Below, piece after piece: positions 1 through 64,000 of a stretch of 64,000 bases of DNA. The stretch spans positions 186,001 through 250,000 of the forward strand of contig JAUIJE010000007.1 in assembly GCA_030431455.1 (NCBI GenBank). Direction: 5' to 3'. The stretch is from a bacterium. Lineage in GTDB: Bacteria; Myxococcota; UBA727; JAUIJE01. The notes under the pieces were generated by a model that was not told the origin of the DNA, did no database searches, and saw only the letters and a program-made list of their open reading frames with translations. The position numbers and the translations under genes were made by a program. How positions within the stretch are numbered: position 1 is the stretch's first letter; each line of letters opens with the position of its first letter.

Positions 1-1901
1 CGTTGGTGTTCGACAGCTCCGACCCCCTCTCGCCCCGGGTGTTGGTCCCGGTCACCGCCACCGTGCCCGGGCGGGGGCTGCGGGTGTTGCCCGCGGCGGT
101 CCATTTCGGGGTCCTCGACGAGGGGGACACCAAGGCGGCCGACGTCGTGCTGCTCTCGACCGGGACCGAACCGGTGACGATCCAATCCCTCGCCGTCACC
201 GGGGCGGGCTTTTCGTTGATCACCCCCGCGAGCAACCTGCCGCTCGCCCTCGCGCCCCAGCAGAGCATCATTTACACCGTCGAGGCCGCCGCCGACCTCG
301 GCCTGGTCACCGCGGGAGGGAGCGCGGGGGAGGTCACGGTCACCGCCGACGCCGACGACGTCACCGTCCCGCTCACGTTCGCCGCCGGCACCGAAGGGTG
401 CCAAGCGCGGGCCGACCCCGACAACGCCAACATCGGGTATGTGCGCCTCGGGGACGGCGGCCACCAGAGCGTGGTCGTCGAGAACATCGGCACCGAAGAC
501 TGTGTGCTGCTGAGCGCGGGCCCGCGCGATGGGCTGCCGTTCGACACCGGGTTCACCTATGACCTCGACGTGGACGTGCTCGTCCCCGGGCAGAGCGGCA
601 CGGTCACGTTCGCGTTTCAAGCCTCGGCCCCGGGCGCGGCCTCCGCCTTCTTGGAGCTCGTGTTCGACCAGACCCCCGCGCCGGTCCTGGTCAGCAGCAC
701 CGCGGTGGCGGTCAGTGGCTCGATGGTGCCCGAGCCCCCCTCGCTCAGCTTCGGCCCCGCGCAGGAAAGCTGCGCCGGCGACAGCCGGGTCATGAACTTC
801 GTCAACGACGGGGCGGGCCCGGTCACGGTGGAGTCGATCACCCTCTCCCCGGCGAGCGCCAACGCCGAGTTCGCGCTGCTGTGGACCAAGTCTTTGCCCT
901 ACGAGGTGGCCCCGGGCGAGGGCTTCGAGGTCACGGTTCAGCCGCAGGCCAACGCCCTCGGGCTGTTCACCGGGTCGGTGGAGGTCGCCACCGTCGAGCT
1001 CGGCACCATCACCGGCGCGGTCAGCTCCGAGGTGGTGCCCGCGGGCCAGCCGGTGTCCGAGAGCTTCACCGTGGGGGAAGCGGTCAACAAGGTGGACGTG
1101 CTCTTCGTCGTCGACAACTCCGGCTCGATGTACGACGACCAGCAGTTGCTCGCGGACAACTTCGACAGCTTCATCGCCGCGGCCGAGACCACCGACATCG
1201 ACTTTCACCTCGGCGTGACCAGCACCGACGTGCTCTCCGACGGCGCGCTCAAAGGCGCGCTGCGCGGCCCGCCCACCGTGCTCGACGAGAACACCGGCGA
1301 CCTCGCCGGCACCTTCGCCGACCATGTGACCCTCGGGGTCTACGGCACCGCCCTCGAGCTCGGTCTGGAGGCCATGCGCCTGTGCCTGTCCGAACCCCTG
1401 GCCTCGACGTCCAACCTCGGCTTTCACCGCACCGACGCCGCCCTCTCGGTGGTGGTGGTCAGCGACGAGGACGACTCGGGCCCCTTGGCCTCGCAGGTCG
1501 GTTTTCCCCAGTACGACAAGTCGGTGGACGCCTACGAGACCTTCTTGCTCGGGCTCAAAGGCGGCGTGCTCACCGACACCAACGTCATCTTCAACGCCGT
1601 GGTGCACCCCAGCGCGTCCCCCCGCTACCTCGACCTCGTCGACCGCTTCGGGGGCGTGGCCCTCGACATCAGCACCGCCACCTGGGGCCAGCAGCTGTCC
1701 ACCATTGGCGCGGCCACCTTCGCCCTCCCGCGGTCCTTCACCTTGGAAAACCCCGCGGTGATGGGCTCGCTGCAGGTCACCGTCGACGGCGTGACCACCA
1801 CCGATTACGTGTATGACCCCCAGCTCAACGCGGTGGTCCTCGACGACACCCCCGACGAGGGCGCGGTCATCGAAGTGAGCTACGTGCCCCAATGCGGCTG
1901 A
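1..1901 (+). CDS. Surface protein with choice-of-anchor D repeats and a VWA domain (5' partial)
   Basis: The reading frame is open from the first base, so the gene almost certainly starts upstream of the window. The first ~340 visible residues are repeated beta-sandwich units of the choice-of-anchor D / ASPM-SPD-2-Hydin type, recognisable by recurring segments such as LSFGPAQESC and NDGAGPVTVESI. A von Willebrand A domain follows, starting at VDVLFVVDNSGSM with an intact MIDAS motif (DNSGS), then SDEDD further on. The C-terminus is a short all-beta segment ending in VSYVPQCG. This architecture fits an exported, metal-dependent adhesion protein of the kind common in Myxococcota. The stop overlaps the start of the next gene by 10 bases, so the two are probably translated together. 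The ligand is unknown. Confidence 0.8.
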   Translation, partial: LVFDSSDPLSPRVLVPVTATVPGRGLRVLPAAVHFGVLDEGDTKAADVVLLSTGTEPVTIQSLAVTGAGFSLITPASNLPLALAPQQSIIYTVEAAADLGLVTAGGSAGEVTVTADADDVTVPLTFAAGTEGCQARADPDNANIGYVRLGDGGHQSVVVENIGTEDCVLLSAGPRDGLPFDTGFTYDLDVDVLVPGQSGTVTFAFQASAPGAASAFLELVFDQTPAPVLVSSTAVAVSGSMVPEPPSLSFGPAQESCAGDSRVMNFVNDGAGPVTVESITLSPASANAEFALLWTKSLPYEVAPGEGFEVTVQPQANALGLFTGSVEVATVELGTITGAVSSEVVPAGQPVSESFTVGEAVNKVDVLFVVDNSGSMYDDQQLLADNFDSFIAAAETTDIDFHLGVTSTDVLSDGALKGALRGPPTVLDENTGDLAGTFADHVTLGVYGTALELGLEAMRLCLSEPLASTSNLGFHRTDAALSVVVVSDEDDSGPLASQVGFPQYDKSVDAYETFLLGLKGGVLTDTNVIFNAVVHPSASPRYLDLVDRFGGVALDISTATWGQQLSTIGAATFALPRSFTLENPAVMGSLQVTVDGVTTTDYVYDPQLNAVVLDDTPDEGAVIEVSYVPQCG

Positions 1902-3139
1902 CCGTCGCCGGCGTGGGCGCGGCCCTGGTGGTGCTCGCGGGGGCGGGCGCGGCGTGCTTGCCCCCCTGCGAAGCCCAGGTCGATTGCCCCGAGCGCTCCT
2001 ACTGCAGCGACGAGGGCCAATGCCAAACCGACTGCACCAACGATCAAGACTGCGCCGCGGACCAGACCTGCAGCCTCGACGGGCGTTGCCAGGTGGGCAG
2101 CCGCCCGTTGGTGCGGTTCGTGTCGCCGGCGCCGGACGCTTACGTCGAGGGGGCGTTCGACGTCGAGGTCGAGGTCACGTTCAAGGGGCGGGCGGCCGAC
2201 GTCCGGCTCCGGCTCGACGGGGCCGAGCCCGGGGGGGCCGCGGGGTGCGGCGCGTTTTTTCCCAGCGCCCAGTCGCTGCTCGGCGAGGCCTTGACCGAGA
2301 CGGTGCAGGTGGTGCGCTTTTCCGACGTGCGGGCCAGCGGCGCCGCGTTCACCCTGCGCGCGGAGGCCAACACCGCGCTGGCCCCGGACGACCTCGGGGG
2401 GGCGACCCTGCGGCTGACCGGCCCCGCCGACGACCAGCTCGATGGGGTCGAGATTTTGCGCCCGGCCTCGCCGGTGGTCGCCGACGACGCGGTCCTCGGC
2501 CGGCTCGACGTGGCCTTTCACCGGGACGTGGGCGCGGTGTGGGGCACGGTGACCCCGTTCGCCGGGTTTCCGGGCCCGACGCGCCTTCTGGCCGAAGGGG
2601 CGGCGATCGACGACGTCGCGGTACTGCTCGCCCGGGGGCGCCAGGTGGTCGAGCTCGAGACCGACGTCGGCCGCTGCGAAGTCCCGGTGGAGGTGCCGCC
2701 GGCGGGTTTTGGCGGGGTTGAAGCGGGGCTCGCGTTCTTTTCCAGCGCGCCGACATCGCTCAAGCTGGTGGTCTACACCGAGCGCGACGACGGGGTGCAG
2801 GTCGTGTGCGAGGAGGCGGGCGGGGGCCCCGGCTGTGGCGCGACGGGGGGCAGCCTGGGGGTGGCCAGCGCGGGCCACAAATGGAACCGCTTCGACGCCG
2901 ACGACGGCGTGTACGGCATCGCGGTGGTGCCCGGCGCGGTCTCGCCCCAGGTCCGGGCCGAGCTGCGCCTGTCCCGCGACGATGCCCACGTGGCGTTTTT
3001 GGGGCCCCGGTTGCTCGACCCCAACGCGGGCGAGATTTGGCTCGCGGCGCGCCTGTACGTGATCGACGGCCGGCTCACGATCGAGAGCCTCGACCGGCTG
3101 ACCACCGAGGTCCCGCCCACCTTGCCGTCGGCGTGGTGA
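1892..3139 (+). CDS. Cys-rich secreted lipoprotein, function unknown
   Basis: The start ATG lies inside the end of the VWA gene, giving a 10-base overlap and likely translational coupling. The N-terminus is a signal peptide with a plausible lipobox (AGAAC, Cys about residue 22). A short Cys-rich segment of about 45 residues follows, with repeated C-x2-D-x-D-C and G-x-C spacing (for example TNDQDCAADQTC), which resembles small disulfide modules often placed near the membrane anchor of myxobacterial surface proteins. The remaining ~340 residues appear to be beta-rich and start with VRFVSPAPDAYVEG, an Ig-like opening. No catalytic motif was recognised. It probably works with the neighbouring VWA protein at the cell surface; this is inferred from the overlap only. 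Confidence 0.75.
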   Translation: MRLTVAGVGAALVVLAGAGAACLPPCEAQVDCPERSYCSDEGQCQTDCTNDQDCAADQTCSLDGRCQVGSRPLVRFVSPAPDAYVEGAFDVEVEVTFKGRAADVRLRLDGAEPGGAAGCGAFFPSAQSLLGEALTETVQVVRFSDVRASGAAFTLRAEANTALAPDDLGGATLRLTGPADDQLDGVEILRPASPVVADDAVLGRLDVAFHRDVGAVWGTVTPFAGFPGPTRLLAEGAAIDDVAVLLARGRQVVELETDVGRCEVPVEVPPAGFGGVEAGLAFFSSAPTSLKLVVYTERDDGVQVVCEEAGGGPGCGATGGSLGVASAGHKWNRFDADDGVYGIAVVPGAVSPQVRAELRLSRDDAHVAFLGPRLLDPNAGEIWLAARLYVIDGRLTIESLDRLTTEVPPTLPSAW

Positions 3140-3265
3140 GCGCGCGGTTTTCGGTGGATGCGCCCGACGCTGCCGCGCTAGCCTGCCGGCGATCGCCGAA
3201 ATGGGCCCCGGGCGGGGACGGTTGACCCAGGGCACCGCAGGCGGCGTACAGGGGTGAGGCACAAC

Positions 3266-3823
3266 ATGAACAAATCGCTCAAGTCCTTTCTTTTCTTTGG
3301 GGGTTTGGTCGTGGTGGTCGGCGTTTTTTACGCGCTTTCGACCCTGGACGCGCCCCCCGACATGCCCCCGCTGCAGCAGCACACGCTGACCTTTAACAAC
3401 AACAACGAACTCATTGGTTTGGCTGACTTTTCGCTGCCGCGCACCGACGCGGACGGCAACGAGATTCCGCAGACGGTCAAGGGCATCGCCCAGTCGATCA
3501 ACATCGTGTGCACCAGCTGCCACGGCGGGGTGAACCAGGATTTGTCCGCCCACGCCTGCCAGCAGCTGACCGCGCCCTGTTTGACCGACAAGCACCCGCC
3601 GAAGTCGACGTGCATCAAATGCCACCGCATGGCCTCCAACCAGCCGGCCACGGTGCCGAGCGCGGCCGGCCCCGCGGCCCCCGCCGCGTCCGCGTTGGCC
3701 GCGGGCACCGCCCACGGGGATGGCGGCCCGGCCACGCCCACCGGGGACGCCGGGGATGACGCGCCCGCAGCCGAGGCTCCCGCAGCCGAGGCGCCCGCGG
3801 CCGGGGCCGGCTCCGGTTGGTGA
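3266..3823 (+). CDS. Membrane-anchored c-type cytochrome with two CxxCH motifs
   Basis: The chosen start is the ATG at 3266, 185 aa. It has a purine-rich AGGGGTGAGG just upstream, whereas the in-frame GTG at 3254 would lie inside that ribosome site. An N-terminal membrane anchor (LFFGGLVVVVGVFY) is followed by a periplasmic domain with two heme-binding sites, CTSCH (about residue 90) and CIKCH (about 120), separated by two further Cys. The last 55 residues are almost pure Ala/Pro/Gly with the repeated unit AAEAPAAEAP. It probably transfers electrons in the periplasm, but no partner oxidase or reductase gene is nearby. The low-complexity tail is unusual for a small cytochrome and may span the peptidoglycan. 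Confidence 0.75.
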   Translation: MNKSLKSFLFFGGLVVVVGVFYALSTLDAPPDMPPLQQHTLTFNNNNELIGLADFSLPRTDADGNEIPQTVKGIAQSINIVCTSCHGGVNQDLSAHACQQLTAPCLTDKHPPKSTCIKCHRMASNQPATVPSAAGPAAPAASALAAGTAHGDGGPATPTGDAGDDAPAAEAPAAEAPAAGAGSGW

Positions 3824-3842
3824 GGGCCGCAGACCGCGCACG

Positions 3843-3870
3843 AGTTCACATAGTCTACGCTATGTAAACT
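3843..3870. promoter_or_regulatory. 28-bp dyad, copy A (operator-like)
   Basis: An 11-bp inverted repeat, AGTTCACATAG and CTATGTAAACT, with one mismatch and a 6-base spacer. It lies between the 3' ends of the cytochrome gene and trpS. A second copy with the same total length and spacer is 96 bases further on. It is AT-rich in a very GC-rich background. No downstream T-run makes it a terminator. Confidence 0.6.
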
Positions 3871-3938
3871 TCACGTTCGGGTGCGGGTCCGCGGGGGTTG
3901 ACGTCGACAGACCCCTGAGCGGCCAGGGTCTGCTCCCT

Positions 3939-3966
3939 GGTTCACATAATCCACACTATGTGAACT
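3939..3966. promoter_or_regulatory. 28-bp dyad, copy B (operator-like)
   Basis: Second copy of the dyad: GGTTCACATAA and CTATGTGAACT with a 6-base spacer. The inner 9-bp arms (GTTCACATA / TATGTGAAC) are perfectly complementary. It starts six bases beyond the trpS stop codon on the trpS strand. Identical geometry to copy A suggests the same dimeric binding protein or the same RNA hairpin function. Confidence 0.6.
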
Positions 3967-3972
3967 CAGCGG

Positions 3973-4983
3973 TCAGCGTTGGATGCCGATGGCCTCCCGC
4001 ACCCGGCCGAGGACCGCCTGGGCGGTGGTGCGCACCCGGGCCGCGCCGTCGTGCAGGACCTCGTCGATGCGTTCGGGGTGGGCCATCAGCTCCTCGTACA
4101 CCGCGCGGGGGCCGCTGAGCTGGGCGTCGAGCACCTCGAACAGCGCGGCCTTGGCGTGGCCCCAGCCGATGCCTTCGGCGTAGCGGCCCCGCAGCTCCTC
4201 GATTTGGGCCGGGGTCGCGACCTTTTCGTAAATCTTGAACACCGTCGACGAGGCCGGGTCCTTGGGGGCCTCGGGTGGGGTCGAGTCGGTGACGATTTGG
4301 TTGACCGCCTTTTTCAGCTTCTTGGCGGGCACGAACAGCGGCAACGTGTTGCCGTAGCTCTTGGACATCTTGCGGCCATCGAGCCCGGGCAGCGTCTCGT
4401 CCTGGCCTTGGACCATGGCCTCGGGCAGCTTGAGCACGTCCGCGCCGTAGGTGTTGTTGAGCCGCTGGGCCATGTCGCGCGCGAGCTCGACATGCTGAAT
4501 CTGGTCTTTGCCCACCGGGACGAGGTCGGCGTCGACGATGATGATGTCGGCGGCCATGAGCACCGGATAGGTGTACAGGCCCATGCCTACGCCGGCGTCG
4601 AGGTCGTCGGCGTCTTGGCCGGCGTCGCGGTTTTTCTGCACCATGGCCTTGTAGGCGTGCGCCTTGTTCATCCAGCCCTTGGGGCAAAAACACGCCAAAA
4701 CCCAGGCCAGCTCGAACACCTCGGGGATGTCCGATTGGCAGTACAGGACCGTCTTTTCGGGGTCGAGGCCGCAGGCGAGCCAGGTGGCCGCGACCTCGCG
4801 GACCAGCTGCCGCATCTCGGTCTGGTCGTGGATGGTGGTCAACGCGTGGTAGTCGGCGATGAAGTAGTACGACGAGGTCCCAGGGTCGTCGGCGAGCTTC
4901 AGCGCGGGGGTGATCGCGCCGGTGAAGTTGCCGAGATGCGGGGTGCCGGTGGGCTTGATGCCGGTCAGGGATACACGTGCCAT
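3973..4983 (-). CDS. trpS: Tryptophan--tRNA ligase
   Basis: Class I aminoacyl-tRNA synthetase that charges tRNA-Trp in the cytoplasm. The HIGH-equivalent motif appears as TGTPHLGN near residue 12, and the second signature is a canonical KMSKS at about residue 207. The segment GMGLYTYPVLMAADI and the following QIQHVELARDMA are typical of bacterial TrpRS. The length of 336 aa is normal. I chose the ATG at 4983 because MARVSLTGIKPTG aligns with the usual N-terminus; an ATG four codons upstream (4995) is the alternative, and neither has a strong ribosome site. It stands alone, convergent with the cytochrome gene. Confidence 0.95.
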   Translation of the reverse strand: MARVSLTGIKPTGTPHLGNFTGAITPALKLADDPGTSSYYFIADYHALTTIHDQTEMRQLVREVAATWLACGLDPEKTVLYCQSDIPEVFELAWVLACFCPKGWMNKAHAYKAMVQKNRDAGQDADDLDAGVGMGLYTYPVLMAADIIIVDADLVPVGKDQIQHVELARDMAQRLNNTYGADVLKLPEAMVQGQDETLPGLDGRKMSKSYGNTLPLFVPAKKLKKAVNQIVTDSTPPEAPKDPASSTVFKIYEKVATPAQIEELRGRYAEGIGWGHAKAALFEVLDAQLSGPRAVYEELMAHPERIDEVLHDGAARVRTTAQAVLGRVREAIGIQR

Positions 4984-5216
4984 GGCCGGGGGCATACCGT
5001 CCGCGCGCGCGGAGGGAAATCAGCTTCCGCAGGACACGGCCAGAGGGGCTCTGCCGGGCAGGCCCGGGTCACGCGGTCCAGGGCACGGGTTGGGCAATTT
5101 AGGGCTCGGCGGGTACACGCGTCGACAAGTCTGGAAACGTCGCAACGAGAGTCATCGGTGGAGATCCGGGCTCTTCGCGCGAGGCGGACACCGACCTGGG
5201 TTCCGGCCAGATCGGT

Positions 5217-5255
5217 CGCCACACACAGGCAGCGAACAACCACCGCCAGGTCGGC
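5217..5255. repeat. Direct repeat, copy 1
   Basis: A 39-base unit beginning CGCCACACAC and containing GGCAGCGAACAACCACCGCC, ending AGGTCGGC. It recurs almost exactly 66 bases further right. The two differ by a single indel near the start. Two copies in a gene-free stretch are compatible with a paired binding site or a remnant tandem duplication. Confidence 0.75.
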
Positions 5256-5282
5256 GCGGTGGGTCAACCGGGCCACAGCCGA

Positions 5283-5320
5283 CGCCACACACGGCAGCGA
5301 ACAACCACCGCCAGGTCGGC
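5283..5320. repeat. Direct repeat, copy 2
   Basis: A 38-base second copy of the unit at 5217-5255, identical apart from one missing base in the CACACA tract. The 27-base segment between the copies is not repeated. Confidence 0.75.
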
Positions 5321-5407
5321 CAGGCTTCTGACTCGGGCCGTGTTCATCCGCGAACGAACCCGCATGGCCAAGCCATCTGTCCGCATCGTTTTGTCCGATA
5401 ATACATG

Positions 5408-5418
5408 TTATGTTAACT
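5408..5418. promoter_or_regulatory. Half-site related to the trpS-side dyads
   Basis: TTATGTTAACT matches the right arm of the dyads at 3843 and 3939 (CTATGTGAACT) at 9 of 11 positions. The left arm is degenerate here. Like copy B, it lies about six bases beyond the stop codon of a leftward gene, in this case nhaA. Confidence 0.35.
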
Positions 5419-5423
5419 CGGAA

Positions 5424-6776
5424 TCAGGCCTCGGGGGTCGGGGGTTCGGCCGGTGCCGCGCGCCACAGGACCAAGCAGCCGGCCACGCCCGCCACCGCCG
5501 AAGACCCGAGCACGGCCAAGCGGCTGCCCTGTTGCACCACCGGGTCGGCGAACGCGAGCCCGGCGATGAACAGCGACATCGTGAAGCCCACGCCCGCGAC
5601 CAGCCCGGTCCCGATCAGGTGCACCGGGCGGACCCCGTCCGGCAGGTCGGCGAGCCCGAGCTTGGTCGCGAGCCAGGCCGCGCCCACAATGCCCACGGGT
5701 TTGCCGACCACGAGCCCCAGCGCGACCCCGGCCCAGAGCGTGGCCGGCACCGCGGACAGCTGGGCCCCCGACAGCGAGACCCCAGCGTTGGCGAGCGCGA
5801 ACACCGGCAGCACGACAAAGCTCACCACCGGCGCGAGGCCCTCCATGAAGCGCTGCAGCGGCGCGGTTCCCTTTTCCACCGCGTCGGCCATCGCGTCCAC
5901 CAGCTGTTGCTGTTCGCGCGACAAGAGCCGTGGCGCCGGGTCCGGCGCTTTTCGCCAGCGCTCGAGGATGTGCCGCAACCGCGCCCCAAACGCGTCCGCG
6001 TCGAGCCGCGTGCGCGCCGGAATCGTCATCGCCATGAGCACGGCCGCGAGCGTGGCGTGCACGCCGCTTTTGAGAAAACAGAGCCACACCAGCGCGCCCA
6101 CCACGCCGTACGCCACCGACGAGCGGACCCCGAGCCGGTTGAGCCCAAAACTCGCGAGCAACAGCAGCGCGGCCACCCCGAGCAGCCAGACCGCGACCCC
6201 CTCCGAATAGAACACGGCGATGACCAGGATCGACCCGATGTCGTCGACGATGGCGAGCGCGGTCAAGAACACCTTGAGGCCGCCCGGGACCCGGTCGCCG
6301 AGCACCGCGAACAGCCCCAGCGCGAACGCGATGTCCGTGGCCATGGTCATGCCCCAGCCGTCGGCCAGCGGCCCGCCCACGTTCACCGCGGTGTACAGCA
6401 GAGACGGCACCACCATGCCCCCGAGGGCCGCGATGAGCGGGAGCAAGAGCCGGCGCAGGCTCGACAGCTCGCCGGCGATGACCTCGTATTTGATCTCGAG
6501 CCCGACGTGGAAAAAGAACAGCGCCATCAGCGCGTCGTTGACCCAATGCAGCAGCGATTTCTCGAGGTGGAGCGCCTCGGTGCCGATCGTGACCTCGGCG
6601 TTCCAGAGGGCGTGGTAGGCGGCGGCCCCTGGACTGTTGGCCCAGACCAGCGCGGCCACGGTGGCGGCCAACAACAAGCCGCCCCCGACGAGCGCATGCT
6701 CGGAAAAGGTGCGTTTGAGCGGCACCACCAGCGCGTCGATGGGCACGGGGCGTGGCTTCGGCGGCGTATCGGGCAC
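5424..6776 (-). CDS. nhaA: Na+/H+ antiporter NhaA
   Basis: Inner-membrane antiporter that expels Na+ in exchange for protons. Family signatures are clear: FFFHVGLEIKYE early in the protein, ATDIAFALG, the twin aspartates in ALAIVDDIGSI that bind the ions, and GVGFTMSLFIAGLAF near the end, with about 12 hydrophobic segments. The open frame continues to 7025, but those residues are low-complexity. I place the start at the GTG at 6776 because GGAAAGG lies five bases upstream and it gives 450 aa, within the family range. The hydrophilic insert around RHILERWRKAPDPAP is in the position of the usual central cytoplasmic loop. Confidence 0.93.
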   Translation of the reverse strand: MPDTPPKPRPVPIDALVVPLKRTFSEHALVGGGLLLAATVAALVWANSPGAAAYHALWNAEVTIGTEALHLEKSLLHWVNDALMALFFFHVGLEIKYEVIAGELSSLRRLLLPLIAALGGMVVPSLLYTAVNVGGPLADGWGMTMATDIAFALGLFAVLGDRVPGGLKVFLTALAIVDDIGSILVIAVFYSEGVAVWLLGVAALLLLASFGLNRLGVRSSVAYGVVGALVWLCFLKSGVHATLAAVLMAMTIPARTRLDADAFGARLRHILERWRKAPDPAPRLLSREQQQLVDAMADAVEKGTAPLQRFMEGLAPVVSFVVLPVFALANAGVSLSGAQLSAVPATLWAGVALGLVVGKPVGIVGAAWLATKLGLADLPDGVRPVHLIGTGLVAGVGFTMSLFIAGLAFADPVVQQGSRLAVLGSSAVAGVAGCLVLWRAAPAEPPTPEA

Positions 6777-6994
6777 GGGGACCTTTCCGCGTCGGGCGGT
6801 GGCGGGGCAAAGCTGGACAATAGATGGATGCCGCCGGGGCACAAACGTCACCCCGGCCCGGGACGCGGTGACGCGCACCGGGCGCCCATTCGACGACCAG
6901 GGCGCGTGCGTGCTCGACGACGGCCGCCCCTTGCGCGCGCTCGGAGCGCGTCCGGGTGGTCCCCCGCGCGTGCCCCAGCTGGTACAACCGGGGC

Positions 6995-8554
6995 ATGTGG
7001 GGGCGCTGGGCATTCCGGGGGGCATCGATCGCGCTGTGGCTGGCGTGCACCGCCGGCTGTGGCGTGGGCTGTGACGACGGGCCCCACGTGCCCGACCGCC
7101 CGCCGGCCCCGCCGCTGCAGGACGTGTCGCTGTTTTCGGACGCCTACCAGTTCCAGTGTTCGCCGGACCGGCAGGTGGGCTGCGACGGGGTGTTCGCGAT
7201 CCGGCGGCAGGCGGGGGACTTTCCCACCCATGTCGCGGTGTTGAAAAACGGCGACGAAGCCTTCCGGGCCCGCCTTCAGCTCATCCACAGTGCCAAGCGC
7301 TCGATCCGGATGCAGGCGCTGATCTTCCGCGGCGATGACAGCGGCTTGTTCATCAGCCAGGCGCTCAAGCGCAAGGCGGCCGAGGGCGTGGACGTGCGCG
7401 TCATCGTCGACGCCCTGTCCAACCTCGATTCCGACACCCAGTGGATGTACTTCGACCTCAAACAGCACGGCATCGAGGTCGAAGGCTACGAGACGCTGTA
7501 CCTCAACTGGATCGCGGCCGACTGGAAGATCGGCGATCCCCTCCGGGGCAACAAACGCTTCCACGACAAGATGCTCATCATCGACGCCGAGGACCTGCCC
7601 CAAGCCCGCGCCATCGTCGGCGGCCTCAACGTGGCCAACGAGTATTTCCGCATCGATCCCACCCCCCTCAACCGCTGGCGCGACCAAGACGTCGCCCTCA
7701 AGGGCTCGGTGATCAAGGACGTCACCCGGGGGTTCGATCGCAACTATGACTACCTGAAGGGGCTCAAAGAGCGCCTGCCCAAGATCTTCAACCCCGACAA
7801 CAGCTGGAAGCTCACCCGCGCGGTCCTCGATCGCATCAGCCGCCTGCAGTTCGACGAGGTGCGCGACCCGAAGCTGAAGGCCTCCATCGTCGAGACCTTG
7901 AAGACCCCGGCCAAGCTCACCTGGCGCGCGGTCAACGCCCGGTTCCTGCAATCCCGCCCCCGGTTCCGCGAGAGCTACATCTCCCAGGCCTACCTGCACC
8001 TGATTCGCACCGCCCAGAACTCCATTGACATTGCGAACGCGTATTTCGTGCCGTCCCGGGACCTGCTCGACGCCCTCAAGGACGCGGCCCGCCGGGGCGT
8101 CCACGTGCGCATCCTCACCAACAGCCCCATCACCAATGACATTGCGCCGGTGGCCACGATCTCGCGCCACCTCTACCAAGAGCTCCTCGACGTCAACCGC
8201 GAACCCGCGATGCAGCCCCAGGTCGGCCGCGGCCGCGGCCTGGAAATCTACGAGTGGATCGGACCGGACGTGGGCGAAGGCACCCTGCACGCGAAGTTCG
8301 CCCTGTTCGACGACCACAGCGCGATCGTGGGCAGCTACAACCTCGACCCGCGCTCGGAGGCGCTCAACTCCGAGACCGCCATCGCGCTCGAGGACGAGGG
8401 CACCGTCCGCGCCCTGCGCACCCAGTTTGTCCTCGACGACCTCAAAAAGAGCCACCTCGTGACCCCGGCCGAGGCCGCGCGGTACCGCAACCCCAAGAAC
8501 CTCGGCAAGCAGTTCGACCTGCTCTTCTCGCTTCCGTTGAAAAACTGGCTCTGA
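6995..8554 (+). CDS. Phospholipase D-family lipoprotein (two HKD motifs)
   Basis: A 519-residue protein with both halves of the PLD catalytic site: HDKMLIID in the first half and HAKFALFDDHSAIVGSYN in the second, each giving HxK(x)4D. The overall arrangement resembles cardiolipin synthases or secreted phospholipases, which transfer or hydrolyse phosphatidyl groups. Unlike membrane-embedded ClsA it has no pair of N-terminal membrane helices. Instead a signal peptide ends near TAGCGVGC, suggesting a lipoprotein facing the periplasm. The ATG at 6995 starts the signal peptide, and an upstream in-frame GTG (6956) is less likely. It is divergent from nhaA. Whether it makes cardiolipin or degrades lipids cannot be told from sequence. 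Confidence 0.85.
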   Translation: MWGRWAFRGASIALWLACTAGCGVGCDDGPHVPDRPPAPPLQDVSLFSDAYQFQCSPDRQVGCDGVFAIRRQAGDFPTHVAVLKNGDEAFRARLQLIHSAKRSIRMQALIFRGDDSGLFISQALKRKAAEGVDVRVIVDALSNLDSDTQWMYFDLKQHGIEVEGYETLYLNWIAADWKIGDPLRGNKRFHDKMLIIDAEDLPQARAIVGGLNVANEYFRIDPTPLNRWRDQDVALKGSVIKDVTRGFDRNYDYLKGLKERLPKIFNPDNSWKLTRAVLDRISRLQFDEVRDPKLKASIVETLKTPAKLTWRAVNARFLQSRPRFRESYISQAYLHLIRTAQNSIDIANAYFVPSRDLLDALKDAARRGVHVRILTNSPITNDIAPVATISRHLYQELLDVNREPAMQPQVGRGRGLEIYEWIGPDVGEGTLHAKFALFDDHSAIVGSYNLDPRSEALNSETAIALEDEGTVRALRTQFVLDDLKKSHLVTPAEAARYRNPKNLGKQFDLLFSLPLKNWL

Positions 8555-8565
8555 ACTGAAACGTC

Positions 8566-8813
8566 CGGAGGGGTTGTCCCCACCCCTCCGTCGTGGCCAT
8601 TCCGAACGAATGGCCCAAGCAACGCAAAGCGTTGCCAGGCCGCACCCGACTATTGGCCCTCGTCGGGCCGGCCTGCATCCTTCGGATGCAACGGAGCTGA
8701 AATTCCCTGAGGGGTCGTCCCCACCCCTCCGTCGTGGCCATTCCGAAGGAATGGCCCCAGCAACGCGAAGCGTTGCCAGGCCGCACCCGACTATTGGCCC
8801 TCGTCGGGCCGGC
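8566..8813. repeat. Two 105-bp direct repeats built of consecutive hairpins
   Basis: Copies at 8568-8672 and 8709-8813 are nearly identical and separated by 36 bases. Each contains, in order, a hairpin with ACCCCTCC as its right arm (8567-8589), one with GGCCATTC/GAATGGCC (8595-8615), one with GCAACGC/GCGTTGC (8619-8635), and one with CCCGAC/GTCGGG (8645-8667). The spacer adds TGCATCC/GGATGCA (8674-8690). In copy 2 the second hairpin gains a base pair, because C at the loop edge becomes G. It fills the space between the convergent PLD and mutT genes and contains the mutT stop codon. Confidence 0.9.
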
Positions 8814-9288
8814 TGACCACCTGGGCGGCCACGAACTCGTGCTCGCCGCTCTCCTCGAGCTCCGGGTGTGCGTCGGGCTCCTCGGCGACCAGACCCGACG
8901 CGATGCCGTGCACCAGGGGCCGGTCCGCGGGCAAAAACTCGCGCTGCTCGATGTCCTCTTGTTTGACCCACTCCAGCGCGTTGACCTCGATGGCCTGGGG
9001 CTCGCCTTTGACGATCCGGCAGCGGTACACCAGCAGGTGCATCTCGCGCGAGCCATAGCTGTGCCGGGTCTCAAAACAGCGGGTGCCGACCTCGACCTCG
9101 ACCGCCAGCTCCTCTTGCAGCTCCCGCCGCAGGGCTTGCTCGTCGCTCTCCCCCGCCTCGACTTTGCCCCCGGGGAATTCCCAGGACAGGCCCAGGTGCC
9201 GGCCCGGCCGCCGCTGGGTCAGGAGCACCTTGCCCCCTTTTCGAATCAGGGCCGCCACCACCCGCATGTGTTTTCGTGGCTCGCCCAT
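8791..9288 (-). CDS. mutT: Nudix hydrolase of the MutT type
   Basis: A 165-aa hydrolase. The Nudix box is clear at about residues 41-62, GKVEAGES then RRELQEELAVEV, with the metal-binding REUxEE core intact; the usual Gly after EE is Ala. The N-terminus (VVAALIRKGGKVLLTQRR) is typical of MutT, which removes 8-oxo-dGTP from the nucleotide pool. The usual domain ends near residue 130, and the last ~35 residues are an acidic extension. Its final seven codons and TAG lie within the hairpin repeat, so the C-terminus was probably reshaped when the repeat arrived. The start is four bases after the stop of the BamB-like gene, so it is the last gene of that operon. Confidence 0.85.
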   Translation of the reverse strand: MGEPRKHMRVVAALIRKGGKVLLTQRRPGRHLGLSWEFPGGKVEAGESDEQALRRELQEELAVEVEVGTRCFETRHSYGSREMHLLVYRCRIVKGEPQAIEVNALEWVKQEDIEQREFLPADRPLVHGIASGLVAEEPDAHPELEESGEHEFVAAQVVSRPDEGQ

Positions 9289-9291
9289 GCC

Positions 9292-10515
9292 CTACTGCCC
9301 TCGTTGGCCTTGGCCGCGAAAATCGCTCGAGAGCGCGTGCAGATGTCCCGCGGTGGACAACGCAAAGAGCGCATCGCCGGTCAGCTCGAGGTCGCCGGCG
9401 AAGCCGAGCCCGCTGCCATGGTACTGCAACGGCTTGCCCCGGAAGAGGTCGAGCACGTACAGCGAGCCGGCGTCGGACGCGACGTGCACGCGGCCCCCCT
9501 GGACCACGATGCGGGTGGGCGCGCCTTTGTCGAAGGTGAAGCGCCAGCGGACCTGACCGGTGAACGCATCCAGGCCGAGCACCTTGCCCGCCCCCGCGGC
9601 GATGAGCAGGTTGGGCCCGCCGGGCGCGAGGCGCACGATGCCTTTCTCCTCGACGTTCCAGCGTTGGCGCAGCTCGTCCGCGCCGAGGGCGAAGATGCCG
9701 CCGGCGTGGGACGCGACCACCACCTGGTCGCCGATGAACACCGGGTCGGTGTCAATGTCATTGAACGCTTCGCCGCGCGCGAGATCCACCTGGTCGATGA
9801 CCTGCCCGCTGTCGGGGTCGAGAATCATCAACCGGCCGGACGCGTGGCCGGCGAACACGCGCTTTTCGGGGCCGTGTTTGGTCTCGACGAAGGTGACCCC
9901 GGGCCGGGCCTGGCCGCGCAGGGTGATGCCGGGGGGGAGCGGCTCTTTGTGCACCCAGCGGGGCTCGCCGTTGGCCTGGTCGAAGGCGTACACCGAGTCG
10001 AGGCCGGTGACCGCGTAGACCACGCCGTCGTCGAGCCGCACGGGTTCGATCACCTCGGCGTCGACGCTGACGTCCCAGACCACCGCCCCGGTGAGCACGT
10101 CCACGCGCATGACGTGGCCGTTGTCGGTGCCAAAAAACGCGTCGTTGCGCAGCAGCTGCGGCTGGCTCACGAGGGCGCCGGGGAGCTTTTTGCGGTACAC
10201 CACGCGGCCGGTCTTGGCGTCCATCGCGTGCAGCAGCCCGTCGCTGCCCCCGACGAGCACCAGGCTCGCGGGCACGTGGAACGCGGGCCCCGCGGACTCG
10301 CGCTGCGACCAGGGCGCGCAGTGCTCATCGTCGTCGGGGGTGAGCAAGAACGACAGCAAGCACGGCCCGTACTGGACCACGGGCTCGACGTAGACCAGGC
10401 CAAAAATCCGACCCGCGGCGCCCCGGGCCGCGCGCGCGACCGGGGGCAGCAGGCACATGGCGAGCGCGAGCGCCACGCCGGCGAACGACATGCGGAGCAA
10501 CCGCTGGCGCATCAC
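9292..10515 (-). CDS. BamB-like PQQ-repeat beta-propeller protein
   Basis: Signal peptide (FAGVALALAMCLLPPVARA) followed by a propeller of PQQ-type blades. Recurrent segments are VLVGGSDGLLHAMDAKTG, GTDNGHVMRVDVLTG, AVTGLDSVYAFDQANG, GHASGRLMILDPDSG and AGAGKVLGLDAFTG. Length 407 aa. This is the pattern of BamB, the scaffold lipoprotein of the outer-membrane BAM complex, but I see no clear lipobox, so the protein may be soluble in the periplasm. The upstream gene resembles YfgM, the same gene order as yfgM-bamB in gammaproteobacteria, which supports the call. The two overlap by four bases (ATGA). Confidence 0.75.
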   Translation of the reverse strand: MMRQRLLRMSFAGVALALAMCLLPPVARAARGAAGRIFGLVYVEPVVQYGPCLLSFLLTPDDDEHCAPWSQRESAGPAFHVPASLVLVGGSDGLLHAMDAKTGRVVYRKKLPGALVSQPQLLRNDAFFGTDNGHVMRVDVLTGAVVWDVSVDAEVIEPVRLDDGVVYAVTGLDSVYAFDQANGEPRWVHKEPLPPGITLRGQARPGVTFVETKHGPEKRVFAGHASGRLMILDPDSGQVIDQVDLARGEAFNDIDTDPVFIGDQVVVASHAGGIFALGADELRQRWNVEEKGIVRLAPGGPNLLIAAGAGKVLGLDAFTGQVRWRFTFDKGAPTRIVVQGGRVHVASDAGSLYVLDLFRGKPLQYHGSGLGFAGDLELTGDALFALSTAGHLHALSSDFRGQGQRGQ

Positions 10516-11303
10516 CCGCCCTTGAGACGGCCGAGCAGCTCGTCGGCTTGGCTCTTCAGCGGCGAGTCCGCAAAGTCACTGGAGAGGCGCTCGGCCGCGG
10601 CTTTGGCCTCGTCCTGTTTGCCGGTGCGCTCGTAGAGCTTGGCGATCTTGAGCAGGGCCAACGCTTCGCCAGCTTTGCCCGGCAGCCCGACCAAGGTCTC
10701 GAGCTGCTCGATGGCCTTGTCCGGCTCACCTTTGGCGTCGTACGCCGACGCGAGGCCGTCGAGGGCCAGCGCGCGCAGCGGATCGTCCCGTTCGCTTCCG
10801 TTCAAAAAGGCGTTGTAGCCCTCGATGGCCTGGTCGTACTCGCCGAGGGTCATCGACGTGTGCCCGATGTAGAGCTGGGCCAAGGTGGCCACGCCGGTCC
10901 CGGGCTGGGCCGCGACGGTGGCCTGGAACTTTTCGCGCGCTTTGGTCGCGCGCTCTTTTTCGTCTTTGTACGACTCGGTGTCCGCCGACGCGCCGGTCAC
11001 GATCGCGGGGGCGTCGCCGAGGGGGGCCGAGTAGGCGTCGTGGCCTTCAAAGAACAGCGCCGAGGCTTCCGCGTTGGCCGTGGCCGAGGTCGCGTTGAGC
11101 ACGCCCGCGACCGCGCCACCGAGCACGACGATGGCGATGAGCCCGAGCACCACCCCGCGGTTGTGCTGCATCCAGTCCACGAGCTCAAAGCCCCGGGCCT
11201 GGAAATCGTCCTGGATGCCCTGCTCTTGCAGTTCTTTTTCGTGGTCGAGCGCCTTTTGCTCTTCCTCGGTCAGCTGTTTCTTTTGCCGAATTTTGCGTGC
11301 CAT
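10512..11303 (-). CDS. YfgM-like membrane-anchored TPR protein
   Basis: A 263-aa bitopic membrane protein. The N-terminal ~45 residues are charged and cytoplasmic (ARKIRQKKQLTEEEQKAL), followed by one membrane helix at about 50-70. A periplasmic region of TPR-like helical pairs follows, for example AQLYIGHTSMTLGEYDQAIEGY and LALLKIAKLYERTGKQDEA. This arrangement matches YfgM, an ancillary protein at the SecYEG translocon that works with periplasmic chaperones, and the adjacent BamB-like gene is the expected neighbour. It is the first gene of a three-gene leftward operon ending with mutT. A general TPR scaffold is the alternative reading. Confidence 0.7.
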   Translation of the reverse strand: MARKIRQKKQLTEEEQKALDHEKELQEQGIQDDFQARGFELVDWMQHNRGVVLGLIAIVVLGGAVAGVLNATSATANAEASALFFEGHDAYSAPLGDAPAIVTGASADTESYKDEKERATKAREKFQATVAAQPGTGVATLAQLYIGHTSMTLGEYDQAIEGYNAFLNGSERDDPLRALALDGLASAYDAKGEPDKAIEQLETLVGLPGKAGEALALLKIAKLYERTGKQDEAKAAAERLSSDFADSPLKSQADELLGRLKGG

Positions 11304-11392
11304 GGGTGCTCACCATAAGGGGTCAAACGACCCCGCTGTTAGGCAGGTTTTTGGCCCTTTGCAACGCCTCGTGGCCGCGTCATACGCACCGC

Positions 11393-12130
11393 GTGCCGCT
11401 GCTCTTCCTCGGCCTGTTGTCGATCGCGCCGGCCCAGCCCTCGGAGCTGGCCCCCGCCGAGGGCGCCCTGCCCCTGCCCGCCCCCGACCGCCCCGGGGCG
11501 GAGGAGACGCCCCCCGCGCGCCTGCAGAGCGACGGCTTGCCCCACTTCGCCATCGGCGTCTCGCCCTCGTACGCGCTCCGCCTGCACGCCGACGGCCGCT
11601 CGCACGGGGGCGGCGGCCATGTGTGGGTCGACCTGCCGCTGTTCTGGGGGTTCGGGCTCGAGGCCCAGACGTTCACCCTGGGCTGGGGCCCGACCGAGCA
11701 AGCCCAGCGGCCGCTCGGCCTGGTCGCGGCCAGCCCGTTGCTGATCTATTCGTTTGACGACGTGGCCGACATCGGGGCGATCGTGGGCATTGGCCCGGTG
11801 GGGGCGGCCGGCTTCGAGCTGCGCGACGACGGCACGGTGCCGTACGCGGTGTTCGGGGGGGCGCTGTTTCAGTTTGGGGTGCGCTACGCCTTCGGCCCGT
11901 CGACGCGCCTGGACGCGACCATCCGCGCCCCGGTGTTTGTGTACGGACCGGAGGGCATCGTGCTGCGCGCGCCCTTCGGCGACGACCGCAGTGGCATTGG
12001 GTTTTTCCCCGCCCAGGTCACCCTCGGCATCGGGCTCACGTTCGAGCCCATGGCGTTTGTCGACGCCATCCGCGTCGACCACGACCCGTTCGGCGGGCTT
12101 GTGCCCCATTGGTTGCTCGACTTCTTGTAG
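11393..12130 (+). CDS. Secreted beta-rich protein, probable outer-membrane barrel
   Basis: I start at the GTG at 11393, which opens a short signal peptide (PLLFLGLLSIAPAQP). The frame can be read from 11297, but that part overlaps the divergent TPR gene and lacks sense. A Pro/Glu-rich stretch of about 40 residues leads into alternating hydrophobic strands (GLPHFAIGVSPSYALRL, HVWVDLPLFWGFGLEAQ, AVFGGALFQFGVRYAF, QVTLGIGLTFEPMAF). This fits a small eight-stranded outer-membrane barrel or similar. No family was recognised. Length about 245 aa. Confidence 0.6.
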   Translation: MPLLFLGLLSIAPAQPSELAPAEGALPLPAPDRPGAEETPPARLQSDGLPHFAIGVSPSYALRLHADGRSHGGGGHVWVDLPLFWGFGLEAQTFTLGWGPTEQAQRPLGLVAASPLLIYSFDDVADIGAIVGIGPVGAAGFELRDDGTVPYAVFGGALFQFGVRYAFGPSTRLDATIRAPVFVYGPEGIVLRAPFGDDRSGIGFFPAQVTLGIGLTFEPMAFVDAIRVDHDPFGGLVPHWLLDFL

Positions 12131-12435
12131 TGGTGCACCTGACCGCGCCGACGGTGGGCGTGAAGGCGCCCCCGTCGGGGAAGTGCGGTTGGCATGATGT
12201 TGGCTAACTAAACAATTCAAGCCCACCTCCGGCCCCCCACCCTTTTTGGGTGGGGAAAAATTGAAACCCCACCGTGACGCAGGGTGAACCTTCACCCCGC
12301 GCCGACCTGGCCGACGAAAACTGATGCGCGCTGTTCACTGTATCCGGCGCAGCGCCGGGCGATTTGCGTCGGGCAGATCCACCCACCCGCCGCAGCGCAC
12401 ATCCTCGCGGACGCGCGGCCAAGGCTCGACGCAGA
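12131..12435. other. Intergenic region with GC hairpin between convergent genes
   Basis: About 305 bases without a credible gene. At 12235-12255 there is a perfect 8-bp hairpin, CCCCACCC and GGGTGGGG around TTTTT. It is followed by AAAAA rather than T on the plus strand and lacks a T-run after the stem on the minus strand, so it is not a textbook terminator. A second small inverted repeat, GGTGAA/TTCACC, lies near 12286. Confidence 0.5.
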
Positions 12436-14688
12436 TCAGCTCTTGCGGCCCATCGGTTCCATCTGGCCGGATTTGTAGCGGGCCCAGTACTCGGCCAGGG
12501 CGGTCTTGACCCGGCCGGACAGCACCACCACCCCGAGCACGTTGGGGAAGGCCATGCCGAGGATCATCAGGTCCGAGAAGTCGAGCACGTTGCCGAGCTT
12601 GAACACCGAGCCGAAGAACACGAAGAACAGGAAGATGATGCGGTACAGCAACGAGGTGTTCTTGCCGAACAAGAGGGTGAAGCACCGCTCGCCGTAGTAG
12701 CTCCAGGAGATCATCGTCGAGAACGCGAACAGCAACACCGCGACCGCGAGCACCCACGGGAACCACGAGAACACCTGGCCGAAGGCTTCGGACGTCATCA
12801 GCACGCCGTCGCCCCCGCCGCCTTTGTAGACGCCGGTGATGACGACGACGAGGCCGGTCATGGTGCAGATCACGATGGTGTCGATGAACGGCCCCATCAT
12901 CGCCACGATGCCCTCCCGGATGGGCTCGTCGGTGGCGGCCGCGGAGTGGGCGATGGCAGCCGAGCCCACCCCCGCCTCGTTGGAGAACGCCGCGCGCTGA
13001 AAGCCGGTGATGAGCACGCCGATCATGCCGCCGAGGCCGGCCTCGGGGGTGAACGCCTCGCGCACGATGGTGGCGAACGCCCAGGGGAGCTTGTCGAAGT
13101 TGAGCAGCAGCACCGCCACCGCCGCGACCACGTAGATGCCGCACATCAGGGGCACGACGAGACTGGCCGCGGCCCCGATGCGTTTGATGCCGCCGATGAT
13201 GACCAGCCCGACCAAGATCGCGAGCACGACCCCGAACACCGCCGAGCCGACGTCGCCGGCGATGGACGGGAACCGCTCGGCCACCGCTTGGTAGGCCTGG
13301 TTGGCCTGGAACATGTTGCCGCCGCCGAAGCTGCCCCCGATGCACATCAGGGCGAACATCACGCTCAAGAACTTGCCCAACCGGGGAAAGCCCTTCTCGG
13401 CGAACCCGGTGTCGAGGTAGCGCATGGGGCCGCCCGAGACCACGCCGTCCTCGTCGACGTGCCGGTACATCTGGCCCAAGGTGCACTCCACAAACTTGCT
13501 GGACATGCCCAAAAAGCCCGCGATGATCATCCAGAACAATGCCCCTGGACCGCCCGCCCCCACCGCGAGCGCGACCCCGGCGATGTTGCCGAGCCCCACC
13601 GTGGCCGACAGGGCGGAGCTCAACGCCTGGAAGTGCGAAATCTCGCCCGGGTCGTCGGGGTCGTCGTAGTCGCCCTTGGTCACCGCCACCGCGTGGGCGA
13701 AGCCGCGCAGGTTGATGAAGGCCATGCGCAAGGTGAAGAAGGTCGCGCCCAGCACCAGCCACAGCACCACCAACTTCACGTTGGCGTTTTCTTTGTTGGT
13801 GCGGTCGATGGTGTCGGCCTTGACCCACTCGGTCGCGCCCCCCTCGATGGTCGCGGTGGTGGTGAAGAACTGTTTGATCTTGGTGGTCTTGCCCTTGTAC
13901 GTGACCGCGCTGCCGGGCCCGAGCTTGATCGCGGTCTGGGGCAGGCGCACCCGGGTGGGCACGACGGTGAGCAGCTCGCCCTCGAGGGTGCCGAGCAGGG
14001 GGAACGGGGCCAGGCCCTGCACCACCACCCCGTCTTTGAGCTCGCCCACCGGCTGCCCGTTGGGGCTGACAAACGGCGCCCCCGCCCACCGGTCGAGGGG
14101 GCCTTTGGCGAAGCCCGCGACGTTGACCTTGTCCGCCTGCACATCGCCGAACAACGCGTCACCCGCCGGCCGCAATGTCACGGCAACCGCGCCGAAGCGT
14201 TGGGTCGCGCCTTCTTCGACCACCGGGTGGAGCTCGGCGACATAGACCTGCTCTTCGCTGGCCTCGACCTCAAAGCCCTTCTCCTCGTCGTGGGCGACGA
14301 TGCGGCGCCCGTCGGGCAAGGTCTGCCCCACCATCTCGTCGGGGCTGAACTCGTTGTCCCAAAACACCACGTCGTAGAAGTACACGTAGGCCAGCGGCGC
14401 CACCGCGCACGCCCCGAACACGGTGTCCATGCGGTCGAGCGCGCTCCACTGCACCTTGGCCATGCGCTCTTCGAGCGCGCTCCCCCGCAGGCCCTCTTTT
14501 TCAAACTCCGCGCGGGCCTTGGTCTTCAGGTCGGTGGCCCACTTTTGCTTCAGCTCGTCGGTGGGGGCCAGGGTGTGGCCGCACTCTTTCCCGACGCCGA
14601 CCAGCTTGTCGCGGTCCGGGGCCGAACACGCGGACAGTCCGAGAACACCGAGCGCCACCACGACGAGACCTGAGCGAGAACGCATCAA
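12436..14688 (-). CDS. AGCS-family sodium:alanine/glycine symporter with a large lipoprotein-like N-terminal domain
   Basis: The last ~450 residues are a complete amino acid carrier of the AGCS family, with the signature HFQALSSALSATVGLGN followed by IAGVALAVGAGGPGALFW, then GGPMRYLD and FSNEAGVGSAAIAHSAA. It imports alanine or glycine with Na+. The unusual part is the first ~305 residues: a signal peptide with lipobox (LGLSAC, Cys21), a mostly alpha/beta soluble region including VYFYDVVFWDNEFSPDEMVG, and a beta-rich stretch leading into the first membrane helix at about 304. Ordinary family members are 450-550 aa, whereas this one is 750. The frame is continuous with no sign of a sequencing fusion. 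The domain could sense or deliver substrate. Confidence 0.88.
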   Translation of the reverse strand: MMRSRSGLVVVALGVLGLSACSAPDRDKLVGVGKECGHTLAPTDELKQKWATDLKTKARAEFEKEGLRGSALEERMAKVQWSALDRMDTVFGACAVAPLAYVYFYDVVFWDNEFSPDEMVGQTLPDGRRIVAHDEEKGFEVEASEEQVYVAELHPVVEEGATQRFGAVAVTLRPAGDALFGDVQADKVNVAGFAKGPLDRWAGAPFVSPNGQPVGELKDGVVVQGLAPFPLLGTLEGELLTVVPTRVRLPQTAIKLGPGSAVTYKGKTTKIKQFFTTTATIEGGATEWVKADTIDRTNKENANVKLVVLWLVLGATFFTLRMAFINLRGFAHAVAVTKGDYDDPDDPGEISHFQALSSALSATVGLGNIAGVALAVGAGGPGALFWMIIAGFLGMSSKFVECTLGQMYRHVDEDGVVSGGPMRYLDTGFAEKGFPRLGKFLSVMFALMCIGGSFGGGNMFQANQAYQAVAERFPSIAGDVGSAVFGVVLAILVGLVIIGGIKRIGAAASLVVPLMCGIYVVAAVAVLLLNFDKLPWAFATIVREAFTPEAGLGGMIGVLITGFQRAAFSNEAGVGSAAIAHSAAATDEPIREGIVAMMGPFIDTIVICTMTGLVVVITGVYKGGGGDGVLMTSEAFGQVFSWFPWVLAVAVLLFAFSTMISWSYYGERCFTLLFGKNTSLLYRIIFLFFVFFGSVFKLGNVLDFSDLMILGMAFPNVLGVVVLSGRVKTALAEYWARYKSGQMEPMGRKS

Positions 14689-14795
14689 ACAACCCCCAAA
14701 GGACCAAAGCCGGCGCTCTACCCTGCCCCCGCCCGACTGAAAAGGGCCCCTCCGCGCCCCCCGGCGCGCGCGAGGGCCTGCGGTAGCATCGCGCG

Positions 14796-16292
14796 ATGGC
14801 GTTCAAGATCACCGGTGTCGTCCTCTACCTGCTCTGCCTGCTCGTCATCGGGGTGGTGGCGAGCCGCCGCATGAAAGACCTGCGCGACTACTTCGCGGGG
14901 GGCAAACAGCTCGGGTTTTTGTCGGTGGCGTTTTCCGCCCGGGCGACGGGCGAGAGCGCGTGGTTGCTCCTCGGGCTCACCGGCATGGGGGCCGCGGTCG
15001 GGGTCAAGGCGTTTTGGGTGGTGCTCGGCGAGACGTTGGGCGTGGCCGGGGCGTGGTTTTTGATGAGCCGCAAGTTCAAGCGGCTCACCGACGAATACGA
15101 TGCGGTGACGATCCCGGATTACCTCGAGAGCCGCTTCGGCGACACCGCCCAACATTTGCGCTGGCTGTCCGCGGTCTGCCTCGTCGTGTTCATCACGATT
15201 TATGTGAGCGCGCAGATCGACGCCACCGGCACCGCGTTCGAGAGTTTCCTCGGGCTCAACTACTACCTCGGCGCGGGGCTCGGTTTTGTCGTCGTGCTCG
15301 TCTACATCACCAGCGGCGGGTTCGTGGCCGTGGTGTGGTCGGACGTGTTCCAGGGCGCGCTGATGGTGTTTGGCCTGGTGTTGCTGCCGGTGGTGGCGCT
15401 GTTTGTGCTCGGGGGGGTGGACACGTTGACCGCGACCTTGGGCGCGGCCGACCCCGGGCTGCTCAGCGTGTGGGGGCCGGGCCCGTTCACCTGGCTCACG
15501 GTGTGCCAAGTCATCGGCCTGTGCGTGATCGGGATTGGCTTTTTGGGTTCGCCCCAGGTGTTCGTGCGCTTTTTGGCTCTCAAGAGCGAGGACGAAATCG
15601 GCAAGGGCGCGGCGGTGGCCATCGTCTGGACCATCCTCGCCGACGGGGGCGCGGTGCTCACGGGCATGATCGGGCGCGCGGTGTTGACCGGCCAGAGCGC
15701 GGACATCTCCTCGCTCGGCCAGGGCGCCCAGGATGTGTTGCCGTTGCTCGTCGACACGGTGATGCCCGCGCTGTTGGTCGGTCTGTACATTGCCATTGTG
15801 CTGTCTGCGATCATGTCCACCGTCGACAGCTTGTTGGTGCTCGCCTCGAGCGCGGTGGTGCGCGATGTGCACCAAAAGATCCGCCACCCCGAGCTGCGGG
15901 ACGAGGAGCTGGTGGCGACCTCCCGCAAGGCCACGTTTGTGCTCGCCGCGGCGGGGTTTGCCCTCGCGTTGGTGGTCGCGGTGCTGGTCCCCGGGCGCAC
16001 GGTGTTCTGGTTTGTCATCTTTGGCTGGTCGGGCATCGCCGCGACCTTTTGCCCGACGATGATCCTGTCGCTGTTCTGGTCCGGGTTCAACAAGGCGGGG
16101 GCGATGGCGGCGATGGTCACGGGCTTTTTGTGCGTGCCGCTGTTCAAGTTTGGGGGGCCGCATGTGCCCGGCATCGGCCCCGTGCTCGAGGCCACCGAGG
16201 AGCTCGCGCCCGCCTTTTTTGTGTCGATGCTGGTGGGGGTCGCGGCCTCGCTCGCCACCGGGGACCGCTCAGGGCGCGGCCCGGTTGAGTGA
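14796..16292 (+). CDS. Sodium:solute symporter (SSS family, PutP-like)
   Basis: A 498-residue inner-membrane transporter with about 13 hydrophobic helices. Family marks include the N-terminal RMKDLRDYFAGGKQLGF, the helix 2 region SARATGESAWLLLGLTG, and LGSPQVFVRFLALKSEDEI, which is close to PutP proline permeases. IVLSAIMSTVDSLLVLASS contains the Ser/Thr pair of the second sodium site. Substrate is probably proline or another small organic solute. It is divergent from the AGCS symporter with about 107 bases between starts, so the two sodium symporters may be controlled together. The 3' end overlaps the convergent DUF547 gene by 24 bases. Confidence 0.9.
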   Translation: MAFKITGVVLYLLCLLVIGVVASRRMKDLRDYFAGGKQLGFLSVAFSARATGESAWLLLGLTGMGAAVGVKAFWVVLGETLGVAGAWFLMSRKFKRLTDEYDAVTIPDYLESRFGDTAQHLRWLSAVCLVVFITIYVSAQIDATGTAFESFLGLNYYLGAGLGFVVVLVYITSGGFVAVVWSDVFQGALMVFGLVLLPVVALFVLGGVDTLTATLGAADPGLLSVWGPGPFTWLTVCQVIGLCVIGIGFLGSPQVFVRFLALKSEDEIGKGAAVAIVWTILADGGAVLTGMIGRAVLTGQSADISSLGQGAQDVLPLLVDTVMPALLVGLYIAIVLSAIMSTVDSLLVLASSAVVRDVHQKIRHPELRDEELVATSRKATFVLAAAGFALALVVAVLVPGRTVFWFVIFGWSGIAATFCPTMILSLFWSGFNKAGAMAAMVTGFLCVPLFKFGGPHVPGIGPVLEATEELAPAFFVSMLVGVAASLATGDRSGRGPVE

Positions 16293-17213
16293 CCAGTCGT
16301 AGGGCAGCAGGCTGAACACATCGACCTCGTCGATGTCGCGGTACTGGGCGATGAAGCCCTCGATGCCCCCGTCGAGGTTTTCGAAATCGCGAATGTAGAA
16401 ATCAAAGATCTGCGAGATGCCGTCCGGGCCCGCGCCCTTTTCGTCGTCGTTCAAGAACGCGAACGTCGCGCTCTCGAGCACGTCGTCGAGGGTCTCGCCC
16501 TTGTACGCGTCGGGGAACAGCGGGGGGCAGCTGGTCGACGCGCAGTTGAGCGCGAAGTGCACCCGCACGTCGAGGGGGCGCTCGCCTTGCATCTGATCGT
16601 GCAACGCGAACAGCGCGGCCTTGTCCTCGTCGGGCAAGAAGAAGACCGCGGGGTGGTCGCCGTCGCCGCGGATGAGCCCGTGCTCGATCTCGTTGAGCGA
16701 ATAGAGCGTGCCCCCGACGTCGTGCACCCGCTGGTCAAAGAACGCGAAGCTGTTGTTGTCGACCCGGAACATCGGGTCCGCGGCGTAGGCCTGGGCCGCG
16801 GCCACCAACACAGAAGCATTGTAGGCGTTGAGCCAGAACGCGAGCTGGGCCTCGTACCCGGTGAACTTGGCGACGTCGAGCGAGGCCATCTCCTCGACGA
16901 TGCGCTGGCCGGACACCAGCAGCTCAGGGTCCTGCAGGTAGCTGTCGTAGTAGACCCGGCCCAGCGGCGAGATCACGTCGGTGAGCACCCCGTCGAACAG
17001 CCGGAACCGGTACCCGGTGGCGTCGGCCAACGCGTCCACCGTGACCGGCTCGGTGCCGCCTTGTTCGCACCGGCCCCCGGTGGCCTTGAACTGCGCAAAC
17101 TCGTCGAGGGTGGCCTGGTCGCCGGTGAGCAGGTTGGTGCACCCGGCGGCGGTGACCGCGCCGGCGGCCGCCACGACGAGGAGCAGAGGATGTGCGCGCA
17201 TGTCAAAACCCAT
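16269..17213 (-). CDS. DUF547-domain lipoprotein
   Basis: The DUF547 family is recognised from AFWLNAYNA in the middle and NCASTSCPPLFPDAY later; the His/Cys positions suggest a papain-like fold, but activity has not been established for the family. The N-terminus is a lipoprotein signal ending VTAAGC. I chose the ATG at 17213, preceded by GGAGGGG at six bases, which overlaps the stop of the upstream barrel gene by 11 bases. An ATG at 17201 is the alternative. The frame continues to 17270 inside the upstream gene and that part is not credible. The coupling to an outer-membrane protein gene suggests the two act together at the envelope. Confidence 0.8.
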   Translation of the reverse strand: MGFDMRAHPLLLVVAAAGAVTAAGCTNLLTGDQATLDEFAQFKATGGRCEQGGTEPVTVDALADATGYRFRLFDGVLTDVISPLGRVYYDSYLQDPELLVSGQRIVEEMASLDVAKFTGYEAQLAFWLNAYNASVLVAAAQAYAADPMFRVDNNSFAFFDQRVHDVGGTLYSLNEIEHGLIRGDGDHPAVFFLPDEDKAALFALHDQMQGERPLDVRVHFALNCASTSCPPLFPDAYKGETLDDVLESATFAFLNDDEKGAGPDGISQIFDFYIRDFENLDGGIEGFIAQYRDIDEVDVFSLLPYDWSLNRAAP

Positions 17214-18114
17214 AGGAGACCCCTCCCAGTACCTGTACCCCGCCGGCGGTGTTCTTGCCCATGAACACAAAGTCGCAGCCCACCTCGAGGGCGAGACCGC
17301 GCCAGGCGAACACGCTCATCGCCGGCCCCAGCGAGGTGAAGCCCTTGCCCACCACCTCGTCGGCAAAGGGGCTCGATTTGTCCATGGACTCGATGCGCAC
17401 CGCGTTGATCATCAGCAAGACCCGGCGCCCGAGGGTGAACACCCCGCCCGCCCCCTGGACGATGACCGCGTCGGTGAGCCCGGCGGTGCGGTGCCGAAAC
17501 CCCACGTCGACGGTGACGAACCCGTCGACGACGGGGATGCCCGCGCCGGCGGACAAAAAGCCCGTGATGTCGACCTGGCCGTCGCCGAGCGCGGGGAAAA
17601 AAGGCGTCGAACGGGGCAGCCCGGGGATGGTGCCCGACTGGCGCCCCTCGATGCTCGGCCCCCCGCGATACAGCGGCACCTTGAGCTCGAGCCGGGAGCT
17701 GACGGTGAACACCTCCGTCGACAAAAGCCGGGTCTGGCCCCCGATCATCGCGTCCCCGAGCCCCGCGGTGTGAAAGCTGAGCCCGCTTTCGTGCCGGTTG
17801 GTGGAGAAGATGTACGGGACAAAACCGACCACGGTGAACCAGTCGGTGATGCCGACCTCGCCATACCCGTACAGGGTCTGGGCCCGGAGCAAGAAGGGCG
17901 CGCTGTCCTTCTGCACGCCCTCGGTGTCGTAGGTGAACCACGACGAGAACGTGGCCGAACCGAGCTTGAGGTACCCGCCCCCTTGCGGCTTGGTCCACGC
18001 GCCGGCCGCGGCCGGAGACGCCGCCCCCCCGACGAGGCACGCCACGAGGAGGCCGGCCGTCCACCCCGTGCGCGGGGGTGACGGATGTTGCATGTTGGAC
18101 CGGGTCGCTTTCAT
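17203..18114 (-). CDS. Outer-membrane beta-barrel protein, transporter-like
   Basis: Signal peptide (TAGLLVACLVGGAASPAAAGAW) followed by about 265 residues of amphipathic beta strands with alternating aromatic residues, ending in a C-terminal aromatic (VLGGVSYGF), as expected for an outer-membrane barrel. Segments such as GGYLKLGSATFSSWFTYD, YGYGEVGITDWFTVVGFVPY and FLSAGAGIPVVDGFVTVDVG recall the family once linked to phenol meta-cleavage pathways and now treated as general outer-membrane transporters. The frame stays open to 18942 opposite another gene, but only the part from 18114 (or 18093) makes protein sense. It overlaps the DUF547 gene downstream. Confidence 0.7.
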   Translation of the reverse strand: MKATRSNMQHPSPPRTGWTAGLLVACLVGGAASPAAAGAWTKPQGGGYLKLGSATFSSWFTYDTEGVQKDSAPFLLRAQTLYGYGEVGITDWFTVVGFVPYIFSTNRHESGLSFHTAGLGDAMIGGQTRLLSTEVFTVSSRLELKVPLYRGGPSIEGRQSGTIPGLPRSTPFFPALGDGQVDITGFLSAGAGIPVVDGFVTVDVGFRHRTAGLTDAVIVQGAGGVFTLGRRVLLMINAVRIESMDKSSPFADEVVGKGFTSLGPAMSVFAWRGLALEVGCDFVFMGKNTAGGVQVLGGVSYGF

Positions 18115-18177
18115 CACGGGGCTGTTCCGGTTAGAACACAACAGGTCTTTTGGCACCATCAGCCATACGAGGCGCCC

Positions 18178-19374
18178 ATGTTCGCGTATCCCGTCCTGAT
18201 CGTCACCTGTTTGCTCGGCCAGACCCCGGCCCCCGCCGGCGACAAGGCCCCGCCCAAGGCCCAGACCGCCGCCCCCGCCGACGCCGGGACCGAACAAAGC
18301 CCCCCCGCCGCGCCCCCGCCCCCCGACGACACCGGCGCGGAAAAGCCCGCCGCCCCCGCGGCGACCGGCACCGCGGACACCCCCCCCGCCCCCGCGGCCC
18401 CGGCCGCGCCCGAAGGCCCCAAAAAGCGCCTGCTCGTGCTCAACCTCGTCGACAAGGGCGCGGGCCCCGAGGTCACCCAGGCCCTCACCGACGCGGTGTC
18501 GAAGCAGGCCGCGGAGAGCTACATCGGCGAGGTCGTCACCCCCAAGGACGTCGAGACCGAGGTCCAACGCGGCGAGCTGCAGATGATGGCCGGGTGCGAC
18601 AGCGACAACTGCGCGTTCTCGCTCGGGACCCTGGTCGACGCCGAGCGCGTGCTCGCGGGCAACGTGGCCAAGGTGGGCGCCGACTACCTCATCACCCTGC
18701 TCGTCGTCGACGTGGGCTCGGGCAAACGCGAGGCGTTCGAGCAACGCAAAGTCCCTGCATTCAACGAACTCTATTTCTACGCGGCCAAGCAGCTCACCGC
18801 CATCGCCCTCACCGGCCAAAGCGTGGACTTCGCGGTCCCGGTGATGCTCGAGTTCTCCGAGGACGTGGACCCCAAGGTGCTCGTCGACGGCAAGGAAGGC
18901 CAGCTCCAAGGCAAGCTGGTCATGCTCGACCCCGGCTCGCACGAGATCAAGGTCGAAGCCGCCGGCTACGAGACCTGGAAGACCTCCATCGACGTCAAGG
19001 CGGGCCAGCCCATGTCACTGCGCGTGGAGTTCGTGTCTTCGCGCATCCCGCTGTGGCCGGTGACCATCACCCTCGCGGGGGTGGGCGTCGTGCTCGCGGC
19101 CATCGCCACCCCCCTGTACATCGTCGCCCACGGCCGCATGGGCACCTTGCACGACACCCCGGTGGTGGGCGGCATCATGGGCGGCCTGTTCGATCGGGAC
19201 GAGACCTACCTGTACAAAAAGCCCGCGAGCTCTGCGTTCCTGAGCGGCAAACAGTCCGAGGTGTTCCTGTTCGCGGTCATGGGCGATGCCCTGATCGGCA
19301 CCGCGGTCGTGGCCGAGCTGTGCGCCGCGGGCGTGCTCACCGCCGACGTGGTCTGGTGGGCCTTGGCCGAATAG
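18178..19374 (+). CDS. PEGA-domain membrane protein
   Basis: Start ATG at 18178 with ACGAGG nearby. A signal peptide (YPVLIVTCLLG) leads into a ~70-residue Ala/Pro/Asp linker. A globular alpha/beta domain follows (KRLLVLNLVDKGAGPEVTQA to DYLITLLVVDVGSGKR) of the type that in myxobacteria looks like a periplasmic TolB- or CsgG-like binding unit. A PEGA domain comes next (PKVLVDGKEGQLQGKLVMLD then PGSHEIKVEAAGYE), and the C-terminus has two or three membrane helices (LWPVTITLAGVGVVLAAIAT). PEGA domains are thought to bind surface polysaccharide or envelope proteins. The role is unknown. It is divergent from the barrel gene, sharing a ~65-base intergenic space. Confidence 0.7.
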   Translation: MFAYPVLIVTCLLGQTPAPAGDKAPPKAQTAAPADAGTEQSPPAAPPPPDDTGAEKPAAPAATGTADTPPAPAAPAAPEGPKKRLLVLNLVDKGAGPEVTQALTDAVSKQAAESYIGEVVTPKDVETEVQRGELQMMAGCDSDNCAFSLGTLVDAERVLAGNVAKVGADYLITLLVVDVGSGKREAFEQRKVPAFNELYFYAAKQLTAIALTGQSVDFAVPVMLEFSEDVDPKVLVDGKEGQLQGKLVMLDPGSHEIKVEAAGYETWKTSIDVKAGQPMSLRVEFVSSRIPLWPVTITLAGVGVVLAAIATPLYIVAHGRMGTLHDTPVVGGIMGGLFDRDETYLYKKPASSAFLSGKQSEVFLFAVMGDALIGTAVVAELCAAGVLTADVVWWALAE

Positions 19375-19463
19375 GCCAAGGTGCCCGGGCCGCGGGCCCC
19401 TTGCGTTTGGCGCCGCACTCCCTAGGTTGAACAAGGGCGCGTCGCGCCCCAGAAGGGGGACGC

Positions 19464-19943
19464 ATGGGCCGCACAATGTTTCTGTCCATCACGCTGCTGG
19501 CGCTCGCCGGCGCGGGCTGCACCGAAAAGTCCGTGTCGGTGGAAAAGGAGCTCGCGGACAAGAGGTTCGCCCAGCTCGAACGGCTTGACGCGCTCTACGC
19601 CGCCTACGGCCAGGGCGAGCTGGCCGCCGCGGTGCACAAAAAAGCTCTCCAGAGCGCGGAAAAGTCCGCCGCCGAGGAGAAGACCCAAGCGGACAAGGAC
19701 GTCACCCGGGAGCTGATGACCGCCCTGTCCTCGGCCGCGCTGGAGATGGACCGGTCGGCCTTCGACGAGCACTGCATCGACCTCGGCCGCGGCCAGCGCC
19801 CGTCGATCCTCTCGCCCAAGGCGCGCGCGTTTTTCGCCGACAAGGCCACCCTCGACAAATGCCGTGACATTGCCCAGGTGCAGTTCGAGATCGAGGCCCT
19901 CGAGACCGAGCTCAAACGCCTCAAGGCCCTTCCCGCGGAGTGA
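19464..19943 (+). CDS. Small helical lipoprotein, function unknown
   Basis: A 159-aa protein with a clear lipoprotein signal (ITLLALAGAGC, Cys19), then an almost entirely helical, highly charged domain (DKRFAQLERLDALYAAYGQG and QFEIEALETELKRLKALPAE) that probably forms a coiled coil in the periplasm. GGGGGAC lies about eight bases before the ATG. Its stop overlaps the start of the next gene (GTGA), so the two are coupled. No family was recognised. Confidence 0.7.
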   Translation: MGRTMFLSITLLALAGAGCTEKSVSVEKELADKRFAQLERLDALYAAYGQGELAAAVHKKALQSAEKSAAEEKTQADKDVTRELMTALSSAALEMDRSAFDEHCIDLGRGQRPSILSPKARAFFADKATLDKCRDIAQVQFEIEALETELKRLKALPAE

Positions 19944-20497
19944 GCGACGAAGGCCGCACGCTGCGCGCGGAGCTGTTGGCCATGCAGGCCAGAGACCTCG
20001 CCACCCGGGCCGCCCTCGTCGAGAGCGGTGAGCTGTTCGACGAGGGGTACCACCCGCGCATGCGGGCCGTGCACGAGGCGCACAACCGCCGCATGCAGGC
20101 CTTGATCGAGGCCCACGGCTGGCCGCGCCAAAGCGAGGTGGGCGAAGACGGGGCCGAGGCCGCGTGGCTGATTGTGCAGCACGCCGTGCTCGCGGCCGGG
20201 TTCCAGCGTGCCTGCGTCCCCCTGCTGCGCGCGGCGGTGGAGGCGGGTGAAGCCCCGGGCTGGTGTCTGGCCTATCTCGAAGACCGGGTGCGGGTGGGCC
20301 AAGGGCTGCCCCAGCGCCACGGCACCCAACACGAGACCGTGGACGGCGTGGTGCGGCCGCTGCCGGTCGAGGACGCGGCCACACTCAACGCGCGGCGGGC
20401 CGCGCTCGGCATGCGCTCCCAACAAGCGCACACCGCCGCGCTGCAAGCCGAGCACGACGCGGCCCAGGCCGGTCGGGCCGGGGATCAGAACAGGTAG
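19940..20497 (+). CDS. DUF6624-like protein
   Basis: A 185-aa protein starting at a GTG that overlaps the previous stop by four bases. The sequence HGWPRQSEVGEDGAEAAWLI followed by VQHAVLAAGFQRACVPLLR, and then YLEDRVRVGQGLPQRHGTQ, matches the pattern I know for DUF6624: WP, AAWLIVQH, then L-x-DR-x3-x2-G-x2-QRYGTQ. No signal peptide is visible, so it is probably cytoplasmic. The biochemical function of the family is unknown. The 3' end overlaps the convergent gene by 13 bases. Confidence 0.65.
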   Translation: MSDEGRTLRAELLAMQARDLATRAALVESGELFDEGYHPRMRAVHEAHNRRMQALIEAHGWPRQSEVGEDGAEAAWLIVQHAVLAAGFQRACVPLLRAAVEAGEAPGWCLAYLEDRVRVGQGLPQRHGTQHETVDGVVRPLPVEDAATLNARRAALGMRSQQAHTAALQAEHDAAQAGRAGDQNR

Positions 20498-21315
20498 CGG
20501 TCGTCGCCGCCGAAGCCGGGCTCGGCGGTGTCGTCCGCGGGCGCGGGCGACTCGGCCGGCGCCTCGATGCGCACCGCGGGGCTGTCCTCGAGCGCGGGCT
20601 GGCCGTCGTCGTCCGCCGGGGGCGTGGCGTCGGCGGGCGCGTCGGGATCGGGGGCCTCGCCGGGCGCGGGCTCGAAGGAATCGGGCGCGGGGGGGGCGGC
20701 CTTTGGCGCGGGGCCGGGCGCCGCGGGGGGGGGCGTGGGCTTTTTCTCGTCGGCGGGCGGCTGGGGCACGGGGGCGGCGGGCGGATCGGCCGCGGGCGGT
20801 ATCCACTTTTTGCGTTCGGGCTTGGGCGGGGGGCCTCGGTAGGCGCCCTTGGCCTTCGCGACCTTGAGGTGGTGGTTGTAGGTGTTGATGCTCGCGATGG
20901 GGAACAGCCAGAGCTTGTTGACCGCGATGGCCCCGACGAAACAGGGCGGACACGGCATCAGGCAATAGCTGAGGTAATACATCGCCATGTGCACCGCGAA
21001 GGTCCAGCCCGCGTCGGTGAAGAAGTCGTCGTCGGGGAAATAGCCGACCATGAGGGGGGCGACCCAGGCCGAGCCGCAGGTCTCGCCCCCGAACAGATGC
21101 CCGATGTAGATGGCCCAGAAGTTGTCGTCCACCTCGGGCTCGAGGTCGTCGACCAGGGTGAACGGCAGGTGCATGGCCAAACACCCCGACCCGTCCGGGT
21201 CGATGGCTTCGGGGTCCACCGGCCGTGACGCGGTGGGTTCTTCTCGGTCCGCCCGGGCCGACGGCTCGGTGGCGGCGGGGGCCACGGACAGCAACAGAAC
21301 CATGCCCAGGATCAT
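20485..21315 (-). CDS. Hypothetical membrane protein with long Pro/Ala-rich tail
   Basis: A signal-like N-terminus (ILGMVLLLSVAPAATEPS) precedes a compact ~120-residue region with hydrophobic segments (DNFWAIYIGHLFGG, FFTDAGWTFAVHMAMYYLSY) and four Cys in CLMPCPPCF. The last ~120 residues are low-complexity Pro/Ala/Asp with no recognisable fold, as is frequent for envelope-tethered proteins in this genome. No family was recognised. It ends just 30 bases before lepB stops on the same strand, so it may be transcribed from the lepA-lepB operon. Confidence 0.55.
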   Translation of the reverse strand: MILGMVLLLSVAPAATEPSARADREEPTASRPVDPEAIDPDGSGCLAMHLPFTLVDDLEPEVDDNFWAIYIGHLFGGETCGSAWVAPLMVGYFPDDDFFTDAGWTFAVHMAMYYLSYCLMPCPPCFVGAIAVNKLWLFPIASINTYNHHLKVAKAKGAYRGPPPKPERKKWIPPAADPPAAPVPQPPADEKKPTPPPAAPGPAPKAAPPAPDSFEPAPGEAPDPDAPADATPPADDDGQPALEDSPAVRIEAPAESPAPADDTAEPGFGGDDRYLF

Positions 21316-21345
21316 GTCAGGCCCCCCTTCCCGTCCGCCGCCATG

Positions 21346-22614
21346 TCACTGGATCCCCTGGAACAGCCGCGACCAGCGGAACGCAGGCAATGTGAACCGG
21401 CCGAGGTCGACGCTGCGCTCCGACCCGTCCACGCTCATCCAGATGAACAGCGCCTTGCCCTTCACGTTGTCGATCGGCACCGCGCCCCAGCTGCGCCCGT
21501 CGTTGCTGTTGTCGCGGTTGTCGCCCATGACGAAGATGAAGCCGTCCTTGACCGTGCATTGGTCTTCGTTGCAGCTCAGCCCCTCGAGGCGGTGGCCTTT
21601 GGGCCAGGTGGTCTTCAAGGTGTACGACGACTCTTGGTAGCCCGCGTGGGGGCCGAAGCCGGGGATGGTCTCTTCGAACCGGTGGGCCTGGGATTGCTCC
21701 CACCGCCGCCCGCCCTTGAAGTCCATGTACGGCTCCGGGGCGGGGGTGACCTCTTGGTCGTAGCGCACCCCGTCGACCACCGGCATGTTCTGCTCGATGC
21801 GCACGGTCTGTCCCGGGCCCGCGATCACCCGCTTGATCCAGTCCTCGCCGGCGTTCTCGCGCACCCAAGGCGGGGCCACGAACACCACCACGTCGCCGGG
21901 CTTCGGCGTCGACCAGCGCATCACGTACTTGGGGTCTTTGGCGAAGGGGACCGAGACCCCGTACCAAAAGCGGGCCACGAACAGGTGATCGCCGACCTCG
22001 AGGGTGGGGATCATCGACCCGGACGGAATCTGAAAGGGCTCGACCACAAACGCGCGCAATGCCAATGCAATGGCAAACGCCACCACCAGCGAACGGAGTT
22101 GGCCCAAGGTCGAGGCCTGGGGACCGAAGGCTTTGTCCGCCGCCGCCGCCGCCGCCTGGGTCGCCTCCACCAAGAGGGTCTCGGCTTTGTCGTCGTCCTT
22201 TTCCGCCCGGGCGTCGAGAACTTTCTGTTTGAGCATCAACAGCGCCCCCTCGAGCGCGCTTTTGCCCTCGGCGGAGATGTCCTTGTCTTTGCCCTTTTGA
22301 ATCCGGCCGAGCGCCTTTTGCAGGTCACCGACCAAGAACCGCGCTTCCTTCTCCGCCCGCAGGCGCCCCGACGAGAAAAACGCGTTGTCGATGAGCGCGC
22401 CGAGGTGGGTGGTCACCAAATACAGCAAGGCCACCGCCATGAGCAGGCCGAGCACGACGTTGGACCCGGTGCCGTCGCGGGTGAACACCAGCCCCCACGC
22501 GTAGTAGACGAACAGGATCGTCAACACGAACGCCACCCCGTTGCCCGGGGTCAAAAACCGCTCCCGAAAGCTCAGGGGCATGGCGGCGTCGGCGGGGATG
22601 GTCTGTTCGCTCAC
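21346..22614 (-). CDS. lepB: Signal peptidase I with N-terminal membrane extension
   Basis: Cleaves signal peptides of exported proteins at the outer face of the inner membrane. The serine-lysine dyad is present: FQIPSGSM with catalytic Ser at about 200 and KRVIAGPGQ with Lys at about 261, plus the conserved GDNRDNSNDGRSWG near the end. The N-terminal ~180 residues hold two or three membrane helices (VAFVLTILFVYYAWGLVF and NVVLGLLMAVALLYLVT) and a helical cytoplasmic loop rich in Lys/Glu. I prefer the GTG at 22614 (AAGAGG five bases upstream) to the ATG at 22644. It lies 33 bases after lepA, the classic gene pair. Confidence 0.92.
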   Translation of the reverse strand: MSEQTIPADAAMPLSFRERFLTPGNGVAFVLTILFVYYAWGLVFTRDGTGSNVVLGLLMAVALLYLVTTHLGALIDNAFFSSGRLRAEKEARFLVGDLQKALGRIQKGKDKDISAEGKSALEGALLMLKQKVLDARAEKDDDKAETLLVEATQAAAAAADKAFGPQASTLGQLRSLVVAFAIALALRAFVVEPFQIPSGSMIPTLEVGDHLFVARFWYGVSVPFAKDPKYVMRWSTPKPGDVVVFVAPPWVRENAGEDWIKRVIAGPGQTVRIEQNMPVVDGVRYDQEVTPAPEPYMDFKGGRRWEQSQAHRFEETIPGFGPHAGYQESSYTLKTTWPKGHRLEGLSCNEDQCTVKDGFIFVMGDNRDNSNDGRSWGAVPIDNVKGKALFIWMSVDGSERSVDLGRFTLPAFRWSRLFQGIQ

Positions 22615-22647
22615 GTTGGCCTCTTGTACCCTGCCCTGCCCCATCCG

Positions 22648-24444
22648 TCAGTCGACCTTGAGCACAGCGAGGAACGCCTCCTGCGGGATGTCGACGCTGC
22701 CCACCGCCCGCATGCGCTTTTTGCCCTCTTTTTGCCGTTCGAGCAGTTTGCGTTTGCGGCTGATGTCGCCGCCGTAACATTTGGCGGTCACGTCCTTGCG
22801 CAGGGCGCCCAGCGTCTCCCGGGCGATGATTTTGCCGCCGATCGCGGCCTGGATCGCGATCTTGAACTGCTGGCGGGGGATGATCTCTTTCATCTTTTCG
22901 CAGAGCACCCGGCCGCGCTTCTGCGAGGTCTCGGCGTGGGTGATGATGGACAGCGCGTCCACCGGCTCGCCGTTGACCATGACGTCGACCTTGACCAGCT
23001 TGGACGGCTTGTAGCCCTCGATTTCGTAGTCGAGGCTCGCGTAGCCCCGGGTCACGGTCTTGAGGCGGTCAAAGAAGTCGAACACCACCTCGGCGAGCGG
23101 CAGCGAATACTCAATCAATACGCGGTTTTGTGACGCGTAGTTCAAGTTCTTTTGAATGCCCCGGCGGTCCTCGCAGAGCTGCAGGATCGGCCCCACACAG
23201 TCGCTGGGGGCGTGGATTTGGGCGTGGATGAACGGCTCTTCGATGCGGTCGATGAAGGTCCGGTCGGGCAGCCGCGAGGGGTTGTCGATCTCGAGGACCT
23301 CGCCGTCGTTTTTGAACACGTGGTAGATGACGGTGGGCGCGGTGGTGATGAGGTCGAGGTTGAACTCGCGCTCCAGGCGCTCCTGCACGATCTCCATGTG
23401 GAGCAACCCGAGGAAGCCGCAGCGGAAACCGAAGCCGAGGGCCTGGGAGGTCTCGGGCTCGAACAGCAGGGCCGCGTCGTTGAGGGCGAGCTTGGCCAGG
23501 GCCTCTTTGAGGTCTTCGTAGTCGGCGGTGTCGATGGGGAAGATGCCCGCGAACACCACCGGGAGGACCTCTTTGAAGCCCGGGAGCGGCTTGACCTTGC
23601 CCTGGGCCGAAGCCAATGTTACTGTGTCGCCGACCTTGGCGTCGGCCACCGCCTTGATGTTGGCGATGATGAAGCCCACGTCCCCGGCCTCGAGGTGCTT
23701 GAGCTTCATGGGGTGCGGGTTGTAGGCGCCGACCTCCTGGACCTCGAAGGTCTTGTCGTTGTGCATCAGGAGGATGTCGTCTTTGGCTTTGACCTTGCCG
23801 TCGACGATGCGCACGAGGATGATCACCCCGCGGTACGCGTCGAACCAGCTGTCGAAAATGAGCGCGCGCAGGGGCGCGTCGGGGTCGCCCTTTGGCGGGG
23901 GGATGTCGGTGACGATGCGCTCGAGCAGGACGTCCACGCCCTGCCCGCTCTTGGCCGAGACCTCGACCGCGGTGGACGCGTCGAGCCCGATGATGTCCTC
24001 GATCTCGGCCTTGACCCGGTCCGGCTCCGCGCTCGGGAGGTCGATCTTGTTGAGCACGGGCACGATTTCGAGGTTGTTGTCGAGGGCGAGGTAGACGTTG
24101 GCCAGGGTCTGGGCCTCGACCCCCTGGGCCGCGTCCACCACGAGCAAGGCCCCGTCACAGGCGGCCAGGCTCCGGCTCACCTCGTACCCAAAGTCGACGT
24201 GCCCGGGGGTGTCGATGAGGTGGAAGATGTACTCTTTGCCGTCCTGGGCCTTGTACGGCAGGCGCACCGCTTGGGCCTTGATGGTGATGCCCCGCTCGCG
24301 CTCCAGGTCCATCTTGTCGAGGTACTGCTGCTTGGCTTCGCGCTTGGTCACCGCCCCGGTGAGCTCGAGGATGCGGTCGGCCAGCGTGCTCTTGCCGTGG
24401 TCGATGTGGGCGATGATCGAGAAGTTGCGGACGTTGTCGGACAC
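22648..24444 (-). CDS. lepA: Elongation factor 4 (LepA GTPase)
   Basis: Ribosome-associated translational GTPase. The P-loop is AHIDHGKST near residue 12, switch II is [14 protein letters not shown], and NKIDLP follows as the base-recognition motif. The characteristic LepA C-terminal domain is complete, ending near [20 protein letters not shown]. The length of 598 aa matches the family. The start codon is GTG at 24444, giving the usual N-terminus [14 protein letters not shown]. It is the first gene of the lepA-lepB pair and is divergent from the calcium-loop lipoprotein. Confidence 0.97.
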
Positions 24445-24610
24445 ACCGCATGCCTACTGTTTTGGGCGGCATTGACCAACACCGAAGAGCGCATCGGGCG
24501 CCTATTCTCGGGCGCTGGGCGCTGCGCTCTTGACGCCCGGGCCGGCCTTTTGCACCATTCCGCGAAGAGCCGCGGCCGGTGATGAAGGCGGCCTCGGCCA
24601 AAGGAGAGTC

Positions 24611-25240
24611 ATGATGCGCGCGCTTGGGTTGGTGATGGCTTCGGGTTTGTCTTTGCTCGTGGCGTGTGGGGGCGACAGCAACCAGAAGGCCGACGACAAG
24701 CCGACCCAGTCTGCGCAAAAAAATGAGTCGACCACCGGCACCCAAGGGGCCAAGCGCATCCCCGCGGACACCTTCGACGAGGGGTGTTGCGAGCGGCGCA
24801 ACCTCGACCTCAACGGCGACGGCGAACCCGACGCGTACCAGTTCTATGTGACCAAAGAAAAAGAGATCGTGGTCATGCGCAAAGAGGTCGACATCAACTT
24901 CGACGGCAAGATCGACCTGGTGCGCAACTTCGACGAGCGCGGCAACGTGGTCAACGAGCGGCTGGACACCGACTTCGACGGCAAGATCGACGTGGTCAAC
25001 TTCTTCGAGAAGGGCAAGATCGTGCGCAAGGAGTACGACACCAACTTCGACGCCGCCGTCGACGTGTTCGCGTTCTACGAGCAGGGACAAATCACCCGCC
25101 AAGAAAAAGACCTCAACCACGACGGCAAGATCGATTTCTGGGAGTACTACGAAAACGGTGTGCTCGACCGCTCGGGCATCGACCGCGACGGCGACGGCGA
25201 AGTCGACGAATGGGAGACGTTGACCCGCAGCGAGGGCTGA
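24611..25240 (+). CDS. Lipoprotein with tandem EF-hand-like calcium loops
   Basis: The ribosome site AAGGAG lies four bases before the ATG at 24611 (a second ATG follows directly). A signal peptide with lipobox (SLLVACGG) leads to a short linker and then at least six repeats of about 23 residues, each built on a D-x-[ND]-x-D-G-x-[IV]-D loop: DLNGDGEPDAYQF, DINFDGKIDLVRNF, DTDFDGKIDVVNFF, DTNFDAAVDVFAFY, DLNHDGKIDFWEYY, DRDGDGEVDEWETL. The fourth copy has lost a Gly and probably binds less well. Such arrays form elongated Ca2+-stabilised rods. About 209 aa. The role is unknown; a surface structural protein or Ca2+ sensor is plausible. Confidence 0.8.
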   Translation: MMRALGLVMASGLSLLVACGGDSNQKADDKPTQSAQKNESTTGTQGAKRIPADTFDEGCCERRNLDLNGDGEPDAYQFYVTKEKEIVVMRKEVDINFDGKIDLVRNFDERGNVVNERLDTDFDGKIDVVNFFEKGKIVRKEYDTNFDAAVDVFAFYEQGQITRQEKDLNHDGKIDFWEYYENGVLDRSGIDRDGDGEVDEWETLTRSEG

Positions 25241-25261
25241 GCGGCGCGCAGACCGCGCCGC
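25241..25261. terminator. GC hairpin between convergent genes
   Basis: A perfect 8-bp stem, GCGGCGCG and CGCGCCGC with a five-base loop, starts directly after the TGA of the lipoprotein gene and ends 15 bases before the purA stop. It has no T-run on either strand. It could act as a bidirectional mRNA 3' stabiliser or Rho-assisted terminator. Confidence 0.45.
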
Positions 25262-25275
25262 GGGCCTGACCGCGC

Positions 25276-26577
25276 TCAGGGATTGAGCGGGTTGTCGACC
25301 TGAATCGTCTGGTCGCGCCCCGGCCCGGTCGAGATCATCGCCACCGGGATGCCGAGGGCGTCCGAGATGTACGCGATCAGGTTGCGCGCGCCCTCGGGCA
25401 GCTCGTCGACGCTTTGCGGTGAGCCCTCCCAGGCCTCGAAGCCGGGCAGCTCCTCGTACACCGGTTCGATGTCGGCGTACGCCTCGGGCGCCCGCGGGGG
25501 CACCGACAGCTCGGTCTCGCCGACCTTGTAGGCGGTGCACACCTTGATGTGGTCAAACCCGGCGAGCACGTCGAGCTTGGTGAGCGCGAGGTGGGTGCCG
25601 CTGTTCAGCCGCTTGGCATATTTGAGCTGCACGAGGTCGAGCCAACCGCAGCGCCGTTCGCGCCCGGTGGTGGCCCCGTACTCGCCGCCGCGGTCGCGGA
25701 TGCGTTCGCCCAGCGGGCCTTTGATTTCGGTGGGGAACGGCCCCTCGCCCACCCGGGTGGTGTACGCCTTGGCCACGAGGATGACGTGGTCGATGTCGCG
25801 CGGGCCGAGCCCGGTGCCCACCGCGGCGTGACCGGCCAAGGTGTTGCTCGACGTGACGTAGGGGTACGTGCCGTGGTCGAGGTCGAGCATGGCGCCTTGG
25901 GCGCCCTCGAGCAGCACCCGCTCGCCGTTTTCCACCGCCTCGTGCAGCCGCGTGGTGGCGTCGCCGACGAAGGGCCGCAGCCGCGCGGCGTGGCCTTTGA
26001 TGCGGGCGATCATGTCCTCGAGCTCGGCCCCGCGGTACATCTCGGCCCCGAGCGCGTCGAGGATGCTGTTGGCGTACATGACCCCGGCGCGCACCATCTT
26101 GGCCGCGCGTTGGTCGTCGACGAGGTCGACCATGCGCATGCCCCGCCGGGCCGCCTTGTCCTCGTAGGTGGGGCCGATGCCGCGGCCGGTGGTGCCGATG
26201 CGGCCCGAGCCCGCGGCGTGTTCGCGGGCTTTGTCCACCCGCTTGTGGAACGGGAGAATGACGTGGGCCCCGTCGCTGATGAGCAACCGCTTGTCGAGGC
26301 CGGTGGCCCCGCGGGCGGTGAGCAGTTCGATCTCTTGGAGCAACACCTCGGGGTCGATGACGCAGCCATTGCCGACGACCGCGCAGGTGCCTTCGCGCAG
26401 CACCCCCGAGGGCACGATGTGCAACACCGTCTGCACCCCGTCGATGACCAGGGTGTGCCCGGCGTTGTTGCCGCCTTGAAAGCGCACGACGTAATCGGCG
26501 TGGGCGGCGAGCCAATCGGTGATCTTGCCCTTGCCCTCGTCGCCCCATTGCGCGCCGACACACACGGTACAGCCCAT
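25276..26577 (-). CDS. purA: Adenylosuccinate synthetase
   Basis: Joins IMP and aspartate, using GTP, in the first committed step to AMP. The N-terminal P-loop GAQWGDEGKGKITD is exact, GGNNAGHT follows, and later come GIGPTYEDKAARRG and the GATTGRERRCGW loop, all standard for PurA. The length of 433 aa is normal. The start ATG has AAGGA upstream. It lies 23 bases after the TPR gene of the envelope cluster and appears to be the last gene of that transcription unit. A link between a purine gene and the envelope machine is probably accidental, but may ensure read-through expression. Confidence 0.96.
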   Translation of the reverse strand: MGCTVCVGAQWGDEGKGKITDWLAAHADYVVRFQGGNNAGHTLVIDGVQTVLHIVPSGVLREGTCAVVGNGCVIDPEVLLQEIELLTARGATGLDKRLLISDGAHVILPFHKRVDKAREHAAGSGRIGTTGRGIGPTYEDKAARRGMRMVDLVDDQRAAKMVRAGVMYANSILDALGAEMYRGAELEDMIARIKGHAARLRPFVGDATTRLHEAVENGERVLLEGAQGAMLDLDHGTYPYVTSSNTLAGHAAVGTGLGPRDIDHVILVAKAYTTRVGEGPFPTEIKGPLGERIRDRGGEYGATTGRERRCGWLDLVQLKYAKRLNSGTHLALTKLDVLAGFDHIKVCTAYKVGETELSVPPRAPEAYADIEPVYEELPGFEAWEGSPQSVDELPEGARNLIAYISDALGIPVAMISTGPGRDQTIQVDNPLNP

Positions 26578-26600
26578 CTTTGCCGTCCTTATCGCTCGGC

Positions 26601-28598
26601 TTACGGGGCTTCGGGCGGGGGACCCAGCTCCTCGGCGAGCAGTTGGTATTCGAGAAGGGCTTTCTCGTTAGCACTGTCGAGGTCGACGGTCTTTTTGTAT
26701 TCGTCCCGGGCGGCCTCTTTTTTGCCCAACTTCTTGTAGAGCGTGGCCAGGTCGTAGTGCGCCTCGGCCATGTCGTTCTGCAGCAGCACCGTCTTCTTCA
26801 GGTATTTCTCGACGTTGGCGATGACCTCGGACGCGGGGATGTCGTCGCGCTGGGACTCGGCCCGGGCCCGGCAGTACCAAGCGAGGGCGAACCGGGGGTC
26901 GTCCTCGAGGGCCCGCTTGAGCTCCTTGATCGCGAGCTTTTGTTTTTTCATGCGCTGGTACTCGCACCCCAAGCGGGTGCGGGCCGCCACGTGGGCGGGG
27001 TCGGCCTTCAGCGCGCGCTTGAGCCGCGCGATGCCCTCGTCGCGGGAGCCGCCGGTGTCGAGGGTGATGCGGGCCAGGCCGTACAGGGCGTCGCTCTGTT
27101 GTTTGTCGATGGACAGCGCCTTGTCGAACGCGCGTTTGGCGTCCCCGGCTTTGCCCCGGTCGAGGTGGTGCATGCCCAGGGCCGCGTGGGCGCGGGCGTC
27201 GTTGGGGGTGAGCTCGACCCCTTTGTCGAGCACCTTGAACGCCTCGAGGGGCTTGCCCGTGCGCAGCAGGAGCTCGGCCAGGAGCTTGCGGGTCTCGAGG
27301 GCGTAGGGGTCCTTTTCCAAGCCGGCCTGGCCCGCGGAGATGGCGCGCCCGAGGTCGCCCTTTGCCGCGCGGTAGGACAGCACGAGCATGAGCTGTTGCA
27401 CGTTGTCTTGCAGCCGGTCATCGGCGTCGACCGCGGCCCAGTACTCGCCCACCGCGAGGTCGATCTTGCCCTGGTCGAGGTACATGTCGCCGATGCGCCG
27501 GTGGGTGGCCGCGTCGTCGGGGTTCATGCGCAGGGCCTGCTTGTAGATGCTCAGGGCCTTCTCTGGCTCTTTGAGCTGGTAGTAGACCTCGCCGAGGTAA
27601 AACTTCGCGTCCGCGTAGTCGGGGTCGATGGCGAGGGTCTTCTCGAAGCTCTGCTCGGCTTGGCGCCACCGGCTCAGCTTGAACGAGGCCAGGCCCCGGT
27701 TGTAGTGCGCGTCGGCGAAGTCCTCTTCGATGGCGAGGGCGTCGTCGAAGGCTTGGATCGCGGGCTCGTTTTTGCCCATCTTGCTCAGGGTCACGCCGAG
27801 GTTGTTGAGGGCCTTGGCCATGCGTTCGTCGCTTTTGGCCGCGGCCTCGAACGCGGCCGCGGCGGCCTTGTAGCGCTCCATCCGGAACAGGACCACGCCG
27901 CGGTTGTAGTGCACCACCGCGTCCTTCGGCGCGGCCTTTTGGGCTTGGGCCAAGACCCCGAGGGCTTCACCGAGCCGCCGGCGGTTGGCGAGCATGCGGG
28001 CCTTTTCGATCAACGCAGGCACATTGTTGGGGTCCAGGGCCAAGGTCCGGGCGTAGGCGCTCTCGGCCTCGTCGAACCGGCCGAGGTCGGTGAACGCGGT
28101 GGCGAGCGCGAGCAACCCGGCCGCGTTCTCGGCGTTCTCGTCGAGCAAGGTCTGGTAAATCTGGTCCGCTTCTTTGTCCCGGCCGAGCCGGGTGAGCATC
28201 CGGGCCACGTCGAGCCGGCCCTCGACCTGTTGCGGCGCGAGGGCCACGGTCTTTTCAAACGCCGCGAGGGCGTCGCTGTACTTGTCCGCGCGCTCCTCGA
28301 TGAGGCCCTTGGCCTGGACCAGCTCCACGTCGTCGGGGGCCTTTTGCAGGGCGATGCCGATCTCTCGTCGGGCCGCGTCGAACTTGTCGAGCTCCGCGTA
28401 CGCCACCGCCAGCAACAACCGGGCGTCGAGGTTGTCTGGCTCGTCGCGCACCATTTGCTCGTAGAGCTTCACGCCTTGGGCGGTGGGGGGCGCTTTTTCG
28501 TCGGCCAGCACCGGGCCCTTCTCGGCGTCGTCTTGGGCCATCGCGGGCGTCGCGGCGCCCACCCAAGCCAACCACATCACTGTGCCGAGTCGCTTCAT
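26601..28598 (-). CDS. Secreted TPR-repeat protein of the Glt-like cluster
   Basis: Signal peptide (LGTVMWLAWVGAATPAMAQ) starting at the ATG 28598, then about 640 residues of back-to-back 34-residue TPR units. I count roughly sixteen, with many exact signatures, for example ADAHYNRGLASFKLSRWRQA, ADAKFYLGEVYYQLKEPEKA and ARAHAALGMHHLDRGKAGDA. It therefore forms a long periplasmic superhelix for protein-protein contacts. The start lies two bases after the stop of the coiled-coil lipoprotein gene. Periplasmic TPR proteins are standard parts of the Glt/Nfs machineries; which Glt protein this corresponds to cannot be decided by eye. Confidence 0.8.
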   Translation of the reverse strand: MKRLGTVMWLAWVGAATPAMAQDDAEKGPVLADEKAPPTAQGVKLYEQMVRDEPDNLDARLLLAVAYAELDKFDAARREIGIALQKAPDDVELVQAKGLIEERADKYSDALAAFEKTVALAPQQVEGRLDVARMLTRLGRDKEADQIYQTLLDENAENAAGLLALATAFTDLGRFDEAESAYARTLALDPNNVPALIEKARMLANRRRLGEALGVLAQAQKAAPKDAVVHYNRGVVLFRMERYKAAAAAFEAAAKSDERMAKALNNLGVTLSKMGKNEPAIQAFDDALAIEEDFADAHYNRGLASFKLSRWRQAEQSFEKTLAIDPDYADAKFYLGEVYYQLKEPEKALSIYKQALRMNPDDAATHRRIGDMYLDQGKIDLAVGEYWAAVDADDRLQDNVQQLMLVLSYRAAKGDLGRAISAGQAGLEKDPYALETRKLLAELLLRTGKPLEAFKVLDKGVELTPNDARAHAALGMHHLDRGKAGDAKRAFDKALSIDKQQSDALYGLARITLDTGGSRDEGIARLKRALKADPAHVAARTRLGCEYQRMKKQKLAIKELKRALEDDPRFALAWYCRARAESQRDDIPASEVIANVEKYLKKTVLLQNDMAEAHYDLATLYKKLGKKEAARDEYKKTVDLDSANEKALLEYQLLAEELGPPPEAP

Positions 28599-28599
28599 A

Positions 28600-29259
28600 T
28601 CAATCCGCCAGGTCGGCCCAGGGCCCGCCGTAGGCACCACCGCTCATCTTCTGCAGCCGCACCGAGAGTTGATTGTACTTGCCGCGGGCCAACTGCATTT
28701 GTTTTTCGAGCTCGTCGAGGGCTTTTTGTTCCTCTTGCTCATCGGCCTCGAGGTCTTTGACCTGCTCGTCGAAGTCCACCACGTCGATGTCCGCGCCCTC
28801 CTCGGGATCGAAGTCTTTCACCAGCCGCGCCTTGGCCCGCTCATACCGGGCCCGCGACGCCCACAGCCGCGACTCGGCGGTGCTGACCTGTTGTTCGCGG
28901 TAGGCGACCTCGGCTTGGCGCAGTTCGATGCGGGCCGCGTTCCACTCGGACAGCGCGTTGATGACCTGGGGCGTGTCGATGGCCGCCCCCGACTCTTTGC
29001 GCGTTTGGATCACGTCGTCGTAGCGCTCGGCCCGCTCGAGGGCGTGCTCGGCGTCCTCGACCGCGCGGCGCGCGTCCTGGATTTCGTCCTTGGCGATGTA
29101 CACGCCGTTTTCGGCATCAAAGAGCAGGAGTTTTTCCTCGTTGGGGATCTGCTCGAGCAGGTCGCGGTCGATGCGGTGCGACAGCCCGAACAAAAAGCAG
29201 CCCGGGGTCGCCCCCACCACGACGACGAGGGCGGCGAGACGAAGGAGCGTGCGGGTCAT
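28600..29259 (-). CDS. Coiled-coil lipoprotein of the Glt-like cluster
   Basis: A 219-aa protein with an excellent ribosome site (GGGAGGTG) and an ATGA overlap with the giant TPR gene. A lipoprotein signal (VVVVGATPGC, Cys21) is followed by nearly continuous helix with heptad character: AKDEIQDARRAVEDAEHALE, RIELRQAEVAYREQQVSTAE and QVKDLEADEQEEQKALDELE. It probably forms a rod anchored in the outer membrane, reaching through the periplasm. A short glycine-rich tail ends the protein. The frame continues to 29763 within the neighbouring gene without sense. By context it is a structural part of the envelope complex. Confidence 0.75.
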   Translation of the reverse strand: MTRTLLRLAALVVVVGATPGCFLFGLSHRIDRDLLEQIPNEEKLLLFDAENGVYIAKDEIQDARRAVEDAEHALERAERYDDVIQTRKESGAAIDTPQVINALSEWNAARIELRQAEVAYREQQVSTAESRLWASRARYERAKARLVKDFDPEEGADIDVVDFDEQVKDLEADEQEEQKALDELEKQMQLARGKYNQLSVRLQKMSGGAYGGPWADLAD

Positions 29260-32200
29260 GAGGCACCTCCCACCCGGATGACGTCGCGGGCGTCCTCGAC
29301 CGCGCCCGACGCGCGTTCGGTGTGCCGCTGGGCTTTGTCCGGGTTGCCGTACGCGGTGTAGAGCGCGGCGAGGTTCTTGTTGGCCGCGGCGTGGTCGCGG
29401 TCGCGCTTGAGCGCATCTTTGAACGCCGCCGCCGCCGCTTGCCGCTGGTTGGTGCCGAAGGTCGCGACCCCGAGCAGGTTGTGCAAGGTCGCGTCCTTGT
29501 CGTTGAGCTCCAGCGCCCGCAACGCGAGCAGCCGCGCGAGGTGGTGGTCCTGGACCGCGATCGCCGAGCGGATGAGCTCCTTGAGCGTGCCCAGGTCTTT
29601 GGGGTTGTTCACGAGCTTTTCTTCGAGCTGTTCGCGGCCGGGAATGGACGCCCCCGACGGCCGGGGGCGTTTTTTGTCCGCGTCCTCGTCGACGGCTTCG
29701 CCGGTCATGCACGCCTTCACGAACCGGTTGAACGCGTCGAGCTCCTTGGCCTTGTCTTGGCACGCGGTGATCGCGTCTTGGGCTTGGGCCCGCAGCGGGT
29801 CCGATCGTTCTTTGAGCGCGGCCCGGTATTGCGCCTCCTCGTCGGGGGTAAGCCCGTCGGGGACCGGGGCCCCGTCGAGGAAGTCCGCGGTCTCGCGGTA
29901 GGCCGCGGCCACCCGGTACAGGCCCCCGAGGGCATAGGTGGGGTCGCCGGCTTGGATCGCCCCCACGTACGCGGCCTCGACCACGCTCAAGGTCTCGAAC
30001 TTGCTCGCGAGCACGTCCCCGTCGTCACCGATGCCGAACTGGATCTGCTCGAACTGTTGCCGCGCGATCTCGCCGATCAGGTACTGCGCCCGGCCGAACC
30101 ACTCGCGCCCGTCGAGCAGGCCCTGCCCTTGGCTGCCGAGCTCGACCGCGCCAGACAGAAAGTCCACCGCGCCTTGGATGTCGCCCTGCTTGAGCGCGAC
30201 CTCGCCGGCGATGGCCCCGGCGAGCACCCCGTGCGCGGGGTGCCCGATGATGTTGAGCGCGGCCGACTCCGCGCGGCGCCAGGCGGTGCCCTCGGCCGCG
30301 GTCTTGGCCAGCAGCGCCTGGTAGCGCGGAATCTGCTCGGGGGCGCCGATGCCGATCAGCTTTTCATAGTCGTTCATGGCCGCGCTGAACTCGCCGAGCT
30401 CGTAGCGGATGGTGGCCGCGGCCTCGAGGAAGTCGGGCGCGCCCTCCCCGTTGGGGTAGCGCAGCGCGTAGTCCTCGTAGTAGCTCGCCGCGGCCTCGAC
30501 CTGGGAGATGCGCAGGGCTTGCTCGGCCAGGCTGGGCAAGACCTCGACCGCGTACTTGGTGTTGCCGTACTCGTCGAGCAGCGGCCGCCCGGCCGCGATC
30601 ATGTCCTGGAAGTTGCGCCGGTCGCGCGCGATCACGAACGCCTGGTGCAAGGCCTTGGCCGCGACCTCGGTGCCCTTTTTCTCGACGATGAAGGTGGCGA
30701 GCGCTTCTTGCACGTTGCCTTCGGCGGCGATGGTCTTGCGGTTGATCTCCTCTTGCTCGGCCTGCTCGGCCATCTTCGCGAACCGCTGCCGGAAGGTCTC
30801 ATCCGCGAGGCGTTTTTCACCCGCGAACTTGCGCGCGGCCTCGGCCAGGCCGGCAAAGTCTTCTTTTTGTGCATAGCTGTCGAGGGCGAGCTCGGCCGCG
30901 GCGGGGGCGTCCTTGGCCCCGGGGTATTCCTGCACAAACGCGGTGAACAGTTCGATCGCTTGCTCGAACTGTCCCTGCTCGTAGTACGCGCGGGCGATGT
31001 TGAACTTCACGTTGGGGGTGTTGCTGTCGGCCGGGTACTCCTGCACGAACAGCGCCCCGATGGACTTGATGCCCTCGCGGGCCATCATCGAGTCAAAGCG
31101 CGAGCCGGTGTCCTCTTTTTTCAAGGCTTCGAAATAGCTGACCACCGCCGAGTACATCGCTTGTTTGCGGTCGGAGTCTTTGCCGGTCTCGGCCGGCCCC
31201 TGGGCCGCGACCTTGGCGGTCACGTCCGGCTTCTTGTCGTCGGGGGCGGCGGCTTTTTCGCCGCCCTTGTCACCGTCTTTTTTGGTCGGGGGCGGCGGCG
31301 CGGGCGCGCCTTTTTTCTCGGCCAAGACGCGCATGACTTTTTCGTACTGTTGCCCGGCGGCGACAAAGTCCTTCGCCTCGAACATCGCCTCGGCGTGGTT
31401 CCACTCCATCTCCAGTCGCTGGGGCGAGTCCTCGAACACGCTCAGGTAGGCCTTGTACGCCCGCGCGGAGCGCTGGAACAGCTCCTGCTCGTTTCGCTCC
31501 TTGGCGCGTTGGTGCAGCCGGGTGGCGAGGTCGCGCGCGAGCTGCTCGAAGTCGTTGACCTGCAGCTTCTGGTCTTCGGAAAAGCGCCAGGAAAACTTCA
31601 GCCGCGCGGACAGGTCCGAGAGCATGACCACGTCGTCGTCGGCGTGGGCCAAGTCCCGGGCTTGGCGGGTGGCCTCGTAGACCTGTTGGGCCCACTCCAG
31701 TTGTCGTTCCAGATCCCCCGACGTGCGGATGAGCTCGCGGTACACGTCGGCGGCTTCTTTGTACATGGTCTTGATCTGGAAGCGGGTCGCGAGGCGTTGC
31801 AGGACCATTTGATATTCCTGGCGCGACTCGGTGATCTCGTCGAAAAAGCCCACCGCGGTCTTCGGGTTGCGCGACTCGGCGTAATAAAACGCGAGGTCCT
31901 TCAGCGCGTCGCGGCGCACGTCGAGCCGGGGCCGCCCATCCGCCCCGCGCTCTTCGCCCGGCTCGAGGGGCGTGGGGGTGCGCACCGCCGCTTCCCAGAG
32001 GTCCACCGCCTTCTTCGGGCTGTCCTTGTTGATGAAGCACCAGCCGAGCTTGTAGCGCGCCATGTTGTGCGCGTAGGTCTCGGGGTTGGCGAGGATGGCG
32101 TTGTAGTTCTTCATCGCCTCGTCGACGTCGCCCTTGTCGAAGTGGTAGTCGCCCATGATCAACCACGCCTCGTAGCGGAAGGTGCTCTTGGGGTGCTTGT

Positions 32201-32711
32201 CGATGAGCTCGCGATAGGTCTTGAGCATGTCGTCGAACTTGCCGAGCTCGCGGAACTCATGGGCGATGAAGAACCGGATCTTGTCGTTGTCCGGGTAGTC
32301 GGGGAACTCGCTGAGGATGCGGCGGTAGATCGCGATCGCTTGGTCCTTGAGCAGCCGGGCCTCGGGGGCGACCACCGCGGTTTTGTCCTCGGCGCCGGCC
32401 TCCTCGAGGATGCGGAAGTAGACCAAGCGGCTCTTTTCGATGTGCAGCTCGGCGAGGCGGAAGTAGAGGTCGGGGAGGTACCGCTCGCCCTTGGCGGTGC
32501 GGATGAGCTCCTTGGTCACGTTGATCGATTTGTCGACCTTGTAGATGTCGCGCTTGAGCCGGGCCAGCTCACGCTGGGACCAGGCCTGTTCGCCCTCTTT
32601 GATCAGGGCCGCGTCATCGCCGCCGCAGGCGGGGGACACGACGACGATGGCGCCGACGAGGGCCGTCCCCACGACCGCGCGGACCACGGATGAGCAGGTT
32701 CGCCATGTCAT
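29256..32711 (-). CDS. Giant TPR-repeat lipoprotein, Glt/Nfs-like periplasmic scaffold
   Basis: About 1151 residues. The ATG at 32711 overlaps the preceding stop (ATGA), with GAGAGG eight bases upstream. The lipoprotein signal ends VVVSPACGG. The body is dominated by TPR-like helical pairs in which several start with a Tyr/Phe-rich pattern, such as LYFRLAELHIEKSRLVYF, KIRFFIAHEFRELGKFDDML, TFRYEAWLIMGDYHFDKGDV and VKFNIARAYYEQGQFEQAIE. A Lys/Pro/Ala low-complexity linker lies near the middle. The last TPR (ATLHNLLGVATFGTNQRQAA) is canonical. Size, export and neighbours recall the large TPR proteins (GltD/GltE class) of myxobacterial gliding and sporulation clusters. Confidence 0.75.
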   Translation of the reverse strand: MTWRTCSSVVRAVVGTALVGAIVVVSPACGGDDAALIKEGEQAWSQRELARLKRDIYKVDKSINVTKELIRTAKGERYLPDLYFRLAELHIEKSRLVYFRILEEAGAEDKTAVVAPEARLLKDQAIAIYRRILSEFPDYPDNDKIRFFIAHEFRELGKFDDMLKTYRELIDKHPKSTFRYEAWLIMGDYHFDKGDVDEAMKNYNAILANPETYAHNMARYKLGWCFINKDSPKKAVDLWEAAVRTPTPLEPGEERGADGRPRLDVRRDALKDLAFYYAESRNPKTAVGFFDEITESRQEYQMVLQRLATRFQIKTMYKEAADVYRELIRTSGDLERQLEWAQQVYEATRQARDLAHADDDVVMLSDLSARLKFSWRFSEDQKLQVNDFEQLARDLATRLHQRAKERNEQELFQRSARAYKAYLSVFEDSPQRLEMEWNHAEAMFEAKDFVAAGQQYEKVMRVLAEKKGAPAPPPPTKKDGDKGGEKAAAPDDKKPDVTAKVAAQGPAETGKDSDRKQAMYSAVVSYFEALKKEDTGSRFDSMMAREGIKSIGALFVQEYPADSNTPNVKFNIARAYYEQGQFEQAIELFTAFVQEYPGAKDAPAAAELALDSYAQKEDFAGLAEAARKFAGEKRLADETFRQRFAKMAEQAEQEEINRKTIAAEGNVQEALATFIVEKKGTEVAAKALHQAFVIARDRRNFQDMIAAGRPLLDEYGNTKYAVEVLPSLAEQALRISQVEAAASYYEDYALRYPNGEGAPDFLEAAATIRYELGEFSAAMNDYEKLIGIGAPEQIPRYQALLAKTAAEGTAWRRAESAALNIIGHPAHGVLAGAIAGEVALKQGDIQGAVDFLSGAVELGSQGQGLLDGREWFGRAQYLIGEIARQQFEQIQFGIGDDGDVLASKFETLSVVEAAYVGAIQAGDPTYALGGLYRVAAAYRETADFLDGAPVPDGLTPDEEAQYRAALKERSDPLRAQAQDAITACQDKAKELDAFNRFVKACMTGEAVDEDADKKRPRPSGASIPGREQLEEKLVNNPKDLGTLKELIRSAIAVQDHHLARLLALRALELNDKDATLHNLLGVATFGTNQRQAAAAAFKDALKRDRDHAAANKNLAALYTAYGNPDKAQRHTERASGAVEDARDVIRVGGAS

Positions 32712-34351
32712 TGGAACAACCTCTCGCCGAAGCATCGGTTGTCGATGCGGAACCGGTAGTTGTGCAGCTCGTCGTTCCAGTATTCACCATTGAACTGGTA
32801 GTAGACTTGTTTGCTCCCCAGCGGGATGGGCTCGTCGAAGTCGACGACCTTTTTCTGTTCGCCGCTTTTCACCCGGCGGAACACCTCCAGCGAAATCTCG
32901 TAGTCGAGCAAGCGGGCTTGCTCTTCGTAGTCGAGCAGCTCCTCGGCCACCGCTTGCGCTTCGTCCTTCACGATGCGCTCGAGCTTGCGCACGACCTCCT
33001 TGATCTTCAGGTCGTAAATCCGCGCGAGGTGTTTCTTGAGGGGGCCGTTGTCCAGGCCTTGCACGACGGTGCGTTCGCGCTGGAGGGAGCGCAGGTATTT
33101 GAGCACCCGCTTGGGCCCGCGCCGCTGGACCGCGGCGCGCCGAATCACGGGGTCGGTGAGCGGGTCACGGCTCTGCTTGAGCTGGTTGAGGTTGCTGCCG
33201 TACCGCCGCAAGAACTCGCGGGACGCGCCCTTGGCCGCGGCGTAGTGACAAAGCCCTTGGTAGGCGAGCGCCTTGAGGATGAAGCGCTCGGGCTTGAAGT
33301 ACCGGCGGTAGCTGGGCGCGTCGAGCGACAACAGGATGCCGAGGGTGCCGCGGAAGTCCCCCGCGTAGTACCGCGACCAGGCCTTTTCCAAGAACAGGTT
33401 GGCCTCTTCGCGCGACAAGAACGGCACTTCGATCTTGTTGTACGACTCGAGCGCCTCCTTGTAGCGGCCCTCCTCGAAGTGCAGCCGCGCCACCGTGCGC
33501 CAGGCGTCGTTGCGCAGCTCGAAGTCGAGGTCCTTGCTGTCCGCGACCTCGGCCAGCTTCTTGAGGGCCTCTTCCCGCTGTTCACGTTTTTTCTGGCTGG
33601 ACTTGTCGTGGGTCGCGGTGAGGGTGGTGATGGCCTCGGCGTAGATCGCGCGCTGGATGTATTTCACCGCCAAGGGGCTCTTGGCCTCGTCGACCTGGGC
33701 CAACCATTGGAAGTGCCGCTGCGACCATTTTTCACGTTGTTGCAGCAGGTCGCGCCGCCCCTGGTGAAACTCGATGAAGGTCCGGACATCGGGGGGCAGC
33801 GTGCCGAACTCGCTGGAGGCGAGCAGGTCGACCACCAATGTCTCTTCATCGTACGGCTTGGTGGTCATGATCAGCTCCAGCGAGCGCAGCGCGTCGGGGA
33901 GGATCTCAGGCCGTTTCTGTTCTTTGATGACGTTGTAGAGGTACTCGACCGCGGCGTGGGTCAGCCCCATGCGTTCGAAGTTCTTGGCCAGGAAATATTC
34001 GGCCCACTCGTACTGGTCGGCGGTGGGGTCGTTGCCGTCGAGGTACTGGTACAACAAGCGGGCGGCCTCGCCCTCGGCCCCGGACTTGTAGGCCGCGACC
34101 CCTTCCTCGAAGAGTTTTTCGGGGGCCTTGGCCGGCTCCTCGGGGGCGGCGTCGGCGGCGCCTTCGGCCGCGGGGGCGTCGTCGCCCGCCGGGGTCGCAC
34201 CCTCCCCCGCGGGCGGGGCGTCCGGCGGGGCCTCGTCGGTGGACGGAGCGGTGTCCTCGGCTCCGGCTTCGCCGTCGTCCTGCGCGGACGCGGTGGCGAA
34301 CGCGCCGGGGGCAGCGAGCAAAAGCCACAACAGGGCGAAGGCGCGCACCAT
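32708..34351 (-). CDS. Secreted TPR-type protein of the Glt-like cluster
   Basis: Starts at an ATG that shares its first base with the preceding stop (TGATG), indicating translational coupling. A signal peptide (AFALLWLLLAAPGAFATASA) leads to a ~60-residue acidic Pro/Ala linker, then a helical domain with TPR-like pairs: LFEEGVAAYKSGAEGEAARL, WAEYFLAKNFERMGLTHAAV, AVKYIQRAIYAEAITTLTAT, RLHFEEGRYKEALESYNKIE. The C-terminal 90 residues change to a charged helix and an aromatic beta-like end (YYQFNGEYWNDELHNYRFRI). Predicted length 547 aa. It resembles periplasmic GltC-type proteins in size, export and position, but this is an inference from context. Confidence 0.72.
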   Translation of the reverse strand: MVRAFALLWLLLAAPGAFATASAQDDGEAGAEDTAPSTDEAPPDAPPAGEGATPAGDDAPAAEGAADAAPEEPAKAPEKLFEEGVAAYKSGAEGEAARLLYQYLDGNDPTADQYEWAEYFLAKNFERMGLTHAAVEYLYNVIKEQKRPEILPDALRSLELIMTTKPYDEETLVVDLLASSEFGTLPPDVRTFIEFHQGRRDLLQQREKWSQRHFQWLAQVDEAKSPLAVKYIQRAIYAEAITTLTATHDKSSQKKREQREEALKKLAEVADSKDLDFELRNDAWRTVARLHFEEGRYKEALESYNKIEVPFLSREEANLFLEKAWSRYYAGDFRGTLGILLSLDAPSYRRYFKPERFILKALAYQGLCHYAAAKGASREFLRRYGSNLNQLKQSRDPLTDPVIRRAAVQRRGPKRVLKYLRSLQRERTVVQGLDNGPLKKHLARIYDLKIKEVVRKLERIVKDEAQAVAEELLDYEEQARLLDYEISLEVFRRVKSGEQKKVVDFDEPIPLGSKQVYYQFNGEYWNDELHNYRFRIDNRCFGERLFQ

Positions 34352-35073
34352 CAGTCCAACCACAGGAAGATGGGGAAGTTGAACGAGACCGCTGCGCCCA
34401 AATACACGAGGTTCTCGAGGCGGGCGTTGGGGTCGGCCAAGGGGTTGTCGGCGGGGAGGATGAGGTCGAGGTAGGGAATCCCGTTGAACAGGATGTAGTG
34501 GCGCATGTCGAAGCGGATGCTCAGCGACTCGAAGAGGAAGAAACGAATGCCCGCGCCGTACCCGGGCCCGGGCCAGAACGCGACGTTGGGGAACTCGCCG
34601 ACCCCGGCCACCGCGAAGCCGCCGTTGAAGTAAATTTCATTGTAGATGAGCAGCCGGTTGAACAGCGACAGCTTCCCGTAGATCGGCTTCATGATGTAGT
34701 TGGTCTCAAGGAAACCAAAGATCTGTTCGAGCCCCCGGGCGTCGGGTTGGACCCCGAAGTTTTCGATGAGTTGGCGCCGCAGGTCGGTGTCGATGTTGTA
34801 GCTGTACGAGACGCTGCCGATCTCCCACGCGTGAAAGTCGTTGAAGTGCAGCGTGTAGCGGAAGGTCCCGGTCGCGCCTTTGTAGAACGCGTCGAGTGGC
34901 AACGTGCCCGCCTGCAAGGTGAACTCGTGGCCCATGTTGAACTTGCGGTTCTGGATGACCACGGCGTAGCCACCGATTTCCTCGTCGTCATATTGGGCAT
35001 AGGCGCCGGATGCGCCCAAGACGGTGACGGCGACGAGGCAGGTGGCGGCGAAGGAACGGAACGAAGATCGCAT
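34351..35073 (-). CDS. Outer-membrane beta-barrel protein of the Glt-like cluster
   Basis: Signal peptide (CLVAVTVLGASGAYAQ) followed by a ~215-residue barrel with alternating strands and turns: HEFTLQAGTLPLDAFYKGAT, AWEIGSVSYSYNIDTDLR, LLIYNEIYFNGGFAVAGVG, GAGIRFFLFESLSIRFDMR and VYLGAAVSFNFPIFLWLD. It belongs, by appearance, to the outer-membrane barrel group widespread in Myxococcota that includes members of gliding (GltA/B/H) and spore-coat systems. Length 240 aa. About 165 bases separate it from the FHA gene upstream, enough for an internal promoter. It would be the outer-membrane end of the complex. Confidence 0.75.
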   Translation of the reverse strand: MRSSFRSFAATCLVAVTVLGASGAYAQYDDEEIGGYAVVIQNRKFNMGHEFTLQAGTLPLDAFYKGATGTFRYTLHFNDFHAWEIGSVSYSYNIDTDLRRQLIENFGVQPDARGLEQIFGFLETNYIMKPIYGKLSLFNRLLIYNEIYFNGGFAVAGVGEFPNVAFWPGPGYGAGIRFFLFESLSIRFDMRHYILFNGIPYLDLILPADNPLADPNARLENLVYLGAAVSFNFPIFLWLD

Positions 35074-35239
35074 TCAACTCCCCAATTCGGCGTCGACACT
35101 ACCGCAGAACCCGATCCAGTTTCGACCTGTCGCGGGGCAATTTCTCAACAGAATTCGGGGACATGCCGTGCGCGCACCGCGCCCGCGATGACGGGTGGTC
35201 ACCGCCTGGCCCAGCGTCGCCTGGACCGCAGGTCGTCGC

Positions 35240-37540
35240 TTACAGCGTGTTGAACACAAACGGGAAGCTGATGATCACCGAGCCCCCGGTGGGCTTGGGA
35301 AACTTCCACGTCTTGACTTTGCCCATCATGCACGTGATCGCGGCCGCGCTCTTCAGCGTCGACTGTTTGTTCTTCACGATGGAGACACGGCCGTCGGTGT
35401 TGATGGTCCATTCGAGCTGGACGCGCCCGGACAACCCCGACTGCACGCGCAGCTGCTTTTCGTAGCAGTACTGAATCTCGCCGATGTGGCTTTGGATGAC
35501 GCGCAACACCGCGGCCTTGTCGATGCTGCCCTGCCCCTTCTTCTTGTACGAGCGCTTGAGCTGCTTGACCCGGCCTTTCACTTTGCGGGTCTGTTTGCCC
35601 CCCAACTTGCCGGTGCCGCCGCCGCCCTTCTTCAAGATGCTCGCCAGCGACGACGTGTCCGGACCGCCGGCCGCGCCCCCGATCTGAACCCCCTTCGGGC
35701 CTTTGCCGATGAGGCCGCTGGTTTTGAAGCCCGACGCGCCAGGCACCCGCACGCTCTTGATGTTGCTCATCGCCGCGGTGAGGTTCTGGTTGCCGCCCTT
35801 TTTCGACGTGGGCACTTTGTCGAGCACGTCGAGCACGCCGCGCTTGGTCGGGGCCGGCTTCTCTTTCGGCTGCGGCTCCACCTTCTGCTCGGGTTGCTTG
35901 GGCTGCTCCTCGGGCACGATCTCTTCTTCGGGCATGGGCTCCGGCTCTTCGGGCTCGGGCAGCTCCATCTCCACTTCTTTTTCCTCGATGACCTCCGCGA
36001 AGCCGTCGTCCTCGAGTTGGATCACGGTCTCTTGCAGCGATCGGTACTGCGCGATCCACGCCACCACCCCGATCAACAACCAGGTCACGCCCCCGCTGCC
36101 GAACGAAGACAACCAGAGCTTGCGGCGGCTTTTCTCGTCGGCGCGCTGTTCGGCGCTGCCCACCAAATCGGGCCGGTGGCCGAGCCGGACAAACACCCGG
36201 TCGCCGTACAGGTCGAGGCTGGCCATGTCCGACGCCGCCAGCGGCACCTTCTTGCCCGAGCCGCCCGCGGCCTGGGAGATGTCCACTTGTTGGCCGTCGC
36301 GCAGCAGCTGTCCGCGCACGCCGTCGGCGAGCTTGACCTCGGCCACGTGGCCTTTTTTGTGCGAGACCAGCGCCACCGGTCGCTTCATGCCCCGGTCGAT
36401 GCGCGCCTCTTTGGTCAAGCGCCGGCCGAACCGGAACGTCTGGCCTTCGGTGAGCTCGGCGTGGTCGACGATGCGCTCGCCTTGGTAGTGAATGACCTCG
36501 ACCAGCGGGGTGCCCCCTTTGGGGGGCTTGGGCTCCGGCTCGGCCCGGACCAGGGTCTGCACCAGCGACCACAGCGGCGGTCCGTCGTAGACGTCGTCGT
36601 CTTCGTCCTCGTCGAAAAAGTCCCCGCTCGGCTCGAACGTGATCGCGGGCAGATCGTCGACGACGTCGGGGATCGCCATCCCGAGCTCGGCCTCGAGGGC
36701 GGACGACGACGACGCGGGCGCCGGGGCACGCGCGGGCGCGGGCTCGGGGGCCTTCGCGGCCATCGGCTGCGGGACCGCAGCGGGGGGCTGGGGAATGACC
36801 GGCTCGGCCACCGGCTGCGAGTCCTCATCGGAGAACGGCGCGGCCGGGGGGCGGTGGCGCACGTCGGTGGCCTCGGGGTCGTAGCCCGTGGGCATGGTCG
36901 ACTCCACCGCGGGGGGCGCGACCCGGGGGTCGTCGATGGCCAGGGTCTGCTCGTCTAGGAACGGTGCCTCACCCGGGGGGGCCGACGACAGCTCGATGGG
37001 CTGGGGCGCCACCGGCGCGGGCTTGGCCGCGGCTTTGCCTTCCCCCGAGGGTTGGCGGGCGCGGGCCAGGGCCTCCCGCAGGCGGCCTTCGTCGACGACG
37101 GTTTCGTCCTCGTCGTCGTCGCCGGCCCCGATCGCCGGGGTCTTGGCCAGGGCCGTGGCGGGCAGCTCCTCGGACGGCAGGTTGCTGCCCTCGGGGGCCA
37201 AGCGGGTGGCGGGCACCTCGCCGAACTGCGCTTCTTGGGGCGCGTTCATGTGCTTGAGCTTGAGCGCGAACCGGCCGATGCCGACGTCGTCGCGCGCGCC
37301 GATCACGGTCGGCTGCGTGACCCGCTCGCCGTTGACGGTGGTGCCGGTCGCGCTTCCCCCGTCCTGGATCGCGATGCCCCCGGCGAGGGGAAACAGCACC
37401 GCGTGGCGCCGGCTGATGTTGGGGTCGTCGAGGACAATGTCGCAGCGCGGGTCACGCCCGATCTCGAGGTTTTCCCCGCTCGCCATCTCGGTGCCGAGGA
37501 ACTGACCATCTTTGAACAGGAAGACTTGAACAATCAGCAC
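35240..37540 (-). CDS. FHA-TM-TonB-like protein with AgmX/PglI-type C-terminus (GltG-like)
   Basis: Starts at GTG 37540 with GAGGAG five bases upstream. Residues 1-95 are an FHA domain (EIGRDPRCDIVLDDPNISRR), which binds phosphothreonine in the cytoplasm. A ~270-residue Pro/Ala/acidic linker follows, then a second small beta domain (365-455), a single membrane helix (475-498), and a periplasmic Pro/Glu-rich stretch typical of TonB. The C-terminal ~95 residues (AAVLRVIQSHIGEIQYCYEK, then GRVQLEWTINTDGRVS) form the TonB-like AgmX/PglI domain, with its Cys pair at 692 and 737. This is the layout of GltG in the Myxococcus gliding machine, which contacts outer-membrane components to transmit force. 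Confidence 0.85.
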   Translation of the reverse strand: MLIVQVFLFKDGQFLGTEMASGENLEIGRDPRCDIVLDDPNISRRHAVLFPLAGGIAIQDGGSATGTTVNGERVTQPTVIGARDDVGIGRFALKLKHMNAPQEAQFGEVPATRLAPEGSNLPSEELPATALAKTPAIGAGDDDEDETVVDEGRLREALARARQPSGEGKAAAKPAPVAPQPIELSSAPPGEAPFLDEQTLAIDDPRVAPPAVESTMPTGYDPEATDVRHRPPAAPFSDEDSQPVAEPVIPQPPAAVPQPMAAKAPEPAPARAPAPASSSSALEAELGMAIPDVVDDLPAITFEPSGDFFDEDEDDDVYDGPPLWSLVQTLVRAEPEPKPPKGGTPLVEVIHYQGERIVDHAELTEGQTFRFGRRLTKEARIDRGMKRPVALVSHKKGHVAEVKLADGVRGQLLRDGQQVDISQAAGGSGKKVPLAASDMASLDLYGDRVFVRLGHRPDLVGSAEQRADEKSRRKLWLSSFGSGGVTWLLIGVVAWIAQYRSLQETVIQLEDDGFAEVIEEKEVEMELPEPEEPEPMPEEEIVPEEQPKQPEQKVEPQPKEKPAPTKRGVLDVLDKVPTSKKGGNQNLTAAMSNIKSVRVPGASGFKTSGLIGKGPKGVQIGGAAGGPDTSSLASILKKGGGGTGKLGGKQTRKVKGRVKQLKRSYKKKGQGSIDKAAVLRVIQSHIGEIQYCYEKQLRVQSGLSGRVQLEWTINTDGRVSIVKNKQSTLKSAAAITCMMGKVKTWKFPKPTGGSVIISFPFVFNTL

Positions 37541-37577
37541 CGGCGCTCCTCGGCAGCGGGCGGGTCGACGGCGCGCG

Positions 37578-38009
37578 TCAGCGCAGGCTGTCGTCGATTT
37601 CCTGGTGGAAGTTCTCGCGCTTTTTCACCAGGGTGCGGAGGGAACTCGAGCGCCGCTCGAACAGGTAAATCGCATTGGCCTTGTTGGTCTGGCCTTTGAT
37701 CAGCCGCTCGTCGAAATCGATGCGCGCGGGCCCACGCCGGGTGAGCGCGGGGGCCCCGCCGTCGTCGACCGGCGCGTCCGCGGGTTCGTCCGCGGCGGGC
37801 TCTTCGGCCGGGGCCGGCTCCTCGGGGGCGGCCTTTTCCGGCTCGGGGGCTTTGGTTTTGGTCTTCGGCTTCTTGCGCGGCCGGCGCCGGCGGCGGGCGA
37901 GCCGGTCTTTGTCCGGCGTGGACAGCGACGCGCCGTCCGCCACCGTGGGCAGCGAAAGACCCGGCAGCGACCAGGTCACGAGCAGGATGAACAACAACAA
38001 AGGGCGCAT
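37578..38009 (-). CDS. Small secreted protein of the Glt-like cluster
   Basis: A 143-aa protein. The chosen ATG at 38009 starts a signal peptide (PLLLFILLVTWSLPGLSL); a GTG three codons earlier is possible. The middle is a basic then Pro/Glu/Ala-rich linker. The last ~45 residues (RIDFDERLIKGQTNKANAIY, then LFERRSSSLRTLVKKRENFH) look like a conserved motif, which I believe recurs in short proteins beside GltG-type genes in myxobacteria; this has not been checked. It sits 37 bases before the FHA gene in the same operon. The function is unknown. Confidence 0.65.
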   Translation of the reverse strand: MRPLLLFILLVTWSLPGLSLPTVADGASLSTPDKDRLARRRRRPRKKPKTKTKAPEPEKAAPEEPAPAEEPAADEPADAPVDDGGAPALTRRGPARIDFDERLIKGQTNKANAIYLFERRSSSLRTLVKKRENFHQEIDDSLR

Positions 38010-38027
38010 GGTCGCCACGCTACCAGA

Positions 38028-39248
38028 TCACGGCCGCAGAGTTCTACCGTCCGGGATGAGCACGCCCGCATCGCCTTCTTCGAACTCGTTGCGCAGCTGT
38101 GCGGGACCGCGCAGGATGCGGCCCCCCGCGCCCACCGCGAACACCACGCGCCCGACGCCGTGCACGCCGCGCCACTCGATGTTGGGCTCGATGTCGGTCT
38201 TTTGGTACTCGCCGTTGCCGATGTAGTTGTACACCGAGCCGGCCAGGCCCACCGCGAACAGGTCGTCGCCGCCCGCGGAGTAAATGCTCTGCACGTAAAT
38301 CGGCAAGTCCATCTTGTAGTCGCGCAGGTTCCAGTTGTCGCGCCCGTTGCGCCGGGCGACCATGCCGTCGGCCCCGACGACGAAGACCCCGTCCCCCACG
38401 AACACGCCGGCCAGCGACCGGGTCGTGCCCGTCTCGTCGAACGCCCAGGCCATGCCGTCGAAGCGGTACACCGACCCTTGGGGGCCCACCGCAAAGACAT
38501 TGTTGGGCCCGGCCCCCGCCACCCCCTTCAAGGGGGCGGTGAGCGAACTGTAGGTGCAGTACATCAAAGGACTTACTGGTCCGGCCGGGTCGCACAAAAA
38601 CGCGTCCGGGGGCAGGTCGATGCCCGCGTCGGGGTAGTTGGCGGGGCCGGCGTCACTGGCCGCGGTGATCTCTGGATAGGTGAGCTGCACCACCTGGCGC
38701 GAGGTCGTGGCCATGTCGATCAGATCGGTGCCGTCCCACCGAAAGATCGCGCCGTCGTCACCGACGATGAACGCATCGTCCTCGGCCACCACCCACACCC
38801 CAAACAACACGCCCGTGGTCGGGGCGGGCAGTTGGCGCCAGCTGCCCGCTTCCCGCACGATCACCGTGCCCGCCGCCCCCACCGCCATCACGAACTCGTC
38901 GTCCGGGGTGAGCGCCACGCCCGACACCGATCGGAGCTCTACCTCGGTGCCCGCGTCCTCCTGTGCCCACTGCCCCTCGTCGTAGCGCAACACCGCGCCC
39001 TCGGTCCCCACCGCGTACGCGCGGACATCGCTCAACACGTGCACGTCGTGCAGGGTCTGGATCTCGGGGAACGGTTGGACCAACACCCACCCCGGGTCCG
39101 GCTCGCCCGCGTCGGGCCCATCGATGGGGTTGCAGTCCTCACACGCCACCGCCCCCACGAGGAGCAACGCGGTCAGTCCGCGGCGCAGCGTCTCACCGCC
39201 CCGCCCGCCTTTGCTTCCTGGTACGCTCGATGAGTCATGCTGCGCCAA
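38028..39248 (-). CDS. Beta-propeller-like lipoprotein heading the Glt-like operon
   Basis: I place the start at TTG 39248, with a strong AGAGGAG six bases upstream; no ATG or GTG gives a full signal peptide. The signal peptide ends ALLLVGAVACEDC, a lipobox. The 370-residue mature part has at least five repeats of a short blade pattern: YAVGTEGAVLRYDEGQW, MAVGAAGTVIVREAGSW, FIVGDDGAIFRWDGTDL, FAVGPQGSVYRFDGMAW, FVVGADGMVARRNGRDNW and FAVGLAGSVYNYIGNG. This is a YCF48-like or related propeller. It is the first gene of the leftward cluster. Its start overlaps that of the divergent VWA gene by 12 bases. Confidence 0.7.
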   Translation of the reverse strand: MAQHDSSSVPGSKGGRGGETLRRGLTALLLVGAVACEDCNPIDGPDAGEPDPGWVLVQPFPEIQTLHDVHVLSDVRAYAVGTEGAVLRYDEGQWAQEDAGTEVELRSVSGVALTPDDEFVMAVGAAGTVIVREAGSWRQLPAPTTGVLFGVWVVAEDDAFIVGDDGAIFRWDGTDLIDMATTSRQVVQLTYPEITAASDAGPANYPDAGIDLPPDAFLCDPAGPVSPLMYCTYSSLTAPLKGVAGAGPNNVFAVGPQGSVYRFDGMAWAFDETGTTRSLAGVFVGDGVFVVGADGMVARRNGRDNWNLRDYKMDLPIYVQSIYSAGGDDLFAVGLAGSVYNYIGNGEYQKTDIEPNIEWRGVHGVGRVVFAVGAGGRILRGPAQLRNEFEEGDAGVLIPDGRTLRP

Positions 39249-41300
39249 TTGATAGCTCCTCTGACCATGGCCGCTCTTTGTACGGGGAGCGGCTGCACCG
39301 ATGCACTTTTGTATCACACCACCGAAGTGCCGGCGCAGCCGAACAAGGTCACGTTCACCGGACAGGTGTGCACCGACAACCCTGCCGAGCGTCAGTTTCC
39401 GCTCCGGGTGGTGTTCTTGGTCGACGCCGCCCCCGACGTGCCCCCGGGTTTGCCCGGCGGCGACGTGGCGACGTTGAGCCTGCGCCGGGCCCAGGCGGTG
39501 CGCGACGTGGTCACGGTGTTGCGCGGCCCCGACGTGGAGTTCGCGTTGGTCCGGTATGGCGGGCAAGTGTTCGTCGGTCCCGCCGGTGGCTTCACCGCCA
39601 CCACCCAGCTCATCGACGAGGCCGCCGGGGCGTTGACCGTGCCCATCCCCGGTGGCGCCGACGGCCAGCGCCGCACCGCGGCCGCGCTTCAGACCGCGTC
39701 CAGCCTCATCACCGGAGACATTTTGTCGTCGCCCAAGGGCGTGCGGTCCCGCACCACCTACGTGATCGTACATCTGCAATCGGGTCCCACCCACGACTGC
39801 GTGATGTGGGCGCAGACCGACGGCGAGTGCCAAATCGAATGTGGCCGCAGCCCCAACGACGTCTGCCCGGCTTCGACCGACGCCGCCGGCTTGGCCCAAA
39901 TGTCGTGCAGCGCGAGCTGCACCCTGCGCAAACGCATTGCCGACCTCCGCGACTACGCGCTCGACAACGGGGCCGCCTCCTTCGTGTACCACAGCCTCGA
40001 CGTGAGCCAGCTGTCCGACGACGGCGCCTGGCGGGACATGACCGAGGACGAGCTCACCCGCTATTCCTTTTCCGGTGGCGGCGAATACCGTCCGGTGTGC
40101 CGCCGCGACCCGATGACCGGCAACCTCACGCCCCCCGGCTGCGGCGTCAAGAACCTCACCTTCCTCACCCTCGACATCCAGTCCGCGCGCAACGTGTTCG
40201 TGAAAAAATCGTTCATCGTCTCCAACCTCAACGTGCGCAACACCAACGACGGCCCCATCCCGGACAGCGACGCGGATGGTCTCAGCGACGCCGCCGAGGC
40301 GGAGCTTGGCACCAATCCCCGCGCCGCCGACACCGACGGCGACGGCATCCAAGACCGGGTCGAGCAGCTGCTCTCCACCGTCAACCTTGACCCCCTCAAC
40401 CCCGACGAACCGCCGGTGTGTGCATCGGTGGCCCCGGAGGCCGACACCGATGGCGACGGGCTCACCGACTGCGAAGAAATGTTGTTGCGCATGGACCCGA
40501 CGTTGTTCGACACCGACGCCGATGGCGTCCCGGATCTGCTCGAGTTCCTCGCCGGCACCAACTTCCTCGACAACGACACCCTCATCGACAGCGACTTCGA
40601 CGGCGCGCAGAACATCACCGAGATCCGCGCCCACACCGACCCCCGCTCCGCCGACGCGCAGTCCCGGGCCCAGTACTCCTACCTCTACAAAGAAGAGAAC
40701 CTCGGCATCCGCGAGACGAAGTTCACCTCCCAACCGCGCGAGATCAGCGGCGTGACCGTCGAAGAGGTCGGCCCCACCACGTCGGTGGGCAACGGCATGA
40801 TCGCGTACCTGCAGCGTGACCCGCCGGTGCTGGCCTGGCGCGACCCCGACGATGACGTCGTGGGCCAAGGGGTGCCGATCACCGAGGCCGGTACCTACAC
40901 CCTCTACACCGGGTGTGCCGGCGACCGGACCAACGCCGACCCCAACGAGGACAAACAGACCGGGTGCGCCGGCAAGTACGTGCAGGTCACGGTCACCCCC
41001 GAGATCTTCCTGCCCTACTCCGTCGACGAGCTGGTTCGGGTCTCGGTGGCCGAGCGGGAATGCCACGACTTCCGGGTGCGCAACGTGACCCTGGTGCAAA
41101 CCCTCAACGCCGACGGCAAGGGCATCGGCAACAACGACATCCGCATCTACTTCGGCCAAGTCCCCATCGACCGGCCGGACACCTTCGGCATCTACCGGGT
41201 GGCGCAGTTCAACTACACCTTCCTGGAGCCGTCGACCAAAAGCCCGAACATCTCCGACCAACCGGTGGAGTCCTTCCGCTTCGTGCTGTTTGGAGACTGA
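39237..41300 (+). CDS. Cys-rich lipoprotein with VWA-like domain and TSP3 calcium repeats
   Basis: A lipoprotein signal (LTMAALCTGSGC) opens a 687-aa protein. Residues ~55-330 form a VWA-like fold (LRVVFLVDAAPDV, VEFALVRYGGQVFV, RTTYVIVHLQSGP), but the MIDAS is changed from DxSxS to DAAPD, so normal metal-dependent ligand binding is doubtful. Six or more Cys lie in a cluster such as CQIECGRSPNDVC. Next come TSP3-type calcium repeats (DSDADGLSD, DTDGDGIQD, DTDGDGLTD, DTDADGVPD), then a C-terminal beta domain of about 230 residues. This combination recalls the Cgl adhesin lipoproteins (CglB/CglD) of Myxococcus gliding. Divergence from the Glt-like operon supports a joint function. Confidence 0.75.
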   Translation: MLRQLIAPLTMAALCTGSGCTDALLYHTTEVPAQPNKVTFTGQVCTDNPAERQFPLRVVFLVDAAPDVPPGLPGGDVATLSLRRAQAVRDVVTVLRGPDVEFALVRYGGQVFVGPAGGFTATTQLIDEAAGALTVPIPGGADGQRRTAAALQTASSLITGDILSSPKGVRSRTTYVIVHLQSGPTHDCVMWAQTDGECQIECGRSPNDVCPASTDAAGLAQMSCSASCTLRKRIADLRDYALDNGAASFVYHSLDVSQLSDDGAWRDMTEDELTRYSFSGGGEYRPVCRRDPMTGNLTPPGCGVKNLTFLTLDIQSARNVFVKKSFIVSNLNVRNTNDGPIPDSDADGLSDAAEAELGTNPRAADTDGDGIQDRVEQLLSTVNLDPLNPDEPPVCASVAPEADTDGDGLTDCEEMLLRMDPTLFDTDADGVPDLLEFLAGTNFLDNDTLIDSDFDGAQNITEIRAHTDPRSADAQSRAQYSYLYKEENLGIRETKFTSQPREISGVTVEEVGPTTSVGNGMIAYLQRDPPVLAWRDPDDDVVGQGVPITEAGTYTLYTGCAGDRTNADPNEDKQTGCAGKYVQVTVTPEIFLPYSVDELVRVSVAERECHDFRVRNVTLVQTLNADGKGIGNNDIRIYFGQVPIDRPDTFGIYRVAQFNYTFLEPSTKSPNISDQPVESFRFVLFGD

Positions 41301-41304
41301 GACC

Positions 41305-41844
41305 ATGCGCAGCCTCATTGTGATCAGCTTGTCATGTTTTGCCCTCGCCGCCTGCGACTTCGGGTCCGAAGGCGCGTTCACGTCGGGCGCGGACCTCCTC
41401 ACCTGCGACGGCTCGGTGCCGGTGTGCAACACCACCGCGGGCTGCAAGATGATCGAAGAGGACCACTACATCGAGGGCGAGTTCCCCGGATTTCGCCAGT
41501 TCATCGTCGAGACCGCGGGCGAAGCCTACATCCGGATCAAGATTTACTGGCGCACCCAGCTGTCGCCCGGGAGCGACACCGAGATTCGTTGGTTCGAGCC
41601 CGCCTGCGTCGAGAACTACCGCTACGAGAGCCAAGGCCTCAACATCTTCGACGAGGCCGACGGCGCGGGCATCTGGTACAAAGACGAGCGCGTGTTCCGC
41701 GCGGGCGACCACCTGATCGAGATTCGCTCCGACGCCACCGGGGAGTACATCCTGCGCCCCGAGGTGCTCACCGTCTCCGAATGGGAAGCCCAACAAGCGC
41801 CCGAACTCGGCGAAGGCGGCTCGCCCATCACCATCCCGTTCTAA
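41305..41844 (+). CDS. Small lipoprotein (CglC-like by context)
   Basis: Starts at ATG 41305, four bases after the VWA gene, with GGAG upstream; the two form an operon. A signal peptide with lipobox (SLSCFALAACDFG, Cys16) leads to a ~160-residue domain that looks like a beta-sandwich or pre-peptidase C-terminal-type fold: FPGFRQFIVETAGEAYIRIK, TEIRWFEPACVENYR and HLIEIRSDATGEYILRPE. Two Cys pairs are near the N-terminus. It may be an accessory subunit of the neighbouring surface adhesin. Its resemblance to CglC rests on size and context and needs a search. The stop codon lies in the loop of a strong hairpin. Confidence 0.65.
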   Translation: MRSLIVISLSCFALAACDFGSEGAFTSGADLLTCDGSVPVCNTTAGCKMIEEDHYIEGEFPGFRQFIVETAGEAYIRIKIYWRTQLSPGSDTEIRWFEPACVENYRYESQGLNIFDEADGAGIWYKDERVFRAGDHLIEIRSDATGEYILRPEVLTVSEWEAQQAPELGEGGSPITIPF

Positions 41845-41859
41845 GGGGATGGTGATGGG
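41824..41859. terminator. 14-bp perfect hairpin spanning the stop codon
   Basis: CCCATCACCATCCC (41824-41837) pairs with GGGATGGTGATGGG (41846-41859) around an eight-base loop that contains the TAA stop of the lipoprotein gene. No T-run follows (TAGGATTG), so it is either an atypical terminator or a 3' mRNA-protecting structure. The left arm codes for the last residues of the protein. Confidence 0.6.
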
Positions 41860-41879
41860 TAGGATTGTTCGCGCTGGCG

Positions 41880-41990
41880 ATCGTTGCGAGCCCCCGAGCT
41901 GATTCAGGCACGGCGTGCGCCTCGCTCGCGTCACGCGCCACCGGCGCGTAGATTCGTACGCCTCGCTCACCCTCACGCGCGAAGCGCGTA
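41880..41990. repeat. Dispersed intergenic repeat, copy 1
   Basis: This gap between the small lipoprotein and the kinase gene begins with ATCGTTGCGAGCCCC, continues with a TTCAGGC segment, then two runs of CGCCTCGCTC followed by CACGCG. The same blocks in the same order occur at 62146-62225. Short inverted repeats (CACGCG / CGCGTG) are frequent. It codes for nothing visible. Confidence 0.6.
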
Positions 41991-41991
41991 G

Positions 41992-43953
41992 TTACAGCGT
42001 CAGTTTGATGAGCTTGGTTTTGCCGGGCTTGATCGTGACCTTGCGGGTCACGCTTTTTTTGAGGTCGGTGTTCACCAGCTTCACGCTGTAGGTGCCCGGC
42101 GCGAGCTCCAACGCCGGGAACGGCGTCGTGTCGTGGTATTCCCCATTGATGTAGACCTTGGCCCAGGGCTTCACCGACACCGTCAGCTTGCCCGGGCGCT
42201 TGTCTTTTTTGGGCTCTCTGCGCACCACGGTCTTTTTCGACGTCGTGGACTTTTTCTCCACGTGCTTGGGCTCGTCCTTCTTGGGCGGCGGGTCTTCTTT
42301 CGCGGCCGGCTCCGGCTCCGGCGTTGCCGGCGCCGGGTCGTCCTTCACCACCTGCGCGGGCTCGTCTTTTTGGGGCGGCGGGTCCGCCGCGTCCTCGTCG
42401 AGCTTGGTCAGGGTGGTGTCGAGCTCCGTGGACGCTCCCTCGGTGCTCACGCTCGCAGAGAACGAAAACTCCTCGTAGCCATCCTTCTTGACCCGGATGG
42501 TCTGCACCTCGCCCACGGGCACCCCGCGCACCACCATGGGGGTGCGCTCGGCTTGCCGGCTGCCGTTGACGAACACCGACGCCCCTTCCGGCTCGGTGCG
42601 CACCACGATCTCACCCACCGCGTCGCCCATCGATGACAGCACCCACCACAGCGGGACCAACAGCACCAGACACAATGCAATGGCAAGGCCGGCGGCGATC
42701 GCCATCTTGGGCGAGCCCGGGTCGTGAGGGCCCACCCCGGTCGGCCCCCCGGTCACGGTCATGGGCCGCCCGGCGGTGCCGGTGGCCGAGGTCGGCGGGG
42801 TCTCGGACTCGTCGACGGTCTGGCTGTTCAGCCCCGAGATCGACATCGCGGTGCGGGCCTCGGCCGCGCTCTCCCCGGCTTCGGCCTCGACCGCCGCCCG
42901 CAAGGAGTACTTCGAGCTCACCCCGCTGTCGCGACGCCCTTTGCGCCCCACCGCGGTGCGGTCGGCCTGGGACACGCCGGTGATGCTTTGCCCGTCGAGC
43001 TGGCCCACGCCCAGTTCGCTCTCTTCTTTGATGGTGTCGGCGAACAGCTCTTTCATGAACACGCCGAGCCGCGCCGGCGAGTGCGGCAGGCGCGCGTCGA
43101 CGAGGAAGTCCTCCAGGGCGAGCATCATTTGTTGGCAATCGGTGAACCGGTCTTCCCGGTCCTTGGCCAACACGCGCATGATGATGTCGTCGAGCCGCTT
43201 GGGGATGTCGACGAACTCGCTCGGCCGGGGCACGTCCCCCTCGGTGATGGCCGCGAGGGTGAGCAGCTCGTTTTCCCGCTTGAACAAGCGCCGCATGGTC
43301 ACGAGCTCCCACATCACGATGCCGAGGGCGAACTGGTCGGTGCGGTGGTCGAGCACCTCGCCGCACGCCTGCTCCGGCGCCATGTACGTGTACTTGCCTT
43401 TGACCACGCCGGTCTGGGTCTCGGTGGTCTGGCTCGTGGCCTTGGCGATGCCGAAGTCGACGATCTTCGTCGCCCCGTCGTAGGTGGTGATGATGTTCTG
43501 CGGGGAGATGTCGCGGTGGATGATGTTGAGCGGTTGTCCGCTCAGGTCCTTCTTCATGTGGGCGTGGTAAAGCCCGTTGGCCGCGTCGATGATGATTTGC
43601 AGCGCGTGTTGCAGCGGGACCTCGACGCCGGCTTGTACGCTCTTGCGCTGAATCTTGCGGATGTCCTGCCCGTGCAAGAACTCCATGACCATGTAGTACG
43701 TGCCCTGGTCCTCGCCGATTTCGAAGATGTTCACCACGTTGGGGTGGCGCAGGTCGGCCGCGGTGCGGGCCTCGTCCAGGAACATGGTGACGAAGTCGTC
43801 GTGGGCCGCGAGGTGCGGCAGGATGCGCTTGATGACAACGAGTTTTTCGAACCCGTCGAGCCCTTTTTGTTTGGCGAGGAAGACCTCGGCCATCCCGCCC
43901 TTGCCCAAGCGGCGCAACAGCTCGTACTTGCCGGCGATGGTGGGGCTGCTCAT
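41992..43953 (-). CDS. Membrane Ser/Thr protein kinase with two PEGA domains
   Basis: Hanks-type kinase, 653 aa from the ATG at 43953. All main motifs are present: Gly loop LGKGGMAEVFLA, catalytic Lys42 in VVIKRI, HRDISPQN with Asp148, DFGIAKA with Asp166, and YMAPEQ. A ~130-residue cytoplasmic linker rich in Ser/Thr/Gly follows, then one membrane helix at about 417-440. A periplasmic PEGA domain (VVRTEPEGASVFVNGS), a Lys/Pro/Glu linker and a second PEGA-like module (LTVSVKPWAKVYINGEYHDT) at the C-terminus complete it. It may sense envelope or polysaccharide state. FHA proteins in the window are candidate phospho-readers; this is a guess. Confidence 0.9.
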   Translation of the reverse strand: MSSPTIAGKYELLRRLGKGGMAEVFLAKQKGLDGFEKLVVIKRILPHLAAHDDFVTMFLDEARTAADLRHPNVVNIFEIGEDQGTYYMVMEFLHGQDIRKIQRKSVQAGVEVPLQHALQIIIDAANGLYHAHMKKDLSGQPLNIIHRDISPQNIITTYDGATKIVDFGIAKATSQTTETQTGVVKGKYTYMAPEQACGEVLDHRTDQFALGIVMWELVTMRRLFKRENELLTLAAITEGDVPRPSEFVDIPKRLDDIIMRVLAKDREDRFTDCQQMMLALEDFLVDARLPHSPARLGVFMKELFADTIKEESELGVGQLDGQSITGVSQADRTAVGRKGRRDSGVSSKYSLRAAVEAEAGESAAEARTAMSISGLNSQTVDESETPPTSATGTAGRPMTVTGGPTGVGPHDPGSPKMAIAAGLAIALCLVLLVPLWWVLSSMGDAVGEIVVRTEPEGASVFVNGSRQAERTPMVVRGVPVGEVQTIRVKKDGYEEFSFSASVSTEGASTELDTTLTKLDEDAADPPPQKDEPAQVVKDDPAPATPEPEPAAKEDPPPKKDEPKHVEKKSTTSKKTVVRREPKKDKRPGKLTVSVKPWAKVYINGEYHDTTPFPALELAPGTYSVKLVNTDLKKSVTRKVTIKPGKTKLIKLTL

Positions 43954-44110
43954 GACAAGCTCAAACGTCCATTCCGCGCGGTCGATCTGACCCCGCCGGC
44001 GCACCATAACCCATCCATGCGGCGCCACCCAGCGGCCGACCGCACCCAAGATCGCCGAGCCGCCACCTAAACCCTTGAAAATACGCGGGAGTTGACGCAG
44101 ACCAGCGGAG

Positions 44111-47100
44111 TCAGGACCTTGGCCGTGCCCCCGCGCTGGCCGCGAAGCGATCCTGCAACGAGAGCAGCGCAAACGCGTCGGGGTTGAGCATGCGCTCGAT
44201 CGCCAATGAAGCGGCACGCGCCGAGCTCACCGTCGTGTAGTACGGCACCTTGGCGGTCAACGCCGCCCGCCGCAGGTACGCGCTCTCCTGCTGGGCCCGG
44301 CTCCCGAGGGCGGTGTTGAACACCAACGCCACGTCCCCGCGCACGAGGTGGTCGTACAGGTTGGGCGCGCCCTCGGAGAGTTTGTTCACCCGGGCCGCGA
44401 AAATGCCCGCCGACTGCAAGAAGCGGTGCGTGCCCCCGGTGGCGAGCACAATGAAGCCCAGCCGGTGCAGGCGTTCGATCGCGTCGAGGATGGGCTCTTT
44501 GTCGTGGTCGGCGATGGAGACCAACACCGTGCCCGACGTGGGCAGCTTGACCCCGGCCGCGACCTGGCTTTTGGCGTAGGCCGACGCGTAGTCGACGTCG
44601 ATGCCCATGACCTCCCCCGTCGACCGCATCTCGGGCCCGAGGATGGGGTCGACCCCAGGGAACTTGTGAAACGGCAACACCGCCTCTTTGACGCACACGT
44701 GGCCGTCCTTGGCGGTGAGCAGGTCCGGCTCCTCGAGACCGAGCTCGTCGAGGGTCATGCCCAGCGCGAGCCGCGCCGCGAGGTAGGCCCAGGCGTGGCC
44801 TTGGGCTTTGGCCAAAAATGGCACTGTACGCGACGCGCGCGGGTTCACCTCGATGACGAACACCGTGCCCGCCCGGACCGCGAACTGCGCGTTGAGCAGG
44901 CCCACCACGCCGAGCTCGAGGGCGAGCTTGCGCGACGCGGCCGCGATCTCCTGGACGATTTCTTCACTCAATGAATAGGGAGGCACCACACAGGCCGAGT
45001 CCCCGCTGTGGATGCCCGCCTCCTGCACGTGTTCCATCACCCCGCACACAATCGCGCGGGTGCCGTCCGAGAGCACGTCGACGTCGACCTCGGTGGCCCC
45101 GTCCAAGAACCGGTCGACGAGCAGCGGCCGGTCCTTGGTCTCGGTGACCGCGGCTTTCAAGTACGTGGCGAGCTCGTCCTTGGTCTGCACCATCTCCATG
45201 GCCCGGCCCCCGAGCACGTAGCTCGGGCGGATCATCACCGGGAAGCCGAGCTTCTCGGCCAGGGCCACGGCTTCTTCGTGGCCGAGGGCGGTGCCCCCTT
45301 CGGGTTGGCGCAGGCCCACTTTCTCGACGAGGGCCGCGCTCTTTTTGCGGTCCTCGGCCTCGTCGACCGCGTCGGGGTTGGTGCCGAGCACGGTCACGCC
45401 GCCTTCGCGCAACCCTTGGGCGAGCTTGAGCGGGGTCTGGCCGCCGAACTGGATGAGCGCGCCCACCGGCTTTTCCAGCGCGGCGATCTCGAGCACGTTC
45501 TCGAGGGTGAGCGGCTCGAAATAGAGCCGGTCGGCGGTGTCGTAATCGGTGCTCACCGTTTCGGGGTTGCAGTTGATCATCACCGACTCAAAGCCCGCGT
45601 CGTGCACCGCCTGCGCGGCGTGTACGCAGCAATAGTCGAACTCGATGCCCTGCCCGATGCGGATCGGGCCCGAGCCGAGGATGAGCACTTTTTGGCGATC
45701 CGTGGGGCGCGCTTCGTTCTCGGTGACGGGTACGTCCCCGTCGTCAGCGAGGGAGAGGTAGGGCCGCTCATAGGTCGAGTAGAGGTAGGGCGTGTGCGCC
45801 TCGAACTCGCCCGCGCAGGTGTCCACCCGCTTCATCACCGGCGTCACGCCCGCCTTGCGCCGGGCCGCGAAGGTGTCCTGCGCGCTCGCCCCGACGAGCA
45901 GACCGATCTCCTCGTCGCCGAGCCCGCCTTGTTTGGCCCGCCACCAGAGGTCTTCATCGATGTCGGCGAGCGCGCCCTTGGCCTGGATTTCACGCTCAAG
46001 CTCGATAACCTCCTGCAGCTGTTCGACGAACCACGGGTCGATGCCCGACTTGTCCGCGATGGTCTGGGCCGTGACCCCGCGCCGCAGGGCCTCGGCCGCG
46101 ATCCAGAGCCTTTCCGGGGACGCGAGGGTGTAGCCCTCGAGCAGGGCCTCGTCGCCAGCGGGCACCTCGCCCCCCGCCGCGGTGATGCCAGAGACGAACA
46201 CGCCGGCGGCGCCCACCTCGAGGGAGCGCAGCACCTTGCCCAATGCTTCTTGAAAGGTGCGCCCGATGGCCATGGCCTCGCCCACCGACTTCATCTGGGT
46301 GGTCAAGTTGCGCCCCGCCCGCCGGAACTTCTCGAACGCGAAGCGCGGGGTCTTCACCACCACGTAATCGATCGCGGGCTCGAACGCGGCCTTGGTCTTT
46401 TTGGTGATGTCGTTCTCGATTTCGTCGAGGGTGTACCCGACGGCCAACTTCGCCGCGACCTTGGCGATGGGAAAGCCGGTGGCTTTGCTCGCCAGCGCCG
46501 AGCTGCGCGAGACCCGCGGGTTCATTTCGATGACGATGACGCGCCCGTCCTGGGGGTTGACCGCGAACTGCACGTTGCTGCCCCCGGTCTCGACCCCGAT
46601 GACGCGCAGGATGGCGATGGCCGCGTCGCGCAGCTGTTGGTACTCGGCGTCCGACAATGTCAGCGCAGGCGCGACGGTGATGCTGTCCCCGGTGTGCACG
46701 CCCACCGGGTCGACGTTCTCGATCGAACACACGATGACCACGTTGTCTTTGCGGTCCCGCACCACTTCGAGCTCGTACTCTTTCCAGCCGAGCAAACACT
46801 CCTCGACGAGGACTTCCGAGGTCGGGGACTGTTCGAGCCCGCGGCCCACGATCTCGTCGAGCTCTTCGTGGGTGTGGGCGATGCCGCCCCCCGAGCCCCC
46901 CATGGTGAAGCTCGGCCGCAACACCACCGGCAAGCCAAACTCGTCGGCGATGGCGCGCGCGTCGGGGAGCGACTTGGCGATCTTGCTCTTCGCCGACGAG
47001 AGCCCGATCTGGTCCATACACGCCTTGAACTTCTCGCGGTCCTCGGCCCGGTCGATGACCGCGGCGCTGGCCCCGATGAGCTCGATGCCGAGCCGCGCCA

Positions 47101-47422
47101 GGGTGCCGCGCTCCTCGAGGGCCAAGGCGAGGTTGAGCGCGGTCTGGCCGCCCACGGTGGGCAGCACCGCGTCCGGGCGCTCCTTTTCCAGAATGCGCGC
47201 GAGCACGTCGACGTCGAGTGGCTCGACGTAGGTCGCGTCGGCCAGCCCCGGGTCGGTCATGATCGTGGCCGGGTTGGAGTTGACCAGAATCGTCCGGTAG
47301 CCGTCCTGCTTCAGGGCCTTCACCGCCTGGACCCCGGAGTAGTCAAACTCCGCGGCCTGGCCGATGACGATGGGGCCGGAGCCGATGACACAAATCGATC
47401 GAAGGTCGGTGCGAGCGGGCAT
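44111..47422 (-). CDS. carB: Carbamoyl-phosphate synthase large subunit
   Basis: Makes carbamoyl phosphate from ammonia, bicarbonate and two ATP for arginine and pyrimidine synthesis. Residues near the start ([20 protein letters not shown]) are diagnostic, and two ATP-grasp halves are both present ([18 protein letters not shown] and [16 protein letters not shown]). The C-terminal ~140 residues form the MGS-like allosteric domain ([17 protein letters not shown]). The length of 1103 aa is normal. The ATG at 47422 has AGGGGA upstream and gives the usual N-terminus. The glutaminase subunit gene carA is not beside it and was not seen in this window. Confidence 0.97.
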
Positions 47423-47469
47423 GCCGTCCCCTACCAGCACACAATCCGTTTTGTTAGCACCCGCGCATC

Positions 47470-48030
47470 ATGATGCTCGGTCAGAACGTCCGCCTGCGCG
47501 CCATCGAGCGCCAAGACCTGCCCTTTTTCCAGGCCGCCCTCGGCAACCCCGCGGTCAACCGCTACCTGTACTTCAACGCCCCGCTCTCCACCGACGACGA
47601 GACCGCGTGGTACGAGGCGGTCTCGAAGGATGCGGGCAGCGCGATCTTCGCCATCGACGACTGCCGCGACGGGACCCCCACCCTCATCGGCAACTGCGGC
47701 GCCCACACACTGGATCATAAAAACGGCATCGCCGACATCGGCATCTTCATCGGCCGCCCGGAGCTTTGGGGCAAAGGGCTCGGCACCGAAGCGTTCTACC
47801 TGCTCATCCGCTACCTCCACGAGGAGCTGCGCATGCACCGGGTCGAGCTCGAGGTGTTCGCCAGCCACGCGGCCGGGATCCGGAGCTACCAAAAGCTCGG
47901 GTTTGTCCAGGAAGGCGTCCGGCGGCAGGCGCTGTTCCGCCGGGGCGCACACCACGACATGGTCACCATGAGCTGCCTGCCCGGGGAGCTCGTGTGCCCC
48001 TACGACGAGAGCAAGGTCTCGAACACCTGA
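47470..48030 (+). CDS. GNAT N-acetyltransferase (RimJ/RimL type)
   Basis: A 186-aa acetyltransferase. The N-terminus VRLRAIERQDLPFFQAAL is typical of the RimJ/SpeG-like GNATs. The acetyl-CoA loop is RPELWGKGLGTEAFYLL (Q/R-x2-G-x-G/A), and NRVELEVFASHAAGIRSYQK, here HRVELEVF, then LGFVQEG completes the fold. The acceptor is unknown: a ribosomal protein N-terminus, polyamine or antibiotic are all possible. It is divergent from carB (47 bases apart) and overlaps the convergent thioesterase gene by 31 bases. Confidence 0.88.
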   Translation: MMLGQNVRLRAIERQDLPFFQAALGNPAVNRYLYFNAPLSTDDETAWYEAVSKDAGSAIFAIDDCRDGTPTLIGNCGAHTLDHKNGIADIGIFIGRPELWGKGLGTEAFYLLIRYLHEELRMHRVELEVFASHAAGIRSYQKLGFVQEGVRRQALFRRGAHHDMVTMSCLPGELVCPYDESKVSNT

Positions 48031-48416
48031 CGCAAGTCCTCGTCGAGGGGCTGCGATTTTTTGGAGTCGAGGTCGATGAACACGGTGGTGATGTCGGCGG
48101 CGAACGACAGGGCCGCGTCGCGCTTGCGCCGGATGTCGTAGTGCAGCTTCATGGAGCTGGTCCCGATGTCGGTGACCGACAGGGTGACCAACGCGAGGTC
48201 GCCGTAGGACAGCGGCGCGGTGAATGACGAGGTGATCGCCACGGTGGGAAAGCCGCGCCGGCGGTCGTTGATCATCTCGGGGTAGGACAGCGGGGCGGCG
48301 TCGTCGAAGAAGTCCTCGAACGCGGCGTGGCAGAGATGAAAAAACCGTGGATAGTAGACGATGCCCGCCCCATCCACGTCATCGAACCGGATCTTCTGCA
48401 CGCTGGTGTAGCTCAT
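48000..48416 (-). CDS. Acyl-CoA thioesterase, hotdog fold (YbgC/4HBT type)
   Basis: A 138-aa single-domain hotdog enzyme. The signature is RFDDVDGAGIVYYPRFFHL, in which the Asp of D-x-x-G-x-V-Y is the catalytic residue in the 4-hydroxybenzoyl-CoA thioesterase group. The middle (FTAPLSYGDLALVTLSVTDI) and the end (AADITTVFIDLDSKKSQPL) also fit. It hydrolyses acyl- or aroyl-CoA thioesters; the natural substrate is uncertain. A YbgC role beside Tol-Pal is not supported here because no tol genes are near. Confidence 0.88.
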   Translation of the reverse strand: MSYTSVQKIRFDDVDGAGIVYYPRFFHLCHAAFEDFFDDAAPLSYPEMINDRRRGFPTVAITSSFTAPLSYGDLALVTLSVTDIGTSSMKLHYDIRRKRDAALSFAADITTVFIDLDSKKSQPLDEDLRQVFETLLSS

Positions 48417-48530
48417 GGCCGCCTTCTAGCCGGTTGGGCGCGGCGGTGCGGATTTGTGTTGCCCCCGGCGCGCCGGACCGCTAAATGATTCACATCTGAA
48501 CTATTACGCCCGCACGGGTCGGAGACCTCG

Positions 48531-49097
48531 ATGAAAAACCTTCTTGTTTTTAGTGCCTTGGCCATGCTTGTGGCCCCCGCCGCCTCTGCCGCTGACACCT
48601 ACAACGTGGACAGCGCCCACGCCGCCGCGATGTTCAAGGTGGGCCATCTCGGCATCGGCTACACCTGGGGCACCTTCAACGACCTCAGCGGCAGCTACAC
48701 CCTCGACAAAAAGAACCCGGCCAACAGCTCGATCAACATCACGATCAAAACCGCCAGCGTCGACACCAACAACCAAAAGCGCGACGACCACCTGCGGGGC
48801 CCGGACTTCTTCAACGCCAAGCAGTTCCCCACCCTGACCTTCGAGAGCACCAAGGTCGAAAAGGCCAAAGGCGATGACCTCAAGGTCACGGGCAAGCTCA
48901 CCATGCACGGCGTGACCAAGACCATCACCGTGCCGGTGAAAAAGGTGGGCGAAGGCAAAGACCCCTGGGGCAATTACCGCACCGGTTACGAGGCGATGTT
49001 CGTCGTCAACCGCCACGACTACGGCATCACCTTCATGAAAGGCGTGGCCGGCGACGACATCACCGTGCACCTCGCCCTCGAAGGTGTGAAAAAATAG
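48531..49097 (+). CDS. YceI-family periplasmic protein
   Basis: A 188-aa protein with a signal peptide (LLVFSALAMLVAPAASA) and an eight-strand lipocalin-like barrel of the YceI family: ADTYNVDSAHAAAMFKVGHL, NITIKTASVDTNNQKRDDHL, GPDFFNAKQFPTLTFES, VTGKLTMHGVTKTITVPV and DYGITFMKGVAGDDI. Members bind polyisoprenoids or related hydrophobic molecules. GGAGA lies seven bases before the ATG. It starts a short operon with the membrane protein and MarR regulator that follow, a setting often seen for base- or stress-inducible YceI genes. Confidence 0.92.
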   Translation: MKNLLVFSALAMLVAPAASAADTYNVDSAHAAAMFKVGHLGIGYTWGTFNDLSGSYTLDKKNPANSSINITIKTASVDTNNQKRDDHLRGPDFFNAKQFPTLTFESTKVEKAKGDDLKVTGKLTMHGVTKTITVPVKKVGEGKDPWGNYRTGYEAMFVVNRHDYGITFMKGVAGDDITVHLALEGVKK

Positions 49098-49113
49098 GAC
49101 CGAGGGGGACGCG

Positions 49114-49935
49114 ATGGACACCGTGACCGAAGCCGCGCTCAAGAGCGCACTGTTCACCGCCTTGTTGCCGGGAGGCGCGGGGTTCATCGCCGGGGTGCTC
49201 GCCCGGCGGGGCATGGTCGGCCTGCTCGTCGTGGCCGTCGGCCTGCTCGGGGCGCTGTGGGGCATCAACGGCCAGGCGCCGTTTGTGCCCGACGAGGCGA
49301 GCGAATGGCTCGTGCTCGGCAGCTTGCTCGTGGGCGTGCTCGCCGTGGTGCCCGCGATCCCGGCCGGCTCGCGGCGGGTGGTGGGCGCGGCCCTGGTCGC
49401 GATCGCCGGTCTGCTGATGCTGCTGCCGTTGCGCGCGTCGAGCCCGGTCACGAGCCTCGCGGTGGCCGCCCTGATCGGGGCGGTCGCCTTCTCCAACGCC
49501 CACACCCTCGACGACCGCTCCCCTCTCAACCAGGTGTTGCCGGTGGCGTGGATGCTCGCCGGGCTCGGCGGCGCCATCGCTCTGTCCGGGAGCGCGCGCT
49601 ACGCCCAGGTCCTGTTCGCCATCGCCGCCGCCCTCGGGGCCGCCGCCCTCGGCGCGCTGGTCAAGAAGGTCTCGGTGCGCCCCGTTTTTGCCCAAGTCGG
49701 CTACGCTGGCCTTTTCCTCGGGTTGTTGATGGGCCGCTACTTTCTCGATTTGGCGTGGCTGGTGTGGATGCCGCTCTTCGTGGCCGGCCTGCTCGCGGGC
49801 TTCATCGGCCACCGCGCGGCCGGCCGCAGCGGCGCCCTCGGTGCCAATGCGGCTGCACTGATCGCGGCCGCGATCAGCCTCGCGGTCGCCTACAGCCAAC
49901 AACCCGCCGCCGACCCCTACGGGGCCACCTACTGA
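49114..49935 (+). CDS. Multi-pass membrane protein, function unknown
   Basis: A 273-aa very hydrophobic protein with about eight to nine membrane helices, among them GLLVVAVGLLGALWGINGQA, EWLVLGSLLVGVLAVVPAI, VTSLAVAALIGAVAFSNA and AGLFLGLLMGRYFLDLAWLV. No transporter family motif was recognised. It is 16 bases after the YceI gene and overlaps the MarR gene by one base (TGATG), so the three are cotranscribed. Confidence 0.7.
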   Translation: MDTVTEAALKSALFTALLPGGAGFIAGVLARRGMVGLLVVAVGLLGALWGINGQAPFVPDEASEWLVLGSLLVGVLAVVPAIPAGSRRVVGAALVAIAGLLMLLPLRASSPVTSLAVAALIGAVAFSNAHTLDDRSPLNQVLPVAWMLAGLGGAIALSGSARYAQVLFAIAAALGAAALGALVKKVSVRPVFAQVGYAGLFLGLLMGRYFLDLAWLVWMPLFVAGLLAGFIGHRAAGRSGALGANAAALIAAAISLAVAYSQQPAADPYGATY

Positions 49936-50381
49936 TGGTCGAAAGCCGGCGGAACACCGAGGCCATCACGTTGCTGCGCAAAATCGTGCGTGCGCTGCAA
50001 CGCATGGAGGCCGAAGACCAAGCGCTGGCCAAAGGCCACGGGCTGTCGATGCCCGAGTTCGACGTGGTCGCGACCCTGGGCAACACCGCCGGCCTGCGCA
50101 TGTGTGACCTCGCGGGGCGCAGTCTCAAGACCGCGCCCAACGTCACCCGCATCGCCAAGAAGCTCGAGGAGCGCGGCTTGCTCACCCGCGAGCGCAGCAG
50201 CGAAAGCGATCGCGAGGTCATCGCCAAACTCACCGACGCGGGCGAAGCGCTGTTCGCCGCCGCCTATCCCGAGATCGCGGACAACCGCCGCGCCGATGTC
50301 GACCAGCGCCTGACCAAGACCGAACAGCGCGCCCTCATCGACCTGCTCGACAAGCTCGTCGACGAGCCCTTCAAGGGCTAA
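49935..50381 (+). CDS. MarR-family transcription regulator
   Basis: A 148-aa winged-helix protein. The N-terminal helices (VRALQRMEAEDQALAKGHGL) form the dimer interface, GLRMCDLAGRSLKTAPNVTR is the recognition helix region, and KKLEERGLLTRERSSESDRE is the wing with the conserved D-R. It starts at the ATG overlapping the previous stop. MarR proteins usually repress neighbouring genes and respond to small ligands, so it may control the YceI-membrane protein operon it belongs to. Confidence 0.9.
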   Translation: MVESRRNTEAITLLRKIVRALQRMEAEDQALAKGHGLSMPEFDVVATLGNTAGLRMCDLAGRSLKTAPNVTRIAKKLEERGLLTRERSSESDREVIAKLTDAGEALFAAAYPEIADNRRADVDQRLTKTEQRALIDLLDKLVDEPFKG

Positions 50382-50387
50382 GCCCCC

Positions 50388-50417
50388 CAAAAAAAGCGCC
50401 CCGACCGGCGGGGCGCT
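50388..50417 (-). terminator. Intrinsic terminator of the peptidoglycan-binding protein gene
   Basis: On the minus strand an 8-bp stem (AGCGCCCC and GGGGCGCT) is followed by TTTTTTT, the textbook form. It ends the leftward gene whose stop is at 50445. The MarR gene converges on it from the other side. Confidence 0.85.
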
Positions 50418-50444
50418 GTGTTCACGGAATGGAGGACGCGACCG

Positions 50445-51659
50445 TCACAGCGGGTTGTGGCCGTGTACGTCGTTGTCGCGGCGGACGAGGAGGTAGGTGA
50501 AGGAGTCACCGTCCCCTTCGCCGATGGCGGCCTTGAACCGGTTGAAGTCTTCAGGCGGCATCGTTTGGCAGCCCACCGAGGACGGCCGGGTGCGACCGCC
50601 GGCATGCCACTGCAATCCAGTGGCATAGTGCCCATCGCGTTGGGCGATCTGGTTCTCGGAATCGGAGATGGTGCCGTCCTGGTTGAGGTCGCGGGCCACG
50701 CTCATGTCGCGGTTGTTGGTGGGGTTGAAGCGACCGCTGCCGTTGGGGCGGGACCGGTAGTCGTACACCCCGGACCGGAGGTGCGCGATGTCGCTCTTGC
50801 CATCGCCGTTGACGTCGGTGAAGCCGTTGGTGCTGAACTGCCCCGGGTGCGACGCGGACTGCATCGGGCCCTCGACCTCGGTGAGGCGCCCCCCCACCGC
50901 GCGGTAGACCGCGGTCTGGCCGGTGTAGTCGCGCAGGTGCGCGGCGCGGTCGGCGCGGGAGCTGCCCGCCCCCGGCGCGTCTTGGTCGATCTGCACGACG
51001 TAGGTGCGGCCTTCTTCCGGCGGCCAGGCACCGTTGGCTTTGAGCAGGTCCTCGGCTTGGGTCTCGCGGGCCGCGCGGGTGTCGTCGAACGGCCGATCCG
51101 AACGCCCCGGGGCTTGGGTGCTCGACGTGCCGGTGGTGCTCCCGAAGATCGACCGCCGCACAAAGTCGATGGCCTTCTCGGCGCCCGAGGGCGTGGTGCG
51201 CTTTTCCTCCTCGGTGGGGGCGCGCACGTTGGACCCGGACGAGCCGCTCACGGCGCTGAAGCCGCCGCCGGCATCGAGGGATTGCAGGGTGGCGTTGTTG
51301 GCTTGGCCGACGCTGCCGATGCCGTTGGCCTGGTTGAACTTGCGGACCGCGGCCTCGGTCTTGGGCCCCATCAGACCGTCTTCGGCGAGGGGGGGCTTCA
51401 TGCCCGCGGCGTTCAGTTTGCGCTGGAGGTCGAGGACGGCGGGGCCGCTTTGGCCCCGGCTGAGGGGTTGGCCGCTGCGCACGCTGTCCAGCGAGGCGGG
51501 GCCGGGCTGGTACGACTTGCTGTTGGCCCAGCTTTCTTGCAGCGAGGCGGGCACGTTGGTTTGGGTCGCTTGCTGGGTTTGTTGGTTCTGTTCGGTCTGT
51601 TGCGTCGGGGTCGTCCGCGGGGGGGTGGTGGGACGGGTCGTGGTCGAAGTCGGTTTCAT
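50445..51659 (-). CDS. Peptidoglycan-binding protein with LDT-like SVGC motif
   Basis: A 404-aa protein from the ATG at 51659 (GGAGG six bases upstream). The first ~50 residues are Thr/Pro/Gln-rich with no signal peptide. A PG_binding_1 domain follows (about 65-128: LSRGQSGPAVLDLQRKLNAA, then GPKTEAAVRKFNQANGI). A C-terminal domain contains two calcium-loop-like segments (DVNGDGKSD, DLNQDGTIS) and ends with HAGG (His352) and RPSSVGC (Cys364), which recalls the His...S-x-G-C site of L,D-transpeptidases. It probably acts on the cell wall, of self or prey. The absence of a signal sequence suggests export by another secretion system or cell lysis. Confidence 0.72.
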   Translation of the reverse strand: MKPTSTTTRPTTPPRTTPTQQTEQNQQTQQATQTNVPASLQESWANSKSYQPGPASLDSVRSGQPLSRGQSGPAVLDLQRKLNAAGMKPPLAEDGLMGPKTEAAVRKFNQANGIGSVGQANNATLQSLDAGGGFSAVSGSSGSNVRAPTEEEKRTTPSGAEKAIDFVRRSIFGSTTGTSSTQAPGRSDRPFDDTRAARETQAEDLLKANGAWPPEEGRTYVVQIDQDAPGAGSSRADRAAHLRDYTGQTAVYRAVGGRLTEVEGPMQSASHPGQFSTNGFTDVNGDGKSDIAHLRSGVYDYRSRPNGSGRFNPTNNRDMSVARDLNQDGTISDSENQIAQRDGHYATGLQWHAGGRTRPSSVGCQTMPPEDFNRFKAAIGEGDGDSFTYLLVRRDNDVHGHNPL

Positions 51660-51788
51660 GGCAAGCCTCCGCTGAAGGCACAGGGTATCGGACAAGCGGG
51701 TGCGCGCGTTCGGGTGTCGGGGTCACAACGTGCGACAACTCCGTGTCAGTTGGCGCCAGAGGCCCCGCGGGGTCGCGCACAGAAATTG

Positions 51789-51812
51789 AAAAAGCCCGCG
51801 AAATCGCGGGCT
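51789..51812 (-). terminator. Intrinsic terminator after tRNA-Thr
   Basis: A 9-bp stem, AAGCCCGCG and CGCGGGCTT with a four-base loop, directly follows the tRNA 3' end and is followed on the minus strand by TTTTT. It is a clear terminator of the tRNA transcript. Confidence 0.85.
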
Positions 51813-51888
<76 letters not shown>

Positions 51889-51959
51889 GGAGCGCTGTGG
51901 TCATACACAACCAGATGCCGCAGCGGTAGCGGTTTGTTGCGAAAAGTTCGCGCGGACCA

Positions 51960-53138
51960 TCACGTCAACCGCGCGCGGACCGCGTCGGAGATCGCCCCGA
52001 GGTCGGCCGCGGGTTGCTCGAGCAACAGGATGCCCAGCTGGTCGGGGTCGAGCCCGCCGGCGCGCACCGCCGCGGCCAAGGCCTCGCGCGCGGCCCCCGC
52101 CCGCACGGCGATGTCGTCGTCGTGAAGCCGCGCCGCGAGCGCAGGGTCCTGCTGGCTGCGCGCGTAGATCGCGTCGGCGAGGATGAACTCCACAAACTCG
52201 ACCGTGGTCCCGGCGAGCTTGACCCAGACGCGCGTGTCGAGCCGGCTTTTGTCCTCGTACTCGACCGCGCCCTCTTGGAGCGACGCCTTGAGCGCGGTCT
52301 CGGTCATCACAAACCGCACCGGGTCGTCGACGAGGTCGGCGTAATCCGGTGCCCGGACCGCGTCGGCCCCGCCGAACGTTTTCAGGTAGGTCCAGCCCTG
52401 TTCGGCCGCGAGCGCGGCGAAGGCTTCGGGCGAGAGGTCCTGGTGGTCGGCGACGATGTCGACCGGGGTCTGGCTCGCCCCGGCGAGGATGGACGCGACC
52501 GCCTGGTGGTTGCCGTCGATGACGAGGACCTGGCCGCCCGGCCCCGCCACCGCGGGCTTGGGCACGGCGAGAGGCACGGTCGCCTGGCCGTCGGCGAACG
52601 CGGGCTTGGCCCCGGTGTGATCGACGACGAAGCCATCGAACTGGACCTGCTTGGCCACCTTTTCGCGGACCCGTTGGATCGAGATGCGGGTCTGGCCCGG
52701 CACCAGGCGGCCGATGTCGACCATCTGCACCCCGAGCGCGAGCTTTTCGCGCGGGCCCGCGGCCGATTGGGCCTGGAGCTTCGTGAACCGGTCGCGGATG
52801 AGCCCCATGAGCTCGCCGTCGGTGACCAGGGCCAAGGCCTGGGCGACGGTGGTGACCTTGGAGAGGTCCGCGCCGGTGCTGCCCGGCGGCAGGATGTGCC
52901 CGAGCACAGCGGCGAGCTTGGGGTCTTTGGGGGCGCCAAACATCGCGCCCAGGGGCGAGGTCGACCCGGCGTGTTTTTGCAGGGGACGGTCGAGCTTTTG
53001 GCTGGAAGTGCCAGCAAATGAAGCGGATTTAGGCGCGGCCTTTTCGGCGAGGGCGGCCTCGGGGGGCGCGTCGACCGCGGCGGTCTGGGCCCGCGGCGCG
53101 GCGCTGGTGACGGGGCTGGGCGGGCCTTTGACCTTCAT
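51960..53138 (-). CDS. ParB/sulfiredoxin-like domain protein, stand-alone
   Basis: A 392-aa protein from the ATG at 53138; the frame runs to 53195, but that part lies in a terminator hairpin. The N-terminal ~70 residues are Ala/Pro/Ser-rich. The central part has a ParB-like pattern: DIGRLVPGQTRISIQRVREK, then VLVIDGNHQAVASILAGASQ, equivalent to the DG-x-HR box of the ParB/Srx superfamily, with Q in place of R. The C-terminal ~130 residues are helical with no known match. No HTH or parA is present, so it is not a partition protein. It may be an enzyme of the ParB-like nuclease or kinase type, perhaps an effector. No signal peptide. Confidence 0.55.
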   Translation of the reverse strand: MKVKGPPSPVTSAAPRAQTAAVDAPPEAALAEKAAPKSASFAGTSSQKLDRPLQKHAGSTSPLGAMFGAPKDPKLAAVLGHILPPGSTGADLSKVTTVAQALALVTDGELMGLIRDRFTKLQAQSAAGPREKLALGVQMVDIGRLVPGQTRISIQRVREKVAKQVQFDGFVVDHTGAKPAFADGQATVPLAVPKPAVAGPGGQVLVIDGNHQAVASILAGASQTPVDIVADHQDLSPEAFAALAAEQGWTYLKTFGGADAVRAPDYADLVDDPVRFVMTETALKASLQEGAVEYEDKSRLDTRVWVKLAGTTVEFVEFILADAIYARSQQDPALAARLHDDDIAVRAGAAREALAAAVRAGGLDPDQLGILLLEQPAADLGAISDAVRARLT

Positions 53139-53181
53139 GCCTCGGTATAGCTTGGCGGCGGCGGCTTTGGCCAAACGAACA

Positions 53182-53208
53182 CCGCCGGTCCCCAAGGGAA
53201 CCGGCGGT
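53182..53208 (-). terminator. Hairpin terminator of the LysM-CHAP-GH19 gene
   Basis: ACCGCCGG and CCGGCGGT form an 8-bp stem just downstream of the stop at 53231 on the minus strand. It is followed by GTTCGTTT, which is a weak T-run. It separates this gene from the ParB-like gene. Confidence 0.6.
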
Positions 53209-53230
53209 GGCGGTGCCGTCAGGAGCGGGC

Positions 53231-55279
53231 CTACAGGATGTTCATGGCGCGCTGCCAGTAGTTGATGCGGTCCTGCTTGCCGTTGTAGCCGCCGTTGATG
53301 CGGTAGGTGACTTTGTTGAAGTCATCCAATGTGCCTGTGCCCGCGTATTGGTTGAGGTTTCGGCTGTTCCAGTACCAGGCCGCGACGCGGAAACCGACGT
53401 CGGGGTTTTCGACCTGTTCGGGGTTGCCGACCAGGTCGAGCCCCAGGGCCTTGCCCGCGGCCTCGTAGTTCGCGCGGCCGGTGAGCTGGATGGGGCCGCG
53501 GCCCTTGAACCGCACGCCGTCGCCCGGTTGGGTGTTGCCGAGGTCGCGCCGGCCTTCGTACGCAGAGCCTGACGCGATCTCCTCCCAGTATTTGAACCCC
53601 GCGCTCTCGTGGGCGAGCTGCGCGATGAACGCGGCCTGTTCGTTTTTGGTGTCGATCCCGGCCTCTGCCATGGCGTTGTTGAGGTGCGGCACGAGCTGTT
53701 GGGCGCGCGCGTCGGAGAGCGAGGGCACAATGCTCTTGAGCTGTTGGGCGTTGACCCCCTCGCCGGCCGCGCCCGCGGGCGCGCTCACCGCGGGGGGCGG
53801 CGCGCTGTCCATGCGGCCCCAGCCGGAGATGCGCGGGTGGTCGACGGGGTAGCTGCGCCGGCTCACCGCGTTGCTGCTGTTGCCTTCGATGGTGTAGACG
53901 CGCCCGTTTTCGACCCTCTCGACGATGCCCACGTGGCGCCCGGGCCCGCTGTCGGAGTCGCCGCGATTTTTGAAGAAGATGATGTCGCCCGGCTGCGGCG
54001 GGCTCGCGTCCCGGGCGTGCCACTTGCCGGCCGCTTTCATCTGGTCTTCCATGTACTGCACCGACGCCAGCGAGCGCTGGTTGCCGGGCAGCTCTTGGCC
54101 GGCCTGGCGGAACGACCAGGCCACGAAGTTCGCGCACCAGGGCTCCTTGCGGCCGTTCATGTAGCGCTGCGAGGGGATGCCGTCGTTGTTGCCGGTGGCT
54201 TCGCGCACCCCGACCTGGCTCTGCGCGGCCCGCAGCGCCCCGAGGCCGACAGGGCCCGGCCCAGCGCCCCCGGTGGTGGGGTAGGCGGAGTCGACGCCGG
54301 CCGAGCCCCCCGACGAGATGCCGCCCGAGGCGTTGAGCGCGCCCCCGCCGGGGACCTTGAACTTCTGGCCCGGGTAGATCACGGGGTTGCCGGTGGTGGG
54401 CAACCCGTTGGCCTGGGCGATGAGCGGCCACTTGCTGCCGTCCCCGTAGTGCATCTGCGCGATCTTCCAGAGGCTGTCCCCTTTTTTGACCTCGTAGCTG
54501 CCGTGCGGCGGCGGCGTGTTGTTGCCGATGCCGGCCGCGCTGGCCGCGCCCCCGAGCGGGCCCTGCCCGGTGAAGGCGGCGTTGCCCGGCTCGTCGATGC
54601 CGTACTCCTCTTTGAACAGCTGCTTCAGCTTGGCCTGGGTGTCGGCGTCGCCGGGGGCGGCGTACTTGATGAACCCGTAGTGCGCCTCCATGATCGCGCG
54701 CTCGGCTGCAGCTTCATTGGGCGGGTTGCGGGACAGCTCCTTGGCCGCCCGCTTGATGAGCTTGACCATGTTTTTGGTCTCGGGGTTGTCCCGCCCGAGG
54801 ATGTTCGCGAGCTCTTTGCTGCCCGCGCCGGCCAGCGACAACGCCAGCGCGGCTTCGCCCCGCTGGAACGACTGCTGCAACTGCTGGGCGAGCCCGCTGG
54901 TGCCCGCGCCCAAGGTGGCGTCGAGGTTGGCCGCGATCTCGCCCGCGTTCATGTAGTTCTCGGCCGGTGGGGGGGCGAGCCCGACGTCGCCGCCCGCGGC
55001 CCGGCTCGCGCCCGCCATCGCCGCGCCGGGCGGGAGCTGGGCCATGCGGGCCAGCGCGCCCTCGAGGCCCGCGCTCATGTCCCCCTTGGGCAGCGGGGGG
55101 GCGGCCATGCCGATGAGCGATGAGATTTCGCGCGCGAGGTCGGGGGCCTCGGCCTGCAGCGCCTGGAGCAATGCCCCTGCAACCTGGCCGGCTTGGCTTT
55201 GGCCGTCGAGCTGGCCGATTTGGGTGGTGAGCGCGCGGGTGAGCTGCGCGGAGAGCTGGGTGCTGGAGATGCTGGTCAT
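53231..55279 (-). CDS. Cell-wall lytic protein: LysM, CHAP and GH19 domains
   Basis: A 682-aa protein starting at the ATG 55279. Residues 1-240 are helical and unlike any known domain. A LysM module is at 261-309 (YEVKKGDSLWKIAQMHYGDG). A CHAP amidase/endopeptidase follows, with Cys382 in PWCANFVAW and His449 in GRHVGIVERVENGRVY. A GH19 chitinase/endolysin domain ends the protein (508-682), with catalytic Glu558 in AHESAGF and the QLTGRANY region. Together these cut peptide and glycan parts of peptidoglycan. There is no signal peptide, and the N-terminal 240 residues may guide export through a specialised secretion system. A prophage endolysin is less likely, since no phage genes are near. 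Confidence 0.85.
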   Translation of the reverse strand: MTSISSTQLSAQLTRALTTQIGQLDGQSQAGQVAGALLQALQAEAPDLAREISSLIGMAAPPLPKGDMSAGLEGALARMAQLPPGAAMAGASRAAGGDVGLAPPPAENYMNAGEIAANLDATLGAGTSGLAQQLQQSFQRGEAALALSLAGAGSKELANILGRDNPETKNMVKLIKRAAKELSRNPPNEAAAERAIMEAHYGFIKYAAPGDADTQAKLKQLFKEEYGIDEPGNAAFTGQGPLGGAASAAGIGNNTPPPHGSYEVKKGDSLWKIAQMHYGDGSKWPLIAQANGLPTTGNPVIYPGQKFKVPGGGALNASGGISSGGSAGVDSAYPTTGGAGPGPVGLGALRAAQSQVGVREATGNNDGIPSQRYMNGRKEPWCANFVAWSFRQAGQELPGNQRSLASVQYMEDQMKAAGKWHARDASPPQPGDIIFFKNRGDSDSGPGRHVGIVERVENGRVYTIEGNSSNAVSRRSYPVDHPRISGWGRMDSAPPPAVSAPAGAAGEGVNAQQLKSIVPSLSDARAQQLVPHLNNAMAEAGIDTKNEQAAFIAQLAHESAGFKYWEEIASGSAYEGRRDLGNTQPGDGVRFKGRGPIQLTGRANYEAAGKALGLDLVGNPEQVENPDVGFRVAAWYWNSRNLNQYAGTGTLDDFNKVTYRINGGYNGKQDRINYWQRAMNIL

Positions 55280-55415
55280 GGTGCGTGTCCCTGGTGGTGT
55301 GTACGAGGGAGGTATCGCGCCCCCGCGCACGCCGTTGCGATCCAGGCTACACGCTAAGTGCCCGTAAAGATTACGCTAACAGAAGGTTTCAGGACAGTTC
55401 AGCCCGGGCCCGGGC

Positions 55416-57926
55416 TCACTCCAAGACCTCGATTTGGTCCGGCCGGGTGAGCACGACTTCGGGGATGCGGTACACGTCCAGCCGGCCGCGGACCCGCACG
55501 CGGCGGCCCTTGAGGCTCTCCACCGGGTTGATGCCCGCGGCCTGAAACCGCGGGAGGCTGTTTTTGAAAATCACCGCCACGAAGGGTGCGCGCTCCTCGT
55601 CGTCGAAGCGCAGCTGAAGGATCTTCTTGGACAGCTTGGCCTCGACCACGCGGCCCTCGACCACCGCGTTGCGGCCGAGGAGGTGAATCGCCTCGTTGCT
55701 GCGCGCGAGCGGCTCGCTGACGGTCTCGATGGGCACAAACGCGGTCTTGCCCCGGCGCACCCGGACCTCGAGATAGCTCGGGCCATCGCCCTTTTGGCGG
55801 CCGTACTCACCGACGACGACCAAGCGATCGCCGGGCTTGTAGCTGCCCACCCCTTTGCCGGTCTTGCGCGGCGCCGACCGGGCGGTGACCGGGTCGCGGA
55901 CCGTGACCTCGTACATGCGCGAGTCGGTCCAATCCCGGACGAACAGCTTTTCATAATAACCCGCGACCTTCTTGTGGCCGACGATGACCCCGACCTCGCG
56001 GTTGCCCTTGAAGGAGTTCTCGGTCCAGTTGATGGACCCGACGAACACCTCTTGCCCGTCGACGATGATGCCCTTGGCGTGGATTTTCTCGAGGTGGGTG
56101 GTCTCGAGGTTGATGATCTTGGCCGCCACGTCGAGGCCCTCGTCGCGGGCCAAGCTGTTGAGGTAGGCGACGGTGTTGTCGTTGTCCCGGTCCTCGTCGC
56201 CTTGGATGTTGTACCAGGTGCCATCGAGCAGAACCCGGACTTTGACCCCCCGCCGGGCGGCGGCGACGATGGCCTCGAGGGGCAAGTCGGGGGCTTGCTC
56301 TTGGGTGTCCTCCCGCCGGCCCCAGCGTCGACGAATGCTGTTCTGTTCGACGTACAGGGTCCGCTTGGCACGGTTCATCAGGCCGATGAGGCCGGTCTTC
56401 TCGTTGAGGGAGGTGTCGGGCGAGAGCACAAGCTCGAGGTCCATGCGGTCGGCGACGTAGGCGGGCGCGACCGGGCTGTCGTACAGGCCGCGCTTGAGTT
56501 TGAACTCGGGCTTGAAGTGGGGGTCGCGGTACGGGAGCCCGTAGGGATCGTTGTCCTTGTCGTTGATGCCGACCACGTCGCGCATGGCCCCGGGGCGGTA
56601 GTCGTGGTCCCACACCGCGCGGAGTTGCCGCACGAACGCGGGCTGCTCCACGTGCACCATCCAGCCGCGGTTGCCGTAGCTGTTCACAGTGGGGACGCCG
56701 GTGCTGCCGTAGTTCTCGGTGCCGATGATGGCGAGCCGGTCGTCGATGATGACGTACTTGGAGTGATCAAACCGGTAGCGCGGGCGGATCTTCTTTTTGA
56801 CGTTGCTGACCAGAAAATGAACCGGGATGCCGGCCTTGGCCATCTTGTCGGTGAGGTAGCGCTCCTTGTCGGGGATGCCCCCCACCGGGGAGCCCTCGAG
56901 CCAGAGCATGACCTGGACCCCGCGCAGCCGCGCTTTGATGAGGGCGTCGGCGATGCGGTCGTTGGTGAGTTGGTAGACGCTGACCCGGATGGTCTTTTTC
57001 GCTTTCGCGAACGCCTTGACCAGCTCTTCATGGTTGTTGTCGGGGGCGGACGTGGCGAGCACCCGGGCCGACACGTTTCGCAGCGGGTCGACGACGAAGT
57101 GGGACTGGCCCGGCAGCTCGATGCGGTGGGCCGGCTCCTCGCCGAGGCGCTTTTTGGAAAAGCCGTTGTCCCAGTCGCGGCCGGAGTTGGTGTCCTTGAG
57201 CAGGCGGCCTTTCTCGTCGCGGTCGCGCTTGAGGATCTGGTTGGTCCAGCCGTAGAACGAACTTTTTTGCAGCCGGACCGGCGGGCCTTTCCAGTGTTGG
57301 TCGGGGAGCATGCCGGCGGAGATCTTGGGCACGGGGTGCACGTCGTAGGCGACAAAGTCGACCACCTCGCCGAAGCCGTTCTGCAGGGCCACGGTGCCGT
57401 GCTCGGCGGGCATCATGATCCAGCCTTGGCTCGCTTCGAGGTCGGGCACCTCGGGCAGCGTGTTCACCGCTTCGTAGTCGGGGAGGTAGCCGAACACCTC
57501 CAAAAAGGCCGCGCCTTCGTTGGCCAGCCAGATGTCGCCCCCCGGGGGGATGACCGCGCCGGAGGGCAGCTTCACCTCGCGCGGGGGGTTGGCCCGGCCC
57601 CCGGGGATGGTGTTGTCGACGCTGCCTTCGAAGCCGAACAGCTCCTGGTCGGCCCACTCTTCGTCGACGTCCACGCCCCCCCGGCGATCCTGCTTGGGGA
57701 ACCGGCGGGGGGTGTACCGGTCGGTGAGCCCAAAGTCCGACACCTTGGCCGGGCGCTTTTGGCTGGTGTTGGTCAGCCGGATCGCCGACTCCGGCTCGGG
57801 GTTGCCGCGGCCGAGCCCGTCGAACAGCACGCCGCTGATGAGCACGGTGTTGGCCCGCGCGGCCACGGCGCTGTCCGCGCACAAAAGCCCACAAAGCAAC
57901 ACGCCGAGAGACACATGTGTCCGCAT
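55416..57926 (-). CDS. Secreted PLD-superfamily protein with beta-rich N-terminus and C-terminal extension
   Basis: About 836 residues from the ATG at 57926, with a signal peptide (LGVLLCGLLCADSAVA). Residues ~25-280 look like a lamin-tail-type beta-sandwich. Two PLD motifs follow: FDHSKYVIIDD and IHAKGIIVDGQEVFVGSINW, each H-x-K-x4-D. The last ~190 residues are beta-rich (LVVVGEYGRQKGDGPSYLEV and GRRVRVRGRLDVYRIPEVVL), the final part resembling an OB-fold. The combination suggests a secreted nuclease or phospholipase that binds nucleic acid; extracellular nucleases with lamin-tail and OB modules are known. A 16-base GC palindrome at 55401-55416 follows the stop. Confidence 0.8.
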   Translation of the reverse strand: MRTHVSLGVLLCGLLCADSAVAARANTVLISGVLFDGLGRGNPEPESAIRLTNTSQKRPAKVSDFGLTDRYTPRRFPKQDRRGGVDVDEEWADQELFGFEGSVDNTIPGGRANPPREVKLPSGAVIPPGGDIWLANEGAAFLEVFGYLPDYEAVNTLPEVPDLEASQGWIMMPAEHGTVALQNGFGEVVDFVAYDVHPVPKISAGMLPDQHWKGPPVRLQKSSFYGWTNQILKRDRDEKGRLLKDTNSGRDWDNGFSKKRLGEEPAHRIELPGQSHFVVDPLRNVSARVLATSAPDNNHEELVKAFAKAKKTIRVSVYQLTNDRIADALIKARLRGVQVMLWLEGSPVGGIPDKERYLTDKMAKAGIPVHFLVSNVKKKIRPRYRFDHSKYVIIDDRLAIIGTENYGSTGVPTVNSYGNRGWMVHVEQPAFVRQLRAVWDHDYRPGAMRDVVGINDKDNDPYGLPYRDPHFKPEFKLKRGLYDSPVAPAYVADRMDLELVLSPDTSLNEKTGLIGLMNRAKRTLYVEQNSIRRRWGRREDTQEQAPDLPLEAIVAAARRGVKVRVLLDGTWYNIQGDEDRDNDNTVAYLNSLARDEGLDVAAKIINLETTHLEKIHAKGIIVDGQEVFVGSINWTENSFKGNREVGVIVGHKKVAGYYEKLFVRDWTDSRMYEVTVRDPVTARSAPRKTGKGVGSYKPGDRLVVVGEYGRQKGDGPSYLEVRVRRGKTAFVPIETVSEPLARSNEAIHLLGRNAVVEGRVVEAKLSKKILQLRFDDEERAPFVAVIFKNSLPRFQAAGINPVESLKGRRVRVRGRLDVYRIPEVVLTRPDQIEVLE

Positions 57927-57973
57927 GGCGCGGAGTCTAGCGGGTTTGGTTATGCTGCAAAGCGGGAGGGCAC

Positions 57974-58855
57974 ATGGCCCGCGGTTTGTTGAAGCTGGTC
58001 CACTCGCGACGGGCATCCGCGCACGCCTTCTCGTACACCGTCGACGTCCGCATCGAGTCCGACACCGGCGCGACGGTGGTGCACAAAAAGCGCGTCGAGT
58101 CCGAGATGCGCAGCTTCGTGCTCGGGGCGACCGATCGCGCCGACTTTGTGGTGCCCGGCGGCGCCCTGCCCCGCCACCTCGCGCTCATCACCGTGCCGGT
58201 GCAAAACGGCGTGCACGTGCGCATGCTCAGCCTGCACCCCGAGCGCGGCCTGCAGGCGGTGGGCGACGGCTTTGCCAGCGGCGAGCTCGGGTCGATGAGC
58301 GGCCTGCACGGCCTCGACGCCCGGTTTTCGCACTATCAGGTCAGCGTGCGCGCGTTCTCCGAGAGCCGCGCGACCGAGCCGCTCGCGACCTCGTCTTTGC
58401 CCCTCGGCGAACAGCTCGCGTTCCACCGCGGCACCCAGGTGCACCCGGTGGGCGACGTGGTGAGCTCGGTGAGCCGCACCGGGGGCGGATCGGTGGCGGT
58501 GCCCGCGCTGGTCACGTCGACCAGCGGCTACGCGGTGGGCCGTTCGCTCGTGCTCTACGCGCGCTCGGGCCCGATTCACATCACGCCCGACCCCGAGGAC
58601 CTGCGGCGCGGCATGCTCGTCGGCCGGTCACGCCGGTGCGCGCTGGGCCGCGGCTTCGACGAGAACGATGGGCTCTCGCGCGTGCACGCCCTGGTCGCGA
58701 GCGTGGGCGACGGCGTGTACCTTTTTGACCTCGCCAGCCGCTACGGGATCCGGGACGTGACCCGCCCCGCCCGGCTGATTCGCACCGCGCGCCTCGACGA
58801 CGGCGCCGGGTGCCTGGTGTACGGCGCCGGCCACCTCGTGTGCGAAGAGACCTAG
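57974..58855 (+). CDS. FHA-domain protein
   Basis: A 293-aa protein with GGGAGGG four bases before the ATG. The C-terminal third is an FHA fold, MLVGRSRRCALG, then LSRVHALVASVGDGVYLFDL and SRYGIRD. The central part (FVLGATDRADFVVPGGALPR) looks like a first, more divergent FHA copy. The S-x2-H dyad (LSRVH) that binds phosphothreonine is present. It has no membrane anchor and is likely a cytoplasmic partner of Ser/Thr kinases such as the one at 41992. It is divergent from the PLD gene. Confidence 0.8.
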   Translation: MARGLLKLVHSRRASAHAFSYTVDVRIESDTGATVVHKKRVESEMRSFVLGATDRADFVVPGGALPRHLALITVPVQNGVHVRMLSLHPERGLQAVGDGFASGELGSMSGLHGLDARFSHYQVSVRAFSESRATEPLATSSLPLGEQLAFHRGTQVHPVGDVVSSVSRTGGGSVAVPALVTSTSGYAVGRSLVLYARSGPIHITPDPEDLRRGMLVGRSRRCALGRGFDENDGLSRVHALVASVGDGVYLFDLASRYGIRDVTRPARLIRTARLDDGAGCLVYGAGHLVCEET

Positions 58856-58862
58856 GGGCCGT

Positions 58863-61800
58863 TTAGGGCGTGTACAACACCGCGAACGTGTGCGCCTCGC
58901 CGGCGACAAAGTCGAGCGAGACCGAAATGTCATTGCTGTCCACGGTTTGCGGGTCATCGTCCAGGGTGAGCGACGTCGGCGTCGCCCCCGGGGGAAGCTG
59001 GACGTGGATGGTGCGGGCGCCGTCGGTGTGGGGGCGGTAGGTCCCGGCGATGCGGCCGGGCGCGACCTCCAGGCGCAACAGGGGATAGTCGATGACGTAG
59101 GTGTCCTGGCCCCCGCCGATGGGCCGGATGGCCAGCCCGTCGGGCACGGTCTCCACCCCCGCGGTGCGCAACAGGCCCAGCAGCCACATCACGTCGGGGT
59201 TCATGTTCGCGATGGGGAAATCGGTCATCGGCGTGACCGGGCTGGCCCAGGTGCCGCCGTCGGTGCCGTCGGCCAAAAAGCCGTCCGGTCCCGACCAGAT
59301 GCCGAGCCATTGTTCGGGGAACACGTCGGCGTGGGTGGCGTACAGATGGGCATCGAGGCTCTGCCACGCCTGCGCGGGGCGATGCCGCGCCCAGGCCCAG
59401 GTCATCAGCTGGGAGATGGCGGGCCAGACCTGCCCCCCTTCGCGCAGGGTGGGACCGATGGACGAGCCGAGCCGGACCTCGATCTCGTCGAGCACGGTCT
59501 CGGTCTGGTCGTCGTCGAGCAGGCCGGCGAGCAGGCCCCAGGGTTGGGCCTCGAGGTCGAGGTAGTTGGCGTTGAAGCCATCGCTCGGTTGATCGTTGCC
59601 CTTCTCGTACGCCTGGTTGATCGAGTTGCGCAGCCAGGCCCGCGAAAACCAGCGCGTGCCGAAGGTGGCGGCCGCAGGCCCGGTGAGCATGCCCACGTAC
59701 ACGCGCATCTCGGTGGCGAGGGCGGGCCGGAACGGCTCGATGAGGTCGGCGATCTTGGGAAGGGTGACCAATGCCATTTGGGTGTTGGGCACAGACTCGC
59801 CGTTTTGGATGGTGAAGCTCACCGCGGTGGGCGAGAGATCCTCGTAGACGATGCCGTCGGACCAGTCCCCGTCCCGGATGCGGATGAGCCCGTGGGGGCC
59901 GAGGCCAACGGTGTCGCGCAGGTGGTAGAAGGCGTTTTGCACGTGGTCGAGCACGGTGTCGCCATCGACCCAGTCCGGGCGCCCGCTGCCGTGGGGGTGG
60001 AACGCGACCTCCTCGTCGAGGAACGCGAAGTCGCCGGTGGCGGCGAGGTATTCGCCGAGGCCCGCGAACAAGAAGAGGTCAAAGTCGCTCGGGTGCTCGT
60101 GCAGGCCCGCCCCGTCGGTGAGGCCATAGTCGACGAACGCGTACCCTTTCTGTCCGGTCCCGCTGTCGGTGAGCCCCAAAATCAAGCGAAGGTTGGCCCG
60201 GGCGAGCGCGGGGTCGAGCCAGGTGAGCGCCATCGCGTACAAGAGCTGGTCGCGCGCGGCCCCGTCGGCGCCGTGCAGGTAGAGATAGGCCGAGCCCTGG
60301 GGCGTGTAGTGCTCGTCAAAGTACGCGTGGTACAGGGTGTTGGCGAGAATCTGTGAAGAGCGCCACGCGGTCTCGCGGTGCAGGAGCGGACGCCCGGGCG
60401 CCCAAGCGTAGGCCAGCCGCTCGGCCCGGGCGGCCTGGGTCGCGGCCGGTTGTTTGCTGGCGGGAAGCGGGCGGTACCCGTCGAGGAAGTCCAGGGTCTC
60501 GCCCTCGGGCACGTACCCGTACGCGAAGTGCAGCGTCACCGACTCGCCGGGGGCGAGCGCGACCGGGGTGCGCATGACCAAACACGCGGGCTGGCCCATG
60601 GCGTCGGAGTCCGCGAGGGGGCCGGTGCCGGGCGCGTCGACCTGCACCGCGAGGGGCGCGCCGGGACCGGCGGGGCCAAAGAAGGTGTTCTGATCGGTGT
60701 AGACCCGGTCCACGGCCGGGGCGGTGCCGGGCGCGTCGAGCGAGCGCAGGAACACGCGCGGCGGGTAGAAGTCGAGCCCGTTTTCCTGGGACGCGGGGGG
60801 CACGTCTTCGCCGGGGTTGGGCGTCATCGAGGCCACCAGGGTCGCGCTGTCCGCGTCGTGGTCCACGCGCTGGGTGAAGCGTGCGTTGTGCCCATCGCGG
60901 CCGTCGTCGGAGGGGGCCGCGGCGAGGCCGGTGCGCACCCACTCGATGGTGAGCTGGTGGCGGTTCACGTCCCAGTATTCGAAGTGGGCGAGCTCGCGCG
61001 CGGCATCGCCGGTGTTGGTCAGGGTCACGGCGGTGAGCAGCACGGGGTCGTCACCGGCCGGGGCCCAGGTCGTGCGCGCGGTCTCGATGCCGTCGTGGGT
61101 CATGGTCGTCTGGGCATAGGTCAGGCCCCAATGTCGTTGGAATGTCGCGGTGGGTGGGGCGTAGCCGTGGGCGGTGGCGAACACCTCCCCGCCCTGCTGG
61201 TCACGCAGGTAGGAAAAGCCGCCGCCGAGGTTGCGCTGGTCCTCGTCGAACCGGTTGAGCCAGGTCGGCCCCCGGTCCATGGACAGGACCTCGACGTAGC
61301 CGAGGTCGGTGACCTTGAAGTTGAACCGGTCGTTGCCGAGCATCAAGAAGTGGTCCCGCCGCTCGATGTTCTCGGTGTTGGGCCAGGCCCCGCGCACGTC
61401 GTTGAGCTCATCGAAGGTGTAGTCGAACGCGACCTGTCCGTGGGCGTCGACGAACCAGTCCCCGAAGATGCCGCCCCCCACCGGGCAGTCGGCGAACGCC
61501 CGGATGTCGGTGGGGTCCGCGTTGGCGCAGCCATCGGTGACCTCGGGCGCGGGGTGCACGACGACGAGCGCGTCGGCCGAGGCTGGTCCGGCCGCGGTGT
61601 CCGCGTCCACCCGCACCCGGGCCTCGCCCACGAGGTGCGCGGTGACCGTGCCGCCCGTGTCGACACTGGCCACGCCCTCGTCGAGGGACGTGTATGTGAC
61701 ATTGGCTAGGCCGTCCCCGCTGGCGGTCAACTGCCCGGTCTCGCCGGGCAAGAGATCGAGCACCTCGGGCGCCACCTCGAGCAGGTCCGGGCCCGCGTCC

Positions 61801-61991
61801 TGGGCGGTCCCCGCGTCCTTTTCGCCCTGCCCTGCATCGGCCCCGCTCCCTGCGTCGGCCCCGTCTTGGCCCGCGTCGGCGTACCCCGCGTCCGGCCCGT
61901 CGACCACCGGCGGATTGGGCCCACAGCCCAGCGCCCCGACGAGAAACCCCGCGATCAACCCCGCGCGCCCCATGTTCCGTTGCATGCTCAT
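58863..61991 (-). CDS. Very large lipoprotein with Big-like domain and GH94-like glycoside phosphorylase region
   Basis: About 1042 residues. The ATG at 61991 has GGGAGGGG five bases upstream. Lipobox GALGC is followed by a ~55-residue Asp/Ala/Gly linker and a Big-like Ig domain (LPGETGQLTASGDGLANVTY). The remaining ~860 residues resemble GH94-type phosphorylases: a beta-sandwich (RHWGLTYAQTTMTHDGIETA) and then an (alpha/alpha)6 barrel with HPSDFDLFLFAGLGEYL, RIRDGDWSDG, where the first Asp of DWxDG is the expected general acid, and GGQVWPAISQLMTWAWA. Known GH94 enzymes act on cellobiose, chitobiose or cyclic glucan and are mostly cytoplasmic, so a lipoprotein form is unusual. It may instead be a hydrolase. 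Confidence 0.7.
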   Translation of the reverse strand: MSMQRNMGRAGLIAGFLVGALGCGPNPPVVDGPDAGYADAGQDGADAGSGADAGQGEKDAGTAQDAGPDLLEVAPEVLDLLPGETGQLTASGDGLANVTYTSLDEGVASVDTGGTVTAHLVGEARVRVDADTAAGPASADALVVVHPAPEVTDGCANADPTDIRAFADCPVGGGIFGDWFVDAHGQVAFDYTFDELNDVRGAWPNTENIERRDHFLMLGNDRFNFKVTDLGYVEVLSMDRGPTWLNRFDEDQRNLGGGFSYLRDQQGGEVFATAHGYAPPTATFQRHWGLTYAQTTMTHDGIETARTTWAPAGDDPVLLTAVTLTNTGDAARELAHFEYWDVNRHQLTIEWVRTGLAAAPSDDGRDGHNARFTQRVDHDADSATLVASMTPNPGEDVPPASQENGLDFYPPRVFLRSLDAPGTAPAVDRVYTDQNTFFGPAGPGAPLAVQVDAPGTGPLADSDAMGQPACLVMRTPVALAPGESVTLHFAYGYVPEGETLDFLDGYRPLPASKQPAATQAARAERLAYAWAPGRPLLHRETAWRSSQILANTLYHAYFDEHYTPQGSAYLYLHGADGAARDQLLYAMALTWLDPALARANLRLILGLTDSGTGQKGYAFVDYGLTDGAGLHEHPSDFDLFLFAGLGEYLAATGDFAFLDEEVAFHPHGSGRPDWVDGDTVLDHVQNAFYHLRDTVGLGPHGLIRIRDGDWSDGIVYEDLSPTAVSFTIQNGESVPNTQMALVTLPKIADLIEPFRPALATEMRVYVGMLTGPAAATFGTRWFSRAWLRNSINQAYEKGNDQPSDGFNANYLDLEAQPWGLLAGLLDDDQTETVLDEIEVRLGSSIGPTLREGGQVWPAISQLMTWAWARHRPAQAWQSLDAHLYATHADVFPEQWLGIWSGPDGFLADGTDGGTWASPVTPMTDFPIANMNPDVMWLLGLLRTAGVETVPDGLAIRPIGGGQDTYVIDYPLLRLEVAPGRIAGTYRPHTDGARTIHVQLPPGATPTSLTLDDDPQTVDSNDISVSLDFVAGEAHTFAVLYTP

Positions 61992-62383
61992 TGTCCCCTC
62001 CCGCCGTGCGGACCAGAGAACGTTAGCATGCTTACGAATGCGCGCAGCTGACGATCCACGCCACCCGCGCACGGGGCTGAGCCCGGGCCCTTCGTCGGAG
62101 TGAAGTTTCGGAGAGCTCAGCGAGGTGAGCCGAACCAGACCAGCAATCGTTGCGAGCCCCAGCGGTTCAGGCCGACAAGAACCCGCGCCTCGCTCACGCG
62201 ACGAAGGCGCGCCAGGCGAAGGCCGAGCTTCCTGCCCTCGTCAGAACCAAGTTTTTGAGAGCTCGCCGTCGTCAGCGGGTCGAGGCCAAGGCGGCGACGA
62301 GGAGACGAGGTGAGCGGCCCTGAGGCCGTGAACCGAGCGACGAGGAAGCCAACGCCGGCATCGGCTCGCGCAACAGGCGAGAA
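61992..62383. other. Gene-free repeat-rich region between the GH94-like and bamA genes
   Basis: About 390 bases without a credible gene. It contains the dispersed repeat also found at 41880, and a local imperfect repeat: AAGTTTCGGAGAGCTC near 62103 and AAGTTTTTGAGAGCTC near 62250. Many short CTCGCTC and GCGACGA stretches occur. Promoter motifs were not recognised. Confidence 0.55.
62146..62225. repeat. Dispersed intergenic repeat, copy 2
   Basis: Starts with ATCGTTGCGAGCCCC, the same 15 bases as at 41880. After an indel come GGTTCAGGC and CGCGCCTCGCTCACGCGAC, matching the order in copy 1 (TTCAGGC, CGCCTCGCTC, CACGCG). The two copies are 20 kb apart in unrelated gene contexts, both next to the 3' or 5' end of lipoprotein genes. 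Confidence 0.6.
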
Positions 62384-64000
62384 TCAAAAACTTTGCCCGA
62401 TGTTGAACTCGAATTGTACGGGCTGATCGCCTTGGGTGAAGCCAAAGGTGCCGATGGGCCGGGCGTTGAGGGGCACGCCCCACTCGAAGCGGAGCGGGCC
62501 GATGGGCGAGAACCAGCGGATGCCCGCCCCCACCGCGGTGTAGACCCCAAGGGGCAGGTCGCGGCGGTCGCGCGGGTCCCAGCAGCGTTTGCCCCCGCAG
62601 CGGATGGTCTGCAAAAACGGGGTGGGCTCGTTGCCGATGTAGAAGAAGTTCTCGTCCGGTCCATAGGCATTGCCGAAGTCCGCGAACAGCACGCCCCGGA
62701 TGCCGACCTGCTCAAAAATCGGGAACTCGAGTTCGATGTTGGTGAACAGCTGCTTGGTGCCGCCGACCCGGAACTCGCGCAGCCCGCCGTCGGGGGAGAG
62801 CGACCCCACGCGTTGCACCGGCCCGATGGAGCGCGGGAAATACCCGCGGATGGTGTTGAAGCCACCGAGGTAATAGCGCTCGAAGATGAGGGAGTCGTCG
62901 TCGGTGTCGATGAACCCGAGTTCGACGTTGGCCTTGAGCACGACCCCGTCGAGGGGGAGCAGCTCGTTGAGTGAATAGTAGGCCCGGGCGTTGATCGAGT
63001 AGCGGCGGAAGTTGTTCACGATGCCGCCGGTCTTGAGGATGCCGGGGCGGACGGGGCCGAGGCCGTCGCGAATGCCGGCGGTGTCGAGCAGCCCTTTGGC
63101 GAAGGTCTCGGCCGGCGGGGCCAGGGCCGAGCCGAGCCACGGGTGGGCGAACTCCGCGCCCAGCGACAGGTAATAGCCGGCCGAGGGGAACAGCCGGTTG
63201 TTGCGCTGGTCGAAGATCATCGAGCCGCGCAGCGACGAGGTGTAGCGCGGGATGTTGGCCGCGAGGCCGAGGAGGCGCACGTTGAAGCTGCCCTCTTGGA
63301 TCTCGACCCGCTCGCCGTTGGCGGTCATGAACAGCTGGAGGTTCTCGGGGTCGGGCACGTAGGGCAGCAACCAATCGGGCGAGGCCTCGAACAGGCCGGT
63401 CATGTACTGCCGGAAGGGCCGGCCGATGGGGTAGCCCATGGTGACGTCGGCGCCGGCGGAGTTGCGGAAGAAGTCAATGAAGTTGCGTTGGGTGTTGAAC
63501 AGCGAGAACGCGAGGGTCACGGGCTCGTACTGGCCGAACACCGGGATGTAGAACGCGTAGGGGTCGACGTAGCGGAAGTCGATGATCTGGCGGAAGGACG
63601 ACCACTGGATCGACCCCGAGAGGGTCACGCCCCGGCCAATGAAATTGTTCTGCGAAATCTGGCCGGTGAGGATGAACTGCTCGGCGTTGGAAAACCCCGC
63701 CCCCACCTGGAAGGTGCCGGTGCTTTTTTCGGTCACGTCGAAGATGACCACCATGCGGTCGGGGCGTGTGCCCTGCCGGGTGGTGACCTCGACGTTCTCG
63801 AAAAAGCCGAGGGCGGTCACGCGTTGCTCGGAGCGTTTGAGCAAGGTGGCGTTGTAGAACTCGCCTTCGTAGACGCGCAGCTCGCGCCGGATGACGCGGT
63901 CTTGGGTCTTGCTGTTGCCGGTGACCTCGACCCGCTCGATGCGCACCCGCGGCCCGGCGTCGATGGCCAGCGCGAGTTCGACGGTGTCGTCCTCGTCGTG
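62384..64000 (-). CDS. bamA: Outer-membrane assembly factor BamA (Omp85), 5' end beyond window
   Basis: The frame stays open to the window edge. The 18 codons before the GTG at 63946 are clearly protein (VELALAIDAGPRVRIERVE), so the gene continues upstream. Visible are the end of the POTRA region (VEVTGNSKTQDRVIRREL to RPDRMVVIFDVTEKSTG) and the complete 16-strand barrel, including NTIRGYFPRSIGP (the conserved R-G-[YF] of strand 13/L6) and the C-terminal GDQPVQFEFNIGQSF with terminal Phe. BamA inserts beta-barrel proteins into the outer membrane and would handle the barrels of the Glt-like cluster. About 539 residues are in the window. Confidence 0.92.
   Translation of the reverse strand, partial: HDEDDTVELALAIDAGPRVRIERVEVTGNSKTQDRVIRRELRVYEGEFYNATLLKRSEQRVTALGFFENVEVTTRQGTRPDRMVVIFDVTEKSTGTFQVGAGFSNAEQFILTGQISQNNFIGRGVTLSGSIQWSSFRQIIDFRYVDPYAFYIPVFGQYEPVTLAFSLFNTQRNFIDFFRNSAGADVTMGYPIGRPFRQYMTGLFEASPDWLLPYVPDPENLQLFMTANGERVEIQEGSFNVRLLGLAANIPRYTSSLRGSMIFDQRNNRLFPSAGYYLSLGAEFAHPWLGSALAPPAETFAKGLLDTAGIRDGLGPVRPGILKTGGIVNNFRRYSINARAYYSLNELLPLDGVVLKANVELGFIDTDDDSLIFERYYLGGFNTIRGYFPRSIGPVQRVGSLSPDGGLREFRVGGTKQLFTNIELEFPIFEQVGIRGVLFADFGNAYGPDENFFYIGNEPTPFLQTIRCGGKRCWDPRDRRDLPLGVYTAVGAGIRWFSPIGPLRFEWGVPLNARPIGTFGFTQGDQPVQFEFNIGQSF

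Follow-up and report, generated by a model that had tools for sequence, protein, structure and literature searches.

The array at positions 8553 to 8813 of the window (the 64,000-nt stretch of a Myxococcota contig analyzed here) is, judging from sequence comparisons, probably a composite array duplicated in tandem, with a member of a nonautonomous, lineage-specific family of mobile double-hairpin repeats at its core. The array sits in the gap between two convergent genes. Upstream, on the plus strand, is a gene with PLD-like domains (7064 to 8554; PF13091, E = 5.9e-40, and PF00614), whose TGA stop lies 11 nt before the first hairpin; the list of open reading frames gives this gene a longer start, at 6956. 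Facing it on the minus strand is a Nudix hydrolase-like gene (8791 to 9288; PF14815, E = 1.5e-23, and PF00293, E = 7e-21), whose last codons fall within the second copy of the repeated unit.

The two direct copies of that 120-nt unit, at 8553 to 8672 and 8694 to 8813 on the plus strand, are 93% identical, with nine differences and a start-to-start spacing of 141 nt; the second reaches into the Nudix gene at its 3′ end. Counting hairpins whose arms pair perfectly over 6 bp or more, nine lie between 8566 and 8808. The initial annotation had described a tandem repeat of stacked hairpins, with two 105-bp copies and a 36-bp spacer; this repeat is real, and our units are the same object cut slightly differently. 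The order of the array is A hairpin, module, copy of the Nudix gene end, F hairpin, A hairpin, module, and real Nudix gene end. The first A hairpin is G-rich (8566 to 8590, plus strand, 9 bp; CGGAGGGGT, a 7-nt loop, and ACCCCTCCG), and it matches the first hairpin of other arrays in type and position. It is followed on the same strand by a double-hairpin module at 8594 to 8637 (TGGCCATTCCGAACGAATGGCCCAAGCAACGCAAAGCGTTGCCA; covariance model E = 2.9e-13, G000:C4:194594-194637), which contains hairpins at 8595 to 8615 (8 bp) and 8619 to 8635 (7 bp). The fourth hairpin of copy 1 (8645 to 8667, plus strand) is weak, with 6 bp and an 11-nt loop, and belongs to the duplicated end of the Nudix gene (RPDEGQ-stop). 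The F hairpin (TGCATCC-TTC-GGATGCA; 8674 to 8690, plus strand, 7 bp) is a scaffold module of other arrays. Copy 2, also read on the plus strand, has its A hairpin at 8709 to 8729 (7 bp) and its module at 8735 to 8778 (TGGCCATTCCGAAGGAATGGCCCCAGCAACGCGAAGCGTTGCCA, the consensus form; covariance model E = 3.5e-15, G000:C4:194735-194778), with hairpins at 8736 to 8756 (9 bp) and 8760 to 8776 (7 bp). Its fourth hairpin (8786 to 8808, 6 bp, 11-nt loop) is again weak and covers the Nudix stop codon; in neither copy is the fourth hairpin a family module.

Hairpins of this kind are concentrated in the array. When hairpin starts were counted in 250-bp bins across the window, the array bin had seven and every other bin had three or fewer. 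The window has 266 such hairpins in 64 kb, which gives nine in 248 bp a Poisson P value of 1.4e-6, for a chosen segment and uncorrected for the ∼260 segments of the window. Folded as RNA, the array had a z score of −8.3 relative to shuffled sequences. The two copies differ by a change at a loop edge (C8607 versus G8748). The initial annotation had seen this change correctly and had read it as an extension of the second hairpin in copy 2, which is not likely: the consensus of the family has a 3-nt loop here, and thus the most likely event is the loss of a pair in copy 1, not a gain in copy 2. The second-hairpin loops of most module copies, including that at 8760 to 8776, are mostly GAA within GCGAAGC, a motif known as an unusually stable DNA mini-hairpin.

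The array core has many relatives in its own genome, a draft of 7.72 Mb in 28 contigs that is 96.9% complete. A 263-nt unit from the window gave 60 partial matches, and the hairpin GCAACGC-NNN-GCGTTGC, with one mismatch allowed, was found at 56 sites versus 3 for a reversed control. The initial annotation had asked whether the unit recurs in the genome; with ∼60 dispersed copies, it does not stand alone as a local duplication. What recurs is a double hairpin of 42 to 46 nt, consisting of a GCC..GGC hairpin, a linker (mostly 4 nt, ending in A), a GC..GC hairpin, and a C, for a consensus of (TG)GCC..GGC-NNNA-GC..GC-C. Subfamilies differ in their arms, which are GCCATTCC, GCCAATCC, GCCAAGC(C), GCCGAAC, or GGCGAAC in the first hairpin and GCAACGC, GCAATGC, or GCTGCCGC in the second. 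Each module has a strong predicted fold as single-stranded DNA.

Outside this genome the family was nearly absent from what we searched. A covariance model of the module gave 62 matches at E < 1e-3 in its own genome and one weak match in 117 relatives, none of them from the same genus or family; a DNA search of these relatives likewise gave one weak match, and no array was present at either site when inspected. The exact two-hairpin pattern had no matches in the contigs of GTDB genomes or in viral contigs, among which records of the same or very near genomes are possibly hidden, and a search of plasmids gave no match. The best Rfam match was RF02690, at 19.3 bits against a cutoff of 74. The nearest match in GTDB genomes to the TrpS protein encoded in the window is 64% identical and comes from an uncultured "Deltaproteobacteria bacterium." At one locus of a genome from the same order (L232, genome G006), a TAA stop is directly followed by a G-rich hairpin and then another one, as where an array begins, but the module is absent; this was a single case in 400 kb.

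Perfect hairpins had been a criterion in choosing our first alignment, and we therefore recounted covariation on copies found with a sequence-only model, although the training copies of this model had also been selected for perfect hairpins. Among these copies, 96.7% of cells were paired, compared to 87.0% in shuffled alignments, and 67 cells were altered on both sides, compared to 18.3. The covariation score was 0.206 versus 0.074 for the shuffles, none of which scored as high; slid registers gave 20 to 42% pairing. Thus, neither a lack of other copies nor a lack of covariation, both named as refuting by the initial annotation, was observed among the copies of this one genome. Template-switch repair of imperfect palindromes can likewise produce compensatory changes, with no selection needed, and the paired changes seen here do not separate selection from such repair.

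We tested where the arrays lie relative to genes, using ∼0.8 Mb plus the loci around the repeat, with genes called by a simple codon-usage script. All of the 38 array sites examined were intergenic and touched the 3′ end of a gene. Convergent gaps, which make up 9.5% of intergenic length, held 21 of the 38 sites (P = 2e-12), whereas divergent gaps, which make up 33%, held none (P = 2e-7). The typical array begins with a G-rich hairpin that lacks a T-tract and usually starts no more than ∼11 nt past the stop codon; conserved scaffold segments follow, with modules at several places. The first hairpin has a constant orientation. That the A hairpin is nearly always beside a stop codon is not predicted by random insertion. 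The array had been described as not a normal terminator, and the results support this: its hairpins lack a T-tract, and the genome does contain ordinary terminators with a hairpin and a T-tract at other places.

To look for insertion, we joined the flanks of each module and searched the joined sequence against loci of the same genome. Uninterrupted matches were found for many modules, at several different target sequences. Empty and filled sites pair, for example, L006 with L209, L018 with L178, and L004 with L028; L011, which belongs to the GCCAAGCC/GCTGCCGC subfamily, matched L006 at 98.6% over 72 nt. Some modules lie inside other elements: in the stem of the first hairpin (L210 versus L178), within the loop of another hairpin (L024 versus L064), and within IS5-derived sequence (L022 versus L162 and L164). 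Because the same flanks occur elsewhere with no module, the modules appear to insert precisely, including into other hairpins and into an element derived from the IS5 family. No constant target-site duplication was seen across the modules, and their targets differ; at the module edges, TG began 27 of 38 copies and C followed all 38. Since there was neither a constant target-site duplication nor an identifiable enzyme, we infer transposition from the empty sites. All of this evidence comes from pairs within one genome, and some pairs could reflect old arrays that lost modules or whole arrays that spread by recombination. The suggestion of a palindrome-rich mobile module is nonetheless borne out by the ∼60 dispersed copies, the precise empty and filled pairs, and the nested insertions.

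The same suggestion had likened the module to REP elements and their RAYT transposases, and this part was not supported. The Y1 transposase domain (PF01797) had no match in the draft genome, so the REP-associated transposase was not found, while 5 of 14 controls were positive. The GTAG/CTAC tag was in none of 38 module flanks, and CGTC was upstream in only 4 of 38. The two hairpins of a module are unlike sequences in a row, joined by NNNA, and not an inverted pair of REPs. Membership in the REP/RAYT group is therefore not supported, given the lack of both PF01797 matches and tags. Retromobility was likewise rejected, as the reverse transcriptase domain (PF00078) had no match in the genome and was positive in 3 of 14 controls. 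The IS91-type domain (PF04986) also had no match in the genome, but it had none in any control either. At 96.9% completeness, the draft assembly could miss the gene for the mover. On inspection of the sequence, neither an integron attC site nor a CRISPR was evident in the array.

The position of the arrays could instead mean that a functional RNA came first. On this hypothesis, rows of hairpins are kept at gene ends because they stop transcription with no need of a T-tract, hold off 3′ exonucleases, or shield convergent genes from each other, and the rows spread by recombination between gene ends, not by transposition. The structured 3′ RNA proposed at the outset would fit both the 3′-end position and the covarying arms: all 38 sites are at 3′ ends and none is divergent, the convergent bias is strong, the first hairpin is mostly within ∼11 nt of the stop, and its orientation is constant. 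However, only a minority of genes carry arrays, and the genome has ordinary T-tract terminators. Moreover, a purely functional model does not need modules inside IS5-derived elements or modules that interrupt other modules, and we consider it unlikely as the origin of the family. Far less probable still is that a GC-rich gene end was duplicated locally by chance. The pair of copies in the window is truly a tandem duplication that includes a gene end, and as an account of how the array doubled this explanation still holds; for the modules it is refuted by the ∼60 dispersed relatives of the array core, a hairpin density far over the window background, and the strong covariation.

An IS5-family element of ∼990 bp is present twice in the genome (L215, 1433 to 2423, and L217, 1521 to 2511); its transposase is encoded in two frames that overlap (PF13340 and PF01609), and CTAG is present at both ends. 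The arrays might be miniature elements that were moved by this resident transposase to CTAG targets. The ends of the element are CTAGAGCACGTCTCAAAATCGCC, and several arrays finish in a similar sequence, TTTTGGGATGTGCTCTAG; by hand tally, the nine arrays counted with this right end all begin at CTAG. In a sample of loci (L033 to L072, 0.8 Mb), CTAG was depleted about twentyfold (113 sites observed versus 2,344 expected), and a third of the remaining sites (39 of 113) were at stop codons. Insertion at CTAG would place arrays behind stop codons, since this sequence seldom occurs in genes but is enriched at TAG stops, and TAG was the stop at 22 of 33 scaffold arrays, again by hand tally, versus 19.5% generally (P = 5e-9). 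But the left end of the arrays has no matching inverted repeat, array orientation is constant even though CTAG is palindromic, about a third of the arrays (including that in the window) follow TGA, and the double-hairpin modules insert at sites other than CTAG. Movement by the IS5-family transposase may explain the scaffold and part of the location, but not the modules, and as an account of the arrays it seems improbable. Separately, four loci (L022, L023, L155, and L176) have miniature elements that are derived from IS5 ends and carry a double-hairpin module.

If the modules are mobile repeats, as we favor, they would multiply as folded single strands, of DNA or RNA, using an enzyme supplied in trans, and would often land in other palindromes. 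Copies would survive at 3′ ends since they are tolerated or harmless there; alternatively, a row of hairpins past the stop codon may protect the 3′ end of the mRNA or limit convergent read-through. Later, a 141-bp duplication step would have doubled the array in the window and copied the Nudix gene end along with it.

How tiny palindromic repeats that lack their own enzyme move is an open question in both organelles and bacteria. The usual mover of REPs is apparently missing from this genome, and because the family has ∼60 copies, covarying subfamilies, intragenomic empty sites, and nesting, its unit, boundaries, and targets can be defined exactly. REP, BIME, and REPIN sequences are short, palindromic, intergenic, and mosaic, occur in tandem clusters, and favor convergent gaps and 3′ ends (PMC3733652, PMC3116915). 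In this broad sense the module resembles them, with many copies, intergenic sites, hairpins, and mosaic clusters near gene 3′ ends. Unlike REPs and REPINs, the family has no RAYT/Y1 gene, no GTAG tag, and no conserved CGTC, and it has unlike hairpins, a 4-nt linker, and nested insertions into hairpins. Closest in form are mitochondrial double-hairpin elements and GC clusters, which are GC-rich palindromes of ∼40 nt, single or double, proposed to be mobile and to merge and shuffle, with no dedicated enzyme known (PMC4478555, PMC2800124). The likeness is one of described form; our modules differ in that they lie in a bacterial chromosome, at the 3′ ends of genes. It is a tentative idea that the module is a bacterial counterpart of these elements, that is, a transposable DNA of minimal size (∼44 nt) that enters other palindromes without a Y1 transposase or reverse transcriptase and builds nested arrays of hairpins in 3′ untranslated regions.

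Cyanobacteria have small dispersed repeats, which form hairpins, show nesting, and may be mobile; as described, these are like the modules in their very small size, hairpins, and nesting. As in IS5-family MITEs, some arrays have a right end that is similar to the inverted repeat of the IS5-family element in this genome, but the arrays lack a left inverted repeat and the modules are not bounded by IS5-type ends. The bacterial stem-loop repeat families EFA-1 and Pae-1 are described as having a predicted double hairpin (PMC2267715). By that description they share this form with the modules, so the form itself is not new; the available part of that report describes no nested empty and filled sites for EFA-1 or Pae-1. 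The modules belong among the small dispersed palindromic repeats, as a variant that is new there.

Two other kinds of repeat were seen. Within the window, 24789 to 25206 has repeated units at spacings of 33 to 84 nt with Asp-rich coding motifs, possibly protein repeats of a calcium-binding type. A second dispersed repeat, of ∼90 to 100 bp (CTAGTGTCCAGCGACGAGACGCCCGATCGGGCG..TTTTGAGATGCGCTCTAR), lies directly behind TAG stops, in constant orientation, at L156, L165, L170, L171, and L182.
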